DNA of 64,000 bases from positions 496,001 to 560,000 of the forward strand of contig JAGTXX020000003.1 of assembly GCA_019044685.2 (NCBI GenBank). The letters run 5' to 3'. This DNA comes from Nannochloris sp. 'desiccata'. Lineage: Eukaryota > Chlorophyta > Trebouxiophyceae > Chlorellales > Chlorellaceae. The notes under the pieces are model-generated. The model was not told the origin of the DNA, ran no database searches, and worked only from the letters and a program-made list of their open reading frames with translations. A program made the position numbers and the translations under genes. Below are positions 1 through 64,000 of the stretch, piece after piece. How positions within the stretch are numbered: position 1 is the first letter of the stretch; the number at the start of each line of letters is the position of its first letter.

Positions 1-1605
1 TCTCGAGGTGTTGCCGTCTACCTCATCTCAGGAGGTTTTCGAGAGCTGAGTTTACCTATTGCCCGTGCATTGGGTGTTTCTCCCAAGAATTTATTTGCAA
101 ATCGTATGAATTGGCAATTTAACGATGATACAGGGGCTGTAGATAGACTTGCCGGTTTTGACGAGAACGAAAGTACGGGGCACCAATTTGGAAAGCCCAA
201 AGTGATTGCAGGACTACGCAAAATGTTTCCATATGATATTGTAGTGATGATAGGAGACGGTATTACGGATGTAGAAGCTGTGCAACAAAGTGGAGGTGCT
301 GATTTGTTCATCGGCTTTGGTGGCGTCGTCCGACGTCCTGCCGTTGTGGAGAAAGCCGAATGGTTTGTCGATGATTTTGCCACTTTAAAAGACGCATTAA
401 AAAGATATTCTGTAGCTATGGTGGGGTCAGGAGCCTGGGCGTGCGCTGCTGTTCGTTTGGCAGCACAAAATGTATTACAACATGACCGCTTTGAAGATGA
501 AATACGCATGTGGGTGTACGAAGAGACCATAAATGGCCGTCCATTAACTGAAATAATTAACGAAACACATGAAAATGTGAAATATTTACCTGGTGTTCAC
601 ATAGGTGCCAATGTCAAAGCACTTTCTAGTGTAGAAAATACAGTCAAGGGGGCCGATATAATAATAATTTGTGTGCCTCACCAATTTGTGGGCGGAATTG
701 TACGACAAATCCAAGGAATAATCTCCCCAAGTGCATTTGCAGTATCCCTAACAAAAGGAATGCGTGTGCGGCCAGAAGGGCCTCAATTGATTTCTGAGCT
801 TGTCCGAAAAGAACTTAATATTGATTGTTCAGTTTTAATGGGTGCTAATATCGCTTCTGAGATTGCAGCAGAGGAGTTAAGTGAATGTACAATTGGGTAC
901 ACCATTTATGACCATGCACATCAACTTCAGCTGTTGTTTGAAACTGAAAATTTTTATGTTTCCTTAGTTCCCGACGTCACCGGCTGTGAAATCGCTGGTA
1001 CATTGAAAAATATTGTAGCTCTAGGCGCAGGGTTTGTCGAAGGCCTTGGAAAAGGCTATAATACACGTGCGTCTATCATCCGTGCTGGCTTAAGTGAAAT
1101 GATGAGTCTGGCAAGAGCGCTTTCTCCTAGCGTGAGAAGTGAAACTTTTATGGAGGCCTGTGGAGTTGGAGACTTAATTGCCTCCTGCCTTGGTGGCAGA
1201 AATAGACTGATAGCAAAGACGTATGCTGAAAGGAAGAGTAGAGGCGAAGAACCAACTTTCGATAATCTTGAAGAAGAGTTGTTAAAGGGACAAAAACTTC
1301 AAGGCGCCTTGACCAGTGACGAGGTTCAAATTATTTTAATGAGAAATAATTGGGAAAGGCAATATCCATTGTTCACTACCATTAATTTGATTGTGAATGA
1401 TAGATTACCCCCATCTGCAATATTGAAATATAGGGAAGCAGCTGTGGAGCCGAAGCCAGCTGCGGTAAAGGTAAAGGCGGTGGCAAGACTTGGAGCGGGA
1501 GAACAAGAAAATGAAGAAGAAGATGATGATGTTAATGATGATGCTACCCCTGAGCTCGCAATTCTTTCCCCTAGAATTACTGGTGCCTATGGATCTTTAG
1601 CGTAA
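1..1605 (+). CDS. Bidomain phosphoserine phosphatase-like / NAD-dependent glycerol-3-phosphate dehydrogenase (5' partial)
   Basis: The frame is open from base 1, so the 5' end lies outside the window; no intron is visible. The first ~135 codons are the end of a HAD phosphatase of the SerB type: LISGGFREL (motif II region) and GDGITDVEA (motif III). The rest is a full glycerol-3-phosphate dehydrogenase, with a GSGAW dinucleotide-binding loop (~140), the SLTKGM segment, and the catalytic region GCEIAGTLKNIVALGAG. It reduces dihydroxyacetone phosphate to glycerol-3-phosphate; in chlorophytes the fused phosphatase is thought to allow direct glycerol formation. The C-terminus carries a run of acidic residues. 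A TGTAA motif lies at 1714-1718, about 110 nt past the stop. The fusion is a green-algal hallmark. Function is well supported; plastid targeting cannot be judged without the N-terminus. Confidence 0.93.
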   Translation, partial: SRGVAVYLISGGFRELSLPIARALGVSPKNLFANRMNWQFNDDTGAVDRLAGFDENESTGHQFGKPKVIAGLRKMFPYDIVVMIGDGITDVEAVQQSGGADLFIGFGGVVRRPAVVEKAEWFVDDFATLKDALKRYSVAMVGSGAWACAAVRLAAQNVLQHDRFEDEIRMWVYEETINGRPLTEIINETHENVKYLPGVHIGANVKALSSVENTVKGADIIIICVPHQFVGGIVRQIQGIISPSAFAVSLTKGMRVRPEGPQLISELVRKELNIDCSVLMGANIASEIAAEELSECTIGYTIYDHAHQLQLLFETENFYVSLVPDVTGCEIAGTLKNIVALGAGFVEGLGKGYNTRASIIRAGLSEMMSLARALSPSVRSETFMEACGVGDLIASCLGGRNRLIAKTYAERKSRGEEPTFDNLEEELLKGQKLQGALTSDEVQIILMRNNWERQYPLFTTINLIVNDRLPPSAILKYREAAVEPKPAAVKVKAVARLGAGEQENEEEDDDVNDDATPELAILSPRITGAYGSLA

Positions 1606-1928
1606 GAATATTGTTACAGAAATCTTTTTTGCGATTAAATACTTAAAAATGCTCTTTTGTGGTTTATATCTTGTGCTTTTTGATGTAGAGATACCGACAG
1701 ACACCCCACCCCGTGTAAAAACTTTTGTGTAGAAACTGTAATTGAGAAGCAACCGAATGAAAGGAGCACGCAGAAACTGAAATTAATCTATAAACCACTT
1801 GCCATTATGATGGTAAAAAGAGAAAAAAGAAAATGGAGGGGGGAGGAGGATGGAAAAAAGAAAAAAGGCTGCTGGCAAAGACTACGTTTCATCATCTTAA
1901 TAATATTAGTTGCATTTTCATTCAAAGT
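1606..1928. other. Intergenic between convergent genes
   Basis: 3' ends of GPDH (+) and the bZIP gene (-) face each other here. A TGTAA at 1714-1718 is a plausible poly(A) signal for GPDH. A purine-rich stretch lies around 1808-1868. No ORF or RNA was recognised. Confidence 0.5.
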
Positions 1929-3225
1929 TTAACTTTTAATTTTTTTATCGCCTTCTGGCTTAGTAGTCTCGTTCTGCACTAATGCATCGGATTGAGGCAA
2001 GGTTCCTCCAGTTGCTGCCGCTGCGGCGGCAGCTGCAGCCATTGCCGCTGCCATCGCTGCCTGTGGCGGAGCAGAAGGTTGCTGTTGCTGCTGCTGTGGA
2101 AACACTCCAAGCACCCCTGACATTGTTAGCTTTGCATTCAAGATAGCCACCTGAGCAGTCAATTCTATTTTATCACTCAACAACTGTTGAATTTCATTTC
2201 TCAGGTGTCTATTTTCTCTCTGCAAGGTGTCGCACTCGTCTTGCTTTTTCAATCGGGAGCGGCGGGCGCTTTCACGGTTGGATTGTTTTCTGCGAAGCTT
2301 TTTCAGTTCCTTTTCGTCGAGACCAGCGGTGTTTAAAAGAGAAAGATCATCATCTCCAGCGCCTATTGATACGTCTATAGACATTTTTCTATTCATAGGG
2401 TTCACATGACCCCCCCTGTTTGCATCTTCTTGGCTGCCAGGAGCAGAGGCTGGCCGTGGTGGTGATGCAGGAAGCGTTTCATCTGTTTTTTGAGAGGGAG
2501 GTGGTTCTTGTAGATCTGAAGAAGAAGGAAAAACATCACCTGCTGCATGGGCAAGGAGTGCTAACGCTGCTTGGCTTTGCGATCGAACAGCTCTGTTTTC
2601 TTCAGCTGGTTTTGCTTTCTTTTGAGGGAGAGAGGCAGTACGAGATGGTCGGCGTTTCAAAGTGTCTGCAGAAGGTAGGGGGGCAGTGGAGGCACCTTCC
2701 TGGCCATTACCTTTATTTTCGCTCTTGATACCTCCCTGTCGGATTGTTATCAATAGAAATATCCATCAGTTTCTGTACGATATAACCAGCTAAATATTAG
2801 ATTATTACTTACCTCTGGATTGGCGTCTTGTTTGCCAGCTGTAGCATTTAGGTCAGCTCCATAGGCAGCTGCAGCCTGGAAAAATGGGTTCAACCCAAAC
2901 TGCATCAACCCAGGAAGCATATATGGCTGCAGGAAAAGAATAGATTGTTCAAAAGCAGGTTAGGGAAAGATATAGAAGGGCCCAATTTCGCCTGATGCCT
3001 CAGAAAAGGGGTCATTTAGGTGTTCAGAAAAATACGCACCGGAGGGAATGGCAAGGTATAGGGCACTCCTCCAGGCATAAAGGGCGCTCCAGCAGCCATG
3101 GCAGTTGTTTTGCCAAAAGCAGCCATAGCTGATTCCCATTGCTGTTTTGCAATTTCCCCCACGTCCGCCGCATCAGCGGCAACTTCACCCTGCCCTGGTG
3201 GGATTACTTCTCCATCATCAGTCAT
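1929..3225 (-). CDS. bZIP transcription factor, G-box-binding-factor-like
   Basis: Three exons: 3225-3040, 2926-2813, 2735-1929. All junctions are phase 0 and the product is 368 aa. The basic region (~245-268) contains NRESARRSR, matching the N-x7-R signature, followed by a leucine zipper with heptad leucines to ~305. The N-terminal ~100 residues are Pro/Gly/Met-rich (PFMPGGVPYTLPFPP and PYMLPGLMQFG), resembling the proline-rich region of plant GBF proteins. A poly-Gln and poly-Ala stretch follows the zipper. By family it should bind ACGT-core elements as a dimer in the nucleus. The start is the first ATG of exon 1; the target genes are unknown. Confidence 0.88.
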
Positions 3226-3569
3226 TGCTATGAAAAATTAGCTTTTGCGTTTCCATCTTGCCGCTAAAGCATGTAATTTCCTGCCAACGTGGCTCCATTG
3301 CTGCTGTGGCTGCTGCCAGCTCATCAAGGGGCCGTGGTGAGGCGTTGGTGCACTGTGACAGTTGACCACGTGCTTTCAGAGGGTCTCTATGGCAGTAACC
3401 AAGTCTTCTTCAGATCTATATGTTTATAATTTACGTTAAAAAGCCTTTAATCCCTAAATATAAAGCGTTAAACTAGGCAAAATCTCGAAAACATTGAAAC
3501 GTTTTTCAATTTTAGACGTTAAACGTTTGACTTCTTTTATTTTCATATTTAGCTTAACTTTTAGCTAAA
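3226..3569. other. Divergent intergenic region
   Basis: This 344-bp segment separates the starts of the bZIP gene (-) and the next gene (+). It probably holds both promoters. An AT-rich block lies at ~3420-3560. No gene or RNA was recognised. Confidence 0.5.
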
Positions 3570-4443
3570 ATGGGGTTATCTGAGACAACTTTCAACCCAG
3601 ATACTAGTTCTAAGAACGCAAAAGAGTTTTTAAGATGCGTTGGTACGCTTTGCTTATATATTTCTTGCGGGGGTATCTCAGTTTTTCAGCCACCGGCTGA
3701 CACGGAACTAATATCCTCCCCCCTTTATTTTTATAAATCTAACAGGAGAGGAGCTTGACCGAGCAACTGATGTCCTTAACAACCTCAAACCACGCAATGA
3801 CCGTGAAATCTCCACTCTTTCTAAAGTTTCCCCCTACGAATTTCTTAGAAGATTGGATAAAGAGACGCTTTTCTCTACCACTCGACAAAATTTCAACACC
3901 CCCGCCATATTTCAAAAACAACAGCAACAGGTCGCACTACCTCCTTGGTGGAAGGAAAAACCTGCGTTACTATCACTTCTCCCTCCTACAGAATCTCCAC
4001 TATTACTTTCAGAGCAATCAGAATTTACCACTGCCAGCGGTGATGATTTAGATTTACAGGATAAAGATTTTAAAGACGGGCAACGGTGTTTCTGCCTCGG
4101 TGTTAGGCTGTTGAAAATGGATGAAATAGAACCGTATTCTTGTAAAGAGATGGTTAACAGTAGCACTCGATTATTACATTGCCCAGCTGTATTGAATCAG
4201 GATAGCACCAGCAGCATAGCTTCCTCTACTTCATCATTATTGACACCGGCAACGGCAACGGTGCCATCTGGAGATCTTGCAGCTGTGGTGAGCAAGCTGC
4301 GACAAATGACTGCCTCGGTAGTAAAACTTCAATCAACACTTGAAAAATCCCTTGAAGCTAAAAAGGCACATCAGCAAATGCAGCAGCAAGAAAAAGGAAA
4401 TGCGCATGGAAATTTTCATAAAATAAAATTGACAAGATTTTGA
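3570..4443 (+). CDS. Hypothetical protein with C-terminal coiled coil
   Basis: Two exons, 3570-3642 and 3746-4443. The donor GTACGC and acceptor AACAG give a phase-1 junction that joins LRCVG to EELDRATDVL, for 257 aa. I do not recognise the family. The N-terminal ~75 residues look like a compact helical segment (CVGEELDRATDVLNNLKPR, then KVSPYEFLRRL). The middle is low complexity, rich in Ser, Thr and Pro, and the C-terminal ~50 residues are predicted helix (VSKLRQMTASVVKLQSTLEK). No signal peptide or membrane segment is evident. Its 3' end lies about 60 bp from the convergent ATPase gene. Confidence 0.65.
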
Positions 4444-4501
4444 CTACAATTTTAACTGAAGCTGAAGTTGTAAAAAATGAACTAAAAAAGCGTAATTTTC
4501 A

Positions 4502-6254
4502 CTATTTATTTCTTTTTATCCCCTCTCCAAGAAGCTGTATAGCGGCTTCTTCCGCTAACTTTGATGCAAAACCCACACTACGAGTATTACCATCATATTT
4601 CAAGATAGCACTTGACAAAAGTTTCCTCCTCATCTCTGCATTGGGAATTATTTTTATCAATTCAGCCATAGAAAGAGAAACACCTTGCCCTGTAGCAGCC
4701 AAAACAGCTTTCAACGCCTCTACAATAGGCTGATTTTCTTTGTTCTTATCATCCCCTCCGACAGCTCCAATTGATTCAAATTCTAAAGCAGCCAACTCTA
4801 AAAGCTTCGCCTTGACAATGCTTAAAACTTTTTCATTATCACCACTGCCTCTGCCTCTGCCTCTGCTGCCGTAGCTATCACTAGTAGCATGCACTAACCC
4901 TGCAAACCTTTCTAATAGTAGTAATGAAGTCCCCACGTAATCTACACCTCGAGATGCGAATTCAGGCCCGAGGCCAAGATAAGATAACAGCTGCAGGCCT
5001 TCTTTTTTGGTAAGTTCTGCTACAAGAAGAGGCGGTCCTGCTCTTGATTGGGTGGGGTGATTTCCCATTATTTTAATAGCTGTATCCCATTTGTTTGCTA
5101 CAAATACACAGCTGATCGTGCCATCTTGAGCCCAATCTGTAGCATACCTGAAAGGAAAAAGCAAAAAAACAAGAAGGTGAGATAGTTAAGAAGAAAAGTA
5201 TTGACGAGAATGAGGTTTCTAAGCTAAAATCTTACTGGACAAATGCTTCTAAAACTTCTTTATTCCCTTCCAACCTATCTACGGAATCAACTACTAATAC
5301 AAATGGCTTCCCAAAAGCCTTTCTATACTCTGTTGCTGCTTCGTGAAGTGCTTCACACGACCTTCGTAAACTCGATAAGCGGCCAGTGCCAGCAGGCATG
5401 TCTAGCGTTTTCCGACCAACCACTGTTTGAGTCACAATATTAAACAAATTAACATGCTTTTCAAGTTTAAATGAAAACGCTTCACCTAAATCTCTACCAA
5501 AATCTTCTGTACAAGGAGTAGCCTCTATATAACCAACACCTCCTTTCATTTCTCGAGACACAGCTCTTATAAGAGTGGTCTTTCCGCTGCCAGGCGGACC
5601 TAAAATGAGGGAGAAGAACCGAGTGGGACGCTCCGGTTGCATGAGAGAATGCATTTCTTGGCGAAGAGCGTCACGGGAAAGGGGAGCTGGGGGAGCAGGA
5701 GGGGGCAAGACTCCATTTTCTAGTCTTTCGATTATTTTTTGTGTGTAAACCTTTTCATAGAGGATAGGGGTGGCCCAGTTGACGGCAAGAAGACCAATAC
5801 CAGCAGTGATGGTAATATTAAATTTGCTCGCAATGAAATCCTGTGTATTAGAAAAGAAGGAATAGTGGGACAAAAATTTCCGTTGGCGACAGAAATTATA
5901 TTTAAGAAAACTGCTTTGGACGCTTTATTTTCATACCAGAAATGAACTTGCTGCTGATTTTGCAGCCTCTTCTGCATGATCTCTTCCTGCTTTTGTGTTT
6001 TGAAAACGCAGTGGTGTGTCTCTCCAAGGATTAGCTGCCATAATATTTCTATTCCTTCCTACCCTCGCAAGACGCTGGAGGATCTCTGTGCCTTCTCTTA
6101 AACCCATTCCATTTATTTGTTTTCTGATTGAATAGATGACAGAATGAAGGTTATGTTTTTTTGTCAGAAATAAGTTACAGATGGAAAAGGCAGTCAGAAA
6201 TATCAAAGTAAAGTAAAACCACAAGGTGAAGACCGACCTTCCGGCCAGCTTCAT
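4502..6254 (-). CDS. Membrane-anchored P-loop ATPase (AAA/STAND-like)
   Basis: Three exons: 6254-5937, 5840-5236, 5147-4502. Junction phases are 0 and 2 and give 522 aa. The N-terminus has a hydrophobic segment (FTLWFYFTLIFLTAFS, ~residues 8-30) and a second one around 116-130. Walker A GPPGSGKT lies at ~187-194 and a Walker B-like FVLVVDSVD at ~288-296. The C-terminal ~200 residues are helical and include a conserved-looking FVANKWDTA and a Gly/Arg/Ser-rich loop. The ATPase core resembles the archaeal/AAA-type P-loop NTPases, but I cannot assign a subfamily. The start could also be one of the internal methionines near residue 49 or 73, which would drop the first hydrophobic segment. Organelle or endomembrane location is inferred only. 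Confidence 0.75.
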
Positions 6255-6324
6255 TCATCGTAAATTTTATGTTTTCGTTTTCGAGCAGAAGAAAAAGTTG
6301 AAAAGATGGACCAATCGGCTCGCT

Positions 6325-6350
6325 GATAATAATAATAATAATAATAATAG
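6325..6350. repeat. ATA/AAT trinucleotide microsatellite
   Basis: About eight tandem ATA units lie just upstream of the ATPase start. This is a simple sequence repeat with no coding role. Confidence 0.85.
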
Positions 6351-6474
6351 ACGGAACAGGTAAGATAAGAAAACAGCCAGCGAAAGTAAAATATAGATCG
6401 TATCAGTCACATAGAAATCGAATCAATCAAATTAGCAAACACAAAGTCGATGAAAATAAAAAGAGCTGCAACCA

Positions 6475-8078
6475 CTAATTATTTTCAACGGTAGGTTGCT
6501 TCTTAGCTTGCTGTTGAGAGATGTAATACCCCACACCAGTCAACGTTAAAGCTAATAAAAGAAGGTACACGTTATTCTTGTTATCATCATTGTTGCTGCT
6601 ATCACCAGAAGGGGATCCATCATCACCACCACCGCCACCACCACCACCACCACCGCCACCGCCACCGGCATTACCACCGTCTCCACCTCCAGCTGCAGCT
6701 ACAGTTGCTGCAGCAGTAGTAGTAGCAACAGTCCCTGCACCGGCTGCTGCCTTTAATGCATCCAAGCCAGTTCTACCAGAAGCATTACTGCTGCCACTGA
6801 ACGCTCCAGGGCTGCTGGAGCTACTGCTACGAGACGAAGAAGGTTTTGAGAAGCCTAAAGCAGCACTAGAACTAGCATCAATGGTTGTAGTTTTCGTGCT
6901 CATAGGAGCTGACAGCATACTAACATGTCTGCCACCTTTAGTCACCGCGTCCAAACTGGAATCGCGGAGGTTCTTTTTAATTTCTGTAGCTGCTGCACCG
7001 ACAGTACCAGCATGAATAATGGTAGATGGAATGGAAGATTCCTCTTCTTCTTCTTCTTCCTTTATAGAAGTTGTACTGCTTTCTTGATTTGTTTCATTGT
7101 TCTTCATAGGGGCAGAAGCTGCAGCAGCAGCGGCAGCGGTCGTTGTATCCTTGACGAGCTGAGCGTTTGCCGCAATGGCAGCAGCCAAAGCGCTACTGCT
7201 ATTATCCTTGACCACAGCAGCAGTACCAGTACTGGTAGAATTATGAATACCACTGCTACCAATACTATCACGTGTTTCAATCTTTTTAGACAACCAGCCA
7301 GTCTCTAAAGATTCTTTTCTATTCGCAGTCATATCTTTAATTTCCTTTCCGACTCTTTTTAGCATCTCGGTGCCTCTATCTTCTATCTCAATCAACTTCG
7401 CAACCATAGTTTTATCAGTAGTATTGGTACCACTAGGTGTTGATGTAATAGTAGAAGTGGTTTTCCCCCAGTTACGTGCTCCAAGCTCCGCCTCTTTAAC
7501 CATTTTCTCATTTGCTGACTTGGTGCTAGCCTTCAAATCCGATATTGCCTCGTTAAAATTTGCACCAACCTGCTGCATAGATTTACGTGCGTTGAATTTA
7601 GCATCTGTAACTGCACTTGAAAGAGATTTCTTCCAGTTTTCGAGATTTTCTGGGTTTTCAATAGCGGGCTTGAGATCCTTTTCGACAGCAGCAGCGACAC
7701 CATCAATTGACTGTGGGAAAAGGTAGATTTATTTATTTAGTTAGTTATTTCAGGATAATTTTTAAACTTTGACACAGAGAAATCAATCTTCAACTATATT
7801 AGTAAACGTACTGCCTGTGCAAGCTTGGCTGCGGCAATTACACCAACTGTTGCAATAACACCAACTCCCCGCTGCTCACTCAGCAATGCAGGCACAACTT
7901 TCAGGGTCACGTTTGCCCCTAGATCTTCAGAGCCCTTGGAATTTTTATCTGAATCATTAGGACTATTACTACGGACACGAGAAGGGGCCACACGCCTTTT
8001 ATTCGAGCCGGGTTTGCTGGCAAGATTGAACGGGTTTGGATGGAAAAAACTCGACTTGAGGGAATACTTGGCGAGCAT
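6475..8078 (-). CDS. Hypothetical Gly-rich protein with C-terminal membrane anchor, putative plastid
   Basis: Two exons, 8078-7812 and 7710-6475, with a phase-0 junction joining KLAQA to SIDGVAAAVE; 500 aa. The basic, Ser-rich N-terminus without acidic residues (about 40 aa) looks like a transit peptide. A hydrophobic stretch (GVIATVGVIAAAKLAQA) lies at ~73-89. The middle is low complexity, with Ser, Thr and Ala runs, an E-rich patch, and then a long glycine run. One transmembrane helix (VYLLLLALTLTGVGYYIS) sits 16 residues from the C-terminus, like a tail anchor. Repeated alanine-rich helical segments (SIDGVAAAVEKDLKPAI) occur before it. No family is recognised. Plastid location is an inference from the N-terminus. 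Confidence 0.65.
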
Positions 8079-8321
8079 CGAAGGAATCTAACGTCTACCC
8101 AATACTAAAACTTATATGAATATTTAAATTCAACGTGAATAAGCAGGCTTTGAGCTCCAAGTTGCCAATATTTGAATCATTATAGGGCGCTTCGGAGGAG
8201 GAGGGCTCTCCACCGTGCTTTCTTTATCCTTCCTTATCTAGCCGATAAAAGCTCGTTGGCCCACAGATGATCAGCCCTCTTTGACAGTATCTACAGACTG
8301 ATTGAAGTGCCAGATAGAAGG

Positions 8322-9721
8322 ATGTCTGCGACTCAGACTTTCAAGCCAGTGGCTATGTCCCGCATCTCCATGCGCACCAACGCCCGTGTCAATGCCGTGA
8401 GCAGTGGCGTTAAAATTGCCCACATCAAGGCATCCGCTCCTTTCGGAGGAGCCATGAATGTTAAGGCCATCAAGGCCTCTCGCATTGCCTCCAGCCGTGT
8501 CGTTGTGGTGCGTGCTGCCGATGATAAGAAGGTGGTGGTTATTGGTCTCGCTGCCGATTCTGGCTGCGGTAAGTCCACCTTCATGCGCCGTGTTACTGGA
8601 ATTTTTGGTGGCAACCCCGTCCCCCCGGAGGGAGGCAACCCCGATAGCAACACCTTGATCAGTGACATGACCACTGTCATCTGCCTTGATGATTATCACA
8701 GTCTCGACCGTAATGGCCGTAAGGTGGAGAAGGTGACTGCCTTGGATCCTAAGGCACAGAACTTCGACCTCATGTATGAGCAGGTAGGTCAAATTTTCCA
8801 TCTTTTTCAACTATAATTGTCAAATCTTAAGATTTCGACCTAGTCCCACAGACCTTTCATCTTCACCTGTTACACATCAATTTCGCTAATGCACTATCCT
8901 AATATGTTGAAATAAACTCGTCTATTACTTTTCTACCTTTCTACCTGCAGGTTAAAGCCCTCAAGTCCGGCCAGGCTGTCGAAAAGCCCATTTACAATCA
9001 CGTCTCTGGACTCCTCGACCCTGCTGAACGCATCGAGGCCCCTAAGATCCTTATCATCGAAGGTCTCCACCCTTTCTACGATGACCGTGTCAACGACCTC
9101 ATTGATTTCCGTATTTACTTGGATATCTCTGATGAGACTAAGTTCGCTTGGAAGATCCAGCGTGACATGGCCGAGCGTGGTCACTCTTTAGAGTCTATCC
9201 AGGCTTCTATCGACTCCCGCAAGCCCGATTTCGATGCTTACATCGACCCCCAGAAAAAGAAAGCTGATATGATCATCCAGGTCTTGCCTACTCAGCTCAT
9301 CCCTGACGAGAAGGAAGGTAAGATCCTCCGTGTTCGCTTGATCCAAAAGGAAGGTAAGAAATTATTCGATCCCGCCTTCCTCTTCGATGAGGGCTCCACC
9401 GTTTCATGGATCCCTTGCGGCCGCAAGCTCACTTGCAGCTTCCCCGGAATCAAGATCTACTATGGACCTGATAACTACTATGGTGAAGATGTCAGCGTAC
9501 TCGAGATGGACGGTCAATTTGACAAGATGGAGGAACTCATCTATATGGAGAGCCACCTCAGCAACACCAGCTCTAAGTTCTATGGAGAGATCACTCAGCA
9601 GATGTTGAAAATGTCCTCTGCTCCTGGATCTAACAACGGTACTGGTCTTTTCCAAACTATTGTTGGATTGAAGGTCCGTGAGGCCTATGAGCGCCTCACC
9701 AAGACTGAGGTCATGGCTTAG
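8322..9721 (+). CDS. PRK: Phosphoribulokinase, chloroplast
   Basis: Two exons, 8322-8783 and 8951-9721, phase 0, 410 aa. It phosphorylates ribulose-5-phosphate to ribulose-1,5-bisphosphate, the CO2 acceptor of the Calvin cycle, in the stroma. A Ser/Arg/Ala-rich transit peptide of ~65 residues precedes the mature start near VRAADDKK. The P-loop (GLAADSGCGKST, ~75-86) contains Cys82, and Cys121 lies in VICLDDYH. Their spacing of 39 matches the redox-regulated Cys16/Cys55 pair of the plant enzyme, so thioredoxin/CP12 control is expected. A second cysteine pair occurs later in IPCGRKLTCSF. Codon use is strongly biased to C-ending codons compared with the neighbours, consistent with high expression. 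TGTAA lies at 9966-9970. Confidence 0.97.
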
Positions 9722-10044
9722 GTTGATAAATTTTTTAGCTAAAAAAGAAGTTGTTTTTTTGTGTGTTTTGGCTAGCTTGGCTGCTGTTAAGTAATTCTTA
9801 TTCGTGTGGTTCTCTCTCTGGTTCAAAGAGAGGTAAAACACCAACCTATTTTCCTATATTTCATCATTTCAATTTCAATTCATCCGCCCTGTCCTTTTTT
9901 GCAAGTACTTTAGGAGAAGAAAAAAAAGCGTAAATCATTTGTTATTGCATCTGTACGCAAATCTTTGTAAATTTCAGCTCGAAAATTAGTATTATAGAAA
10001 CAGTATATGAAAAGAGACACAAAATTATCAATCGAAAAATAAAA
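9722..10044. other. Intergenic between convergent genes
   Basis: This is the 3' region shared by PRK (+) and the J-domain gene (-). It contains TGTAA at 9966-9970. Nothing else was recognised. Confidence 0.5.
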
Positions 10045-10901
10045 TCACCGAGGCTTTAATGGGGCTCTATTATTAGCCACTCGCGCTCGGTATAGACAAT
10101 CAGTCAAATAAAATGCGCACGCTTCTAAAGTTATAACATCAGCAGCAGGACCGATGCTCTTCAATTCCTCTACAACAGCTTCTAATTGCAATGGAGTTAA
10201 ATATATTACAGCACTTTCTGATGGTCCCGCTCTGACCCATCTCAAAACTTCTTCTGGATCCCTTCCTTCCTTCTCTGCATTCCTTGCTACCTCTTGAATT
10301 TCCTCCCATTGAAGTGGGTTTGCGTTATAGCATAAGAATGGGTTGACAAAGAGCTCAGTTGCTTCAGTTTCGGGGAGATCAAAGACATCTGGTTGACCTT
10401 GTAGTTCACCGCCATTCTCTCTAGAATAATCTGCAATAGAAATATAGATAGAATTTTGGTCCATTCATAATCATGTTTGGTATTTGACTTGGATTATTTG
10501 AGTTATAGAGATACTATTATATTGTTAATATGTCATTTTTAGTGCCTACTTCTCAATAAATTAGATTCATATTTACCTTGCAAGAGGGTGGCGTACGCAG
10601 CATTGAGGACCACCGCTTGTTCTGTTGTATCATTTTCATTGACATCTGGGTGGAGTAGCTTGATTTTTTGATAATATGCTGCTTTGATATCTACTAATGA
10701 GCTACCTGGGGCGACTTGGAGCACCTTATAGGGGTCGTTTGATTGAACACCAGAGGGAGGTTTACATCGTTTGCGAGAGGTAGATGCTGGGAGATGAGGT
10801 TGTAATCTGTGCAAAGAAGACCCCCAGAGCAGTCCCTTAATATTTATCGATACTAGTGATCTGTTTATTTTCATTAAAGACGCTAGATTGCATTGATCCA
10901 T
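10045..10901 (-). CDS. J-domain protein, putative chloroplast
   Basis: Two exons, 10901-10577 and 10430-10045, joined in phase 1 (LLQ to DYSREN); 236 aa. A J domain occupies ~56-108: DPYKVLQVAPGSSLVDIKAA, then the HPD tripeptide in KLLHPDVNEND. J domains stimulate the ATPase of an Hsp70 partner. The N-terminal ~50 residues are basic and Ser/Leu-rich without a clear hydrophobic core, compatible with a transit peptide. The C-terminal ~120 residues (FVNPFLCYNANPLQWEEI onward) resemble plant chloroplast DnaJ-like proteins of the DJC group, but the ferredoxin-type cysteine motif of some of those is not visible. Its client is unknown. Confidence 0.82.
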
Positions 10902-11239
10902 GCTGAAATGTTCGGTTAAAAAATGAGATCAGTTTATTTAGATCGATCAAATTAAACTTGGCTGTATTCGTTAAGTTATAAAATATGAAGCAAAAGTGGG
11001 TAGCAATATCCAAATTATATATGGGATATGAATTAAAAGACTGCATTTTGCCGGATATTGTTCATAATTACGGTCTGCTCTTTCTCTCCCGGTATTTTCA
11101 TGGCATCTGCTGCTCTTCTAATACAACTAATTGAACAAGTTTTGTTTACAACATTCTATGAAGTAACCAGATAAAACTCTCGGACATAGGAATCAAAATG
11201 AAATCGAAGCAAAGGGAAGTGCACACTCAAAAATTCAAA
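10902..11239. other. Intergenic, AT-rich
   Basis: The segment separates the J-domain gene start (10901, -) from the end of the RIQ-like gene (11240, -). It likely contains the J-domain promoter. No other feature was recognised. Confidence 0.45.
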
Positions 11240-11896
11240 TTACTTTTGCAATGAGGAAAGGAGGCTGGCACCTCCAAAGGCAGCACTGCCACCCGCAATG
11301 CAGGCAAGAGCACCAATAGCCTGGACGGCTAAGAGAGCGGGGTTGTCATCAGGAGTGAAGTATACAAGGGCAGGGCCAGCAGCGAGTAGGACAGTGGAAA
11401 GAGTGAAGAGGGCTACGGGGGTGTTGCGATCGGCAGCGGCGGAAATGAGTCCAAACTTCTCAGCAGTGCTGAGAAGTCCAGATTTCTCAATAGCAGACAA
11501 GGTTAATCCATTCTTCTCCAAAAGAGAGAGGAGGCCAGCCTGTTCGAGCTTGGAAAGGAGGCGCAAGTCTTGGACACGAGACAAGATCTTGGGAGATGGC
11601 TTGGCTACAGTCTGCTTTGTCCTGAAGATCTTTTCCTTGGTGAAGACCTCGATGGAGGTAACTTTCTTGCTGCTCATGGTAGTTCCACCGATCCTCTGGG
11701 TGCCACTGATTCTCTGGGTGCCACGCACGGTTTGGGTGCCTGCAGCCATGGACACAGTGCGAGCTGACATAGCCACACGCTTGCTTCCAGTTGTGAGCTT
11801 CACAGCCTGAGAGCACATAGACTCTTTAGAAGTGAACATTTTCATCTGGGCTCCAAGAGTAGCCTGCATTTTGGCAAGATTGGACAAAAGATTCAA
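11240..11896 (-). CDS. RIQ-like thylakoid protein (DUF1118)
   Basis: Single exon, 218 aa. The C-terminal half has the layout of plant RIQ1/RIQ2: tandem short helical repeats (LLSKLEQAGLLSLLEKNG, LSAIEKSGLLSTAEKFG), then two hydrophobic helices (TPVALFTLSTVLLAAGPALV and LLAVQAIGALACIAGGSAAF). In Arabidopsis these DUF1118 proteins sit in grana thylakoids and affect LHCII organisation and non-photochemical quenching. The N-terminal ~80 residues are Ser/Thr/Arg/Met-rich, as expected for an algal transit peptide, and include a small GTQR(I/V)xGTQR repeat. Codon use is biased like PRK, suggesting high expression. Family assignment is good; the exact physiological role here is inferred. Confidence 0.82.
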   Translation of the reverse strand: MNLLSNLAKMQATLGAQMKMFTSKESMCSQAVKLTTGSKRVAMSARTVSMAAGTQTVRGTQRISGTQRIGGTTMSSKKVTSIEVFTKEKIFRTKQTVAKPSPKILSRVQDLRLLSKLEQAGLLSLLEKNGLTLSAIEKSGLLSTAEKFGLISAAADRNTPVALFTLSTVLLAAGPALVYFTPDDNPALLAVQAIGALACIAGGSAAFGGASLLSSLQK

Positions 11897-12269
11897 AAGG
11901 GACTAACTGAGACTGTTGTGAAAATTGATGGCGCTAATTCTGGACTTTCTGAATCAATTATACATGATCACAAAGGGTGTGTAGAAACATTTCGTGCTTG
12001 GTTGCTGCATTGACCAGTATTCGGGCTGATCCTTGCTTATCGCTTTTGAAGAAAGGGAGGAACGTGCTCAAAAATGCACATATATTTGGGACTTGGGTCG
12101 TTTAGTCACAGTAATTAAGCCTACTACGTGGGATTTCGCCGTGAATTTAGCGCAAAGCCAAAATTTAAAGCTGCATTTGATCAATTTGCAAAGTAAATTC
12201 GAGCAATCACCTATAAATTAAAGAACATTAGCTATTTCTTTATTATTATAATATATAACGATAAATAAG
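11897..12269. other. Divergent intergenic region
   Basis: It separates the RIQ-like gene (-) from HCF106 (+), both plastid-related, and may act as a shared bidirectional promoter. An AT-rich block (~12215-12265) precedes the HCF106 start. Confidence 0.5.
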
Positions 12270-13146
12270 ATGAACACCGTTGCTATGAGGGTGCCAATTA
12301 GCGCACGTTTTAGTGCAAGACGGATGTCGTCTTCTTCCGGCATGCCGTCACCCAAGAACTCTGGCTTTTTGGGACAAAACTTACTTTGGCGTGCTCACAT
12401 TGCTGCAGGTAAGCCTTCTGATTACAAATTCTCGGCCATTTATGCGCAACAATTCCTGAATTGTTGAAAAGTATGTTGCTAAGACGGGTTCTCGTTTCGT
12501 CGGTGCCTCATTATCTCATTTCATTTTAATTTTCTCTAAAACAGGAGCCCAAAATCGCAGTAAAGCTCGTGCTATATGCGCTCCAGTCCGCGCATCAGTA
12601 TTCGGTGTCGGCGCTCCAGAGGCACTTCTCGTTGGCGTTGTAGCATTGGTTGTATTTGGGCCCAAAGGCCTTGCTCAGGCCGCCAGAAGCCTTGGAGACA
12701 CAATAAAAGCCTTTGCGCCCACAATAAGAGAGTTGACCCAAGTTTCAACTGAGCTAAAGAGTACATTGGAACAGGAGATCGGATTAAATGATTTGAGGGA
12801 AGAGTTTCAGAGACCATTAGGGGCAGCTAGGCCTTCAAAAACAGCAGCGGCGGCGGCATTAGAAAGTGAGGAAAAAGCTAGCGAAGCATCTTCCTCCTCT
12901 TCATCAGACTCTTTGTCAGAAGTTACTGCAGGAATGCAGCAAGTAGACGAGAATATGGCGAAAGCTTTGGATCCTGAAATTGAGAAAAGGAGAGAGGAGG
13001 CTGCAAAGATGGCATGGGGCGGTCAAGCGCCAAGCCAACCTCCTGCTGCGGCTGCGGCTCCACCTAGCTCTGAAGTCCCTCTAGCCAATCTTAGCATTGA
13101 AGAGCTTGAAAAGGAGCTTGCACGACGCAAATCTTCACAGCAGTAG
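12270..13146 (+). CDS. HCF106: Thylakoid Sec-independent (cpTat) translocase subunit HCF106/TatB
   Basis: Two exons, 12270-12408 and 12545-13146, phase 1, 246 aa. After a ~65-residue transit peptide comes the TatA/B membrane helix and hinge: FGVGAPEALLVGVVALVVFG followed by PKGLAQAARSLG. The amphipathic helix and the segment with TQVSTELKSTLEQEIGL match plant HCF106 rather than Tha4. The acidic residue after VGAP (Glu in APEAL) is the conserved TatB-type intramembrane-boundary Glu. The C-terminal tail is Ala/Ser/Glu-rich and ends in a short helix. It forms part of the receptor complex with cpTatC for folded precursors bearing twin-arginine signals in the thylakoid membrane. Confidence 0.94.
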
Positions 13147-13588
13147 AAACGAATTGTTAGCTTGATAGCAAAAGCAGCAGTTGCAGCTTTTCATGATTTA
13201 GTAATTTTAGGTAGAGATCTCGGTCCATATCACAAATAGGCAATTCAACCAGTGTCTCTAGACACTACACACCGAAACTTGCTGCATAATCCAGCAATTG
13301 TGGGCAAGTGAGGGTAAGTGCAATTTCATGAAATTTTGAGGCCACAGCAGAGGAGATCAGTCCCTTTATCCCTCTTATTTTCTATAATCGTGTAAACAAA
13401 TTTGCTTCACCTTTATTGCTTTCAAAAGAATATAAAATCTTGTAACTCTGTGCGCTACTTTGATTCAATATACTGCAAATTGCCTGCAAATTCCTCGCAT
13501 CAATTTCAATTTCTCTTAAACAAAGCAACTACACACCAAACCTCAGGAATCCGATCTATTCACTTCAAATCGGGTAGTACTGGATAAA
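13147..13588. other. Intergenic upstream of the CAS-like gene
   Basis: This 442-bp stretch lies between HCF106 and the CAS-like gene, both on +. It should contain the HCF106 terminator region and the next promoter. TGTAA occurs at 13391-13395, but rather far from the HCF106 stop. No ORF is supported. Confidence 0.45.
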
Positions 13589-15445
13589 ATGCCAGTCGCA
13601 GCAGGAGCACTCCAGCAGAGCGTTCTGCAGTCTAAGGTGGGTGTAAATCAGTTTGGCTGCTTTGATCTTAGCTTCAAATTTTCCTTCACAAAGCTACCAA
13701 GAATCTATTTTTCCTAGTATCAACCTAATAATAGTATGCCGGTCTATGAATTCTTTCTCGATCTGCAGGTGTTTAGCAATGCTCGTCCTTCTCAAGGCTC
13801 CCGCCGCGGCAACCTGTGCGTCGTCGCAGTAGCTTCCAGTGACCTCGGCTCAGGAGTACGTGGCCTCCAAGCAGTCAAAGACGCTGTACAGACCAGCACA
13901 CCATCTATCTCTGTTGTCCCTGGCACTGAGATCATGCCTCCGCCTGCTCCACAAGCAGCTGCAGTGCCAACTCAGGGCATGGATTTTGTTCTTGAACAGA
14001 TGAAGGCCAAACAAGCTGGTATCCCTCCCCCGCCTTCTACACCTATTCCTTCTCTTCCTAAAGTAGATATTGAACTTCCCAAAGTGGATATGGCTCGTGT
14101 TCTACAAGAAGTACAAGCGAAGCAAGCGGAATTGTCAAAAAGTGCTACTGGCTCAGTGAGCCTTCCTAAAAGTCTCCCCAAATTAGACATGCCCAAAATT
14201 GAAGTTCCCACAAAAGATCTTACAGATGGAGCTGCCGCAGCTGCTTCTAAAGCATCTGCAGCTGCAGCAGAAGCAGCAGGCGCTGTAAGCAGTGTCGTAG
14301 GTGAAAACGCCAAGCAAGCAGCAGCTGCTGTCTCTTCTGCTGCTTCCGGTATTACTGAACAAATGGGGGGCGTGGTCTCTTCCACACAAACTATTATTCA
14401 GCAAGCGCAGACTGCGGCTATGGGTGCTACATCCTCCCTTGTTGGCTCTGTAGAGTCCCAAATTACCAGCGCTGTAGGCACGTTACCACCTCCCGTAAAA
14501 GACGCCTTAACAGCTGCTGCCTCCGCTGCAGGCGATGCAGCACAATTTATCGCTGCAGAACCTCGTATCGGTGGTGCTGCTGTTGCTGCTAGTGTAGCTG
14601 TTCCTGCTATTCTTCTTTGGAATGCTGCATTTGGTGGGTACTCTGGAAAATACACTCCCTCAAAAGCTCTTGAAATTTTAAAATCTGGGGATTCTGCTGC
14701 TTTATTGGTAGATGTCCGTAGTGAAAGACAACGTATAGATAATGGTGTTCCTGAGCTGAAACGTGGAGCTCGGGGGAAAGGCGTAGGTCTTCCTGCTTCA
14801 AAATTATTACCGTCAATTGCGAGAAAAGTTCGTAATGCAGATTCTCTTGCTTTTGAGATTTTAGGTGCACAGATTGCTTCTCTTGCCCGTGTTAATGGGA
14901 AGACTCGTGTTATCATCATGGATGATCGTGGCGAGATGGCCAAAGCTGTCGCTCGTGCTACTTGTGCTGCCGGTGTTCGACAAGCTTACATTCTTGATGG
15001 CGGGTTTAAGGCTTGGAAATCTGCTGGGCTTGCTGTTGTTGAAAAATCATCTGACTATGATGCAAACCCACTTGAGGTAGTCGGTGATGCTGCCGAGACG
15101 GTTGCAGAAGAAGCTGCTCAGCTATTGAAACAGCCCACCAATGCTGTTTGGATCGGTGCTGGTTTCACATTGGCTATTTTGGCTGCATTTAATTATCATT
15201 TGTTGTTTAGATATATCGGTGTTCTAGGTATTGAAGCAACTATTGCTTTACGGGCGATTGATTACGAGTCTCCTCAGGATGCAATTGATGATTTCAATGC
15301 GTTGGTGGCGACAGTTGTCGGTGCTGCACAAGTGCCGTTGCAGTTAATTGAGAAGATTTCTTCTTCTTTACCAGAGCAGAGTTCACAGCTGCAACTGCAG
15401 CAGCAGCAGCAAGGAGAGGAGACTGTACAAGAAGGCTCTCAGTAA
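13589..15445 (+). CDS. CAS-like thylakoid membrane protein with inactive rhodanese domain
   Basis: Two exons, 13589-13636 and 13769-15445, phase 0 (QSK joined to VFSNARP), 574 aa. A transit peptide (~45 aa) is followed by a long Ala/Ser/Pro-rich region with repeated amphipathic segments, then a membrane helix (AAVAASVAVPAILLWNAAF, ~285-305). A rhodanese fold follows: GGYSGKYTPSKALEIL, then ALLVDVRSERQR, then VRQAYILDGGFKAWKSAG. The usual catalytic Cys is replaced by Asp in RVIIMDDRGEMA, as in the calcium-sensing receptor CAS, so no sulfurtransferase activity is expected. A second membrane helix (AVWIGAGFTLAILAAFNYHL) and an extra C-terminal domain lie beyond the rhodanese, longer than CAS of plants. 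It may instead be another thylakoid rhodanese protein. Confidence 0.75.
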
Positions 15446-15649
15446 AACGATTGCTGTGAGGAAGAAATAGAGAGTTTAAAGTGAAATTTTAACTTACTTG
15501 CTTATGTGTGTGTTAAGCGTCTGTGTTGGCCTTTTTCTTTTCTTTTTCCTACCTTCCATTAACGAGTCTAAATCAAATTTAATGAATATTTCATTACATT
15601 ATATATATCCGTAATTAAAGCATAGCTAGCTAATCAAATCAGCTTTCCC

Positions 15650-16355
15650 TTAAGTTCCATAGGCTCTAATTGTCTCAATTAATTCTTCAAGTTTGGTCTT
15701 CACCCCCAACAGCAACATTTTTGCAGCAGCCTTGCCACCATCATGAGCACCTTCTACTTCAATTTGTAAATCTTCAAGCTCATCCCAAGCGGCATTAGGA
15801 ATCCTATTATTTAGTAAAGGTATATTAACAGAATCAGGCAGTTAGAAAGGTAGAAAAAGCAAAGTTTGTTTGTTTAACACCCATCAGCCGCGTTAAGCAA
15901 CAAATTACGATTTCTTACCTTGCAGTTCCACTAATATCACTTCCATCTACCTCTGCAACCCATTTTACTTTAATATCTAGATCAAAATTTGCTCTGACTG
16001 AGCCTCTTACAATCCACTGGCCAGCATCACCTGAGCAAGATTCAATCTCGGTAATTTTGGCGACGACAGTACTACTAACAGGTTGACTCTGGACACCAAT
16101 AAGTAGTTGTGGCACTAAAGTATCTTTAACCCAATTCGACAAGTCTCTTTCTTCAAAGGTACCAGCAGCATTCCAAGCAGAGGCACCAGCAGAGGCGGCC
16201 CGCTGCAAATTTTCAGCTTCCGCTTCTGTGAGTTTTTTTGCTTCTGGAGCAGGAGCCTCCTTGGCTGCGTTCGCAGCCCAGTAACTGTAAGACAGCTCAG
16301 CTTTGCTAGTAGCTTGCTCCTCGAGCTTAGAGACTTCAACTTTTGGGTCCTCCAT
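15650..16355 (-). CDS. Aha1 N-domain protein (Hsp90 ATPase activator-like, Hch1-type)
   Basis: Two exons, 16355-15919 and 15803-15650, phase 2, 196 aa. From ~60 on the sequence fits the Aha1 N-terminal domain: WNAAGTFEERDLSNWVKDTL, KITEIESCSGDAGQWIVRG, then FDLDIKVKWVAEVDGSDISG, IP.AAWDELEDLQIEVEGAH, and an amphipathic C-terminal helix (KTKLEELIETIRAYG). This domain binds the Hsp90 middle segment and stimulates its ATPase. The larger Aha1 C-terminal domain is absent, as in yeast Hch1. The N-terminal ~55 residues are Glu/Ala/Lys-rich and disordered-looking. No targeting signal is visible, so cytosolic location is inferred. Confidence 0.8.
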
Positions 16356-16846
16356 CTTTGGTTCAAATCAACTGATTTTTGGAAAATGCGTTATGAGAAA
16401 GCCCTCTTTGAAGTCTGATGCTTACAGCAAGTATTATGGATGAATAGTTTATGTTAAAAGCCCAGTTGTTTGCAGCATCTCGAGGCCTATTTTTAAGCAG
16501 AAGATGTATTTTTTAATAGAAAGGAGCCAGTTGACTTGGGGTTGACTTGGAAGCTCCCTTCGGTCCCCTTATCTCGCTCATGCATTTGCACATACAAGAT
16601 GCTACTACCCTGAGCAAGCACTACATTATCCCAAATATGCAGCGCATTGCTAGTATGGCTTTTTAATTGAGACGCATGGTAACTAGCATCGGTACATCGA
16701 AATTGACGAGTCGAACAAAGCCCTCGCCACACGTAAGAAGCACGCATTAATTGTAATAAAAAGGCGTGTACACTATTTGCCAGCAGTTTGACTGGTATAT
16801 TTGAGCATGTGCAGGCAAATTTCCTTCAAGTGATCTTCGATTGAAC
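16356..16846. other. Divergent intergenic region
   Basis: 491 bp between the Aha1-N gene (-) and the subtilase (+). Small minus-strand reading frames occur (e.g. 16493-16747) but have no recognisable domain or splice support. Probably promoter sequence. Confidence 0.45.
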
Positions 16847-18469
16847 ATGGTCGCTGCTGGAAAAATTCTTCCTTTAGCCTTGCTATTGCTGATAACCCTG
16901 GTGCGTTTATGATATGCGGTAAAGCAAGAATAGAACCCCCACACCTGCCAAGGTTCTTTGACTCCACCTCTTCTTATCTAATTATTTTCATTTCTTCAAT
17001 TGTAGCTGCCGACCGCTTGGACTCACCCTCGCAACGATCGCCCCAATTTCCATCACCAGGCTCAGCCAACCTTCACCCAAGGCGCTGACGCTGTGCATAA
17101 CCGCATTGTACTGAAATCCAAAGAAACTGACCATTTTACAACCGATTCAAACTCTATTAGTAAGAAACTTCGCCTTGCTACCATGGACTTCAATCCGGAA
17201 GAGGAAGAGGGTGATATACATGGCAAATTAAAAGAATTAATGCAGAAAGCAGGTAAATAAAAGACAGAATAGTTAGTCGTTGTTTTCATGTATTAATCAA
17301 TCGTTAATAACATGAATACTATAAAAAAATCATACAGAATATGCTATCAAGGACAGCATCGTCTGGGCAAACCAAGCTGAACCCACTGCTGTACCTCCCA
17401 ACGACCCTGACTACCGCTATCAATGGGGTCTTACCAAAGTAAAAGGACCAGAAGCATGGCAAATATTGGCAGATTCTCAACCAGCTTCTGAAAGCAGACC
17501 TACTAGAAGTACTCCACAAGTTGTGACAGTGTGTGTCGCAGACAGCGGTACTGATATCAATCACCAAGATTTAGTAGGAAGACTAGACCCGAAAATAGGC
17601 TACAACGCAATCGATAAGAACAATGACGTCTCAGACGGGTTAAAACACGGAACCCACGTAGCTGGAATCGTCGCTGCAATCGAAAATAATTCTTTAGACA
17701 TTGCTGGCGTGGGTACCGACAGAGTTCAAATTTTAACATGTAAATTTCTGAATGCTCAAGGGTATGGTTTTGCGAGCGATGCTGTTGCCTGTATTGATTA
17801 TTGTTTAGAGAATGGTGCTGATATAATTACAAATTCGTGGAGTGGGGGTGAAGATAACCCTGCTTTAAGGGATGCTATTCAAGACACTCTAGACAAGGAT
17901 GTTTTAGTTGTCGTTGCCGCAGGGAATACTGCATCAAATTTAGACACAGAGAAAGCCTATCCTGCAAGCTACGCAGCAGAGTTTCCTAATATGTTGGTAG
18001 TAGCGAGTACGAATTATCAAGATAAATTGAGTAATTTTAGTAATTATGGAGCGGAATCTGTTCATTTAGGAGCACCAGGCGAATGGTGAGTTTTAAAAAG
18101 AAAGATTTCTTCATTTTGTGTAGCCTTAACTGGCCACTTATGTCTTAAATGAACATCACTTTTCCGTGTTTCTGTCCTTATTTCTGCAGGATTCTTTCTA
18201 TTGTTCCAGATGATCAGACAGATTACTACTCAGGCACCAGCATGGCTGCTCCATTAGTGGCTGGGGCAGCTGCTCTTGTACAGTCAGCTAGTGGTAGAAA
18301 GTTAAGTGCCAAAGAGTTGAGGGATATCATAATCGAAACGGTAGACCCTTTGCCGTCTCTCCAAGAGAACGTTATTTCTGGAGGTATTTTAAGGGTGGAT
18401 AAAGCGGTGCAAGCTGCTCTGGATCAAGCTCCAGCGCCGACAAGCCGAAAACTTTTAGCAGTGCACTGA
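16847..18469 (+). CDS. Secreted subtilisin-like serine protease (S8 family)
   Basis: Four exons: 16847-16900, 17006-17252, 17338-18085, 18190-18469; 442 aa. The first exon encodes a signal peptide (MVAAGKILPLALLLLITL). A prosegment-like region follows to ~125. The catalytic triad is intact: Asp in VADSGTDINH (~169), His in HGTHVAGI (~204), Ser in SGTSMAAPLVAG (~367). The oxyanion Asn lies in VVAAGNTASN. The arrangement is a minimal bacterial-type subtilase core without a PA insert or the fibronectin-like domain of plant subtilases. It should be secreted or routed to an endomembrane compartment; substrate unknown. Confidence 0.92.
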
Positions 18470-18813
18470 GCGGCATAGGTATTTCAGCTTTTTCTTTATT
18501 CTTTCATTGGAATAGATATCTAGCAGTGCAATTGCACCTCAAACTTTTTATAATGTCCTCAACTCTATATTTCATTCTTTACTATATCTAGGCTTTTTTC
18601 AAAGTGGCAAAACCGGTTGCCGTCAATCTTTTTTCTTCAATCTCTTCTTCCTTTTTAGCGCGACTTTTCTACCAATTTTATTCTTTACAACGTGATAGAT
18701 ATTTATATGCACATAAGATAATATAAGTTATCGAGGAAATAAGAATACAGAACTAGAATACAAAACATAGCTAGAAAATATTACCCCCTATAAATGTCCG
18801 CAGCGTCAGTCTC
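18470..18813. other. Intergenic between convergent genes
   Basis: AT-rich 3' region of the subtilase (+) and the SNM1-like gene (-). A TTACA (TGTAA on -) at 18685-18689 is a candidate poly(A) signal for the latter. Confidence 0.5.
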
Positions 18814-20394
18814 TCAACTTCTTAACAGCCCAACCATTTTTTGCATTTTCGGCCCTCCACCATCATTATTCACACTAGGAATAATAGATCTCGGCCTCAA
18901 CCAGTTAACAAACTCTTTCAGCTCTGAAAAACTACTATGCTCGCTATATGGCACTTGATATGTAATCAAAGTCCCTTTTTGGCGCCGGCGCCCTGCCTTT
19001 GTAGATGTTGTATCTCTCGTATGGGTCCATCCTGTTGGCTGGAACCCTACAATATTTGTAAATCTACCACGGTAGTATTTTAACGTCTTTGCCATGTGTT
19101 TTTGACTGACCATCCACAGCGGTACCGCATGTAAGTTAGTCTCGCTATCGTCTGTAGTTAGCAGAGCAGCTTCATCAGGAGCCAAGTCTAAGCAATCTAG
19201 AATCTTTTTTTTTGTAGCAGAAACGTAAATTTTGCATCCCAGGACTTTTGCAGCTTGTAAATAAAGACGTTCTTTACCTATTGTGTAGCTTCCGAATAAA
19301 AAAAGCGTCTTGGGGTTGAAGGCTTCTGCTTTTACAGCGTCCACTGCGAAATTTAAAGCCTCAGATTGCGTGGGAAATGTATATTGTGGATCACAATATG
19401 TCGTATCTAGTATCAGATCAACTGCACCACGGATAGTTTCTAATTGCGGGAGCTGCGGAAGAAGTGTTGTGGCAAGACGGCAATCTCCTGATTGAAGTAT
19501 CGGCAACCTTCCTGGACATTCAAACAACATCATAGCAGCGCCAGGACAGTGATTTGCAGGAAGAAATGTAACTCGAGTCCCTTCTATTGTTATACTACCC
19601 CCTATGGGGACTTCTCTAAGAAACTCTGCTCGGACCCGGAGCTGTAGTTTGACGAGGGCTGCAGTAACAGGGGTACAGTAGACGATACCTCGATTAAATT
19701 TAGAAGTTAAGCCTTTGTAATGGTCAGCGTGGAAATGTGTCAAGAACCAATGCTTGTTTGCGGGTGTAGAAAGAGGTAAATTGCAAAAACGATCGACGAG
19801 AAAATTTGTGCCCGCCACTTGCTGCCAACTTTTAAATGGAATAACTGCAGCAGCTCTGCCACCACCCCATCTTCGTTGTTTACCAGCAGCAGCGTCAGAA
19901 TGTGCCCAGCCTCCAGGTTTATTGACCTTAGAAGAACCACTACCGCCTGGCTTACCGGCAGCAGCAGCTTTGCGTTTGATAGCTTGAGGTGGTGGCCGTT
20001 CCATGAGTGCCGTTAATGCGTCTTTGGTTTTGTCTACCCCTCTGTTAAAGAAACATAGTAGTGAGCTGCTGGCAGGAGCGTTACCAAACATACTCCTATC
20101 AGGTATGTTTTCTCTACTACTGTTATTGTGTGCAGCCACAGCTTGTTGTTGTTCCTCTTTCATTTCCGCTGCGCCAAGAAGAATTTTTTTCCTGGCACCA
20201 AGCGTCTGGACACCCATAGCTTGGAGATCATCATCAGTTAATATTGGGAGTAAATCGAGACCTGCTCCAGCCCTGTGGAAGTTATCAGCGTATTTGCCAA
20301 CACCACGTTCTTCTAAAAAAGCTTGTAATTTATCAACTTTCAACCCGTGTGGAGCTCCATCCTCCTGCGCGCACACAGGAACTACACCGTCCAT
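18814..20394 (-). CDS. SAM-domain SNM1/DCLRE1-type DNA repair nuclease
   Basis: Single exon, 526 aa. A SAM domain occupies ~17-78 (LQAFLEERGVGKYADNFHRA, DLQAMGVQTLGARKKIL). After a low-complexity basic linker comes a metallo-beta-lactamase/beta-CASP nuclease: THFHADHYKGL with the HxHxDH metal motif (~220-225), PANHCPGAAMMLFE, SGDCRL, then DTTYCDPQYTFPTQSEA, FGSYTIGKER and the final YSEHSSFSELKEFVNWL with conserved His. Family members are 5' exonucleases acting in interstrand cross-link repair. The SAM-plus-MBL arrangement is also found in a plant paralogue of SNM1; no UBZ zinc finger is seen. Nuclear localisation is expected from the basic linker. Confidence 0.9.
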   Translation of the reverse strand: MDGVVPVCAQEDGAPHGLKVDKLQAFLEERGVGKYADNFHRAGAGLDLLPILTDDDLQAMGVQTLGARKKILLGAAEMKEEQQQAVAAHNNSSRENIPDRSMFGNAPASSSLLCFFNRGVDKTKDALTALMERPPPQAIKRKAAAAGKPGGSGSSKVNKPGGWAHSDAAAGKQRRWGGGRAAAVIPFKSWQQVAGTNFLVDRFCNLPLSTPANKHWFLTHFHADHYKGLTSKFNRGIVYCTPVTAALVKLQLRVRAEFLREVPIGGSITIEGTRVTFLPANHCPGAAMMLFECPGRLPILQSGDCRLATTLLPQLPQLETIRGAVDLILDTTYCDPQYTFPTQSEALNFAVDAVKAEAFNPKTLFLFGSYTIGKERLYLQAAKVLGCKIYVSATKKKILDCLDLAPDEAALLTTDDSETNLHAVPLWMVSQKHMAKTLKYYRGRFTNIVGFQPTGWTHTRDTTSTKAGRRRQKGTLITYQVPYSEHSSFSELKEFVNWLRPRSIIPSVNNDGGGPKMQKMVGLLRS

Positions 20395-20628
20395 CGTTAT
20401 TTTACGTTGTCAAAGTAAATCATAACAATAAAATGCAAGCTGACAGCAATTAGTCTGAGAATTTTAACTTGCCGCTGCGTGTGCTTTGTCCAACACAAAA
20501 TGTTTTTCATTATTATCTCAAAACATCGAATGTGTCACATCATCAAACTTTGATAATTGTAGATCACCAAGGGAAGCGATATTAGGGTGTTAGGGAAGCG
20601 AAGAAGCTCACAATACGCCAAGATCATC

Positions 20629-21677
20629 ATGCAGTCTTTAAGAAGATCTACTCGCAGCTCTTCCACAGCTCGTGAAGCTCTACAAAAATCTTCCGCTGCT
20701 ATAACAGCAGCACTTGAAGCTTCTGAACCGAGAGCAAAGCGCGCCAAAAGATCCCAGCCTGCAGCAACTAAAGAACTTGGAACATCCTCGAAAAGCGGTG
20801 GCACTAGCAGCTCTGGACTTGCTCCTCAAGGTATCTCTCGGTATTATGAAAAGCAGCAATGGGACAAGGGATTTAAAGCTGTGGCTGGCGTCGATGAAGC
20901 AGGTCGTGGACCCTTAGCTGGCCCTGTTGTTGCTGCTGCGTGTATTATTCCTGCATCTGTTAACATCAATGGAATTAATTGCAATATTGACGACTCAAAG
21001 AAGCTAACCGAAGAAGAAAGAGAAGAGCTTTATGAATTGATAACTTCGCACCCTGAAATTATATGGGCAGTGTAAGTTTATTGACAGCTATTAGTCTTGT
21101 TATGAGCATGGGCCGATTGCTATTCCAATTAACAAAATTATTAAAATACCAAAAGCGGTGGTCATCGTTTATGTTTTCCTGAATTCTTTTCTGATCTTTC
21201 TGCCCCCTTTGCAGAAAAGCTGTGGACGTAGAGACTATTGATGAAATCAACATCCTTGAAGCAACCATGCAAGCAATGGAACTCGCTGTATCTGGCCTGA
21301 AAGGAGGAGCAGACTTTGTTCTTGTCGATGGGAACAGGCTTCCAAAAAACTTACCGCAGACAACAAGCAGAGCAATAACCAAAGGGGACGCCAAAGTCTA
21401 TGCAATCGCTGCTGCATCAATTATAGCGAAAGTAACTAGGGATAGGATGATGTTAGAGCTTCATCAGCAGTACCCACAGTACGCTTTTGATGTGCACAAA
21501 GGATATGGGACTGCAAAGCATACCGCTGCAATCAAACAGCATGGGCCCTGTCCAGCACATCGACGTACATTTAATCCTGTGAAGACGTGGTATTTTTCTG
21601 AGGATGTGGAAGAAGAGGTCAAGACTAAGAAAACGGCTACCAAAGGGAAGCCTAAAAAAAAATTGGGAATGAAATAG
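20629..21677 (+). CDS. Ribonuclease HII
   Basis: Two exons, 20629-21071 and 21215-21677, phase 2 (IIWAV to KAVDVET), 301 aa. The signature [20 protein letters not shown] contains the catalytic DEAGRG motif. Further conserved parts are [54 protein letters not shown] and HKGYGTAKH. It cleaves RNA in RNA-DNA hybrids and at single ribonucleotides. The sequence is of the bacterial HII type rather than eukaryotic RNASEH2A, suggesting organellar use. The N-terminal ~75 residues are Ser/Arg/Ala-rich, compatible with an organelle presequence; ATG at 20629 is the first in-frame ATG after the divergent promoter. Confidence 0.93.
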
Positions 21678-21951
21678 GCAAGCGATTATGTAGGCGGTGG
21701 CGCCTCAAGGTAGCAAAGTTTGGAGGGAAAATATATTTAGGAAAAATGAAATTCATTATGACTTGTTCTGACAGTTCATTGCGCATTGTAATAAATTATA
21801 AATTTTGATACTCTCTAGGCAATTAGAAGAGTATTATAGTGAAAGCATAGCTCACCATCTTGCATGCCCCAACTACAGTTTTGAAATCTTAAAAATTTTC
21901 AGCATTGAAGCGGAATAAATTCCAATTATACAATCAATTAGCTATATCTCA

Positions 21952-23182
21952 ATGGATAGCTTTAGCGCAACTAAAAGAGCGATGCCATGCTCTGGCAACA
22001 AAGCATTGTTGCCAACATCAAGACGCATTTCAGGAAAAAGGCCGCAAAAGTGTTTCGCAGCACAACCTAGGAAGGAACAGCCTCCTCAACGACCCAAAAA
22101 CCCCAACATGTCGAAGCGCGAGGCACGAAATGCAGAGGAAGCAGCTGCTCCGGAGGGTAAGTATATATAAGACAATCTCTCGACCATAATTGATGTGCAC
22201 AACGCTGGACCCTCAATTAAATCCAATTATAGTAGATATCTCTAACACCTCTAATAACCCTATATTCTCTACTATTACAGTAACAATGCTTGAATTCCCT
22301 CCACCAGCGACAAGCCTTCTAAAATCTTCTGGCCTTCGACACACCCCTCAAAGTGGCGGTGTTCAAAATGCCACTGCACGTTGCGACCTTCCCAGCCCTG
22401 CAGTCGCCGTCCGTAACCTCGTTGAACAAGCACAATTCGCACATCTATGTACCAAAATGTCTGGAATGCATCATCGCCGTGCTGGCTACCCTTTTGGGAC
22501 TGTCTGTGATTTCGCTGCTGATGGCGCTGGCTACCCTATTTTCGCCCTCTCCCCTTTGGCCATTCAAACAGGTAACATCCTTGAAGACCCACGGTGTAGC
22601 GTAGTGATGCAAATGCCAGGGTGGACTGGCCTTGCCAACGCCCGTGTGACTATCTTCGGTGATGTTTATAAACTCCCGAAAGAGATGCAAACTGCAGCCG
22701 AAGATATTTTCCATCAGAAACTGTCATCTACCAATGACAGTAAAGATCGTTGGGTTAGCGGCAACAAAGTATATTTCCGTATGAACCGTATTCTAGACAT
22801 TTATTTCGTTGGTGGGTTCGGTACTGTTCAGTGGGTAGAGGTCAATGAATATACAAACGCTCAACCAGATCAAATTGTTGTTCGCAATCCCAATCACACA
22901 TTGAAAATATTGAATCAAGATTTCTCTGAACCTTTACGAGAGATGTTATCTCGTAAGGAGGGGAATAGTGCTGATGATGCTGCGTTTATTTCTATTGATA
23001 AATTAGGGGCTGATGTACGGGTGAGAAGAGGGGGGGAGTATGCAGTAGAAAGGTTTGGATTTGATAGAGCCGTGGAAAGTTTGGATGAAGCGAGTGCTGC
23101 GATGGAAAGATTGCTCAGTGAATTGGAGAAAAAGGCATCTAGTAATAGTGCTAGTGCAAGTAATAGTGGAGCGAGAGTTTAG
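21952..23182 (+). CDS. Chloroplast FMN-binding split-barrel protein (PNPOx/HugZ-related)
   Basis: Two exons, 21952-22156 and 22281-23182, phase 1 (APE to VTMLEFP), 368 aa. The N-terminal ~70 residues form a basic, Ser-rich transit peptide. The core carries the split-barrel pattern: AHLCTKMSGMHHRRAGYPFG, PIFALSPLAIQTGNILEDPR, SVVMQMPGWTGLANARVTIF, then FRMNRILDIYFVGGFGTVQW. The downstream VNEYTNAQPDQIVVRN and DAAFISIDKLGADVRVRRGG match the DUF2470-type C-terminal extension seen in plant relatives (pyridoxamine-phosphate oxidase-like family). Some relatives bind heme or act with the heme/tetrapyrrole pathway; its own reaction is not known. It ends in a Ser/Asn-rich tail. Confidence 0.82.
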
Positions 23183-23515
23183 AGTTGTACATTATAGAAT
23201 AGATTTGCTGATGTTGTGTTTAAGACCGACTGACCGACAACCATTCTGTAAACAAATTGAAGAGAACAATGATTTTGCACAAATCGGTCAATCGAAGGAC
23301 AAGAGAACAAATTAAAATAATCTTAAATATTTAGAACAAACAAACAAAATGGAAAGGCACAAAAAAAAGATGAGAAACTAAACAAGAAACAAATTTAGAG
23401 AGGGGGAGGGGGAAACACGATACCAGTTGGGGTAGGGTTATTTAATCTATTATTAATGTTATATAAGTTGTTCTTCTCAATTGTTTATTTCAATATACCA
23501 TTAATTAATGGAGTA
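23183..23515. other. Intergenic between convergent genes
   Basis: A-rich 3' region of the split-barrel (+) and winged-helix (-) genes. TGTAA at 23247-23251 lies ~65 nt past the first stop. Nothing else was recognised. Confidence 0.5.
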
Positions 23516-25596
23516 TTACTGCTTCTCTTCAGTATTAGAACCATCACCTGCAGCAGCAGCTGCTACTGCTCTAGCTGCAGCCACCGCTGCGGCAGCAGCG
23601 CCGGGATTCAACAAAATTGCTTGCATTTGTTGTTGCATCTCCTGTTGCGCTTGTTGATTAGAAAAGAAAGGAGCTGCAGCAGCTAATAACCCAGGCAGCA
23701 TAGCAGGTAACATCGCCATTGGAGGGAACCCGGCTGGAAGACCTGGAATGGCACCAGCAGCACCGGCAGAAGGCCACCCCGCAGCCATTGCAGCTGCAGC
23801 CGCCTCTCCTGCCGCTGCAGTCCTACTTGAAGGTCCTCCTGCTGTAGTTTGCTTTCGCTGTTGCGCTACAGCTGCTGCCTCTTCTAAATGGTGTTGCATT
23901 GCTTCTGCCCATTGACGAATAAATGGTGGTGTCATCTGCGCTGTGCTGCCCTCAATGTGAGCTTGCGGCGTTGGTAAGATGCCCCTTGTAGAGTGCGGCG
24001 GGACTGCAACTGCCTGCCTTTTAGAAGAAGGAGGAGCAGTGTCTCTGTCTGTACCACCAGTACCACTAGGAGGAAAAGCGTGCGTTTGCCTGTATTTCTT
24101 CATCGGGGCAGAATCAGCTTCAGCAGAGGTATCTCTAACTCGACCACCACCACCACCGACACCACTGCCGCCAAGAGCACGACGACCAGGTATTAACGGT
24201 GTTCTGCCTGCAGAAAGACCTGAACTCTCCCCTGCTGTTGCAGAAATGATATATGTACTGCGGAGACATGTTGAACCCCATCGTAACATTGAAGGATCAG
24301 ATGAGTCTTTACTTGCTTGATGGAGATGAGCGGTGGCAGTAGTGTTTTGAGCACCGTAATTGTACAACTTGTCTTCTCTAAATTCATGCTTAACTGCCTG
24401 ATTATTAGTATTATAGTGATACGGTGGCGCCCAAGGTGCTCTATAGCCCCCTCCACCTCCACCAAGAGCAGCAGCAGCTTCTTCATCATCTTCAGATGCG
24501 TTGGCTACCTTCCACGTCGGCTTCCTGGAAACTCTTTTTGCTCTACTACTTACCCTTGGCAAATCTCTCACCTCGTCAAAATTCTCGTCATCATATTGCG
24601 TGCTGTGATTATCAGGTGCATTGCTATCTGCTGCGCCTAGTCTACCACCTCGTTGACGAAGAGAATAATCAGGAGCTCGCATAGCTCCTATTCCAGGTGC
24701 ACCGGCGGCCGCGGCGGCAGAGGGGTCTATGCTATCGCACATTGCCTCTATACTTGTAGTTGCGGCTGTAGGAGAAGTTCCGTTGCGTTTCCTACGTTGC
24801 CTTGCACTGCCTACACCAGCTTGTCTGGTATCATGCCCGATACCAGCACTAGTACCAGCATTACCAACAGCGGGTTTCGGGACATCAGCTGTTCGTGCTG
24901 CACTAGGGGTAAGTTCCAGTGTTGCTCTAATATGTAAATATTCATCGTCAGCTCTAACAAGCACCTTCACCAGCTCAGCTGCAGAGCCACGGGACGCAGT
25001 AGTAAGTTGCCAATATTCTCCATTAGAAGGGAGACGTTCAAAGCGGCCACCAGTGTAGAGAGCGTGCCTGACTTGGCTTTTCCAGTGATCGTTGGATGTG
25101 ATCAGGCGGGAGCCATCGGCACGTCGGTAGGCTATTCTACCATGTTCTTCGCATACCTCGTATATCTACAGAGAAGGATTATTGATGTGATATGGTGGGA
25201 TTAATGAGAAAATACGGCGAAACAAGTAGGATAAATGTAAAATATTGTTAGGTCTTACTTCTTTTAGAGAGGCCGCCCCACTATTAGCTACTATGGCAGC
25301 ATGAATGAGGTCAGCGACACTAGCATAAGCTTCGATCTCTCTCACTTTGATTTCTCCGAGGTTTTCATTAGGCAATGGAGAGCCAAGTGCTGCAGTAAAT
25401 AGATGCAAATGTCAGGGGTTTAGATATGATGTTCTTATTTCCAATTTGCAACGGCAGGATGATGAATCAAATCATCCACCCTTTCTGAGAGTCCTTTGAG
25501 AGCGATAAGACGCAAATACATCTTACATAGGTCAACAAACTTACCGGTATCACATGCAGCCGCGCAAAGCTGGTCCAGGCCTTTTGAGGAGCTCAT
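23516..25596 (-). CDS. Winged-helix (forkhead-like) protein with Gln/Ala-rich C-terminus
   Basis: Three exons: 25596-25545, 25389-25259, 25165-23516, phases 1 and 0, 610 aa. Splicing exons 2 and 3 rebuilds one compact domain (~40-115): VADLIHAAIVANSGAASLKE, IYEVCEEHGRIAYRR, then NDHWKSQVRHALYTGGRFER and LPSNGEYWQL. The W-K-S-x-V-R-H-x-L, F-x-x-x-P and Y-W-x-L positions parallel the forkhead winged helix, in which recognition helix 3 is followed by wing 1. The remaining ~480 residues are low complexity, with short basic patches (RRKRNG, RAKRVSRK) and Gln/Ala/Met-rich runs like an activation domain. A DNA-binding role in the nucleus is inferred. It could instead be a linker-histone or other winged-helix relative. 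Confidence 0.7.
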
Positions 25597-26457
25597 TTCC
25601 CAGAAAAGAGCAAAGATGATTTGAAAGCCAAAGGCTTCGATAATCAGTCTGCCAGCCTCAATGTGCCCTTATCCGTACAGAAGACTTGCTTAAACAGTAT
25701 AGAAATCAAACTAACTCTCCAAACCTTGCACTATCAGGTGATTCGCAAGGATGAATGCTTTGTTTGCGTCGCAGGAGCTCACTGACTGCCCGCGCAGAAC
25801 AATGTGCAAAATCGCTATATCCAAGTTGGCCAGTTTAACAGTAACGGGGGGCTTTTGTGTGCGTTCATCTTTATTGCTGGCTCATGAAGAAAAAGGAAAG
25901 TTTTCTGGATGCTCCAGTAGTGGAGAACTCGAACCCATCAGGCGCCCATGTGACGAGTGATGGAACTGAAAATTAGCCTTGGGTGCATGAAGACATGTAT
26001 TCTCAACTTGGGCAAGAAGATGCTGCAGCGCGCTCGCTTTGGAAATAGTCTCTCTCTTCTAAAAATACTTCACCGCCCCCGCCCCGGAAACTGAAGGCGG
26101 GAAATATTATTTAGAGCAGATTTTCTGGGGCTTATCGAGTTTAATATGTGCCACAATGTTTACCATGTGAAATTTACAAGGTCCTACAGCGTTCGTAGAA
26201 CAAAGTTATTGCAGCAACTTGCGAAAACAATGAATTGATGTTTTCTGTGGCCCCTCCAAGAGTGGACTTTTTCGACCCGGGGGGAAGGGCTATTTGGCCT
26301 TCCGCTTCCCATTTAAGCCTCTATTCTCTTGCAGAAGCATTATTTCTGTTACTATTACACTTATAATCAAAGTATTATAATTTAGGCCAAGCTGCAAGCG
26401 AAGGGCAGCTTCTTTTTTGCAACCTCATATTTTGGGTATTCTGGCAAGTGTGCAGCC
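25597..26457. other. Divergent intergenic region
   Basis: 861 bp between the winged-helix gene (-) and the next gene (+). A CT-rich/GC-rich patch lies at ~26060-26095. A short reading frame at 25751-25960 has no supporting domain. Most likely regulatory. Confidence 0.45.
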
Positions 26458-28725
26458 ATGGCAAGCAACAAGGCAAGTTGTAATCCTCCTAATACTGCTA
26501 GATAATTCATTTCATGCATGTCGAGCGCCATTCCGGCTCCTGAATTTGCGATAGAAACTCAACCCTCATTTTCAACCTTCACGACCCTATCTTTGACTAT
26601 TTTTTATTTTTATTTTTGCAGAGCCTCAGCGTAGCCGAGTACTCGGACGTTGGTGAGTCTTACGTTTATTTTGTATTTTTGACTGCAATACCCTCTGTTA
26701 TTCGCCATGCATGCAGTATTGGCTTTCTCACCATGTTTTTCCTGCCCGCCCCCATGCGCTGCAGTTATTAAAAAGTATTTGCACCAAGCTTACAGTGAGC
26801 ACCCTAGAGAGAACCTCACTAAAGCAGCTGAAGAGATGTATGGTAAGCTAGTCGTTTGGTTTCCAATTTCATGCACGGCTTCTTAAAGGGTTTAAAGATC
26901 TAAGTTAGCTCCCTATTTTTTTTCCTGTTGCAGTTTTGCTCCGCAAGCTTACTGACGCTGCTGGAGGCAAGTCTGAAGATGCCAAGGCACCTTTGAAGGC
27001 CATTCGTAACGCTCTTGACACCATTGTCTCCAATTAGTAAGTAAAAACTACTAAATTATCCTGTTATTTACTTCTTAAAATCCACATCGTTTTTCTCTTT
27101 CTTTTTTTCTCATCACTGTTCTCACGATCCCTCAAGTTACCCTGTTGGGGTTCTTTTAATTTAATTCTAACCATTTATTTTTTATTTTTTTCTTCTCATG
27201 AAGCTCCGAGGGCACCGCTTCCCCGGAAGTCGATTCCCTTTTCAATCTTTGCCGTCGTTTGCAAGAACTCTGTGAAGAGCGTATCCTCACCAACACTGAC
27301 CCTATCGGTGGCCAACAAGTCCAAGATCACCTCCGCTACAGGCTTACTCGCCTGGTCACCGGCTCTGCTTGGGATGCTCACATTGAGCTTAAACTCCATG
27401 TTCTGCGGCTTATCTTCTCTTTTATGGTGAAAGAGAATGAGCGTCTTCTCGAAGAGGCTAGGGGAGTCCCCAGTTTGAAATTGGGACGTACCTTGAGCAT
27501 CGGCAGAGGTCGAGGCTCTCGAGATTTGGGCCCTGCTAAAGTAAGCAAATGGTCTGAAGCTATCGATGAAATTGGACGTTTACCCGGGTCAAAACTGGTT
27601 CCTTTGATGAAGTTATTGCTCGCAGACAACATGCAGATGCATACTGGACGTGTTCTTGGCAGTGGTACTGCTGCTGCTGGCGGTGCTGGTGCTGGAGCAG
27701 AGGAAGGTTTCCCTGCTACCCCTAACAAAGATTCAGCGTCTGTCGGTCCTCATACCGGAGGAAAAGGGAGCCCTGAAGTTCAAGCTATGAACGCTTCTCT
27801 TCTCAACGATTTACTCGGTCTGAGTATCAATGAAAATCAAAGTGGTGGAGGTACAGATTCTCGTCAACAGCAAGACCCTGCAACTGGTTCTCGTCGTTCT
27901 TCTTCCCCTGCACCTTCCAGTGTCGCTCCTAGTGATGACCCCTTTGCCGCATCTATGGGAGAAGCTCGCTCTGAAGCATCTTACGGTGCTGGTAATCTTG
28001 GTGGTGTCGGTGGTGGTGATGAAAGAATGATGATGCAACAGAGAATGCCAATGATGTCTTCTGGCTTAGGCCCTCGCTCTTCCTCCGGTACTATGAGTCA
28101 TACATCTGCACCTCCCCCTGGCATCCCTACCCCTCCTTCTTCAGGCTACTACCCTGCTGCGGCAATTCCCACTGGAGCTACTGGTCATTTTGGAGGTCCT
28201 GGAGGTCGTTCTTCTTCTTCTGCTCCACAACAAGCATACGGCAGCCAGAATGGGGGCAGCTTGCCTCCTTCTAGCCCTGCGTATCATCAACAGCAGATGA
28301 TGCACCAGCATCAATACCATCAGCAACAAATGCAAATGCAACAACACCAACACCAGCAGCCGTACCAGATGCAGCGCATGGGGAGCGGTGGTGGTGGCAA
28401 TATGCAGCAGCCTGGATATGCTATGTATTCCACTCCCCCTCATGGTAATAACAATGTCTACAATACTGGTGAGATGTCTAATTTCGATGCTGCATCTCCG
28501 TATTTGGTAAGATTGTTAATGTTTTGTCATTTTAAAAAACGACGAGGGTGGGATTTTTTTATATATATGTATATTTTTTAATACGAATAATTCTCCCTCT
28601 TTATTTTAATGCAGGGAATGACTGAGCCGTTTGAAACCCATTATTTCCAGGATGTAGCTCCCCTTCCTGATCGCAAGCCTGTCCCTTTACCCTCCTCCCC
28701 TCCTATGCGTGGTGGACAGCAATAA
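26458..28725 (+). CDS. Unknown protein: helical N-terminal domain plus prion-like Gln/Met/Pro-rich tail
   Basis: Six exons: 26458-26472, 26622-26652, 26765-26842, 26934-27036, 27204-28506, 28615-28725. All phases agree and give 546 aa. The first exon is only 15 nt and is followed by a GC-AG intron (AAG|GCAAGT). The first ~190 residues look like an all-helical domain (YSDVVIKKYLHQAYSEHPRE, KAIRNALDTIVSNY, LFNLCRRLQELCEERIL, LKLHVLRLIFSFMVKENERL). A basic RGRGSRD segment and another helix follow to ~290. The rest is Gly/Ser/Pro, then a His/Gln/Met-rich stretch typical of RNA-granule or transcription proteins. I do not recognise the family. Codon use in the exons is biased, suggesting good expression. 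Confidence 0.72.
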
Positions 28726-29612
28726 AAAAATAAAGTCTTCAAAATAAAGTTCAATAAATTCTCTTGTCTTTCCCTCTCTTATCTAGCGACTCTCTATTGT
28801 GTCTTCTGTTCTTGCATGCATCCTTTTCTATCAATTGATTAAATATGATTATGTTTTTTTTTTTTTCAATTTTTCTTTCTGTTTTTTGTCATCACATTCT
28901 GTATACGTCAAGTCAAGTCTTCTTATTTTCCTATCTTTGCTAATTATAATCAAATGATGCCTTCTTTTAAACGTGTCTCCTGCTCTTCCTTTGCTTTATC
29001 TATCTATTTGAATGTATATGGCTTTATACTTCCTCTCTGTGTTTTTCTGCATCCAAGCAGGCCCGCCTTTTGACGTCTCAAGAGACCGAGCCGCCCCCTG
29101 CATTTTTTTTCTATATAATAATCCAAGTTTTCTGTGGCGTATTTTCTGCATTTTTGTCTTTTTTACTACCCCTGCTGTGTATGTATCTTAATTAGTGCAT
29201 GTTTTGTAAGTGTGAATTAATTCAGTGGGGCAAAATTGTTTGTAAGATGAGAAGCGGTGCTTGGTAAAAAAACTGGCAAAGATCTCGAAATAAGGTCAGT
29301 ATTGCGTTAGAACACTTTCAAAAGTTGCTGTTTGATGACAAGGAATTGTCCCTTTGTGCGAAATAGGAAAGAAACTCCCAAATTTTATCGCTCGAGAAGA
29401 AAATAAGTGGCGGCGGGAGATATTGTCATACAGATGATACCTGCTATAGTGATAAATTTGCCAAAGGATCAATGCGAACATGTTTAAAACAGCAATACCT
29501 TAGTCCAGCTGAAGGGCATATTCTGTCTTTCTACCTGGAAAGATTGGCAAAAGAAGGCTTGCGAAATGGCCTCGTATTGAATTGAAAATCGATCGATAAT
29601 TGACAAAAAGGA
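28726..29612. other. Non-coding stretch, T-rich
   Basis: No supported ORF over 887 bp downstream of the six-exon gene. It contains long pyrimidine/T tracts (e.g. ~28853-28866). TGTAA occurs near 29207 and 29242. The segment leads to the permuted tRNA on the opposite strand. Confidence 0.5.
29605..29609 (-). terminator. Pol III T5 terminator
   Basis: Five Ts on the minus strand begin four nucleotides past the 5'-half end of the permuted tRNA (29613). This is where Pol III would stop if the 3'-half/5'-half unit is a single transcript. Confidence 0.75.
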
Positions 29613-29698
29613 TGGAAGGGAAGCATGTTACCGTTACACCACAACTCGGTTGTACAACTGATATCGAGTTGCTGGGAGTCGAACCCAGGACGCTTCCT
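29613..29698 (-). tRNA. Circularly permuted tRNA-Gly (anticodon UCC)
   Basis: On the minus strand the 3' half (29698-29664) comes first, then a 15-nt spacer (29663-29649), then the 5' half (29648-29613). Reordered, the halves form a complete cloverleaf. The acceptor CGAGTTG (29648-29642) pairs perfectly with CAACTCG (29671-29665), and the discriminator is A. D stem GTGT/ACAT has one G-U; the D loop is AACGGTA. Anticodon stem CTTCC/GGAAG is fully paired, with loop CT-TCC-A joined to A, giving anticodon UCC. The T arm is CTGGG-TTCGACT-CCCAG and the variable loop has 4 nt. The A box (TGGTGTAACGG) and B box (GGTTCGACTCC) are consensus but in reverse order. The breakpoint falls at 37/38, the canonical intron position. 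A T5 terminator follows. A clean bulge-helix-bulge motif could not be drawn by eye. Confidence 0.88.
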
Positions 29699-29706
29699 AA
29701 TCTAAA

Positions 29707-29753
29707 GTTTGAAGGTAGCATCGCAGAGTTTCGACCTCTATACTATCTTCAAA
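29707..29753. repeat. 12-bp inverted repeat hairpin next to the permuted tRNA
   Basis: GTTTGAAGGTAG (29707-29718) is the inverse complement of CTATCTTCAAAC (29742-29753) except for one G-T position. The 23-nt loop contains a smaller stem (AGAG/CTCT) with a GTCGAAA-type loop when read on the minus strand. It sits about 9 nt upstream of the tRNA 3' half on that strand. It could be a leader structure, the 3' hairpin of a small RNA, or a terminator-like element. Confidence 0.6.
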
Positions 29754-30792
29754 CGACTAAATTTTCTTCTTTTCAAAAAATCTTCCAATTTAGGCCTTCT
29801 CAGACATCCTAGTCACTAACAATCATTTTCAAACAACTAGACCTATCTATACGTTGACCGTAGAGCCAAATCGCTACCGAATTAGTCCAATAATGAGCTC
29901 ATTGCCCTAAATATTTTGCACCAAACTACATCCTGTCAAGAAGTGCACCAGTAAATTAGACGCAACGCTTTATGAACAGAACAAAAGCAAAGATCCGCGC
30001 TTGAACACAAATTTTACACGCTGTTTCCACAGACAAATCCAAATTCTACAAATTTCGGCACATGGTGAAATTCCACTCTAGAAATATGTTGATAAAACCA
30101 AGGGATATTCAAAGGAAAAGAAATCAAGGATTCCATACGGTTTGCACAGGAAACAATGCTTTTGAAGCCAGTAGTACTTTTACTTTCCAGCTTGAGAAAA
30201 AACGGGCGACCGGAGGCAAAGGTGGTTGGCCTCCCCAGCAGCATTCAACAATTGTATCCCTAGCGTGGGTTGAGGGTCTCAATCTTATGGAGAATGCCAG
30301 GCTTCTGTTCAAGGCCACGAAAAGATCGAGCTCGGTGTGCTCTCCAAGTTGAGCGGCGATGAGACGACTGATTGACTTTGAACAACAGGGTGACGGGTTC
30401 CATTATTATTGGGGAATCTAATGAGAAAACAAGGAGAATGCATTATTCGATACAGTTAATTGTTATATGTGCTGTCATTATGGTTCTTTCTCCAGCAAGG
30501 TTCAGCGATCAGCGTTAAATTTACACTTTGATCTGAACAAAAAGCTCTTCCAGCTGCGGTAAAAACATTTGGAAACCTAACAGCTAAGCTCAAGCCAATT
30601 CACTTCAATGCAAATGAAGCAACATTAGTGATGTCTTTGTGATATTTTCTTCAGATTCAAGTTCGATTTGACCCTTCTTTAAGTCTTCAAGTTGAAGCCA
30701 GCAACAAATATTTGAAATTTTTGACCGGCACAATTAATGAGTATTCTTAATTTTATGGATGAGTTGTTAATAAGTTATTAATTTATCAGAAG
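29754..30792. other. Non-coding stretch upstream of the JJJ1 gene
   Basis: No supported protein gene. Reading frames at 30062-30352 (+) and 30124-30318 (-) overlap on opposite strands and neither shows a domain. The minus-strand sequence GATTTTTTGA near 29775-29784 resembles an Sm site. AT-rich promoter-like sequence precedes the next ATG. Confidence 0.4.
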
Positions 30793-32730
30793 ATGAAGTG
30801 CTTATATGAGGTCTTGGAAGTAGATTTAAACTCAGATGAATCAACAATTCGAACTGCATACAGAAAACTAGCACTGCGATGTCATCCAGGTACTTAAATA
30901 AGGGTTCAAAAAGTTTTCTAATATAAATTTAGATGCCGATTCGGCTTTGTTTAGGATATTTTTCCATCAATCAAATGTCTCAGTTGCCGCCACCACCGCC
31001 GCCGCTGCTCTTACTACCTATTTATTTATGATCCTCTTCTGTCTACAGATAAAAACCAAAACGATCCTCACGCAGAAGATCGTTTCAAAGAAATCCAGAA
31101 TGCCTATGAAATCCTTAGCGACCCAAATGAAAAGGCATGGTATGACGCCCATCGTGATGCCATTCTCAAATCAGGTGATCGGCACCAAGCTGGTGCCTCT
31201 GCTGAGAGTATGGCTGGAGTACGTCCAGATGATTTCGTAGATGTATATGCATATTTCACTTCAAGCTGTTATTCCGGGTTTGGAGATGGACAGCGTAGTT
31301 TCTATGGTGTTTATAGCACTCTATTTTCAACAATAGAAAAACAAGAATCAGATGCATCTGCAGCACGAGCCGATAAACGAGGCTGTAGATCTAATATACA
31401 TTTACCAGAATTTGGTCTATCAAGTGCTGAATGGTCTGAGGTGAGTGCATTCTATGCACAATGGGCTTCTTTCGCTTCAGCTCGAGATTTTTCTTGGGCG
31501 GGAGAGTACAATACCGCTTCGGCGCCTAATAGACAAATCCGCCGATTAATGGAGCAAGACAACGCTAAAAAGACCAAAGCAGCGAAGAAAGAGTACAATG
31601 AAAGCGTCCGAAGTTTAGTTGACTTTGTCAAAAAGAGAGATAGACGTGTTATAGTCCATCAGATGGAAGAGGCAAAGAGAAGGCAAGAAAGACAAGAGGC
31701 AGACGCAGCACGGCGGGAGGCTGAAAAACAAGAACGATTATTACGAGCTGCCCAATATAAAGATGCAGCATGGGCTCAAGGTTCTGACAATAGTGCTGAT
31801 AGTGATACAAATGAAGAAGATGATATGCTAGAAGAGCAGTTGGTATGGTACTGCCCAGTGTGTGAGAAACATTTTAAAAGTGAAGCGTCGATGGCAAATC
31901 ATGAAAAATCAAAAAAGCATAAAGAATTGGTGGAGTTGCTGAGAATTGAATTAGAAGCTGAAGAACTTGGTGTTATCATGGAGGAAGATGGAGAGGAGGG
32001 GGAAGAAGGAGAGGGTAGAGAGGAACAGGATGATGATGAAGAAATATATAGTGAGATAGCAAGCGGGAGTTGTGATAAAGAGGATAGGTTAGAAAAAAAA
32101 TCAAGTGCCCCTTCTTCAGATGATAGTAGTGAAGTAACGGATGAGGCTTCATCTTCTTTTTCTGCTGAAGACGATCACGATGATGTTGATGATGATGATG
32201 GTGAAAAAGAGATGGATGAAGATGCAATGTTGGCTAGTTTATTAAACGCTAGAGCCAATCTAGCGAGGAAACAGAATGAAGCAACCTCATCTTTTTCTTC
32301 AGAGGATGAAGAGAGTAGAGATCATGATGAAGAAAAAAGAGAGGATGAAAATGGTAGAGAAGAGCAGGAGATGATAGAGGAAGATGCAGAAGGAGTAACT
32401 GGAGAGGAGCGGCCAGGTTCAGCGCCTCCACTAGTCCTTGGCGGCGATAGTAATAGCGATAATGACGATGATGACTGGGGAACGAATAAAAGGGTAAAAA
32501 AGAAAGGAAAGAAAGGTGCCGCTGGTGGTAATAAAAGTGGAGGAAACACAGCTGCGCAACAGCAACAACAGCAATCAAAAAAAGGGGGGAAGAAAAAAGC
32601 GGCAAGTGGAAAGCAACCAACGTCATCAGAGTTAGGATGTAGCATCTGTGGCGTAGAATTTGCTTCTAGAAATCAGCTATTCAAGCACATTAGTCAAACT
32701 GGTCACGCGCAATTAAAAACTTCTCGGTAA
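30793..32730 (+). CDS. JJJ1/DNAJC21-type J-domain and C2H2 zinc-finger protein
   Basis: Two exons, 30793-30889 and 31049-32730, phase 1; splicing rebuilds HPDKN across the junction; 592 aa. The J domain spans ~1-65 (CLYEVLEVDLNSDESTIRTA, FKEIQNAYEILSDPNEK). A JJJ1-like region follows (FVDVYAYFTSSCYSGFGDGQ, FYAQWASFASARDFSWAGEY). Then come a charged helical part, a C2H2 finger (YCPVCEKHFKSEASMANHEK), a long acidic low-complexity region, a Lys-rich segment and a terminal C2H2 finger (LGCSICGVEFASRNQLFKHI). In yeast and humans this protein works with Hsp70 to release shuttling factors from cytoplasmic pre-60S ribosomes. Architecture is complete. Confidence 0.93.
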
Positions 32731-33185
32731 ATTTTTTCCTAAATGTCGGGACGGCATTTTTGGGGGTCCCTAGTTGTGAACGATAGGCATTGAGGGTATC
32801 TAATGTTGTTTTAATACCAGTTTAACCATCGTTCTATTCGTAAATATTTGCACCAACAAATAGAGGGAGCAGACGAAGCAAAAAGAGCGAAATAAGCGCT
32901 CTAGAATCAAAGACAAGTCGACAACTTTCAATCGATCTTGCATTTTTCTTCGAGCCAGCTGGCAGTGCCTAAAAATGGCTTTTTATGCTCCCTCGCGCCT
33001 CTCCATCCTTCTTATCCCATTCTGATGCTGGTCTCTCTTTATCTATACATTTCTGGTCCATTGACGTTGTCTCGTTGACGGCGGCAGCTCACCGGTGAGG
33101 TGGGTCGGGCTATATGTAAAAATCTCAGCTCAGCTCGCGATTTCATTTTGTGAAATTTCATTCCTAGAATTAGCAAGCTACTGCA
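32731..33185. other. Intergenic region
   Basis: 455 bp between JJJ1 and xylulokinase, both on +. It should include the xylulokinase promoter. No other feature was recognised. Confidence 0.45.
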
Positions 33186-34965
33186 ATGTTGAGTATAGGA
33201 TTGGACGTTGGAACTCAAGGAACAAAGTGCGTTGTTTACGATGTCGACACGAAAGAGATCAAAGGTAGAGGCGCTGTTTCTTATGGCCTTAATTCCGAAC
33301 GCCATGGTCAAGCAGAACAAGATCCCGCAGTTTGGATTCAGGTGAGATATGGTTCCAATGGAAGCTTTATGGGCTTGCTCAGAAAACATAGAAATTCTCA
33401 TAAAGGATCCAAGATCACCAGGCGTCATTGCATATTGTTACATTTTCCCCCTCTTAAATTATTATCTACCCCATTAACTAGATTCTTTCGTAACTTCTCA
33501 ACCTCTTCAGGCTTGTCGAGACACCATGAAAGAGGCTCTTGCAGATTGTGACCGCTCTCAAGTAAAAGCCATCGCTGTCTCCGGCCAGCAACACGGCCTC
33601 GTTGTTCTAGATGCCGAGACCAATGTAATCCGAGCTGCAAAACTATGGTGTGACCTAGAGTCAGAGAAAGAAGCTCAGGAACTCTCTGAAATGTTTGAAA
33701 CTACAATAGTGCCTAGCTTTACAAGTAGGTGTTGGTTTTCCCTTGCCGTTGCGAGTAATAATTTTCTTTTCTTGATAAAGATATCTAACATTCCTCTGCT
33801 TTCTGATCTCCCATTTTTCACAGTAAGTAAACTATTATGGCTAAAACGCAATGAACCTGAAAACTATGCTCGTATAGCTCACGTTCTTCTCCCACACGAC
33901 TATATAAATTTTTGGCTCACGGGAAATTTCACAATGGAAGCATCAGATGCAAGTGGAACTGGAATATTTGATCCTGTAAAGAGAATTTGGGATCAAGAAC
34001 GTATAAATTTAGTAGATAACGTTATTTTAAACTGGATTCCTGACCAAATACTTGGCCCAGATGCATCTGCTGGCTTTTTGAAATACGATATCGCCCAAGA
34101 GCTTGGTCTTCCTAGTGGTAATCAAATTATAATCGCTCCTGGTGGCGGTGATAACGCAATGAGTGCACTGGGTGTAGGTGCAGTCGAGCAAGGAGTCTGG
34201 GTACTCTCTTTAGGTACTTCTGGTACCTTATTTGGCCCTACAAGGACTCCAATACTTGACCCAACCGGAACTATCTGTGCTTTTTGTGATGCTACTGGCC
34301 AAGCTCTGCCTCTTTTATGTACGATCAACTGTACAGGAGTAACTGAAGAAGTGAAGAATTTATGTTGTGGGGGGGCAAATCATGCTGAATTGGCTGAATT
34401 AGCGGCACAGGAGCCTCCTGGCTGTCATGGTGTCACTTTTTTGCCTTACCTCGGAGGGGAAAGAACGCCCAATTGGCCCAGAGCTACTGGAACTGTGCTT
34501 GGTTTGCAGCCTGGATTGATGCGTCCAGGGGTGCTTTATCGTGCTGCGATGGAGGGGGCGACGTTCTCTCTGTTACAAGGCCTTGAAGAAATGAAAAAAC
34601 AAGCTGGTGGTGGTGGTGACGGTGACTTCATTCTGAGAGCAACAGAGCTCAGGATTGTCGGAGGTGGTAGTAAAAACCATACTTGGCGTCAGCTTATTGC
34701 AGATGCATTTCAACTTCCGCTTCGCTTTCCTGTTGAGCCTGAGACTGCAGCTCTTGGTGCGGCATTGCAAGCAGCTGCTGTGGCCACTGGCAGCACTGTG
34801 GCGGAATTTTTAAAGTCTCAAAGAGGACAGCCAGTGTTGGAAATTGAGGTATTACAGCCAAATGTAGATAATAAAGGTGCATATTTTGAAGCTTTTGAAC
34901 GGTTTTCTAGGTTAGGGGTGGCCTTATTTGGGCCAAAGGGAGTGGTAGTTGCTTCATCTTCTTAG
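33186..34965 (+). CDS. Xylulokinase (FGGY carbohydrate kinase)
   Basis: Three exons: 33186-33341, 33511-33724, 33824-34965; 503 aa. The second intron (33725-33823, 99 nt) has no in-frame stop; removing it restores VPSFTISKLLWLKRNEPEN, the family sequence. The N-terminal ATPase motif is IGLDVGTQGTKCVVYD. Sugar-binding and catalytic segments include SGQQHGLVVLD, LLPHDYINFWLTG and MEASDASGTG (catalytic Asp region). The C-terminal half has APGGGDNAMSALGVG, SLGTSGTLFG and the FGGY signature region RIVGGGSKNHTWRQLIADAF. It phosphorylates D-xylulose to xylulose-5-phosphate. No clear transit peptide; cytosolic location inferred. Confidence 0.94.
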
Positions 34966-35133
34966 GATAAAAATCAAAGTGTAAGAAAGTCGGCGGCCAA
35001 GAGAAAAATCAAAGTTAGGTTGGGTTTAAGACTGAACAACGTAGGGTGAGCAGATGGTTTAGTAAATTCAATCCATTCAGGTTGAACCTCTCAGTCAGAT
35101 CTTTAGTCTCCTAATGGTTCTTTAGATTTTGAC

Positions 35134-38100
35134 ATGGGCAGTAGTTTTTCACCCTACAATGATCGGCCACTGGCCTGCGGAGAGGTCTCAGGCATTAATT
35201 GCTTAGAATCTTGGCGTGATTTATTATTTATAGGTATGTCGATAAAGCACGTTGCCTTTTGAACAAGTGGAAGTGATTTTGATCTGATCAACCTCAATTT
35301 CAAGCCATTTCTTGATTTTTCTTTTGTGCAGGACGGAAAGATGGGTCCCTCTCTATATTCAAGGAAACGGCAAATGTAGGCAACCCAGGATGTCCGTTTG
35401 TATGGAAACCCCATTCTGTCAAACGGCTGGGTCAGCAAATCTTCCAGCTTGCTGTGTCCTTGGACCGGAGCTTGCTATTTTGCCTTACTGAGGAAGGAGT
35501 TAGCTTATTCTCCTTACCTCAATTACTAATGAAGGGGCAGGCTGGAGGAACAAGAGGGTCAACATGCTTTGCCTGGGACGATTCGACCAATCAATTAGCA
35601 GTCGCAGTAAAGAAAAGGTAAGACAAACAACTGGCGGTGGAAAAACTGAAGGGCGCAAAACAATATCTATTAAATCACATTTTAAGTCTTATATCCCTCC
35701 TTCTTCTATTCACAGGATAATCATTTACAACTACGATGGCCTTGAATTTGTTTACAAACGCGAAATAGTAGCAGCAGAGCCACCTGTCGCCCTTCACATC
35801 CTCTCGGGAACCGTCTTCATCTCAACAAAGAGGTAAGGTATTCTCGCAAGCTAATTTTTTTTCAATCTATTGAATAAAATTAATCAATAGACGTTATTAA
35901 AGCCTTGTTATAAAAAGCCAGTTTTCTACCGATGCTATTTGCAGTGAATACTCAGCTGCCCTTCCCTCTGGCAACGTCGTTGAACTAGGTTCAGCTCAAG
36001 AGGGTCCTTATGGCTTTGCAGCATGCGGAAAGGAAGTTCTAGTGTGTCTGGGTAAAGATATATCTATTGTAGATCAAAACGGCAAGGTGTTAGCTACGAA
36101 ATCTGCCTCCTGGAGTAATAATCCTAGTATAATGGTGGTGAGTGGGCTTCACTTGGTGGCGCTGGTGCCTGGGGGAATTGAAGTCCAGCTTCTAGCTCCG
36201 AGAACTGCTTTAAAACTATCTCAGGAGATAAAAATGAAGGACTTCACTGTATTGTGTGCAATGCATAGGCCTGAAGGAGGTGTCTTTCTCGGTTCAGCAA
36301 CTACCGGTCAGATTGTCTGCTTGCTGCCGTTACCCAAGATTAAACAAGCAGAGCAGCTTCTCAAGGCAGGAGCTTTTGAAGATGCATTAGAAGTTTCAAG
36401 ACAAATACCAGATAGCCAGGTAACAAAAATTGCATTATTGAATTCCTTTCCAGGTATATCTTTCAAGAAAAAAAGTACTAGTCATTTTATTGCTTCGTTT
36501 TTTCCCACCTAACCTTTGCAGAAGACTGTACAAACTGATTTAGACTCTCGAATTCGCCTTGCATATGGTAGGCATCTTCTATCTGAGCAAAGATATGAAG
36601 AGGCAATGCTAAACTTAGGCATGAGCTCGTATAGTGATCCTTTGGAAATTCTTCGGAGTTTCCCATTCCTTGTACCAGAAACTCTAGCACAGAAAACGGC
36701 ACTAGGAACCTCGGAATTAGCACAATTTCCATCTTCTGAAGAGGAAATGTCTAAAATAGTTGCAATTCTAACGCCCTATCTCTTGAGCTATCGTAGCAGA
36801 TTGGCCGCTGGAGCTGTCGAGGGCGGTGCTACTGCTGCGACTGCTGCTCATGTGTTTGGGTCGCCATCAATAGGAACTTTAATAGATACTGCGTTGTTGA
36901 ATGCGTTTCTTCTGCTCCCAGACAACGGGGCATTGTTGCAGTTTATCCAGAGGGCAAATGATATTGATCTAGAGACTGGGAGCACAGCATTGGAGAATGC
37001 CGGACGCTACGCTGAGTTGGTTGCACTTTACAAAGCTCATAATAGGCATGCAGCGGCATTAGAAGTTTTGGAAAAGTTGATATTGAGGCCAGATACGCTG
37101 CAAATGGGCGCCAAAGGGGCTGCTATTGAGCTCACAGGTCTGCCTGGAGTATGGGCGGCAATTCAGTACCTCTCCTCCCACGAGCCAAGGGATTTCAGCT
37201 TGATCTCTTCTCATGCAAAGTAAGTTCAGATTTTCATAATGGTGCATTTTGCGTTTTAAATTTTGGACTTTTGGGGCACTAGGTTAAATTGTTGTGTATT
37301 GTAGGTGGATTTTAAAGCAAGACCCCGAAGCTGGGATAGAAATGTTTGTTCGCCTATATCCTGAGGTCAACCCATCCGTTGTGTTACCAATTCTGAGTTC
37401 ATTTGGTCCAGAACTTGCAGGTTAGACGAAGTACATTATCTTTTTGTATATTTGATGTGACAACATGCAACAACTAATTGTTTCTTTACAATTTTTCCTT
37501 CGCCGCAGCGTCATACCTTTCAAAAATTGTAGATGAAGCGGGCGCAGAAGAGAGGATGTTCCACCAAGATCTTGCGGTGCTCTACCTGCAAGATAATAGA
37601 GGGCACGAGAAGTTGCGCGACCTCATTTTAAGTTCAGACTATCTCAATTTCGATGCTTTGCTTCGCCTTTTACCTCCAAAGGGTCTCTGGGAAGTGCGTG
37701 CTGCCATATACGAGCGGCTTGGAAGGTAAGTGCTATATTGTATGCTTTGCTTCATCCGGTGTTAAATTCTTTGAACAGAAATTCACGATCTGGTTCTTCA
37801 TCGCAGGCATCTTGACGCACTCAGAATCCTCTATCACAACCTTGGGTCTTTGGCATTGGCAGAAGCTTACTGTGATCGTGTCATCGCGAAGCACCGCCCG
37901 AGTCGCAATTTATTCTCCAACGTTCCTAAAATGCCGCAAAACCCGCCGTTGCCTGGGCAGGAGCCTGCCTATGCATTGTTAGTCCAAATTATGCTTGAAG
38001 AGGATGACAAAACACGCCCTGGTACTTACTGCGTGAAAGATTACGGACCTGATGACCATATATGGAAACAAATCGCTGAGCTGTTGAGTCGCAAGCGAGA

Positions 38101-38437
38101 TGCATTGAATCCATTAACTTCGCTTTCTTTACTCCCCAAAGATGTTCCGCTTTCTAGTTGTATACATTTGCTTGAAGGAGCAATGCGCGGCATGAACGAA
38201 GAGAAAAGGAAAACTAAAATCTTGGCGAATCTGTATAGAGCACGCCATTTGACAGCAATGTGCGAGTCAACAGACGTGCAGCAGAAAGCGATCACTATCA
38301 ACCAAGAAAAAGCATGCTGGATATGCCATAAAAGATTAAGTGGCAAGAAGGGTTGGGTTTCAGCGCTAGTGCATCTGCCTGGCGGGTCTATAGCTCATTA
38401 TTCGTGTTATAAATCTCAGGTGTCAGCGACAAATTGA
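35134..38437 (+). CDS. VPS39: VPS39/VAM6-like HOPS subunit
   Basis: Eight exons: 35134-35233, 35332-35617, 35716-35832, 35945-36419, 36522-37219, 37305-37420, 37509-37725, 37807-38437; 879 aa, matching the family length. The N-terminal CNH beta-propeller begins with CLESWRDLLFIGRKDGSLSI and includes TCFAWDDSTNQLAVAVKKR. The helical solenoid follows (LEVSRQIPDSQKTVQTDLDS, YEEAMLNLGMSSYSDPLEIL). The C-terminus has the VPS39 cysteine motif CWICHKRLSGKKGW with SIAHYSCYKS. As part of HOPS it tethers late endosomes and vacuoles and binds Rab7/Ypt7-type GTPases. All eight exon phases agree. Its 3' end is only ~100 bp from the convergent VPS13-like gene. Confidence 0.93.
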
Positions 38438-38533
38438 AAAGTAGAATAAAATTGGCAGTACTTCAACAATAAAATAAAATGACACAAAATGAAATGGCAA
38501 TGTAATAGAAATAAATAGAAACAGACATGTATA

Positions 38534-41500
38534 TCATGTTTGAAAGAGCCGCCTAACGCTCGGCGCAATTTTAGCCCAAGCCGATTGGTGAAACTTCGTA
38601 GTGATTCTTGCTGCACATGCGGATCCCAAATCGCTAATAGGTGCAGCTCGAGATGAACATATTTGCAAGGAGCCTTCGCTAGTTGAAATGGAAGCTTCAT
38701 TTAACCAGGCTAGGAGACTTGGCGTTCTGCCGTTATCACTGTATAGAATTATCGCATTAGTTGCGAATATTACCACAGGCTGTGAAAGCTTGAAAACAGC
38801 TTGTTCGCTTTGCTGAATCACAGTATCAGATGCCACAGAAACGAGGAGTATTTCGCCGATGGAGTCGTGCAAGTTCAAGCCAAGTTGATCTGCCAGAGAC
38901 ACGAAGCCGTAAACCAAGGCAGTCTTTGTCTGAGGTAGAGATTCTAACTCAGAGGATGGCGCTGGACTAAGCCCACCAATAGAGCTACGTGCAAATGATC
39001 CAACGAGCGCATTTGAAGCAGCCCGAGAGAAGCCAACAACGGACGACAAACTCCACTCTGAAATCTCCTTGACTAACGAGACAGAACCTTGCCCGACACC
39101 GGCAATAAATTGCAGAGGGCCGTGTTGTAAGCCTTGCAAAGGAAGATCGATCATATTTGCTACACCACGTTGAATGGATCGCACGAGACCCGTCGGATTA
39201 AAGAACAACTGCAAAGAGCCTAGCACAAGCGGCGCATTAAGAAGAGCCTCCGCTACAATGTGCTTCGTCAAACCCTGCAGCAATAGATGCAAAGGCGCTG
39301 AAATATTGTGGATAGAAATTTTTGAAATCGACAACGGCGATCGATCCGTATCCACCGCCACAGGGAGTCCAGTTCGTGCTGGAGTTAGGTGAATATCAGC
39401 AATGGCATTCAACTGCCCAATTTGCAAATTATTAACGTGCACTCTTTTTGAGCACAATTTTAGTTTCGCTTCATCCTGTCGAACTGGTTGAGCTTGAATG
39501 GCAATAGCTTTCTGGAAGCCCGTTGGCTTCTCCAATAGTGCCTTATATTGAACGTAGAGCTCGAATGATGAATCATCTATATTCAGGAAAAGAGGTGGAA
39601 GTTCCAACGATGCATCGGTGATAGAGATTGATCGATCACCATCTAAGGTAGTAATGACCATTTCTGCGCTAGCTGAAAATGTCGAGTCTGCAGACCAGAG
39701 TAGCGATTGCTGCACCGGGAAGCAAGTACTGCATCGAAGCTCTTCAAAGCGCAAGGTTGAAACTATTGCTTCCGATGGAGGCCCTAATGCTTTTGAAACG
39801 CTCAAATCTAGCCTATTAAAGGCAACGGCGACTGTAGGCCTTGCCTCGTTGACGCCAGTAATGCGACCACGTTCATCATCTTGCATCAAGACGCAAAGTT
39901 GTTCAACATGGACACTTACGTTCAACGTTTTAATAATTTGCTTGGCCGATACTTCCTCGTTCTCGACTATGAGAGCGATGCCTGCACCTCTGCGCTGCCT
40001 TCGAACGGTAAAGAGCCCACAACGCTGCTCGCCTTCTTCAAGGAGCAATTCTTGCCACTCTTCTTCTCCGTGGGATTTTAAGAGAATGCTAGCCCCGATA
40101 GTGGTGCGATACGCACGCAAATCCGTTGCAAGGCCACTATCATCCCATGCATCTCCTGCGGCATTTTCGGTGTCCACAGTAAATTCTAGCATTTGGTCAG
40201 GAGGCAAAACAGCTGCGAGTTGATCATCGCCTGATGTCCAACTCAAGTCCAAGCTACTGCTGGAATTATTTTGCAAATAAACTGGCGGATCGGAGTCTTT
40301 GAAAAAGATCAATCGATGAGAAGTTGGCTCTAGAACAACCTCATAACTTAAAGTATATCGCTTGCCGCCGCGGTCCAGGAAGATACAGCCATCTTGCGTT
40401 GCCTTATCGAGGGAGAAACCATTCCATGCTTGCTTACGTTCCTGAATATTCTCAGCGAGTGCGACCTCTAGATGTTCAGGTACGGCAAGCAAGGGAAGCG
40501 AACACTGCGGGGGAAGTAACAGTTCGGGTTCTATGACTTCTGCCCCCAATATAGAAGGCTCGCGAATAATTAAAGCCAACGAAGAAATATTTTCCAAGTA
40601 GTAACTCGGGGAGACTGTGAGCTCAAAAGCCTTGTATTCACCGACTGTGGTAAGCTTCAGCTCCAGCCCTACCCGAAGAGGCGCCCTAATATTATAAGCC
40701 ACTTGCAAAGGCAGAAGAGAAAGCTGCTGCTCAATTGGATTTTCTAGGTCGAAAAGGAATCCTTTGGAACTATACTTTGTCTTCTCGTACATAACTGAAA
40801 GGGTAATCTGGCGAACAGAGGAAGCTCGCAGATCATCTAGGGTCGCCCTATTGGAAGGAATTGAGATAGTTCTGCTCCCTCTAAGTTCAAGATCCACAGG
40901 AATGGATAGGTTGTTAACTAGCTTCCATTGCGGAATTAATTTTAAAGAGAGCCCCGGCGAGACGTCGTTTGCATCAGTCAGCAAGAAACACGGCATGCTT
41001 TTCGCAATACCTTGCGATGATGGTATATGAAACTGCGCAGCATTCCCTGGCGACAGTATATAAATAGCATTATCGGAAGGAGCGGCGGCAGAAATCCCTT
41101 TGGTCAGAGGCGAATCGTTCTCTGTGCCTTTTAGTGGTGGACAGAAAAGTGCAACAGGAGGTGCCGAAGGATTGCCCTCCACCGCGAAGCCTGTAGTGAT
41201 TTTGGCAATTTCTCCACCATTGATATCCACTGGCATAGACAGTGTCTCGGATGGTCCCAATGAAACTATTTTATTGTCATCTCTAACCAACCGTTGCGGA
41301 AACTCGATCGTAATCGACTGAGGAAGCTCGTTTGAAAGTTTCAGGGGCGGCCAAATGGCAACCACTACGTGGCCAGTGCAGGCATCAGTCCCAGCAAACT
41401 GAACGACCAAAGGAGCAGCCGCCATAGCGCTATCAGGGCCAACCACATCGAATTGAAAGCTCAAATCGGCCTCAAGAACTTTGATTAGATCATTATCACG

Positions 41501-44500
41501 GTGCGAATAGAATTCTCTGGACCAACTGGTGCCAAGCCAAAGCCGTACTGGACTGCCAACACCGCCCACCCCGGCGGATAGCAAAGGGATATCTTGACTC
41601 TTTCGAGGCTCAATCTCCACAATCTGTGGACCATTTGGATTCATAACAAGCACTTTCAACTTTAAATCTTGTCGATTATAAATTCTCAAGCCATGCTTCA
41701 AGTGCACATGCCAGGTACATTCATCCCGCTCCACCATGACGGCCACTTTTGCAGAGTTGTATTCGCTCCCAGGAACAGTGAGTGAGGCACCTCCAGCGGT
41801 CATCACGTCTATATGATTACTCCAAGATGGCAATGAGGGAACAAGATTTCCAGAAGTAGCAAGAGCAAATTGAAGACCAAATTGGGGGCCTTGAATCCGG
41901 GGCGTCGCTGCCCAATTGAAACCAGAGGATGTTCCTGGCTTCAATAGCGTAACTGAAGCAGGCACACCATATTGTTGGAAGGCAACAGTATGACTTGTCT
42001 CGTTGAAAATTTTAATAGGGGACATGGTGGTGGCATCGTTGGCAGGAGCAGTTGTGGCAAGGGCCACCAAACGCTGCAGATCATATATCGCCAATTCACT
42101 AATAATAACTACAAGAGGAGTAATGAAATTGCATTTCACATAAAACCCAGATGCTTCAGGTTGTCTACGAGCAGCAAAGACCATTGCATCTTCCTGCATA
42201 GCTGCCAGCCCTCCAGCAGCATTATTGACGCCACGGAGAATTGATAGGGGTCCACCACCATCTTGCTGTGGTTGTTCGTCTACCACCTGAGAATTACTTG
42301 ACGCATTTTCGAACGAGAGAATAACATCAAAAGGTTTGATAAGCGTTGCACTGCACAGGGTGGTAGCCTCTGTATATTCAACACAAGCAGTCATGGTAGC
42401 GTCAATTGCCACCGCCTCTCGGTTACTAGTGTTCCATTTATGCATAGAAAGAAGAAAATTTTCAGCGTGTAAGACAGCTAACACGTTCAGAACGTGCACT
42501 GAAGGGATCAAATTCGTCTTCTTAGCGTCACTAGATGCGCTGTGAGCTGCAAGTAGAGAAACATCAAAATGGTTTAAGGAGAAACCAAACGAAAAGGGTG
42601 CCACAAGAGGAGACTTTTGCCTTCCTGGGGCGTCTTCAACTGCTGCATTCCACAGTTCTTGCCCTTGAGGGTTGACATAAATGCGATTTATCAAAGAATT
42701 AGCGTCAGAAGAATCAGCAGGGCTCGTCCAGCACAGCCTCCAGAAATGGGCAGCAGCATCTTGAGCTCCCTCAGCAATAAAGAACCCTGTACCACCAAAT
42801 TGAGCCCCTTGGATGATTTTAGGCCATAATTCGACATTAGTAAACGCTCCTGTGGTCTCATCAAGCCTTGAAAGAGACAAAGGGGCTGGAAAATCGCTTG
42901 GTTCAACGCCCTGCAAAGCAGACACGACGGGTGGTGGGTTGAAGAAAAAGCTACTGCGCAAAACAATCTAAATAGCAATAAATTATCGATATTGTAAGAA
43001 GTTAAGGTTACTTACAAGAATAAAAACGCATCCAATACTGCGCGGGTAAGCATAACGCCATTCTAAGCTCTCTTTCCCATGCCCTCCTGGTGACCTAACA
43101 GCGACTCGCAAGGGCTGACAGCCAGTCATAGGAGAATCAGTTTCAGTAAAAACGGAAGCTCCAGATCGTAGATCATCGCTTAAAACATCAATTACGAGCG
43201 CATTGTGTGCAAGTTCAGCTTCTACAGCCTCTGGAGAATCTGAATTAGAGTAGGCGTTCGTCAGTGAGGTCGCAGCGTCAGCAACATTCTTAGATACTTT
43301 AAAATCCAACGTATCAGCTTCCAATGCCACAACTAAACTTCTCGTAGGACTCCATTGGTGTATTAAAGCCTTGATATCCGCCGGGAGCAAGATCTGAGTA
43401 CAATCTGAGCCTGTGCCACCAGCGTGTTTCTCAACTCGAGCGCCTAGGCCAAGCAGAGAAGCAGACGCTGTTAAAGCCGTTGCTGAAGTGCCATAGAGCC
43501 AGGGGCAGCGCTCTGATGCCATTTCTTGACAAATTGACACCAATGCTTCTTCAAAAAATACCTTGAACAACGGTTTAGGTGAATTATTAGCGCAGTCGGA
43601 CTGGCCTTGCTCGCCTGCCCACTCTACCTCTTGAGCCAGCTCCAGACTGAAACTGCCCAAAGTGATGTTGCCGTGCAAAAGAGGTGTAGAAATAGTTGAA
43701 TTAGGCTCAATTACTAATACTTCAGTTATAACTGTATTATTTGTGGGGTTTTCTGGTGGTAAGAAGGCGTTGAGAGTAGATAGCAGCTCCGGTGTCAGGT
43801 GAGCTTTGAGAGGTGCAACTTCTATTGTAAATTGCTCTTGAGGCTGCCTAGTGGCGCTGGAAATCACAGAAGAAGAGGCTTGGAAGACTAAACTACTTGT
43901 GTTACGATCGAAACTGCGAGAAATTGGTGGGATAGGAGGAAAAAGTCCGTTAGGAAAGGAGAAAGACAAGGCACAAGAAAGGCAGTTTACGTACCTGAAT
44001 ACTTTAATTCTTGGCAGCTTAATAGTCTCATTCCCTCCACTGTCAATTTTGCATTGCAAGAACTCTAGACAGTTCAGTGATACTTGCCGCGACGAGGGGC
44101 CTACCTCCATCGAGAAACGAGAGAGCCACCCCGTCACCCCTAACAGAGGAACAGCAGCAGCAGCAGCACTAGTATTCGCTAGTGTCTTTTGAAGGTCTGT
44201 TGTTGGAGGGAATAAGGTAAAAGTGATCATATCAAAACCATAAATGGTAGTTGTTTGATCTTCAGACGCAGAAAGGCTGCTTTTTTCAGCTTCTCGAGAA
44301 ACAAGAGCAGGCGCAGGGTTCGTAGCAGTGTTATTCTTGTTATTAAACCCAGCAGCCAGTGCCATAGCAGCATGGATTGTACTCGGGTCACCCATGATAT
44401 TGAGGCATCCAAAAGTATACTCTTGTACATTTTCTTCACTGCGCATTTGAAAACTTGTGACAACAGCCAACGGTGGTAGAGGTTCGTGAGCGTCCTCTTC

Positions 44501-47368
44501 ATCTTCTTCTTCTTCTTTCTCTTGAGAATGTATTTCAACCCCCAAGCAAATTAAATCCATGCTAATTTTCAACCCTGGTGAGGCATAACATTGCAACGTT
44601 GTCAAATCCAATGATGCATACACCTCTTCTATTTTTCCAGGTGAATCTGAAGTATCGGCGGTGGCGACAGTGGCAGCATTCCTAGGAGATCTAGAGGTCA
44701 AGACCAAACTAAGACTACTAGCAAATACGTCCCATGCCCTCTCTTCATTCGTTTTATAATCTCCATTATCACTTTTCAAGTCTTTATTCAAGCGTAATCC
44801 TTGTTTTAAACTTAATTGCGCTCTTCCAGCCCACCCCGAAAGCAGCGGCAGTGGATCTCTGGGCTCTGTTGTCGTTCCAGCCACCGCAGCTAATATACAA
44901 CTCAACGCAGCAGCAATCTCCTCACCAGATCCATCTAATACTAGCGGAGAAATACTGAAAAATGGTCCTTGTATTGAATGGTCTTGTCGAAGAGAGCCAC
45001 TTAAAGTAAATGCTTTGCTGAGCATGACGGCACCAGGCATGGCTACGGTGTGTTGGCCTGTTTTTTGACACATTGGTTGCCACCAGCCATGTACTACTGA
45101 GAGGATTAGAGGGCATTGGAAACCTTGTGGTCGGAATGCGTTTGCAGTATCTCGTGTGTGGTAAGAAATAGCCTCCGTTGCTTGGATTAACAAGGCAGCA
45201 GAGGTGACCGAGGTCGAGGTTGATGTGGAGTCAGTATAGGTGGTGTCGATTATGTATTTTTTCATCAAACAGCGTAATGCCACTTGTAAGGCATCAATTT
45301 CAATATCCCAGCCTGATATACTCGACCACATTGATGGCTGGGAAGAAGGGAGGATGTCCTCTCTTTCGACACCGCTATCCTTGATGCTACTTTCCTCGTC
45401 AAGGGCCGATGGTGGTGCCGCCCCCTCTGCTGCTCCTGCAGATTTGTTAATTAAAACAAGCCTTGCAATAAACAACTCTGCATGGTGCCTCAACATCGGA
45501 TCCACAGCTATCCAAACTTGTCCCACGTGTAAAGAACAAGCAGTTTCATCAACATTAGCAGGACCACCATTATGATCTAGATTATCTACTACAGTTTTCT
45601 GAAATTCCAATGCATTCTCAGGATTACGTAATCTGCCAGCTGATCGAAGGGGGACCTCGCAAGGATGAATACTAAAAATTTCATCCCAAACAGGCTCTTC
45701 TTCAGCTGCTACACTGGAAGCACTATGGTTACCACCACCATCATCACCATCACCTCCCCCATTAACATTACATTGTGAAGAAGAAAGAAGCTGTACTATT
45801 GCCCCTCCAGAGACCACACAGCTATTATGTCGTACAGAAATATTTTGTACTTGCATTTCTACATCCAGAAAAGTCGTATTAATTGAAGCAGTACACACCT
45901 GGGTCAATCCAATTTCAAAATCTAGAAATGGTACGACAGATGGTCCTAGTACAACTTCAGTTGTTTTTAAAGACGCAGTGGTTGTTGAACTACTAGAACT
46001 AATAAAGCTAGCATTTTGATTATTTGCAATGCCAAGTTGAACGCATAAGGTGCTCAAAGTAAGAGTGAGTTCTGCTTGTGTTGGTGGGTGACGGTTTCCA
46101 AAGTCTTCTGATTGTTGATTCACGTCGGTAATAACAGGGACGGTGTTACCACCCCTACCTCTGTTTCCTTCTTCTTGTAGTAGCTCTGAAGTTTCTATAT
46201 TACGTATATATGAAGCTTCATCAACTGCTACATTCCAGATTTTACCTAGAAAGCCTAAAGCTTTCATTTGAGGCTGTTCTTCAGTTCCTTGGTCCATCCC
46301 AAATGTCGCTCCTTCTCCATCAGACGACACCGGCACCTCAACACCATCCTCACCTTCTAATTCTTCTATACCATTATTGCTACTGATAATACGTAGCTTC
46401 TCAATTAGTACATACATCCATTTTATTTGTTGATCATTCACAGCCCCCAAAACACTTCCCAGCTGCACCTCCACCGCCACTTTAGCATCGTCTTTACCCA
46501 AATCCATTCCTTCTATATAAGAAAAGATAGGCAATAATGCAGCAATGCTTAAGCTACTTAGCCTCAATAAAGGTAAATATGTCTGTAAGCTACTTGATTC
46601 GGTGTTATCTATACTAATACTAAGCCCCTTAATTAAACAATTCTTCATCAACCAAGCTTCTGGGGTCTCGACTAGATCCCACCACTCGATCGATTCTCTA
46701 TTTGCGATAATGAGCTGCTCTAAAGCTATAGTCATAACGAAATCATTGATGCAGACGTATTTTATGACGAGATTTTTTATTGTGAAGCTTAAATTGAGGC
46801 CAGCACGGAGAGCCATAGACTGGAGATTGCTGGTAAGCCAAGAGGAAGAACTACCGCCGAGGCCAAGCCAACCGCCTCCTCTAGTCCCTCCACTGATATT
46901 GTTGTTGGTAGTACTGCTCTCAGTGTCTTCCGACTGTCCATCTTGACTCGAAGACCGGTTCTGTTGTGTGGAATCGCCTAGAACAATCTCTACTGTGTCG
47001 AAAATAACCTGGAAGGAGTGAAAACGAAAGAAAAACTTTAAAAAAGAACCTGACCGCCGTGCTTCTAGTAAAAAATCATCAATTGAACATTGATCAATAT
47101 AACTCTTCTAGGTGGTTAAGCCTACCTCTATAGGCTGTGTATTCAGAGCTGTCCAGGGTACTTTAATTTGTAAAGAGCGAGCAAAGGCACGCCGTGACTC
47201 TAGCAAATCTGCCGGGAGGACGGAGCCCAAGTCCAACTCCAAGTTGTGCAGAGAAAAGCCACCAGAGCCTGAGAGAGCCACCTTGAATTTGCCAGCATCT
47301 CCTTCTTGAGATCTCTTGACAAAGCGCTCAAGCAAGCGCGTCACTAAAGGTGTTAAGAGCCGCTCCAT
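38534..47368 (-). CDS. VPS13-like bridge-like lipid transfer protein
   Basis: Likely exons: 47368-47126, 47008-43995, 43913-43016, 42967-38534, giving ~2,862 aa. The N-terminus is chorein-like (GFSLHNLELDLGSVLPADLL, LQIKVPWTALNTQPIEV). The central part contains repeated beta segments, then a VPS13 adaptor-binding (VAB) region (SWTSGDDQLAAVLPPDQMLE). The C-terminus has the family signature FFNPTGLVRSIQRGVANM, LPLQGLQHGPLQF, and GVGQGSVSLV, followed by a PH-like segment. These proteins form long grooves that move phospholipids at organelle contact sites. The 81-nt segment 43994-43914 has a GTACGT donor, CTAAC and CTCGCAG and no in-frame stop, so it is called an intron. The last intron (43015-42968) is only 48 nt. 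The length is at the low end for the family. Confidence 0.88.
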
Positions 47369-47651
47369 GAGATCTCAAAATTTGATCATCACACTTTCGA
47401 ATATAATATTCGCGTCATTGAGTAGCATGTGTTCTATGTTGGAAGTGGGTTTAATTTACAAATTTGAATTACTACTTGGAATCCTGAATGTGTTCTAAAT
47501 TAGATCAGTTCGGCAACTCCCTCCTCGGCGGCACCGTGACGATTTTTGAACTGCGTAAAGCAGTGCTTTGAAAATGTTCGCACCTCAGGCTGCTACAGCC
47601 TCTCTCTCATTTTTAAAATCGAGAATCAACTATATATTACAGTACTCTATT

Positions 47652-49010
47652 CTATTCTTGCACACGTGCATATTTTGCTTCCTTCAACGCTATCACGTCT
47701 GCTTTCTTTTCCATCATTTCTTCTACTGTAAACATTTTTGGCCGTTTCAATAGCGGGACATGAGGCTGGTCCCTTTCATGCTTAAAATCGTTCGTATCCT
47801 CTCCTTGAAGCTCATCACTCAGTATCTTTTTTTCCATAGCATGTAAGATTGCTGCTCTCGTTAAGTGGCTCGTTATAGCTTCATCTAGCCCCTGACGGAC
47901 ACCATAATGCGCCTTCCACGATCTATTCAAGTTCAAATCAGGATACTTGCAATTAAATAGTAACAACGGTTCCTCTGATGCCATCAAATACAAAGGCTTT
48001 CTTGGAGTCGCTTGAATATCTAATAAGCTTGTCATGATCCCAGGTTCTTCTTTACCATGGCCTATCATGAGTAATAAAGCAGCTATACAACGGACTTGAT
48101 GCCATAGAAAGGCGGTTCCTTTAATATACAATTCTAAGACCCGCCTCTGGCCACACACCATTTCTGGAACATATTCTAGCCGTACTTCAAGGATAGTACG
48201 TACAAAAGACTTGACTGCCACAACATCTGGCTTGCAAAAATTGCGGAAATCGTGTTCTCCGAGTAAAATTTGAGCTCCTTGTCGCATTTTTTCTACAGAT
48301 AATTTCCCGTCATCAATTATATAATATTTATACTCGCGATAATGAGCACTAAATCTTGCACTGAATCTTTCAGGAACAGTGGACCAGCCTAAAACACGTA
48401 TTTCTGGGGGTAATACACGGTTTAACAGTGCAGGATAATCGTACTCTTGTGATTCAGAGACAGGTGGCTCTCCATTTTTTCCTGCCGAGCGAAGCAACAA
48501 AGCCACAACTTGACCCAGGCCACTGACTCCTTTATCTGTGCGACCACCCCGGGAATATTTCAGATCTTGCCATGACATACCATATGGTATGAGCCGGCAT
48601 CTATTAAATGCCCCAAAGAGGTGTTCTTCTATTGTTTCTTCGATATTTTCCTGCCGAGCAAAGCCATGGTAATCGTGGCCAATGTACATGACCTCTAGAG
48701 CAACATACCGCTGTTGATACTGTTGAAAATCTATTTCTTTTACTTTTTTGGCCTTCTTATTGCTTGGCCGTAGAGAGAGTGAAGAAGAAGAAGAAGGGGC
48801 CTTTTGGTTGTCTTCTTTTTGGCACAAGTTGTGGGCAACCTGGCGGAGCTTTGCCGCTAATTCTTTGCTCCGCTGAGGGGAAAAAGTTTCATCTGGGAAC
48901 AAGGTTTCAAAGAGCTTGATATGGACATCTGAGGAACCCGCCATTGTAGATACTATTCTCTGTGGGATTCTAGCTAGCAAGGTCTGTGCTGCCTTACGAA
49001 ATAGAAACAT
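47652..49010 (-). CDS. tRNA pseudouridine38/39 synthase (PUS3/DEG1 type)
   Basis: Single exon, 452 aa from ATG at 49010. The TruA-family fold is clear: ALEVMYIGHDYHGFARQEN, then YSRGGRTDKGVSGLGQVVAL with the catalytic Asp in GRTDKG, VLGWSTVPERFSARFSAHYR, EHDFRNFCKPDV, LYIKGTAFLWHQVRCIAALL and YLMASEEPLLLFNCKYPDL. The long region before the core and the FRNFCK form favour the PUS3/Deg1 subgroup, which modifies U38/U39 of the tRNA anticodon arm. The N-terminal MFLFRKAAQTLLARIPQRIV could be a mitochondrial presequence; a second ATG at 48944 would give a cytosolic/nuclear form. Confidence 0.9.
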   Translation of the reverse strand: MFLFRKAAQTLLARIPQRIVSTMAGSSDVHIKLFETLFPDETFSPQRSKELAAKLRQVAHNLCQKEDNQKAPSSSSSLSLRPSNKKAKKVKEIDFQQYQQRYVALEVMYIGHDYHGFARQENIEETIEEHLFGAFNRCRLIPYGMSWQDLKYSRGGRTDKGVSGLGQVVALLLRSAGKNGEPPVSESQEYDYPALLNRVLPPEIRVLGWSTVPERFSARFSAHYREYKYYIIDDGKLSVEKMRQGAQILLGEHDFRNFCKPDVVAVKSFVRTILEVRLEYVPEMVCGQRRVLELYIKGTAFLWHQVRCIAALLLMIGHGKEEPGIMTSLLDIQATPRKPLYLMASEEPLLLFNCKYPDLNLNRSWKAHYGVRQGLDEAITSHLTRAAILHAMEKKILSDELQGEDTNDFKHERDQPHVPLLKRPKMFTVEEMMEKKADVIALKEAKYARVQE

Positions 49011-49585
49011 TAAAATAATAATTGAATTTTGTCGGCATCCTGAATATTTAATCAATCTTATATATACAAAGGCAGTGCCCAATTCTGCAATGGGATATCG
49101 CACCAAGTTACTGTATTCTAACAGCACCAGGGCAATGTTCTTTAAATACTGATGAGTCGCTTAATGACCCTGGTGGCTCTCACGAACCAAACTTGAACTA
49201 TGGCCAAGATTAGGGCTTGGCTCAATTTTCGAAACGCATTCCTATCATCGGGTTTACCATTGTGTCACTCTTATTTGTTTATTTCTATAACTGGCGGAGA
49301 GAGACAAAATGGTTGATAGCAAATAATGTTTCATGTATATTGATGGCAAGGTTGTTGCGGACATATTTTGGGGAAAAGGTAATGATCACTCACGGTCTTA
49401 GCATCGAATTAATAAGCAAATGGCTTCGGCGATATTGGTTTGGTCTTGCGTAAAGAGTCTACGGTTTGCCGGAAGACTTCAATCATAGTCAATGCCCCTG
49501 AACACTGCCAGAACACACGCTTCAAATTCCAATCCAAGCACGCAGCTTCTAACAAACCCTTTATTTCCAATAGTCTTGCAGGAGC
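49011..49585. other. Divergent intergenic region
   Basis: Shared upstream region of PUS3 (-) and the amylase (+). The frame 49217-49453 starts with TTG only and is not believed. An acceptor-like TCTTGCAG just before the amylase ATG (about 49573-49580) leaves open a 5' UTR intron. Confidence 0.45.
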
Positions 49586-51670
49586 ATGAGAATCTCAAGG
49601 GCTCCATCAATCAGTAGAGTGAGCAGACTTGCTCTGCCACCAGTGACGGCCACCGGCCAGAAAACCCCTTTTAGACCCTTTTTACCTCTCCCAGCACCTC
49701 AACGTTTCGGTGGCTGGGTACCTGGTGACCTTACTGTAAGCAAGCGAAAACATAGCCTTTTAGCCCCCCCTAGACGTGTCGCTGCACCGGAAGCATCAGA
49801 ACAGGGCAGTTCAAGCAGCCCTGCCGTCTCTGTCACCTTCAATCACGAAGCCTCCCCAGACGGCACAGTAATCAACATTTTTGGACAGAATCAACCTGGT
49901 CTTTTGATGCAGCTTACCTCTGTCTTCATGGCGAATGATATCATTGTTAATTCTGCTAATATAACAACAGAAGACGATGGCTCTGTCTGCAATATTTTCT
50001 GTGTCACCGACCCCGAGGGAAATAAAATAGCATCAGATAGATGGCCTCTTCTAGATGAACAGTTGACGCGAGTTATGAGAGCGAGTAGTCGTAGTTCAAA
50101 ACCTTCTATTTTCGGTGCTGCTGTGATAGATGAAATGGCAATAGAGGCTGTCACCTCAAGCGAAGATGCAGATGAGCTGGAACGTGCGGCAAAAGAGATG
50201 TCTGAAGCTGCAAGTACATTAGTTCGAGTAGAACGTGAACTCATTGGATTAGTTGAAAGTAATGCTGATAAATCTATGTTGTTGCAAAAACAAACAGAGC
50301 GTGGCGAGGCATCATCACAACTTGAACGAAGGATGGCTGCAATGGAAGCGATTCTTATTAGCCGTCGTACACAGATAGAATTACTTGCAAAGAAAGCTGC
50401 TGAGCCTGTGATACCTTCTTTCTTCCAGCCTCCTCCTACGAAGCCATCAGGTCCAGCTGCCGGCACTGGCTACGAGATCATCTTGCAAGGTTTTAACTGG
50501 GAGAGTTGCAAAGAGCCTTGGTATCAACGCCTTGCTGAACTTGCTCCTAGTATTGCGGAAGACGGATTTACAGCAGTTTGGATGCCTCCATCGTCTGATG
50601 CAGTCAGTGCTCAAGGGTACCTTCCACGGGATTATTATGACTTAAACTCCAAGTATGGAAGTGAAGCTGAATTGCGTCAACTGATCTCTGTCTTACACGA
50701 TAATGGATTAAAAGCCATTGCTGACATTGTCATTAACCATCGATGTGCCCATTATCAAGGCAACGATGGAAAATGGAATAAATTCGGAGGGCGTCTTGCC
50801 TGGGATAATAGCGTTGTATGTTCAAATAACCCTGCATATGGCGGTACTGGGGGTTATAAACAACAAGAAGACTACCCTGCAGCACCTAATTTGGATCATA
50901 ATCAGGAAAGAGTTCGTAAAGATATTATAGAATGGATGCGGTGGTTGCGCAATTCCATTGGATTTGATGGTTGGAGATTTGATTTCGTTAAAGGGTATGA
51001 TGGTAGATGGGTAGGTGAATATGTGAATGCTACAGTACCTGAAATGGCGTTTGGAGAGTACTGGGATACGTGTTCATACAGTGACGGTGTGTTGAGTTAC
51101 AACCAAGATGGACATCGACAAAGAACGGTAGATTGGTGTGATGCGACCGGAGGTGCCTGTGCTGCATTTGATTTCACCTTGAAAGGAATATTACAAGAAG
51201 CTGTAGCAAGGAAAGAGTACTGGAGATTGGTAGATGCTCAAGGAAGACCTTCTGGTCTGTTGGGCGTCTGGCCTTCAAGAGCGGTGACATTTTTAGAGAA
51301 TCATGATACTGGTAGTACGCTTCAGCATTGGCCCTTCCCTTGGAAGAATGCTGCTGAGGGTTATGCATATCTGCTCACCCATCCTGGATCTCCATGTGTC
51401 TTTTGGGATCATTATTTCTATGATGAGAACCTGCGCAAGGACATTCAGAAACTGGTGGCAATTCGTAAGCAATTCTTGCTAAACTATAAATCAGTTGTAG
51501 CAGTGAAGAAGGCCTATAATGATGTGTATGCTGCAGTCATTGATAATAAGGTTGCAGTGAAAATCGGGCCTGGAAACTGGTCTCCCTCAGAAGCTTTGGG
51601 TGGTGGGATTAAAGAGTTCAAATTATTGCATAGTGGACATAATTTCGCGGTCTGGGAAGCAGTGTATTGA
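49586..51670 (+). CDS. ACT domain-alpha-amylase fusion (GH13), putative plastid
   Basis: Single exon, 694 aa. A ~75-residue basic N-terminus looks like a transit peptide. Residues ~81-165 form an ACT domain (VINIFGQNQPGLLMQLTSVF, ANDIIVNSANITTEDDGSVC), a ligand-binding regulatory fold. A helical, probably coiled-coil linker spans ~190-275. The GH13 catalytic domain covers ~296-694: ILQGFNWES, WMPPSSDAVSAQGYLPRDYY, IADIVINHRCA, then nucleophile D466 in GWRFDFVKG, acid/base E491 in FGEYWD and D574 in FLENHDTG. All catalytic residues are present. It should hydrolyse alpha-1,4 links in starch, with the ACT module suggesting allosteric control by a small metabolite. Substrate and ligand are inferred. 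Confidence 0.93.
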   Translation: MRISRAPSISRVSRLALPPVTATGQKTPFRPFLPLPAPQRFGGWVPGDLTVSKRKHSLLAPPRRVAAPEASEQGSSSSPAVSVTFNHEASPDGTVINIFGQNQPGLLMQLTSVFMANDIIVNSANITTEDDGSVCNIFCVTDPEGNKIASDRWPLLDEQLTRVMRASSRSSKPSIFGAAVIDEMAIEAVTSSEDADELERAAKEMSEAASTLVRVERELIGLVESNADKSMLLQKQTERGEASSQLERRMAAMEAILISRRTQIELLAKKAAEPVIPSFFQPPPTKPSGPAAGTGYEIILQGFNWESCKEPWYQRLAELAPSIAEDGFTAVWMPPSSDAVSAQGYLPRDYYDLNSKYGSEAELRQLISVLHDNGLKAIADIVINHRCAHYQGNDGKWNKFGGRLAWDNSVVCSNNPAYGGTGGYKQQEDYPAAPNLDHNQERVRKDIIEWMRWLRNSIGFDGWRFDFVKGYDGRWVGEYVNATVPEMAFGEYWDTCSYSDGVLSYNQDGHRQRTVDWCDATGGACAAFDFTLKGILQEAVARKEYWRLVDAQGRPSGLLGVWPSRAVTFLENHDTGSTLQHWPFPWKNAAEGYAYLLTHPGSPCVFWDHYFYDENLRKDIQKLVAIRKQFLLNYKSVVAVKKAYNDVYAAVIDNKVAVKIGPGNWSPSEALGGGIKEFKLLHSGHNFAVWEAVY

Positions 51671-52039
51671 TATGTATTAATCTTTAACATAATACTGATC
51701 GGATATTTCACCCATTTTTTTTTGTAAATATTGAGAAGACGAAATTTGTAAATTTTTGAAGTTGGTCAGTTGACGCAGGCGCAAAAGAGCAGGCAGGCAG
51801 ATTTTGAAATACATTGCAGCTTGTTGAACAAGCCTTCTTCCTGGATAGCGCAAGATAAATCAACAATCTTTACTTTCTATTGTGCAGCCTAGGCATTACT
51901 AGTATCGCTTACCCTTATGAATTTATAGTTTTCAACTGTTATTGACCATTTTTTCAGGTTGACCCACTCAAAACGTGTCCTAGCACTGATCGCAAGTCAT
52001 TTACGGGTTAAGAGACTATCAACTAATAATTAAAGGAGA
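51671..52039. other. Intergenic region
   Basis: 369 bp between the amylase and the transporter, both on +. TGTAA at 51723-51727 lies ~55 nt past the amylase stop. No gene was recognised. Confidence 0.5.
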
Positions 52040-53227
52040 ATGAGCGCTGCCTTAATACCTCCGGCACTAGCTCCAGCAGCTTATGCTGCCATGAACATCG
52101 CTTCAGCGACAGGAATAGTGTTTGCAAACAAAGCTGGTGCGCATATACATGATGTCTAGTTTGAATGTGGATCAGTAGTGCTGCGGCTCCCACCTGAAGC
52201 TCTCATAATTCTATTTTTTCTTGGTCGCCCAATTTGAAGTCATCACCCTTGCCGTTCAATCTTTGCAGTTTTTTCTGTCTTCAAATTTCATTTCACTTAC
52301 GCTCTGACGTTCGTACACACCATCTTCACAATGATTGGCATGCAAGGATTTTTACGCTCTGGTCTATTTGAGCCGAAAATTGTTCAGAAAAGAAAGCTAT
52401 TGCCGCTGGCAGCGGCATATGTAGGCTATATCGTTTTATGCAATCTTAACTTGAATATCAATCCCGTGGGATTCTATCAAATTACAAAAATCGCAGTAGC
52501 GCCTGCTGTACTTGCAATCGACGCAGTTGTTTATAAAAAGAGGACTTCTGGTCGAGTAACAGCCTCTGTAGCGGTGGTATGCTTGGGTGTTAGCCTAGCT
52601 ACCATCACCGACCCTCAAATCTCTTCTAACTTCGTAGGACTTATAATTGGATTTGGCAGTGTCATGGCAACTGCTCTGTATCAAACCTGGGCTGGTGTCC
52701 AGCAAAAAGAACTTGGTCTTGGTAGCATGCAATTATTACACCAGTATGTCCCCCTTGCTGCTGCTCTTTTAGGCTTTTTGGCGTTAATTTTAGAACCAAT
52801 GGGGTGGTTTAACGCTACAGAGGATACAATCATAGGGTATCCTTATAGCTTGCCTTCTTTATCTGCAATATTTGTTAGTGCCGCTCTCGGCCTTTTGGTG
52901 AATCTAAGCACCTTTTTAGTTATTGGAGCGACAAGCAGCTTGACGTACAATGTTGTAGGTCATATTAAAACAGTTATTATCCTCACAGGTGGTGTTATCT
53001 TCTTTGGAGACTCTATGCCATTGAAAAAACTTGGAGGTATCTCTGTAGCGATGTTTGGAATCATCATGTATTCACAAGCAAAGCTTCAAGAATCTAGAAA
53101 CACTTTACCAACGAAGATTAATGTTTCAAGATCTCCCCCGGAAATGCTGAATGGTGATGCACTAGATGTGACGCATAGAAGCCCACGATTGAGACGGGCC
53201 TCTGCTACACAAGAAGATAGCAGATAA
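52040..53227 (+). CDS. Drug/metabolite transporter of the triose-phosphate/nucleotide-sugar family
   Basis: Two exons, 52040-52136 and 52269-53227, phase 1 (FANKA to VFSVFKFHFTYALTF), 351 aa. The sequence has ~9-10 hydrophobic helices. Family features are IVFANKAVFSVFKFHFTYAL, LTFVHTIFTMIG, LNLNINPVGFYQITKIAVAP, then YQTWAGVQQKELGLGSMQLL and SLTYNVVGHIKTVIILTGG, FGDSMPLKKLGGISVAMFGI. This pattern matches the KV/A/G and UDP-xylose/SLC35E3-like subgroup of endomembrane sugar transporters. No transit peptide precedes the first helix, so Golgi or ER location is more likely than plastid. Substrate cannot be read from sequence. Confidence 0.88.
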
Positions 53228-53635
53228 TACCCAACCCAGAGAGTTTGGCGGGGAAAAGTGGAGAAGTAGTTTATTACTGTTGTCTTTTGTTTTTGGTTAT
53301 GCATCGTGATACATGTGTTGTTATAATAAAGTTTTTGTCTAATCGGTTTGTAATTCATTTGACCTTAAGAACAGGCATCTATTTATCGTAGAGCGCTGGC
53401 GGGGCTTGAAAAGAGAGAGAGATTCAATTGAGGTTCCACGAGACCAGGAGATTATTGAATTTACTACTATTAAATTTTGCATGCATATCATTTCCATCCA
53501 TGCTATGATCAAGGCAAAATTGCTTTGGTGAAGGAAGACATTGCTGTGATCAGGGGGAAAAAAGCAATTCATTTTCTGTCTAAGCTTATATTCCTGTTAA
53601 ATTGGCCTCAATCTCAGCTTAAAACATAAGACAAA
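53228..53635. other. Intergenic region
   Basis: 408 bp between the transporter and TAF5, both on +. AT-rich; no ORF or RNA recognised. Confidence 0.45.
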
Positions 53636-55831
53636 ATGGCATCAGCAGAAGGTGCATTGAAGGATGTGGAGGTTGACCGCTTAGTGATTGATTGGCTAAA
53701 GAAGCGAAAGTGAGTTTATTTGACAGGTTTTTTCCCATTTTTGTGCGTTAAACCTTTAAATCTCAGCATCTGATCTTTGATCCATGTTTCTATAGGCTGA
53801 ATGAATCTTTAAAGGTATTAGAACTTGAATTACTAGTCACAGAGCAGGGCACCCAGGCGGCAGCCGTAGAAAAACTGCTTAATGATAAAGAGGTCCCTCT
53901 TGAAGACGTTTTATTAGCTACAGCTGGTAGAGGTGATCCAACTTCATACGCCTCTGAGTTGTCAAAGCTTCAGAATTGGGTAGATGGCTCCCTTGATACC
54001 TATCGGGTAAGAACACTTACTTATTTTTTGGGGGCGTCTATATTTTTTTACTCTTTTAAATAACAATAAACCCAAGACTTCCTCCTTCATCACTAATTCC
54101 TCTCTATGCCTCCCTTCTTCCCTGCAGCCTGAGCTTTCTCATATGTTTTATCCTATATTTGTCCACACCTACCTCCAACTAGTCAACCTCGGTGCCGCTT
54201 CAGTAGCCCATGCTTTGCTGGCAGAAAGCAAAAACAGCATCTTAGCAAGTTCAATAAGTCCCCGGCAACGTAAAAGCCGAGGTTCTGAGCTGCACGACCT
54301 CCTCAGTATCTCAACTCCTGAGCAATTAGAAACTAGTAATTTAGCGAAAGCATTCCGTGCACAGCGTACACCAATACGACTGTCAAAGTACGGATATGAT
54401 CTGGTACTACAGTATTTACGTCAGTCAGATATGCTATTGATGCTTGGTGTCGTTAATCAATGGCTCGCTGTGGAAATTGTAGCAGAAGCTGTAGCACCTG
54501 CTGCTCTTGACGATGGTGGCCTGCTGGCTGGCGTTGGTGGTGATGGTGTTGACGCAGGCACAATCAATCAAACAGAGCTTGATTTACGGCTACTGAACAC
54601 CAGTGCTGAGCACGTATACGAAGCAGAAACGATGAAAGTAGCTTCTGATGAGGCTACCAAACTAGCAGACGATGAAAATGCAACTAAAAAAGAAAAACAA
54701 GCACGACAAAAAGCTGCTACAGAAGCGAAAGAAAAGTTAGAAAAAGTCGGGGAAAAGTTTATGGAAGCGACTATTCCACTTCCTTCTATCGACAAAGAAG
54801 TCCAACAGGCCCTTTTAAAGCATCTAGAAGCGAGCGAAAGTGCAGGAGCAGGTGGAAAACCCATCTGTGGAGATGCTCTCCCCTCTGCTGCATTTTTAAC
54901 TTTTGTTAATGCGCAACAGACATTAAACTCGATCTCTATGTCTTCTGCTGGAGATTCAGTTGTTGCTGGCTTTGCGGACTCCTCAGTAAGAATATACAAC
55001 CTCGATAACAGTGGCGATAATCAGGGCGGTAGGAAGGGCAACGCGAGCGCTTCTTCTTCTGTACCAATCATTTTACGAGGCCATTCAGGCCCAGTCTACG
55101 CCACAGACTTCTCCCCAGATGATCAATTACTGCTTTCGTCCAGTGCCGATGGTACAGCCCGGTTATGGAGCACCAAACTCTCGGTAGGTCTCGTTGTCTA
55201 TCAAGGCCACATGCTGCCTGTTTGGGACGTGGCATTTGCGCCCGACTACGGCTACTACTTTGCCACAGCATCTGCAGATCGTACAGCACGAATTTGGGTA
55301 ACAGAACGTACCCAGCCTCTCCGTGTCTTTACTGGCCATCAGAGTGATGTAGATGTTATCAAATGGCATCCTAATTGTCATTATGTAGTAACTGGTTCAA
55401 CTGATCGATCAGTGCGAGTATGGGATCTTCGGTCTGGTGGGTGTGTGCGTATGTTATTAGGACATAATGCACCTATTACTGCATTAGTTGTATCGCATGA
55501 TGGAGCTACAGTTGCTAGTGCAGATGCCAATGGCGCCTTGTCTACTTGGGATCTGGGGGCAGCAAGGAGAGTTGGTAATTCTACTACTGCGCATAATGGG
55601 CCAGTGTGGTCTTTGGATTATAGCTATGGAGAAGGCAAGGTGTTGGCTTCAGGAGGAAGCGATTGTCGTGTGAAATTGTGGAGCAGTAGTAGTTCTGCAG
55701 AAGGAGGAGCTGAAGCTGGTTTGAGTTGTGTAGCGACCTGGAACACCAAGGCGACGCCGGTAATTGCAACAAGCTTTACTAAGAGGAATTTGTTGCTTGC
55801 TGCTGGTCCATTATCCTTGGCTAAACCTTAG
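53636..55831 (+). CDS. TAF5: TFIID subunit TAF5
   Basis: Three exons: 53636-53709, 53796-54006, 54128-55831; phases 2 and 0, 662 aa. A LisH-like N-terminus (DRLVIDWLKKRKLNESLKVL) is followed by the TAF5 NTD2 domain (ELSKLQNWVDGSLDTYRPEL, MFYPIFVHTYLQLVNLG). The C-terminal half has at least six WD40 repeats, e.g. LRGHSGPVYATDFSPDDQLL, YQGHMLPVWDVAFAPDYGYY, FTGHQSDVDVIKWHPNCHYV, and LLGHNAPITALVVSHDGATV. The second repeat carries the TAF5-typical YGYYFATASADRTARIW. It is a scaffold for histone-fold TAF pairs in TFIID. TGTAA at 55853-55857 is a likely poly(A) signal. Confidence 0.95.
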
Positions 55832-56175
55832 AATAGTAATCGTTATTGACTGTGTAATATAAAGTGAATATATCACAAAAAGCAGACAGCAAGAATTTGA
55901 GTACCTCGGCGCAGGGAGGCAAGCTGCTGCTGAGCTCCAAGTCATTCCATTCCCTGGGATAATCGCAATCAAAATACCTTCTGATTGCATTCATAACTTT
56001 AATTTAATATCAAGATCCTCCCACCAATCATCCTATAGTTGATAATAGCAAAACAATATTGATCGAAAGCAAAGATCGCTATTTTAAAAATCAGAGCTCA
56101 AATCGTCCTCCCCTTCGTTATGCATTCTGACAGAACCTGAAGGCAGACAGCTTCAACATTCCCTAAAAATTGGGA
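55832..56175. other. Intergenic region
   Basis: 344 bp between TAF5 and the Gln-rich gene, both on +. It holds the TAF5 poly(A) signal TGTAA at 55853-55857 and presumably the next promoter. Confidence 0.5.
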
Positions 56176-57576
56176 ATGGTGGCTTCAGGCGTCACCCCAG
56201 AAGCTCGCGATCAAGCAATAGCAGTTTTGTAAGTCAGGGTGAAGATGGCGGCCTGCGGGGGTTTAAAATCTCTGTGTAGGAGTGCTTTTTTATCCTTCTT
56301 TTCCTTTTCTATGCTCTCTAATAGGCGTCAAACCCTCCGCCAAACATGCGATGAAGCTAAAGCAGACGCTCGTGCACGTATTATCGAGAGCAAAGCTTAC
56401 GACACCTGCTCAAATTATGAAGAATGGAATCTGAATATTGAAAAAACCCGACGAGTGATTCTAATTAAAATTGAACAGAGGAATGCTGTTCAGCGACAGC
56501 AACAACACCAGATCTCTATGGGGTACTCACAGCCTCCCCAAATGCAGCAGCAAATGGCTCAAACGCACTACCAACAGCAACCAATGATGATGATGACGCA
56601 CCACCAAATGCAGCAGCAGCCGATGCACCCTGTTGCTCCTTACCCTCAGAGCCAACAACAGCAACAGCAGCAAGGATGGGTACAAGCAACTTATGGCCAT
56701 CATATGATGCCACCTCATCAGCAACAACACATGTCCATGATGGCTAGTGTTAATGGCATATCCCCTCAAAGCCACACTTCAAGTGTTGCAACGACAGCTG
56801 GCTGGGGAGCGCCGCCGCCTCTATCACAACCCCAACCCCACCCTCATCAAGTAGTATTACAGAATAACTATCCTCCTCATGTATCCCCTCCTATAGCAAT
56901 GGAACCACCGGTAGCTATATCTCAAACGCCACCTTCTCAAGTACCTCAAGTACTTCCGCCTAGTCAAATATCTCAAGCGGCTCCACAGGCACAACGGCAT
57001 CATGCACAGAGCAAGTTTCGAAAATTGCAACTGGTAGCTCGAGAGACGCTTCTTAAAGATGCGAAGAAAGTAGCCCAGTTTGCGAGTACAGCTGCTGCTA
57101 AGGCTCATTCATTGCCCGATCAGAATACAAAGATGCTGTTGAAAGCTATCTCATATATAGAAGTACGAAATTTTGAAAAATTCAATATCCCGTCTCTAAA
57201 AGATTGATCTTATTTTAATCCTAAATTTTTTCTTCTGCAGTTGGAGGATTTTTCAAATCTTGAAATTAGTCCTGATAAGGTCTCTAAATTTGCCTTATTA
57301 TTGGAAAGTACAAAGGCAATGATAGAAAACGTCAGAGCAGAGATGCATAAAAAGAGGGCAACAGCAACGGCAGCTGTAGAGGCATCGCCAGCACCACCAA
57401 GTCAGCCGAAGCAGGAGCTTCCTCCTAGTGCGCAAGACCCTACAGAGAAACTCCTGCAGATGCTTCAGCCTAAAGCATCTCAAGCAATCGTATTTCCTTC
57501 TGGAGTGGCTGCCTGCTTGAAGAATCAACTTGAAAAGAAACAAGCTTTCCCGCTTCCAAAACTAAATAGTTTTTAA
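56176..57576 (+). CDS. Gln/Met/Pro-rich protein, possible transcription or RNA factor
   Basis: Three exons: 56176-56228, 56325-57162, 57241-57576; phases 2 and 0, 408 aa. The last donor (GAA|GTACGA) is a best guess, chosen because it joins KAISYIE to LEDFSNLEIS in frame. The N-terminal ~80 residues are helical (ARDQAIAVLRQTLRQTCDEA, YEEWNLNIEKTRRVILIKIE), reminiscent of a KIX-like three-helix fold. A long Gln/Met/His/Pro-rich segment follows (~85-230). Then come helices (VARETLLKDAKKVAQFASTA) and a C-terminal coiled coil (KVSKFALLLESTKAMIENVR). I could not assign a family; a Mediator-like coactivator is one possibility only. Confidence 0.65.
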
Positions 57577-57706
57577 AGTACTTTTGTCCTAAGTTTTTAC
57601 AATCTTATTTGATAAAATATATGCTAGATTTGCTACTATCTTTCAAACAAGTAAAGAGGCGAGAATGCTCTGTAAGCTAAGAGCAAAATTTAGAAAAATA
57701 TCATTT

Positions 57707-58526
57707 TCAAAAAGCAGCTGGTTGCTGACTTTTTATTCTTCTCCAATTTTGATCTAACTCTTCAACCAGCTGCGGGAAATCTTGCCACCACGCAGCCCCA
57801 GCACCCTTTGGATCACCCCGTGCTACGGTTTCTAAAAGTAAGAGTTCTGCACGCTGTTGGCGGGTTAAAGAGAAAGCATGGGTTTGTATGTTTGCAGGAA
57901 GAGAAGGTGCTTGAAGCTTTGTCGTTTTTGGGGTTGCCAAGGAAATTGCAGCTTTCATTACTGCCGCACACTCAACAGCTTGTTGATGGCACATGAATTG
58001 ACACCCAAAGGTATATGCAGAACCTCCGGAAGGATTGATCACAGAAGCTACAAGCAGCACTTCTCTCACAAGAGCAAAGGAGAATGCGTGCGGGCTCAGG
58101 GGAGTGGAGACGAGAGAACGCCCACCCTCGCAGAGGATTTTCAGCAGCGGTGGTGCATCCCGCACCACGTCTATGCTGATAACCTCTCCATTTTTAGATG
58201 CAGAAATGAGCCAGTTGCCTGGTGCGGAGGCTTTAGAAGCGGCAGCTACTAAAAGAGTGCTTGGTTTCTCAGTTTTTGTTATTGGTGTAGGAAGCCAGCA
58301 AGCGACATGGCAAGGCCAGGCAAGCTTACTACCGTGTTCAAGCATTGTCATAGTTCCATTAGAATACAAAAATAGGGTTCATTTGTTCACGTAGCTTATA
58401 CATTGAAATACTTTTTCGTCTGCTCAGAGAAGTGCTCGGACTGCGCTCGGTTCCCTCAACGGCCGAAGCAGCCTGGCAACTGCCGTTCTGAAAAACCTCG
58501 TTCTCTAAACACAGGTAGTCATCCAT
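57707..58526 (-). CDS. Hypothetical beta-propeller-like protein with apparent 1-nt frameshift
   Basis: Two overlapping frames form one gene. The upstream frame (ATG at 58526) reads MDDYLCLENEVFQNG and ends ...KLREQMNPIFVF. The downstream frame (open from ~58378 to 57707) begins LYSNGTMTMLEHGSKLAWPC. No AG acceptor exists that could splice them, but a one-base shift in the run of five Ts (58372-58368) would join NPIF to LYSNG. The downstream part has beta-strand-like segments (NWLISASKNGEVISIDVV, EVLLVASVINPSGGSAYTFG) and ends in helices. No family is recognised. It may be an assembly error, a true frameshift, or a shorter protein starting at ATG 58351. Confidence 0.5.
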
Positions 58527-58676
58527 ATCGTTTGGGTAAGTTTTGTTTTTTGCCAAGCTCCAGAGTCCATTGTTTGACACAAGCCGATCAGTAAACCAAC
58601 AGCCAATTTGAAATATTTCAATCAACAGGACAACTACCCAAGCATTTAGTTACCTGTTACACATCCTATACACACA

Positions 58677-60045
58677 ATGCCATACCTTGACAAGCGTGCT
58701 TTGTCGGGGCTTAAGGACTATGCATATAAACCTGCCGGCTACACTCCAATTGATGGATGGCATCAACCAATTTGGAACTGTAAGTCAAACCAGCATAAGC
58801 GCAATTTCTGCTTAAGGGGACCTTGAATCACTGCATCATAGTATCACCTCATTACATCAAACTTCCAGGCCTACAGTTATTTTCACTTCCAGTCTAACTT
58901 AAACTGTTTATTTCCGGTTCCTCCCGACAACAGACATAGCAGACAAATGGTTGCCCCGTTGGCTCGCCCCAAACCTTATTACTCTAACCGGACTTACCGC
59001 TCTTATAACGTCATACTCAGTCATAGCAGCACAGACCCCAGATTTTGAGCATCCAGCTCCTTCTTGGCTGTATCTCATGGCGGGATGTGCCGTCTTTTTT
59101 TACCTCCATATGGATGCCCTTGACGGCAAACAAGCCCGTCGAACAAAAACCTCTTCCCCGTTAGGTCAATTATTCGATCATGGATGTGATGCGTTGGCTG
59201 TACATATCATTCTAACAGGAATGCTTACTTCCCTTCAGTTAGGACACGAGTGGAAAGCCATCGTAAGTATGATGTATGTTTGTATTCCTTGGTGGATGGC
59301 TCACTGGGAAGAATACCACACTGGCGTGATGTCCTATGGGAATGGGTTGTGGGGTGTGACTGAAGCCAACTATGCAGTTGTTTTATTGCATGCTTATACC
59401 TACACGGTTGGGCCAACTGGATGGACTGCGAAGCCATTTTCAATCATCTTTCAACAATTTCCTCAAATTATTGAATATTTGCCTACAGCTGCTGTGAAAT
59501 TCCTGGTCAGTCTTCGTGGAAACGATTGCTTCATGATATTCTTCTTCTTTCTAGGAGGTAGCTTATTCCAAGAACAAGTACGGAGGGTGGTTAAAGTGGC
59601 GAGTACGATCCACTCCAGAAAATCATTGATGAATAAAAAAGAGCGTGGAAATAAGACTCTTGGTCCGAAGGCAGCTGCGTTTCATCTATTCCAGATCTTG
59701 TTTACCTGTGCCTGTGGAGCCGCCTTGATGTCATTACCAACCACCGTCCCGGGGGAAGGGAGAGTCTTGATGGCTACTTTCGGAGTTACATATGCCTTGC
59801 AAGCGACTCGTTTAATCATGGCACATATGTCTAAAGAGCCCTTTTCAGTAGCATCATGGCCATTAGTCTTGCAACTATTACAAGTAGCGAATTATTTTGT
59901 TACTGTGCTGGATCCCGTGTTGTTGGCGTATGCTGTGAATTCGATTATTCTTGCTGGCTATCTTCATTATGTGATAGGAATGACGAATGAGATTTGCGTG
60001 TATTTGGGGATTAACGCGTTGACGATTAAGCCTGCAATGGATTGA
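58677..60045 (+). CDS. Ethanolamine/choline phosphotransferase (CDP-alcohol phosphatidyltransferase)
   Basis: Two exons, 58677-58779 and 58934-60045, phase 1, 404 aa. The N-terminus (ALSGLKDYAYKPAGYTPIDG and WLPRWLAPNLITLTGL) is typical of eukaryotic EPT/CPT enzymes. The catalytic CDP-alcohol motif DG-x2-AR-x8-G-x3-D-x3-D is intact in DALDGKQARRTKTSSPLGQL followed by FDHGCDAL. At least seven further hydrophobic helices follow. It transfers phosphoethanolamine or phosphocholine from its CDP form to diacylglycerol, the last Kennedy-pathway step, in the ER membrane. Head-group specificity is not readable. It is divergent from the frameshifted gene, with starts ~150 bp apart. Confidence 0.94.
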
Positions 60046-60139
60046 AAGTCTCGTTTTGGGGGCAGCAAAATAGTTGGTCTTTCTTCTTTTGAGCTTGGGA
60101 GGACGGTACATATATACTTTATTTTTTGACAATTTATTA

Positions 60140-60412
60140 TTAAGCTTTCTGCTTCTTTGGTCTTCTTCTTTTTTTCTGCGTATTCTTCTGGCATTTTGTT
60201 ATATTGCTCTCCCCGGTGAATTGTACTGTTCTGTAAATCTCTTTGAGAAATTCTGCAGCTAGACCTCCAGTTGTTGCCAACAAATTTTGGAGAGCCTGAG
60301 GCTCCTCTGATCGAGGAAGAAGGGAGCTGGAGGCGGGCCCACCGGAGACAATTTCTAGAGTTTCTACGTTCATCATCGCAAAGCAAAGTAAATCATAGTT
60401 GTAACAAGTCAT
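60140..60412 (-). CDS. Small hypothetical protein
   Basis: A 90-aa frame from ATG 60412 (in-frame ATGs also at 60433 and 60454) lies between two strongly supported + genes. It reads like a globular helical peptide (ALQNLLATTGGLAAEFLKEI) with a Lys/Arg-rich tail (NTQKKRRRPKKQKA). No family is recognised and there is no splice support, so it may be spurious. It would be divergent from ZC3H15. Confidence 0.35.
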   Translation of the reverse strand: MTCYNYDLLCFAMMNVETLEIVSGGPASSSLLPRSEEPQALQNLLATTGGLAAEFLKEIYRTVQFTGESNITKCQKNTQKKRRRPKKQKA

Positions 60413-60499
60413 TTTGGAGGGTTGCCGAGGCATCCGTTTCTTATTTGTTATCATTTTGTGATCAGTAGAGTTTTGATTATTTGAAAAGAGAAATTAAAA

Positions 60500-62035
60500 A
60501 TGCCTCCCAAGGCGAAAGCTGGAGCCAAGGTCAAGGACCCTGCAAAGTCAAAGGTGAGATGGGCCTCCAAGTTGTCATAACTGGGCTTATGGACTGCATA
60601 CCTGAACAATGAAGCTAAACCATCAACCAATCATTTATTTACGTTTTATTGCGCAGACTATTGAGGACAAAACTTTCGGTCTTAAGGTGAGATTACTCCT
60701 AATGCAAACAACGCAATCCAAAGGTATCCAAGCTTTCCGCTCTTAATTCTTTAGTCAGTTGTTCACATGGCCATCGTTTTTCCCGTCCCTGTGTTTATAT
60801 TGCAGAACAAGAACAAGAGTAAAAAAGTCCAGCAGTATGTGAACCAACTCAGCGCCTCTGCCAATCCCAGTCATAAACAAAAGAGATTAGAAGAACCTAC
60901 CCGAAAGGATAAGAAAAAAGCAGAGGAAGAGGCGGCCAAGGAACTTGCCGCTCTATTCGCTTTGACTATTAAACAACCCAAGGTCCCTCCGGGCGTGGAT
61001 CCCAAGAGTATCGTCTGCGAATATTTCCGCGCTGGACAGTGTACGAAGGGCTTCAAATGCAAGTTTAGTCACGATCTCAATGTAGAAAGGAAAGGGCCTA
61101 AATTGGACATTTATGCCGACAAGCGTGATGATGAAGACGAAGGCATGGAGGATTGGACTCAAGAAGACCTTGAAAAGGCTATTGCTCAGAAGCACAGTGC
61201 TGATAATAAAAATAGAGCTACAGATATTGTATGCAGATTCTTTATTGATGCTGTAGAGAAGAGGCAATATGGTTGGTTCTGGCAATGTCCTAATGGCAAG
61301 GACTGCAAATATCGTCATGCATTGCCTCCTGGGTATGTCTTAAAGAGTCAAATGAAGGCATTATTGGACGAAGAAGCTGCAAATGTAAGTAGTAGAAGCA
61401 ATACTATGTTAGATATATCAACATTGGCTCATTTATTTAGCAAATTTACTTTAAAAAACCTTTATTTTATGTTTCTTTTTTTGAATTTCATTTTCCTAAC
61501 GTCTCGTTTTTTTTTTTTTTTTAATTTTCTGCAGTCCAAGTCTGTTGAGGAAACTATTGAAGAGGAGCGCGCCAAGGTCGATGCCAAAACCCCTATTACC
61601 GAGGAAGTCTTCCAAAAGTGGAAGTCTGAGTGGGACGCGAAAGTCAAGGCTGCAGCTGATCAGAAACTAGAAGAAAGACGCAGAAAAGGAGTGCTGACAG
61701 GTCGGGAAATCTTCTCAGAAGAAGGATTTGTGGCTCAAGATGATGCCAGTGCTTCTGATGCATATACAAGAGAAGTTGATGAAGAAGCTGCGATTAAGAG
61801 GATGCATGAGGAGGCCAAGGCAGCGATGGAACAGGCAAAGGTACCTGCACTGAGCGAGGCTGGTGGAGAAACAGAGACAGCAGCAGCAGCGGCGGAGGTG
61901 GCTCCTGCTTCTACTGCTGCAGCTGCGAAGCTTACAGAGCAAGAAGAGGAAGATCTGTTTGGTGATGATGATGACGATGACGATGATGGGTTGCTAGACG
62001 AGCTGGCATCTGATCTAACAGGGTTGAAAACTTAA
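60500..62035 (+). CDS. ZC3H15/DFRP1-like CCCH zinc-finger protein
   Basis: Four exons: 60500-60553, 60657-60686, 60806-61384, 61535-62035; all phase 0, 387 aa. The intron at 61385-61534 has no stop and is a multiple of 3; it contains a long T tract and ends TTTTCTGCAG. The N-terminus joins as KSKTIEDKTFGLKNKNKSKK, the hallmark of this family. Two CCCH fingers follow: VCEYFRAGQCTKGFKCKFSH and VCRFFI...WFWQCPNGKDCKYRHAL. The DFRP region comes next (KVDAKTPITEEVFQKWKSEW, RRKGVLTGREIFSEE). The C-terminus is acidic with a poly-Asp run. Relatives bind and stabilise DRG1 GTPase and associate with ribosomes. Confidence 0.95.
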
Positions 62036-62191
62036 GAACTTTATTTTTCATGTTTGCTTCTCTTGCTCTTGTTCTCTAGTATTGAGTTCCAGTGTTAATG
62101 TTGTGTGCGTTTCATGTAAGGGAACAAAGTAAAGGAAGACAGAAGCAAAAGAAAGCAGAGAAGGGTAGGTAAATACAAAGTTATAATACAA

Positions 62192-62496
62192 TTATTTCGT
62201 AGCAGCAGCGGCATTCTCGATTAGTTGTCTGATGGGCGGTGGGTTTTTAGGAGTTGGCTGCCCATACCCAAGCGATTCGCGCACTGGGGGCACTACAATT
62301 GGCAACGCCAGACCTGCACAAGTATAATATATATGTCAGCAAGGTATGATTAATAACTGAGGAATAGAATAAAGCAGGTTTTTAATTCTTGCAGATATGA
62401 ATCATCAAATGCCTTACCTATTCCGCCAATGATAAAGCTCCACATGATGATCGGCTCGCGATGAACCATTGTTCTAAATGATCCCAACATGCCCAT
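62192..62496 (-). CDS. Small membrane protein, complex I B9/NDUFA3-like
   Basis: Two exons, 62496-62418 and 62313-62192, phase 1, 66 aa; too short for most gene finders. It starts MGMLGSFRTMVHREPIIMWS, continues with one membrane helix (SFIIGGIGLALPIVVPP) and ends in a Pro-rich tail (LGYGQPTPKNPPPIRQL). The R-E-P before a single helix, the P-I-V-V-x-P-x-R and the Pro-rich tail recall the small single-helix B9 (NDUFA3) subunit of mitochondrial complex I and its plant counterpart. Assignment rests on general layout only. Confidence 0.6.
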
Positions 62497-62857
62497 CTCA
62501 ACTCGATCTATTGCTGTTTCAAAAGAGGGAAAACAAAAAATTACAAAATTACAAGGTCAGGTAGCTAGAACTTTGCACTGAGCAGCCTAGGCAGATTTGA
62601 ATCTTCTTAGGTTTCCTACTGTAGGTTTATTAAATGCATCAAAAGGGCGCTGGAGGTTAAAGTAGCCTCATTCTCGCCTTTGGGAGGAAACCTGACAGCA
62701 GCCAACGTTTAATTTAAAGACCTTTTCCCCACGTTGTTTCACTCATATTAATTTTAGGATAAGTCGAGGATGGGACACCAAAGCTCTGTAACATGTGTGC
62801 ATCCCTACTTTTTCTTGTTTAATAACTGATCAGGAGTCGTTGGATTTGCATCCAAAA
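62497..62857. other. Divergent intergenic region
   Basis: 361 bp between the small membrane-protein gene (-) and the last gene (+). No ORF was recognised; likely promoter sequence. Confidence 0.45.
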
Positions 62858-64000
62858 ATGGCAGACCAGGAAGAAGTTAACAGGGGTGTGGACGAGCTAC
62901 TACGCTATAGAAGCTCAGATCCTTTGGATGCACCCGCTCTGGACGCCCACGGTGGACAGGTCCCTCTAAATAATAATATTAATCCTACCGACTCATTGGC
63001 GGGAGGACATGCCCCTTTGCCTTCTTCAGCCTGGCCTCCCTCTCAACAAGGTGATGCCAACTTCGTTGACCTAACCAGCGATTATATACCCGCTCAACAA
63101 CAACGACAACAACAGGGGTATCAGAGTTACGCTCCATCTCCTCTTCCGCAACCTGGTCATCTCCACCCTCAACAACTTTCAGCTGGGCATGTATTTGCTC
63201 CTGCACTACCCCAATACTATCACCACCAGCAGCAGCAGCAGCTTGGTCAACCTGCTTCAAATCTCTTTGGAGGTGACCCAGCAACTGAACTGCAGGCTGC
63301 GATAGCACGCACTCGGGGTTGGAATACTAGTATGCCACCGGCTTTACGTGCAGTGCCATCTGGGCAACAACAACGACAGCAGCCTGCATCGTATCTCCCA
63401 TCAATGTCCACATTCTCCCGAGATCAAGCCATGCAGCATGTGTTAAATTTAAATAGTTTAAGCACAAATCCTATGCTGTTGAACCAGTATGCAGCAGGAC
63501 TTCAACAAGGCGGTGGCAGAGGGGGCAGTGGCAGTCATGGTTGGAATGCGTCACACATGTTACAACAACAAAGAGAAACAGGAGAAGGAGGCAGCGGGCT
63601 TCCTCCTCTTACTGGCCCAGCGCTTCCTAGTAGAACTGTTACTAGTGGATCTGGTCTACAAGAAGCCCACCAACTTCAGCAAAATTATCAGTTGCAGAAC
63701 TATCAAGTGATCGAACCTTTACTTCGACAGCAGGTATTAGAGCAGCAACGTGCACGTGAATTATTAAGAACATCCCTGGCTGGTCAAATAGGAGCTTCTA
63801 TTAGTAATAATAGGACTTACGGTGGATTAGGCATTGGTGGACTCGCTGGTGCTTATCAAGGACCTTACCGGCCTGCATCTTTACACCCGTCTCTACAGCA
63901 GCAACAGCAACAACCAGCGAGAAGTTCTGCAGAGGCGGTTCAAGCTGCGATGGCTGCGCTACAAACTGTCGGCCATGAAGGAGAAATGCAACCTCCTCAA
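62858..64000 (+). CDS. Gln-rich hypothetical protein (3' partial)
   Basis: Open frame from ATG 62858 to the window end, 381 codons without stop or evident intron. The first ~25 residues look ordered (MADQEEVNRGVDELLRYRSS). The rest is low complexity: repeated CAA/CAG-coded Gln runs, and Gly, Pro and Ser. A short helical segment (YQVIEPLLRQQVLEQQRARE) occurs at ~286-305. No DNA-binding domain lies in the visible part; such a domain may follow outside the window, as in many algal transcription regulators. Confidence 0.65.
   Translation, partial: MADQEEVNRGVDELLRYRSSDPLDAPALDAHGGQVPLNNNINPTDSLAGGHAPLPSSAWPPSQQGDANFVDLTSDYIPAQQQRQQQGYQSYAPSPLPQPGHLHPQQLSAGHVFAPALPQYYHHQQQQQLGQPASNLFGGDPATELQAAIARTRGWNTSMPPALRAVPSGQQQRQQPASYLPSMSTFSRDQAMQHVLNLNSLSTNPMLLNQYAAGLQQGGGRGGSGSHGWNASHMLQQQRETGEGGSGLPPLTGPALPSRTVTSGSGLQEAHQLQQNYQLQNYQVIEPLLRQQVLEQQRARELLRTSLAGQIGASISNNRTYGGLGIGGLAGAYQGPYRPASLHPSLQQQQQQPARSSAEAVQAAMAALQTVGHEGEMQPPQ

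Follow-up and report, generated by a model that had tools for sequence, protein, structure and literature searches.

A circularly permuted tRNA-Gly(UCC) gene in Nannochloris sp. 'desiccata', an alga with mostly permuted nuclear tRNA genes among those found

The 64,000-nucleotide stretch of DNA analysed here (the window) carries on its minus strand, at positions 29613..29698, what is very probably a functional, single-copy, circularly permuted nuclear tRNA-Gly(UCC) gene of type II (break at 37/38), in an alga whose nuclear tRNA genes, as far as found, mostly have the same form. The original prediction of a permuted tRNA-Gly(UCC) gene at this place is thus supported and its scope widened, the gene being not a solitary case but a member of a set of 31. 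By its testable features it is a gene of a known kind, a type II permuted tRNA gene.

Architecture and copy number of the tRNA-Gly(UCC) gene

The two minus-strand halves of 35 and 36 nt lie 15 nt apart, with the coordinates and lengths originally claimed, and are accompanied by the following features, given in the direction of reading.

29740..29781, minus strand: possible upstream promoter region of presumed function, with GATAGTAT and A/T runs, about -42 to -83 relative to the 3′ half
29664..29698, minus strand, 35 nt: 3′ half of tRNA-Gly(UCC), comprising position 38, the 3′ strand of the anticodon stem, the variable region, the T arm, the 3′ strand of the acceptor stem and the discriminator A73; pairs with the 5′ half in the ARAGORN cloverleaf; one genome match
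29675..29685, minus strand: B box (positions 52-62), preceding the A box in the direction of reading; fits the pattern GGTTCRANNCC at C3:525675-525685
29649..29663, minus strand, 15 nt: spacer linking both acceptor-stem ends, with no T4+ run inside; presumably excised after circularisation
29613..29648, minus strand, 36 nt: 5′ half of tRNA-Gly(UCC), positions 1-37, with the anticodon UCC (ARAGORN, genome match)
29631..29641, minus strand: A box (positions 8-19), read from the sequence with the numbering of the ARAGORN cloverleaf
29605..29609, minus strand: T5 run, presumed Pol III terminator, starting 3 nt past the 5′ half

Swapping the halves yields a sequence of 71 nt which ARAGORN folds into a tRNA-Gly(tcc) cloverleaf. 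The stems that had been claimed are reproduced on this rearranged sequence, the 7-bp acceptor, the anticodon and the T stems being perfect and the D stem containing one G-U pair, and the bases U8, G18G19, U33, TTC, R57 and A58 are conserved. The predicted breakpoint at 37/38, between A37 and A38, agrees with the cloverleaf, and the pair C1-G72 and the combination A15/C48, which leaves R15:Y48 without its usual pair, are present as stated; the same applies to the reversed order of the A and B boxes and to the T5 run behind the 5′ half. CCA is absent from the gene, and TATCAG comes after A73. In the unswapped window neither ARAGORN nor the Rfam model at its gathering score detected a tRNA. A conventional or intron-containing tRNA gene is ruled out, as the 5′ half is not located upstream of the 3′ half. 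The gene sits between the ORFs 27259-28581 and 31210-32730, and no ORF of at least 180 aa in the window overlaps it.

When the assembly (21.55 Mb in 18 contigs) was searched with the swapped 71-mer, only two matches of 100% each were obtained, which correspond to both halves in the window in reversed order. A canonical tRNA-Gly(UCC) gene elsewhere, named in the original prediction as evidence against it, was looked for genome-wide, and none was found by the Rfam tRNA model (63 of 825 candidates scored) or by B-box patterns; these searches were deep but non-exhaustive, and a conventional gene of divergent sequence may have escaped them, given the limited portion of Rfam candidates scored. GGA is a common Gly codon (146 of 538, counted over 11 window ORFs), and the cell therefore needs a tRNA with the anticodon UCC. 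Exact scans of viral contigs, where the alga is not expected, gave no match to the permuted gene or to its 5′ half.

The genome-wide set of permuted tRNA genes

A survey of the 21.55-Mb assembly revealed 31 permuted type II and nine conventional nuclear tRNA genes, both numbers being lower bounds because the search patterns demanded C48 or T48, in most cases also G46, and set letters in the T loop. The scan of the rest of the genome proposed along with the original prediction thus added 30 further permuted genes. All 31 are broken at 37/38, the arrangement for which, rather than for types I, III and IV, the survey was systematic. Since the B-box patterns match irrespective of which half comes first, the ratio of 31:9 should not favour permuted genes. 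The genes found are:

Permuted: Ala(AGC, CGC, UGC); Arg(ACG, CCG, CCU, UCG, UCU); Asn; Cys; Glu(CUC)
Permuted: Gly(GCC, UCC); Ile(AAU, UAU); Leu(AAG, CAA, CAG, UAA); Lys(CUU); elongator Met; Phe
Permuted: Ser(AGA, GCU); Thr(AGU, CGU, UGU); Trp; Tyr; Val(AAC, CAC)
Conventional nuclear: Val(UAC), Gln(CUG), iMet, His, Pro(UGG), Ser(UGA), Ser(CGA), Asp and a doubtful Pro(CGG)

The label Ser(CGA) is based on manual reading, ARAGORN calling this gene Pro. Six of the conventional genes contain an intron at the usual place according to ARAGORN or manual reading; Val(UAC), Gln(CUG) and iMet are devoid of it.

Five B-box patterns were used, which occur at 34, 25, 25, 43 and 60 genome places. From the first two patterns 30 of 34 and 25 of 25 loci were read, and from the last three 7 of 25, 1 of 43 and 4 of 60 were examined, picked by eye for a paired or nearly paired T stem; two further places of the third pattern were already among the loci read. 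The places C15:2070222 and C15:1782086, the second Gly(GCC) copy on C13 and the Trp-like T arms on C8 (551553, 552566) were not read individually. One candidate locus (L105) proved on reading to contain no tRNA. A purpose-built scanner accepted 25 permuted genes at a score of at least 32, including ten in which one stem contains a single mismatch; as the scanner presumed a D stem of 4 bp, some of these one-mismatch genes simply have normal 3-bp D stems. The remaining six were identified by manual reading. Ala(UGC) and Leu(UAA) each show a single mismatch in the anticodon stem, Val(CAC) carries C33, Trp(CCA) has a short D stem and a mismatch in the T stem, Leu(CAG) contains an insert (see below) and Arg(ACG) is clean. 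ARAGORN accepts the swapped sequences of all 31 genes, that of Leu(CAG) once its insert is removed. The Rfam tRNA model gave nine matches at E 0.001 in the 21.55 Mb (63 of 825 candidates scored), two of which are copies of a mitochondrial-looking gene, and its sub-threshold matches with E up to 10 all fall on permuted genes (6/6).

The two copies just mentioned are conventional Ser(GCU) genes on C6 and C13 (L004 at C6:2472079, L005 at C13:296400), which we take to be mitochondrial-looking and which were excluded from the count; a eukaryotic-type permuted Ser(GCU) gene (L055) coexists with them. Judging from paired identical pattern places, the end of C6 recurs on C13 in the opposite order, and an inverted duplication is present on C15 at 1-1.26 Mb. 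These duplications are either haplotypes or assembly artefacts.

For Lys(UUU), Glu(UUC) and Gln(UUG) a 5′-half pattern with one mismatch allowed was found at seven genome places (ten for the control), four of which are known tRNA genes and none of which represents these three tRNAs. The corresponding codons AAA, GAA and CAA are common, accounting for 225, 300 and 220 of 7465 codons, and the three genes may be either missing from the assembly or interrupted beyond the reach of the patterns. Likewise, the B-box pattern survey yielded no gene for Gly(CCC), Leu(UAG) or Pro(AGG).

Proposed transcription and processing, and alternative readings

For the tRNA-Gly(UCC) gene the following maturation pathway is likely. 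RNA polymerase III would start upstream of the 3′ half and end at the T5 run beyond the 5′ half, and the linear precursor would fold such that its two ends close the anticodon stem. The splicing endonuclease (Sen2/Sen34) would then remove leader and trailer at 37/38 and a ligase join the ends to a circle, from which RNase P and tRNase Z would excise the 15-nt spacer prior to the addition of CCA.

Several signals in the DNA are consistent with transcription of both halves as one unit. A T4+ run begins 0-26 nt past the 5′ half in all 31 permuted genes, within 17 nt in 30 of them, against a background of 21% of random window 40-mers that hold such a run. In the spacers, with lengths of 5-73 nt, T4+ runs are absent (0/31), and in the last 40 nt of the leader they occur in 9 of 31 genes, i.e. 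near background. The T runs of 14 of the 31 genes have TTTTGC in common (background 1.6%), and in the conventional genes T4+ follows 1-17 nt beyond the 3′ end in 9/9. Upstream, A4/T4 runs peak between -60 and -100 from the 3′ half with 0.61-0.68 compared to 0.26-0.48 in the other 20-nt bins (within-set comparison of the 31 genes). This would fit with transcription from an upstream promoter, such as that suggested for Cyanidioschyzon merolae (PMC3978253).

As to the processing enzymes, a search for the endonuclease subunits Sen2 and Sen34 showed that the genome encodes both a Sen2-like protein, with human Sen2 as its best PDB match (chain 8iss_B, E 5.3e-35), and one resembling Sen34 (6z9u_A, E 1.5e-10). 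A search for a tRNA ligase by PF09511 gave no match in the genome, nor in any of 14 control genomes. Over the 31 genes, pairing between the anticodon loop (32-37) and the last 8, 12, 16 and 20 nt of the leader reaches a mean attained by only 4, 0, 0 and 12 of 500 re-pairings, respectively (uncorrected for the four lengths). Pairing between leader and trailer is not clearly enriched, its observed values being equalled or exceeded by 30 and 146 of 500 re-pairings, and a strong leader-trailer helix was sought over the 31 genes without success. In tRNA-Gly(UCC) itself only two contiguous anticodon-leader pairs are seen by eye beside the junction, so that a bulge-helix-bulge motif is weak for this gene.

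With C1-G72, G2-C71, A3-U70 and A15/C48 the gene departs from what is usual in a eukaryotic tRNA-Gly. The permuted Gly(GCC) gene of the same genome has the usual pairs G1-C72, C2-G71 and G3-C70, and charging of the tRNA-Gly(UCC) is therefore presumable but not certain. The deviating C1-G72 and A15/C48 would also suit a non-functional relic composed of fragments of decayed tandem ordinary tRNA-Gly genes, with a working gene elsewhere, the more so as one proposed origin of permuted genes is a tandem duplication followed by loss of the outer halves. Every stem is nevertheless intact, the T run is correctly placed, a second sequence match is absent and GGA codons are common. Moreover, the same architecture recurs in 30 other genes, and the acceptor strands are mismatch-free within 29 of the 31 permuted genes compared to 13 of 930 between-gene pairings. 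We thus regard a relic as very improbable.

Still smaller is the likelihood that the halves, which formally are separable units, are transcribed separately and joined in trans, as in the split tRNAs known from some archaea. The spacer of 15 nt, like those of the whole set, is free of T4+ runs and the single T run follows the 5′ half, which makes one transcript the simpler reading compared to joining in trans. Chance resemblance has a negligible probability despite the commonness of A- and B-box-like words (GGTTCRANNCC at 263 genome places versus 373 for the reversed pattern), since it is excluded by the controls, in which dinucleotide shuffling of the downstream DNA (25 true 3′ halves x 40 shuffles) produced no score of at least 32 in 1000 tests and five shuffled windows contained no scanner match. 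The tRNA-Gly(UCC) gene scores 41 and is the single match in the window at a score of at least 28; a covariance model of the permuted order, applied to individual loci, gives it 54.6 bits. Folding energy alone provides a modest case, weaker than that of the scanner controls: z is -2.07 for the swapped RNA, with 9 of 200 shuffles equally good, and -0.59 for the unswapped 131-nt transcript, with 53 of 200.

A functional permuted gene, as favoured here, can be compared with the known systems. Hosts of permuted tRNA genes described in the 2014 review by Soma are C. merolae, Ostreococcus, Micromonas, the Bigelowiella nucleomorph and the archaeon Thermofilum pendens (PMC3978253), to which the nucleomorph of Amorphochlora is added by a further report (PMC4494063). 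The host list of the original prediction also has to be widened, a trebouxiophyte precedent having existed since 2025: in Auxenochlorella UTEX 250-A, a member of the same class, the tRNA set is reported as incomplete by conventional search until permuted genes were found (PMC12636532). Other green-algal reports of permuted tRNA genes were not found in a limited literature search. With the type II genes of C. merolae, which include two for tRNA-Gly(CCC), the tRNA-Gly(UCC) gene shares the leading 3′ half, the break at 37/38, a short spacer, a T-stretch past the 5′ half but none in the spacer, and the unencoded CCA (PMC3978253); it differs from Gly(CCC) by its UCC anticodon and by lacking the T-loop intron described there. 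Its 15-nt spacer lies within the range of 1-74 nt given in Table 1 of the review (PMC3978253). The prasinophyte and Bigelowiella nucleomorph genes in that table are, as here, nearly all of type II with the break at 37/38 and have spacers of 5-64 nt; in contrast, the table gives 2-6 genes per genome, mostly Ser, Leu, Cys and iMet, with no Gly listed (PMC3978253).

In the 2014 review permuted genes form a minority of a genome's tRNA set, for instance 11 of 43 in C. merolae (PMC3978253), compared to 31 of 40 nuclear genes found here. The permuted share thus amounts to about three quarters of the genes found, and tRNA-Gly(UCC) adds a clear example to this rare type of gene. Because most of the tRNA genes found are permuted, the cell may make much of its tRNA via circular RNA. 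The alga appears to be well suited for asking why permutation spreads, to what extent translation relies on circular RNA and whether transcription no longer needs the A and B boxes in their normal order, and it shows why standard tRNA finders undercount tRNA genes in such algae.

Inserts resembling mRNA introns and neighbouring repeats

The permuted Leu(CAG) gene (L065, about 1530-1660; C11 near 1726961) has its 5′ half split in the D loop by a GT-AG insert of 89 nt, which starts with GTAAGC, contains CTAAC and finishes with TTTCAG. Upon its removal the D arm, the anticodon arm and the cloverleaf are complete. The ends of the insert are ambiguous by up to 3 bases because GT and the last G fall in a GGT repeated at both ends. 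All four signals were present in 144 of 200,000 shuffles with fixed flanks, the signals having been chosen post hoc. A similar mRNA intron is found in the xylulokinase gene of the window, with a length of 99 nt deduced from a gap in the protein alignment and the signals GTAGGT, CTAAC and CACAG; among named sequences the encoded protein is closest to those of trebouxiophyte green algae, sharing 58% with that of Chlorella sorokiniana and 57% with that of Parachlorella kessleri, and it shares 88-89% with metagenome relatives. A second case is the Pro(CGG)-like conventional gene (L072, 1332-1526; C5 near 482930), which contains a 93-nt GT-AG insert at 31/32 (0 of 200,000 shuffles) in addition to a 29-nt insert at 37/38. 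This gene may be dead, as its D loop has no GG and its acceptor stem contains a mismatch.

On this basis we tentatively propose, as a possible rather than a probable scenario, that the nuclear tRNA set is mostly permuted (31 of the 40 genes found), that translation largely depends on circular precursors and that a few tRNA genes additionally contain introns of the mRNA type GT-AG. A precursor with such an intron would need the spliceosome besides the tRNA endonuclease, ligase, RNase P and tRNase Z. Alternatively, the inserts of Leu(CAG) and Pro(CGG) may be removed by the tRNA endonuclease, or the genes may be decayed.

Two further observations concern the surroundings of permuted genes. The leader immediately preceding the permuted Thr(UGU) gene (L093) seems, by eye, to contain a decayed duplicate of the 3′ half, which may bear on the origin of such genes by tandem duplication. 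A dispersed repeat with the B-box-like word GGTTCGAGTCC, for which no Rfam match was obtained, occurs at L041, L053, L057, L059 and L047 and also at C15:1782086. The end of one copy is about 81 nt away from the permuted Cys gene, on its upstream side, and a divergent copy ends about 88 nt upstream of the permuted Phe gene, a placement that recalls retroelements targeting Pol III genes.
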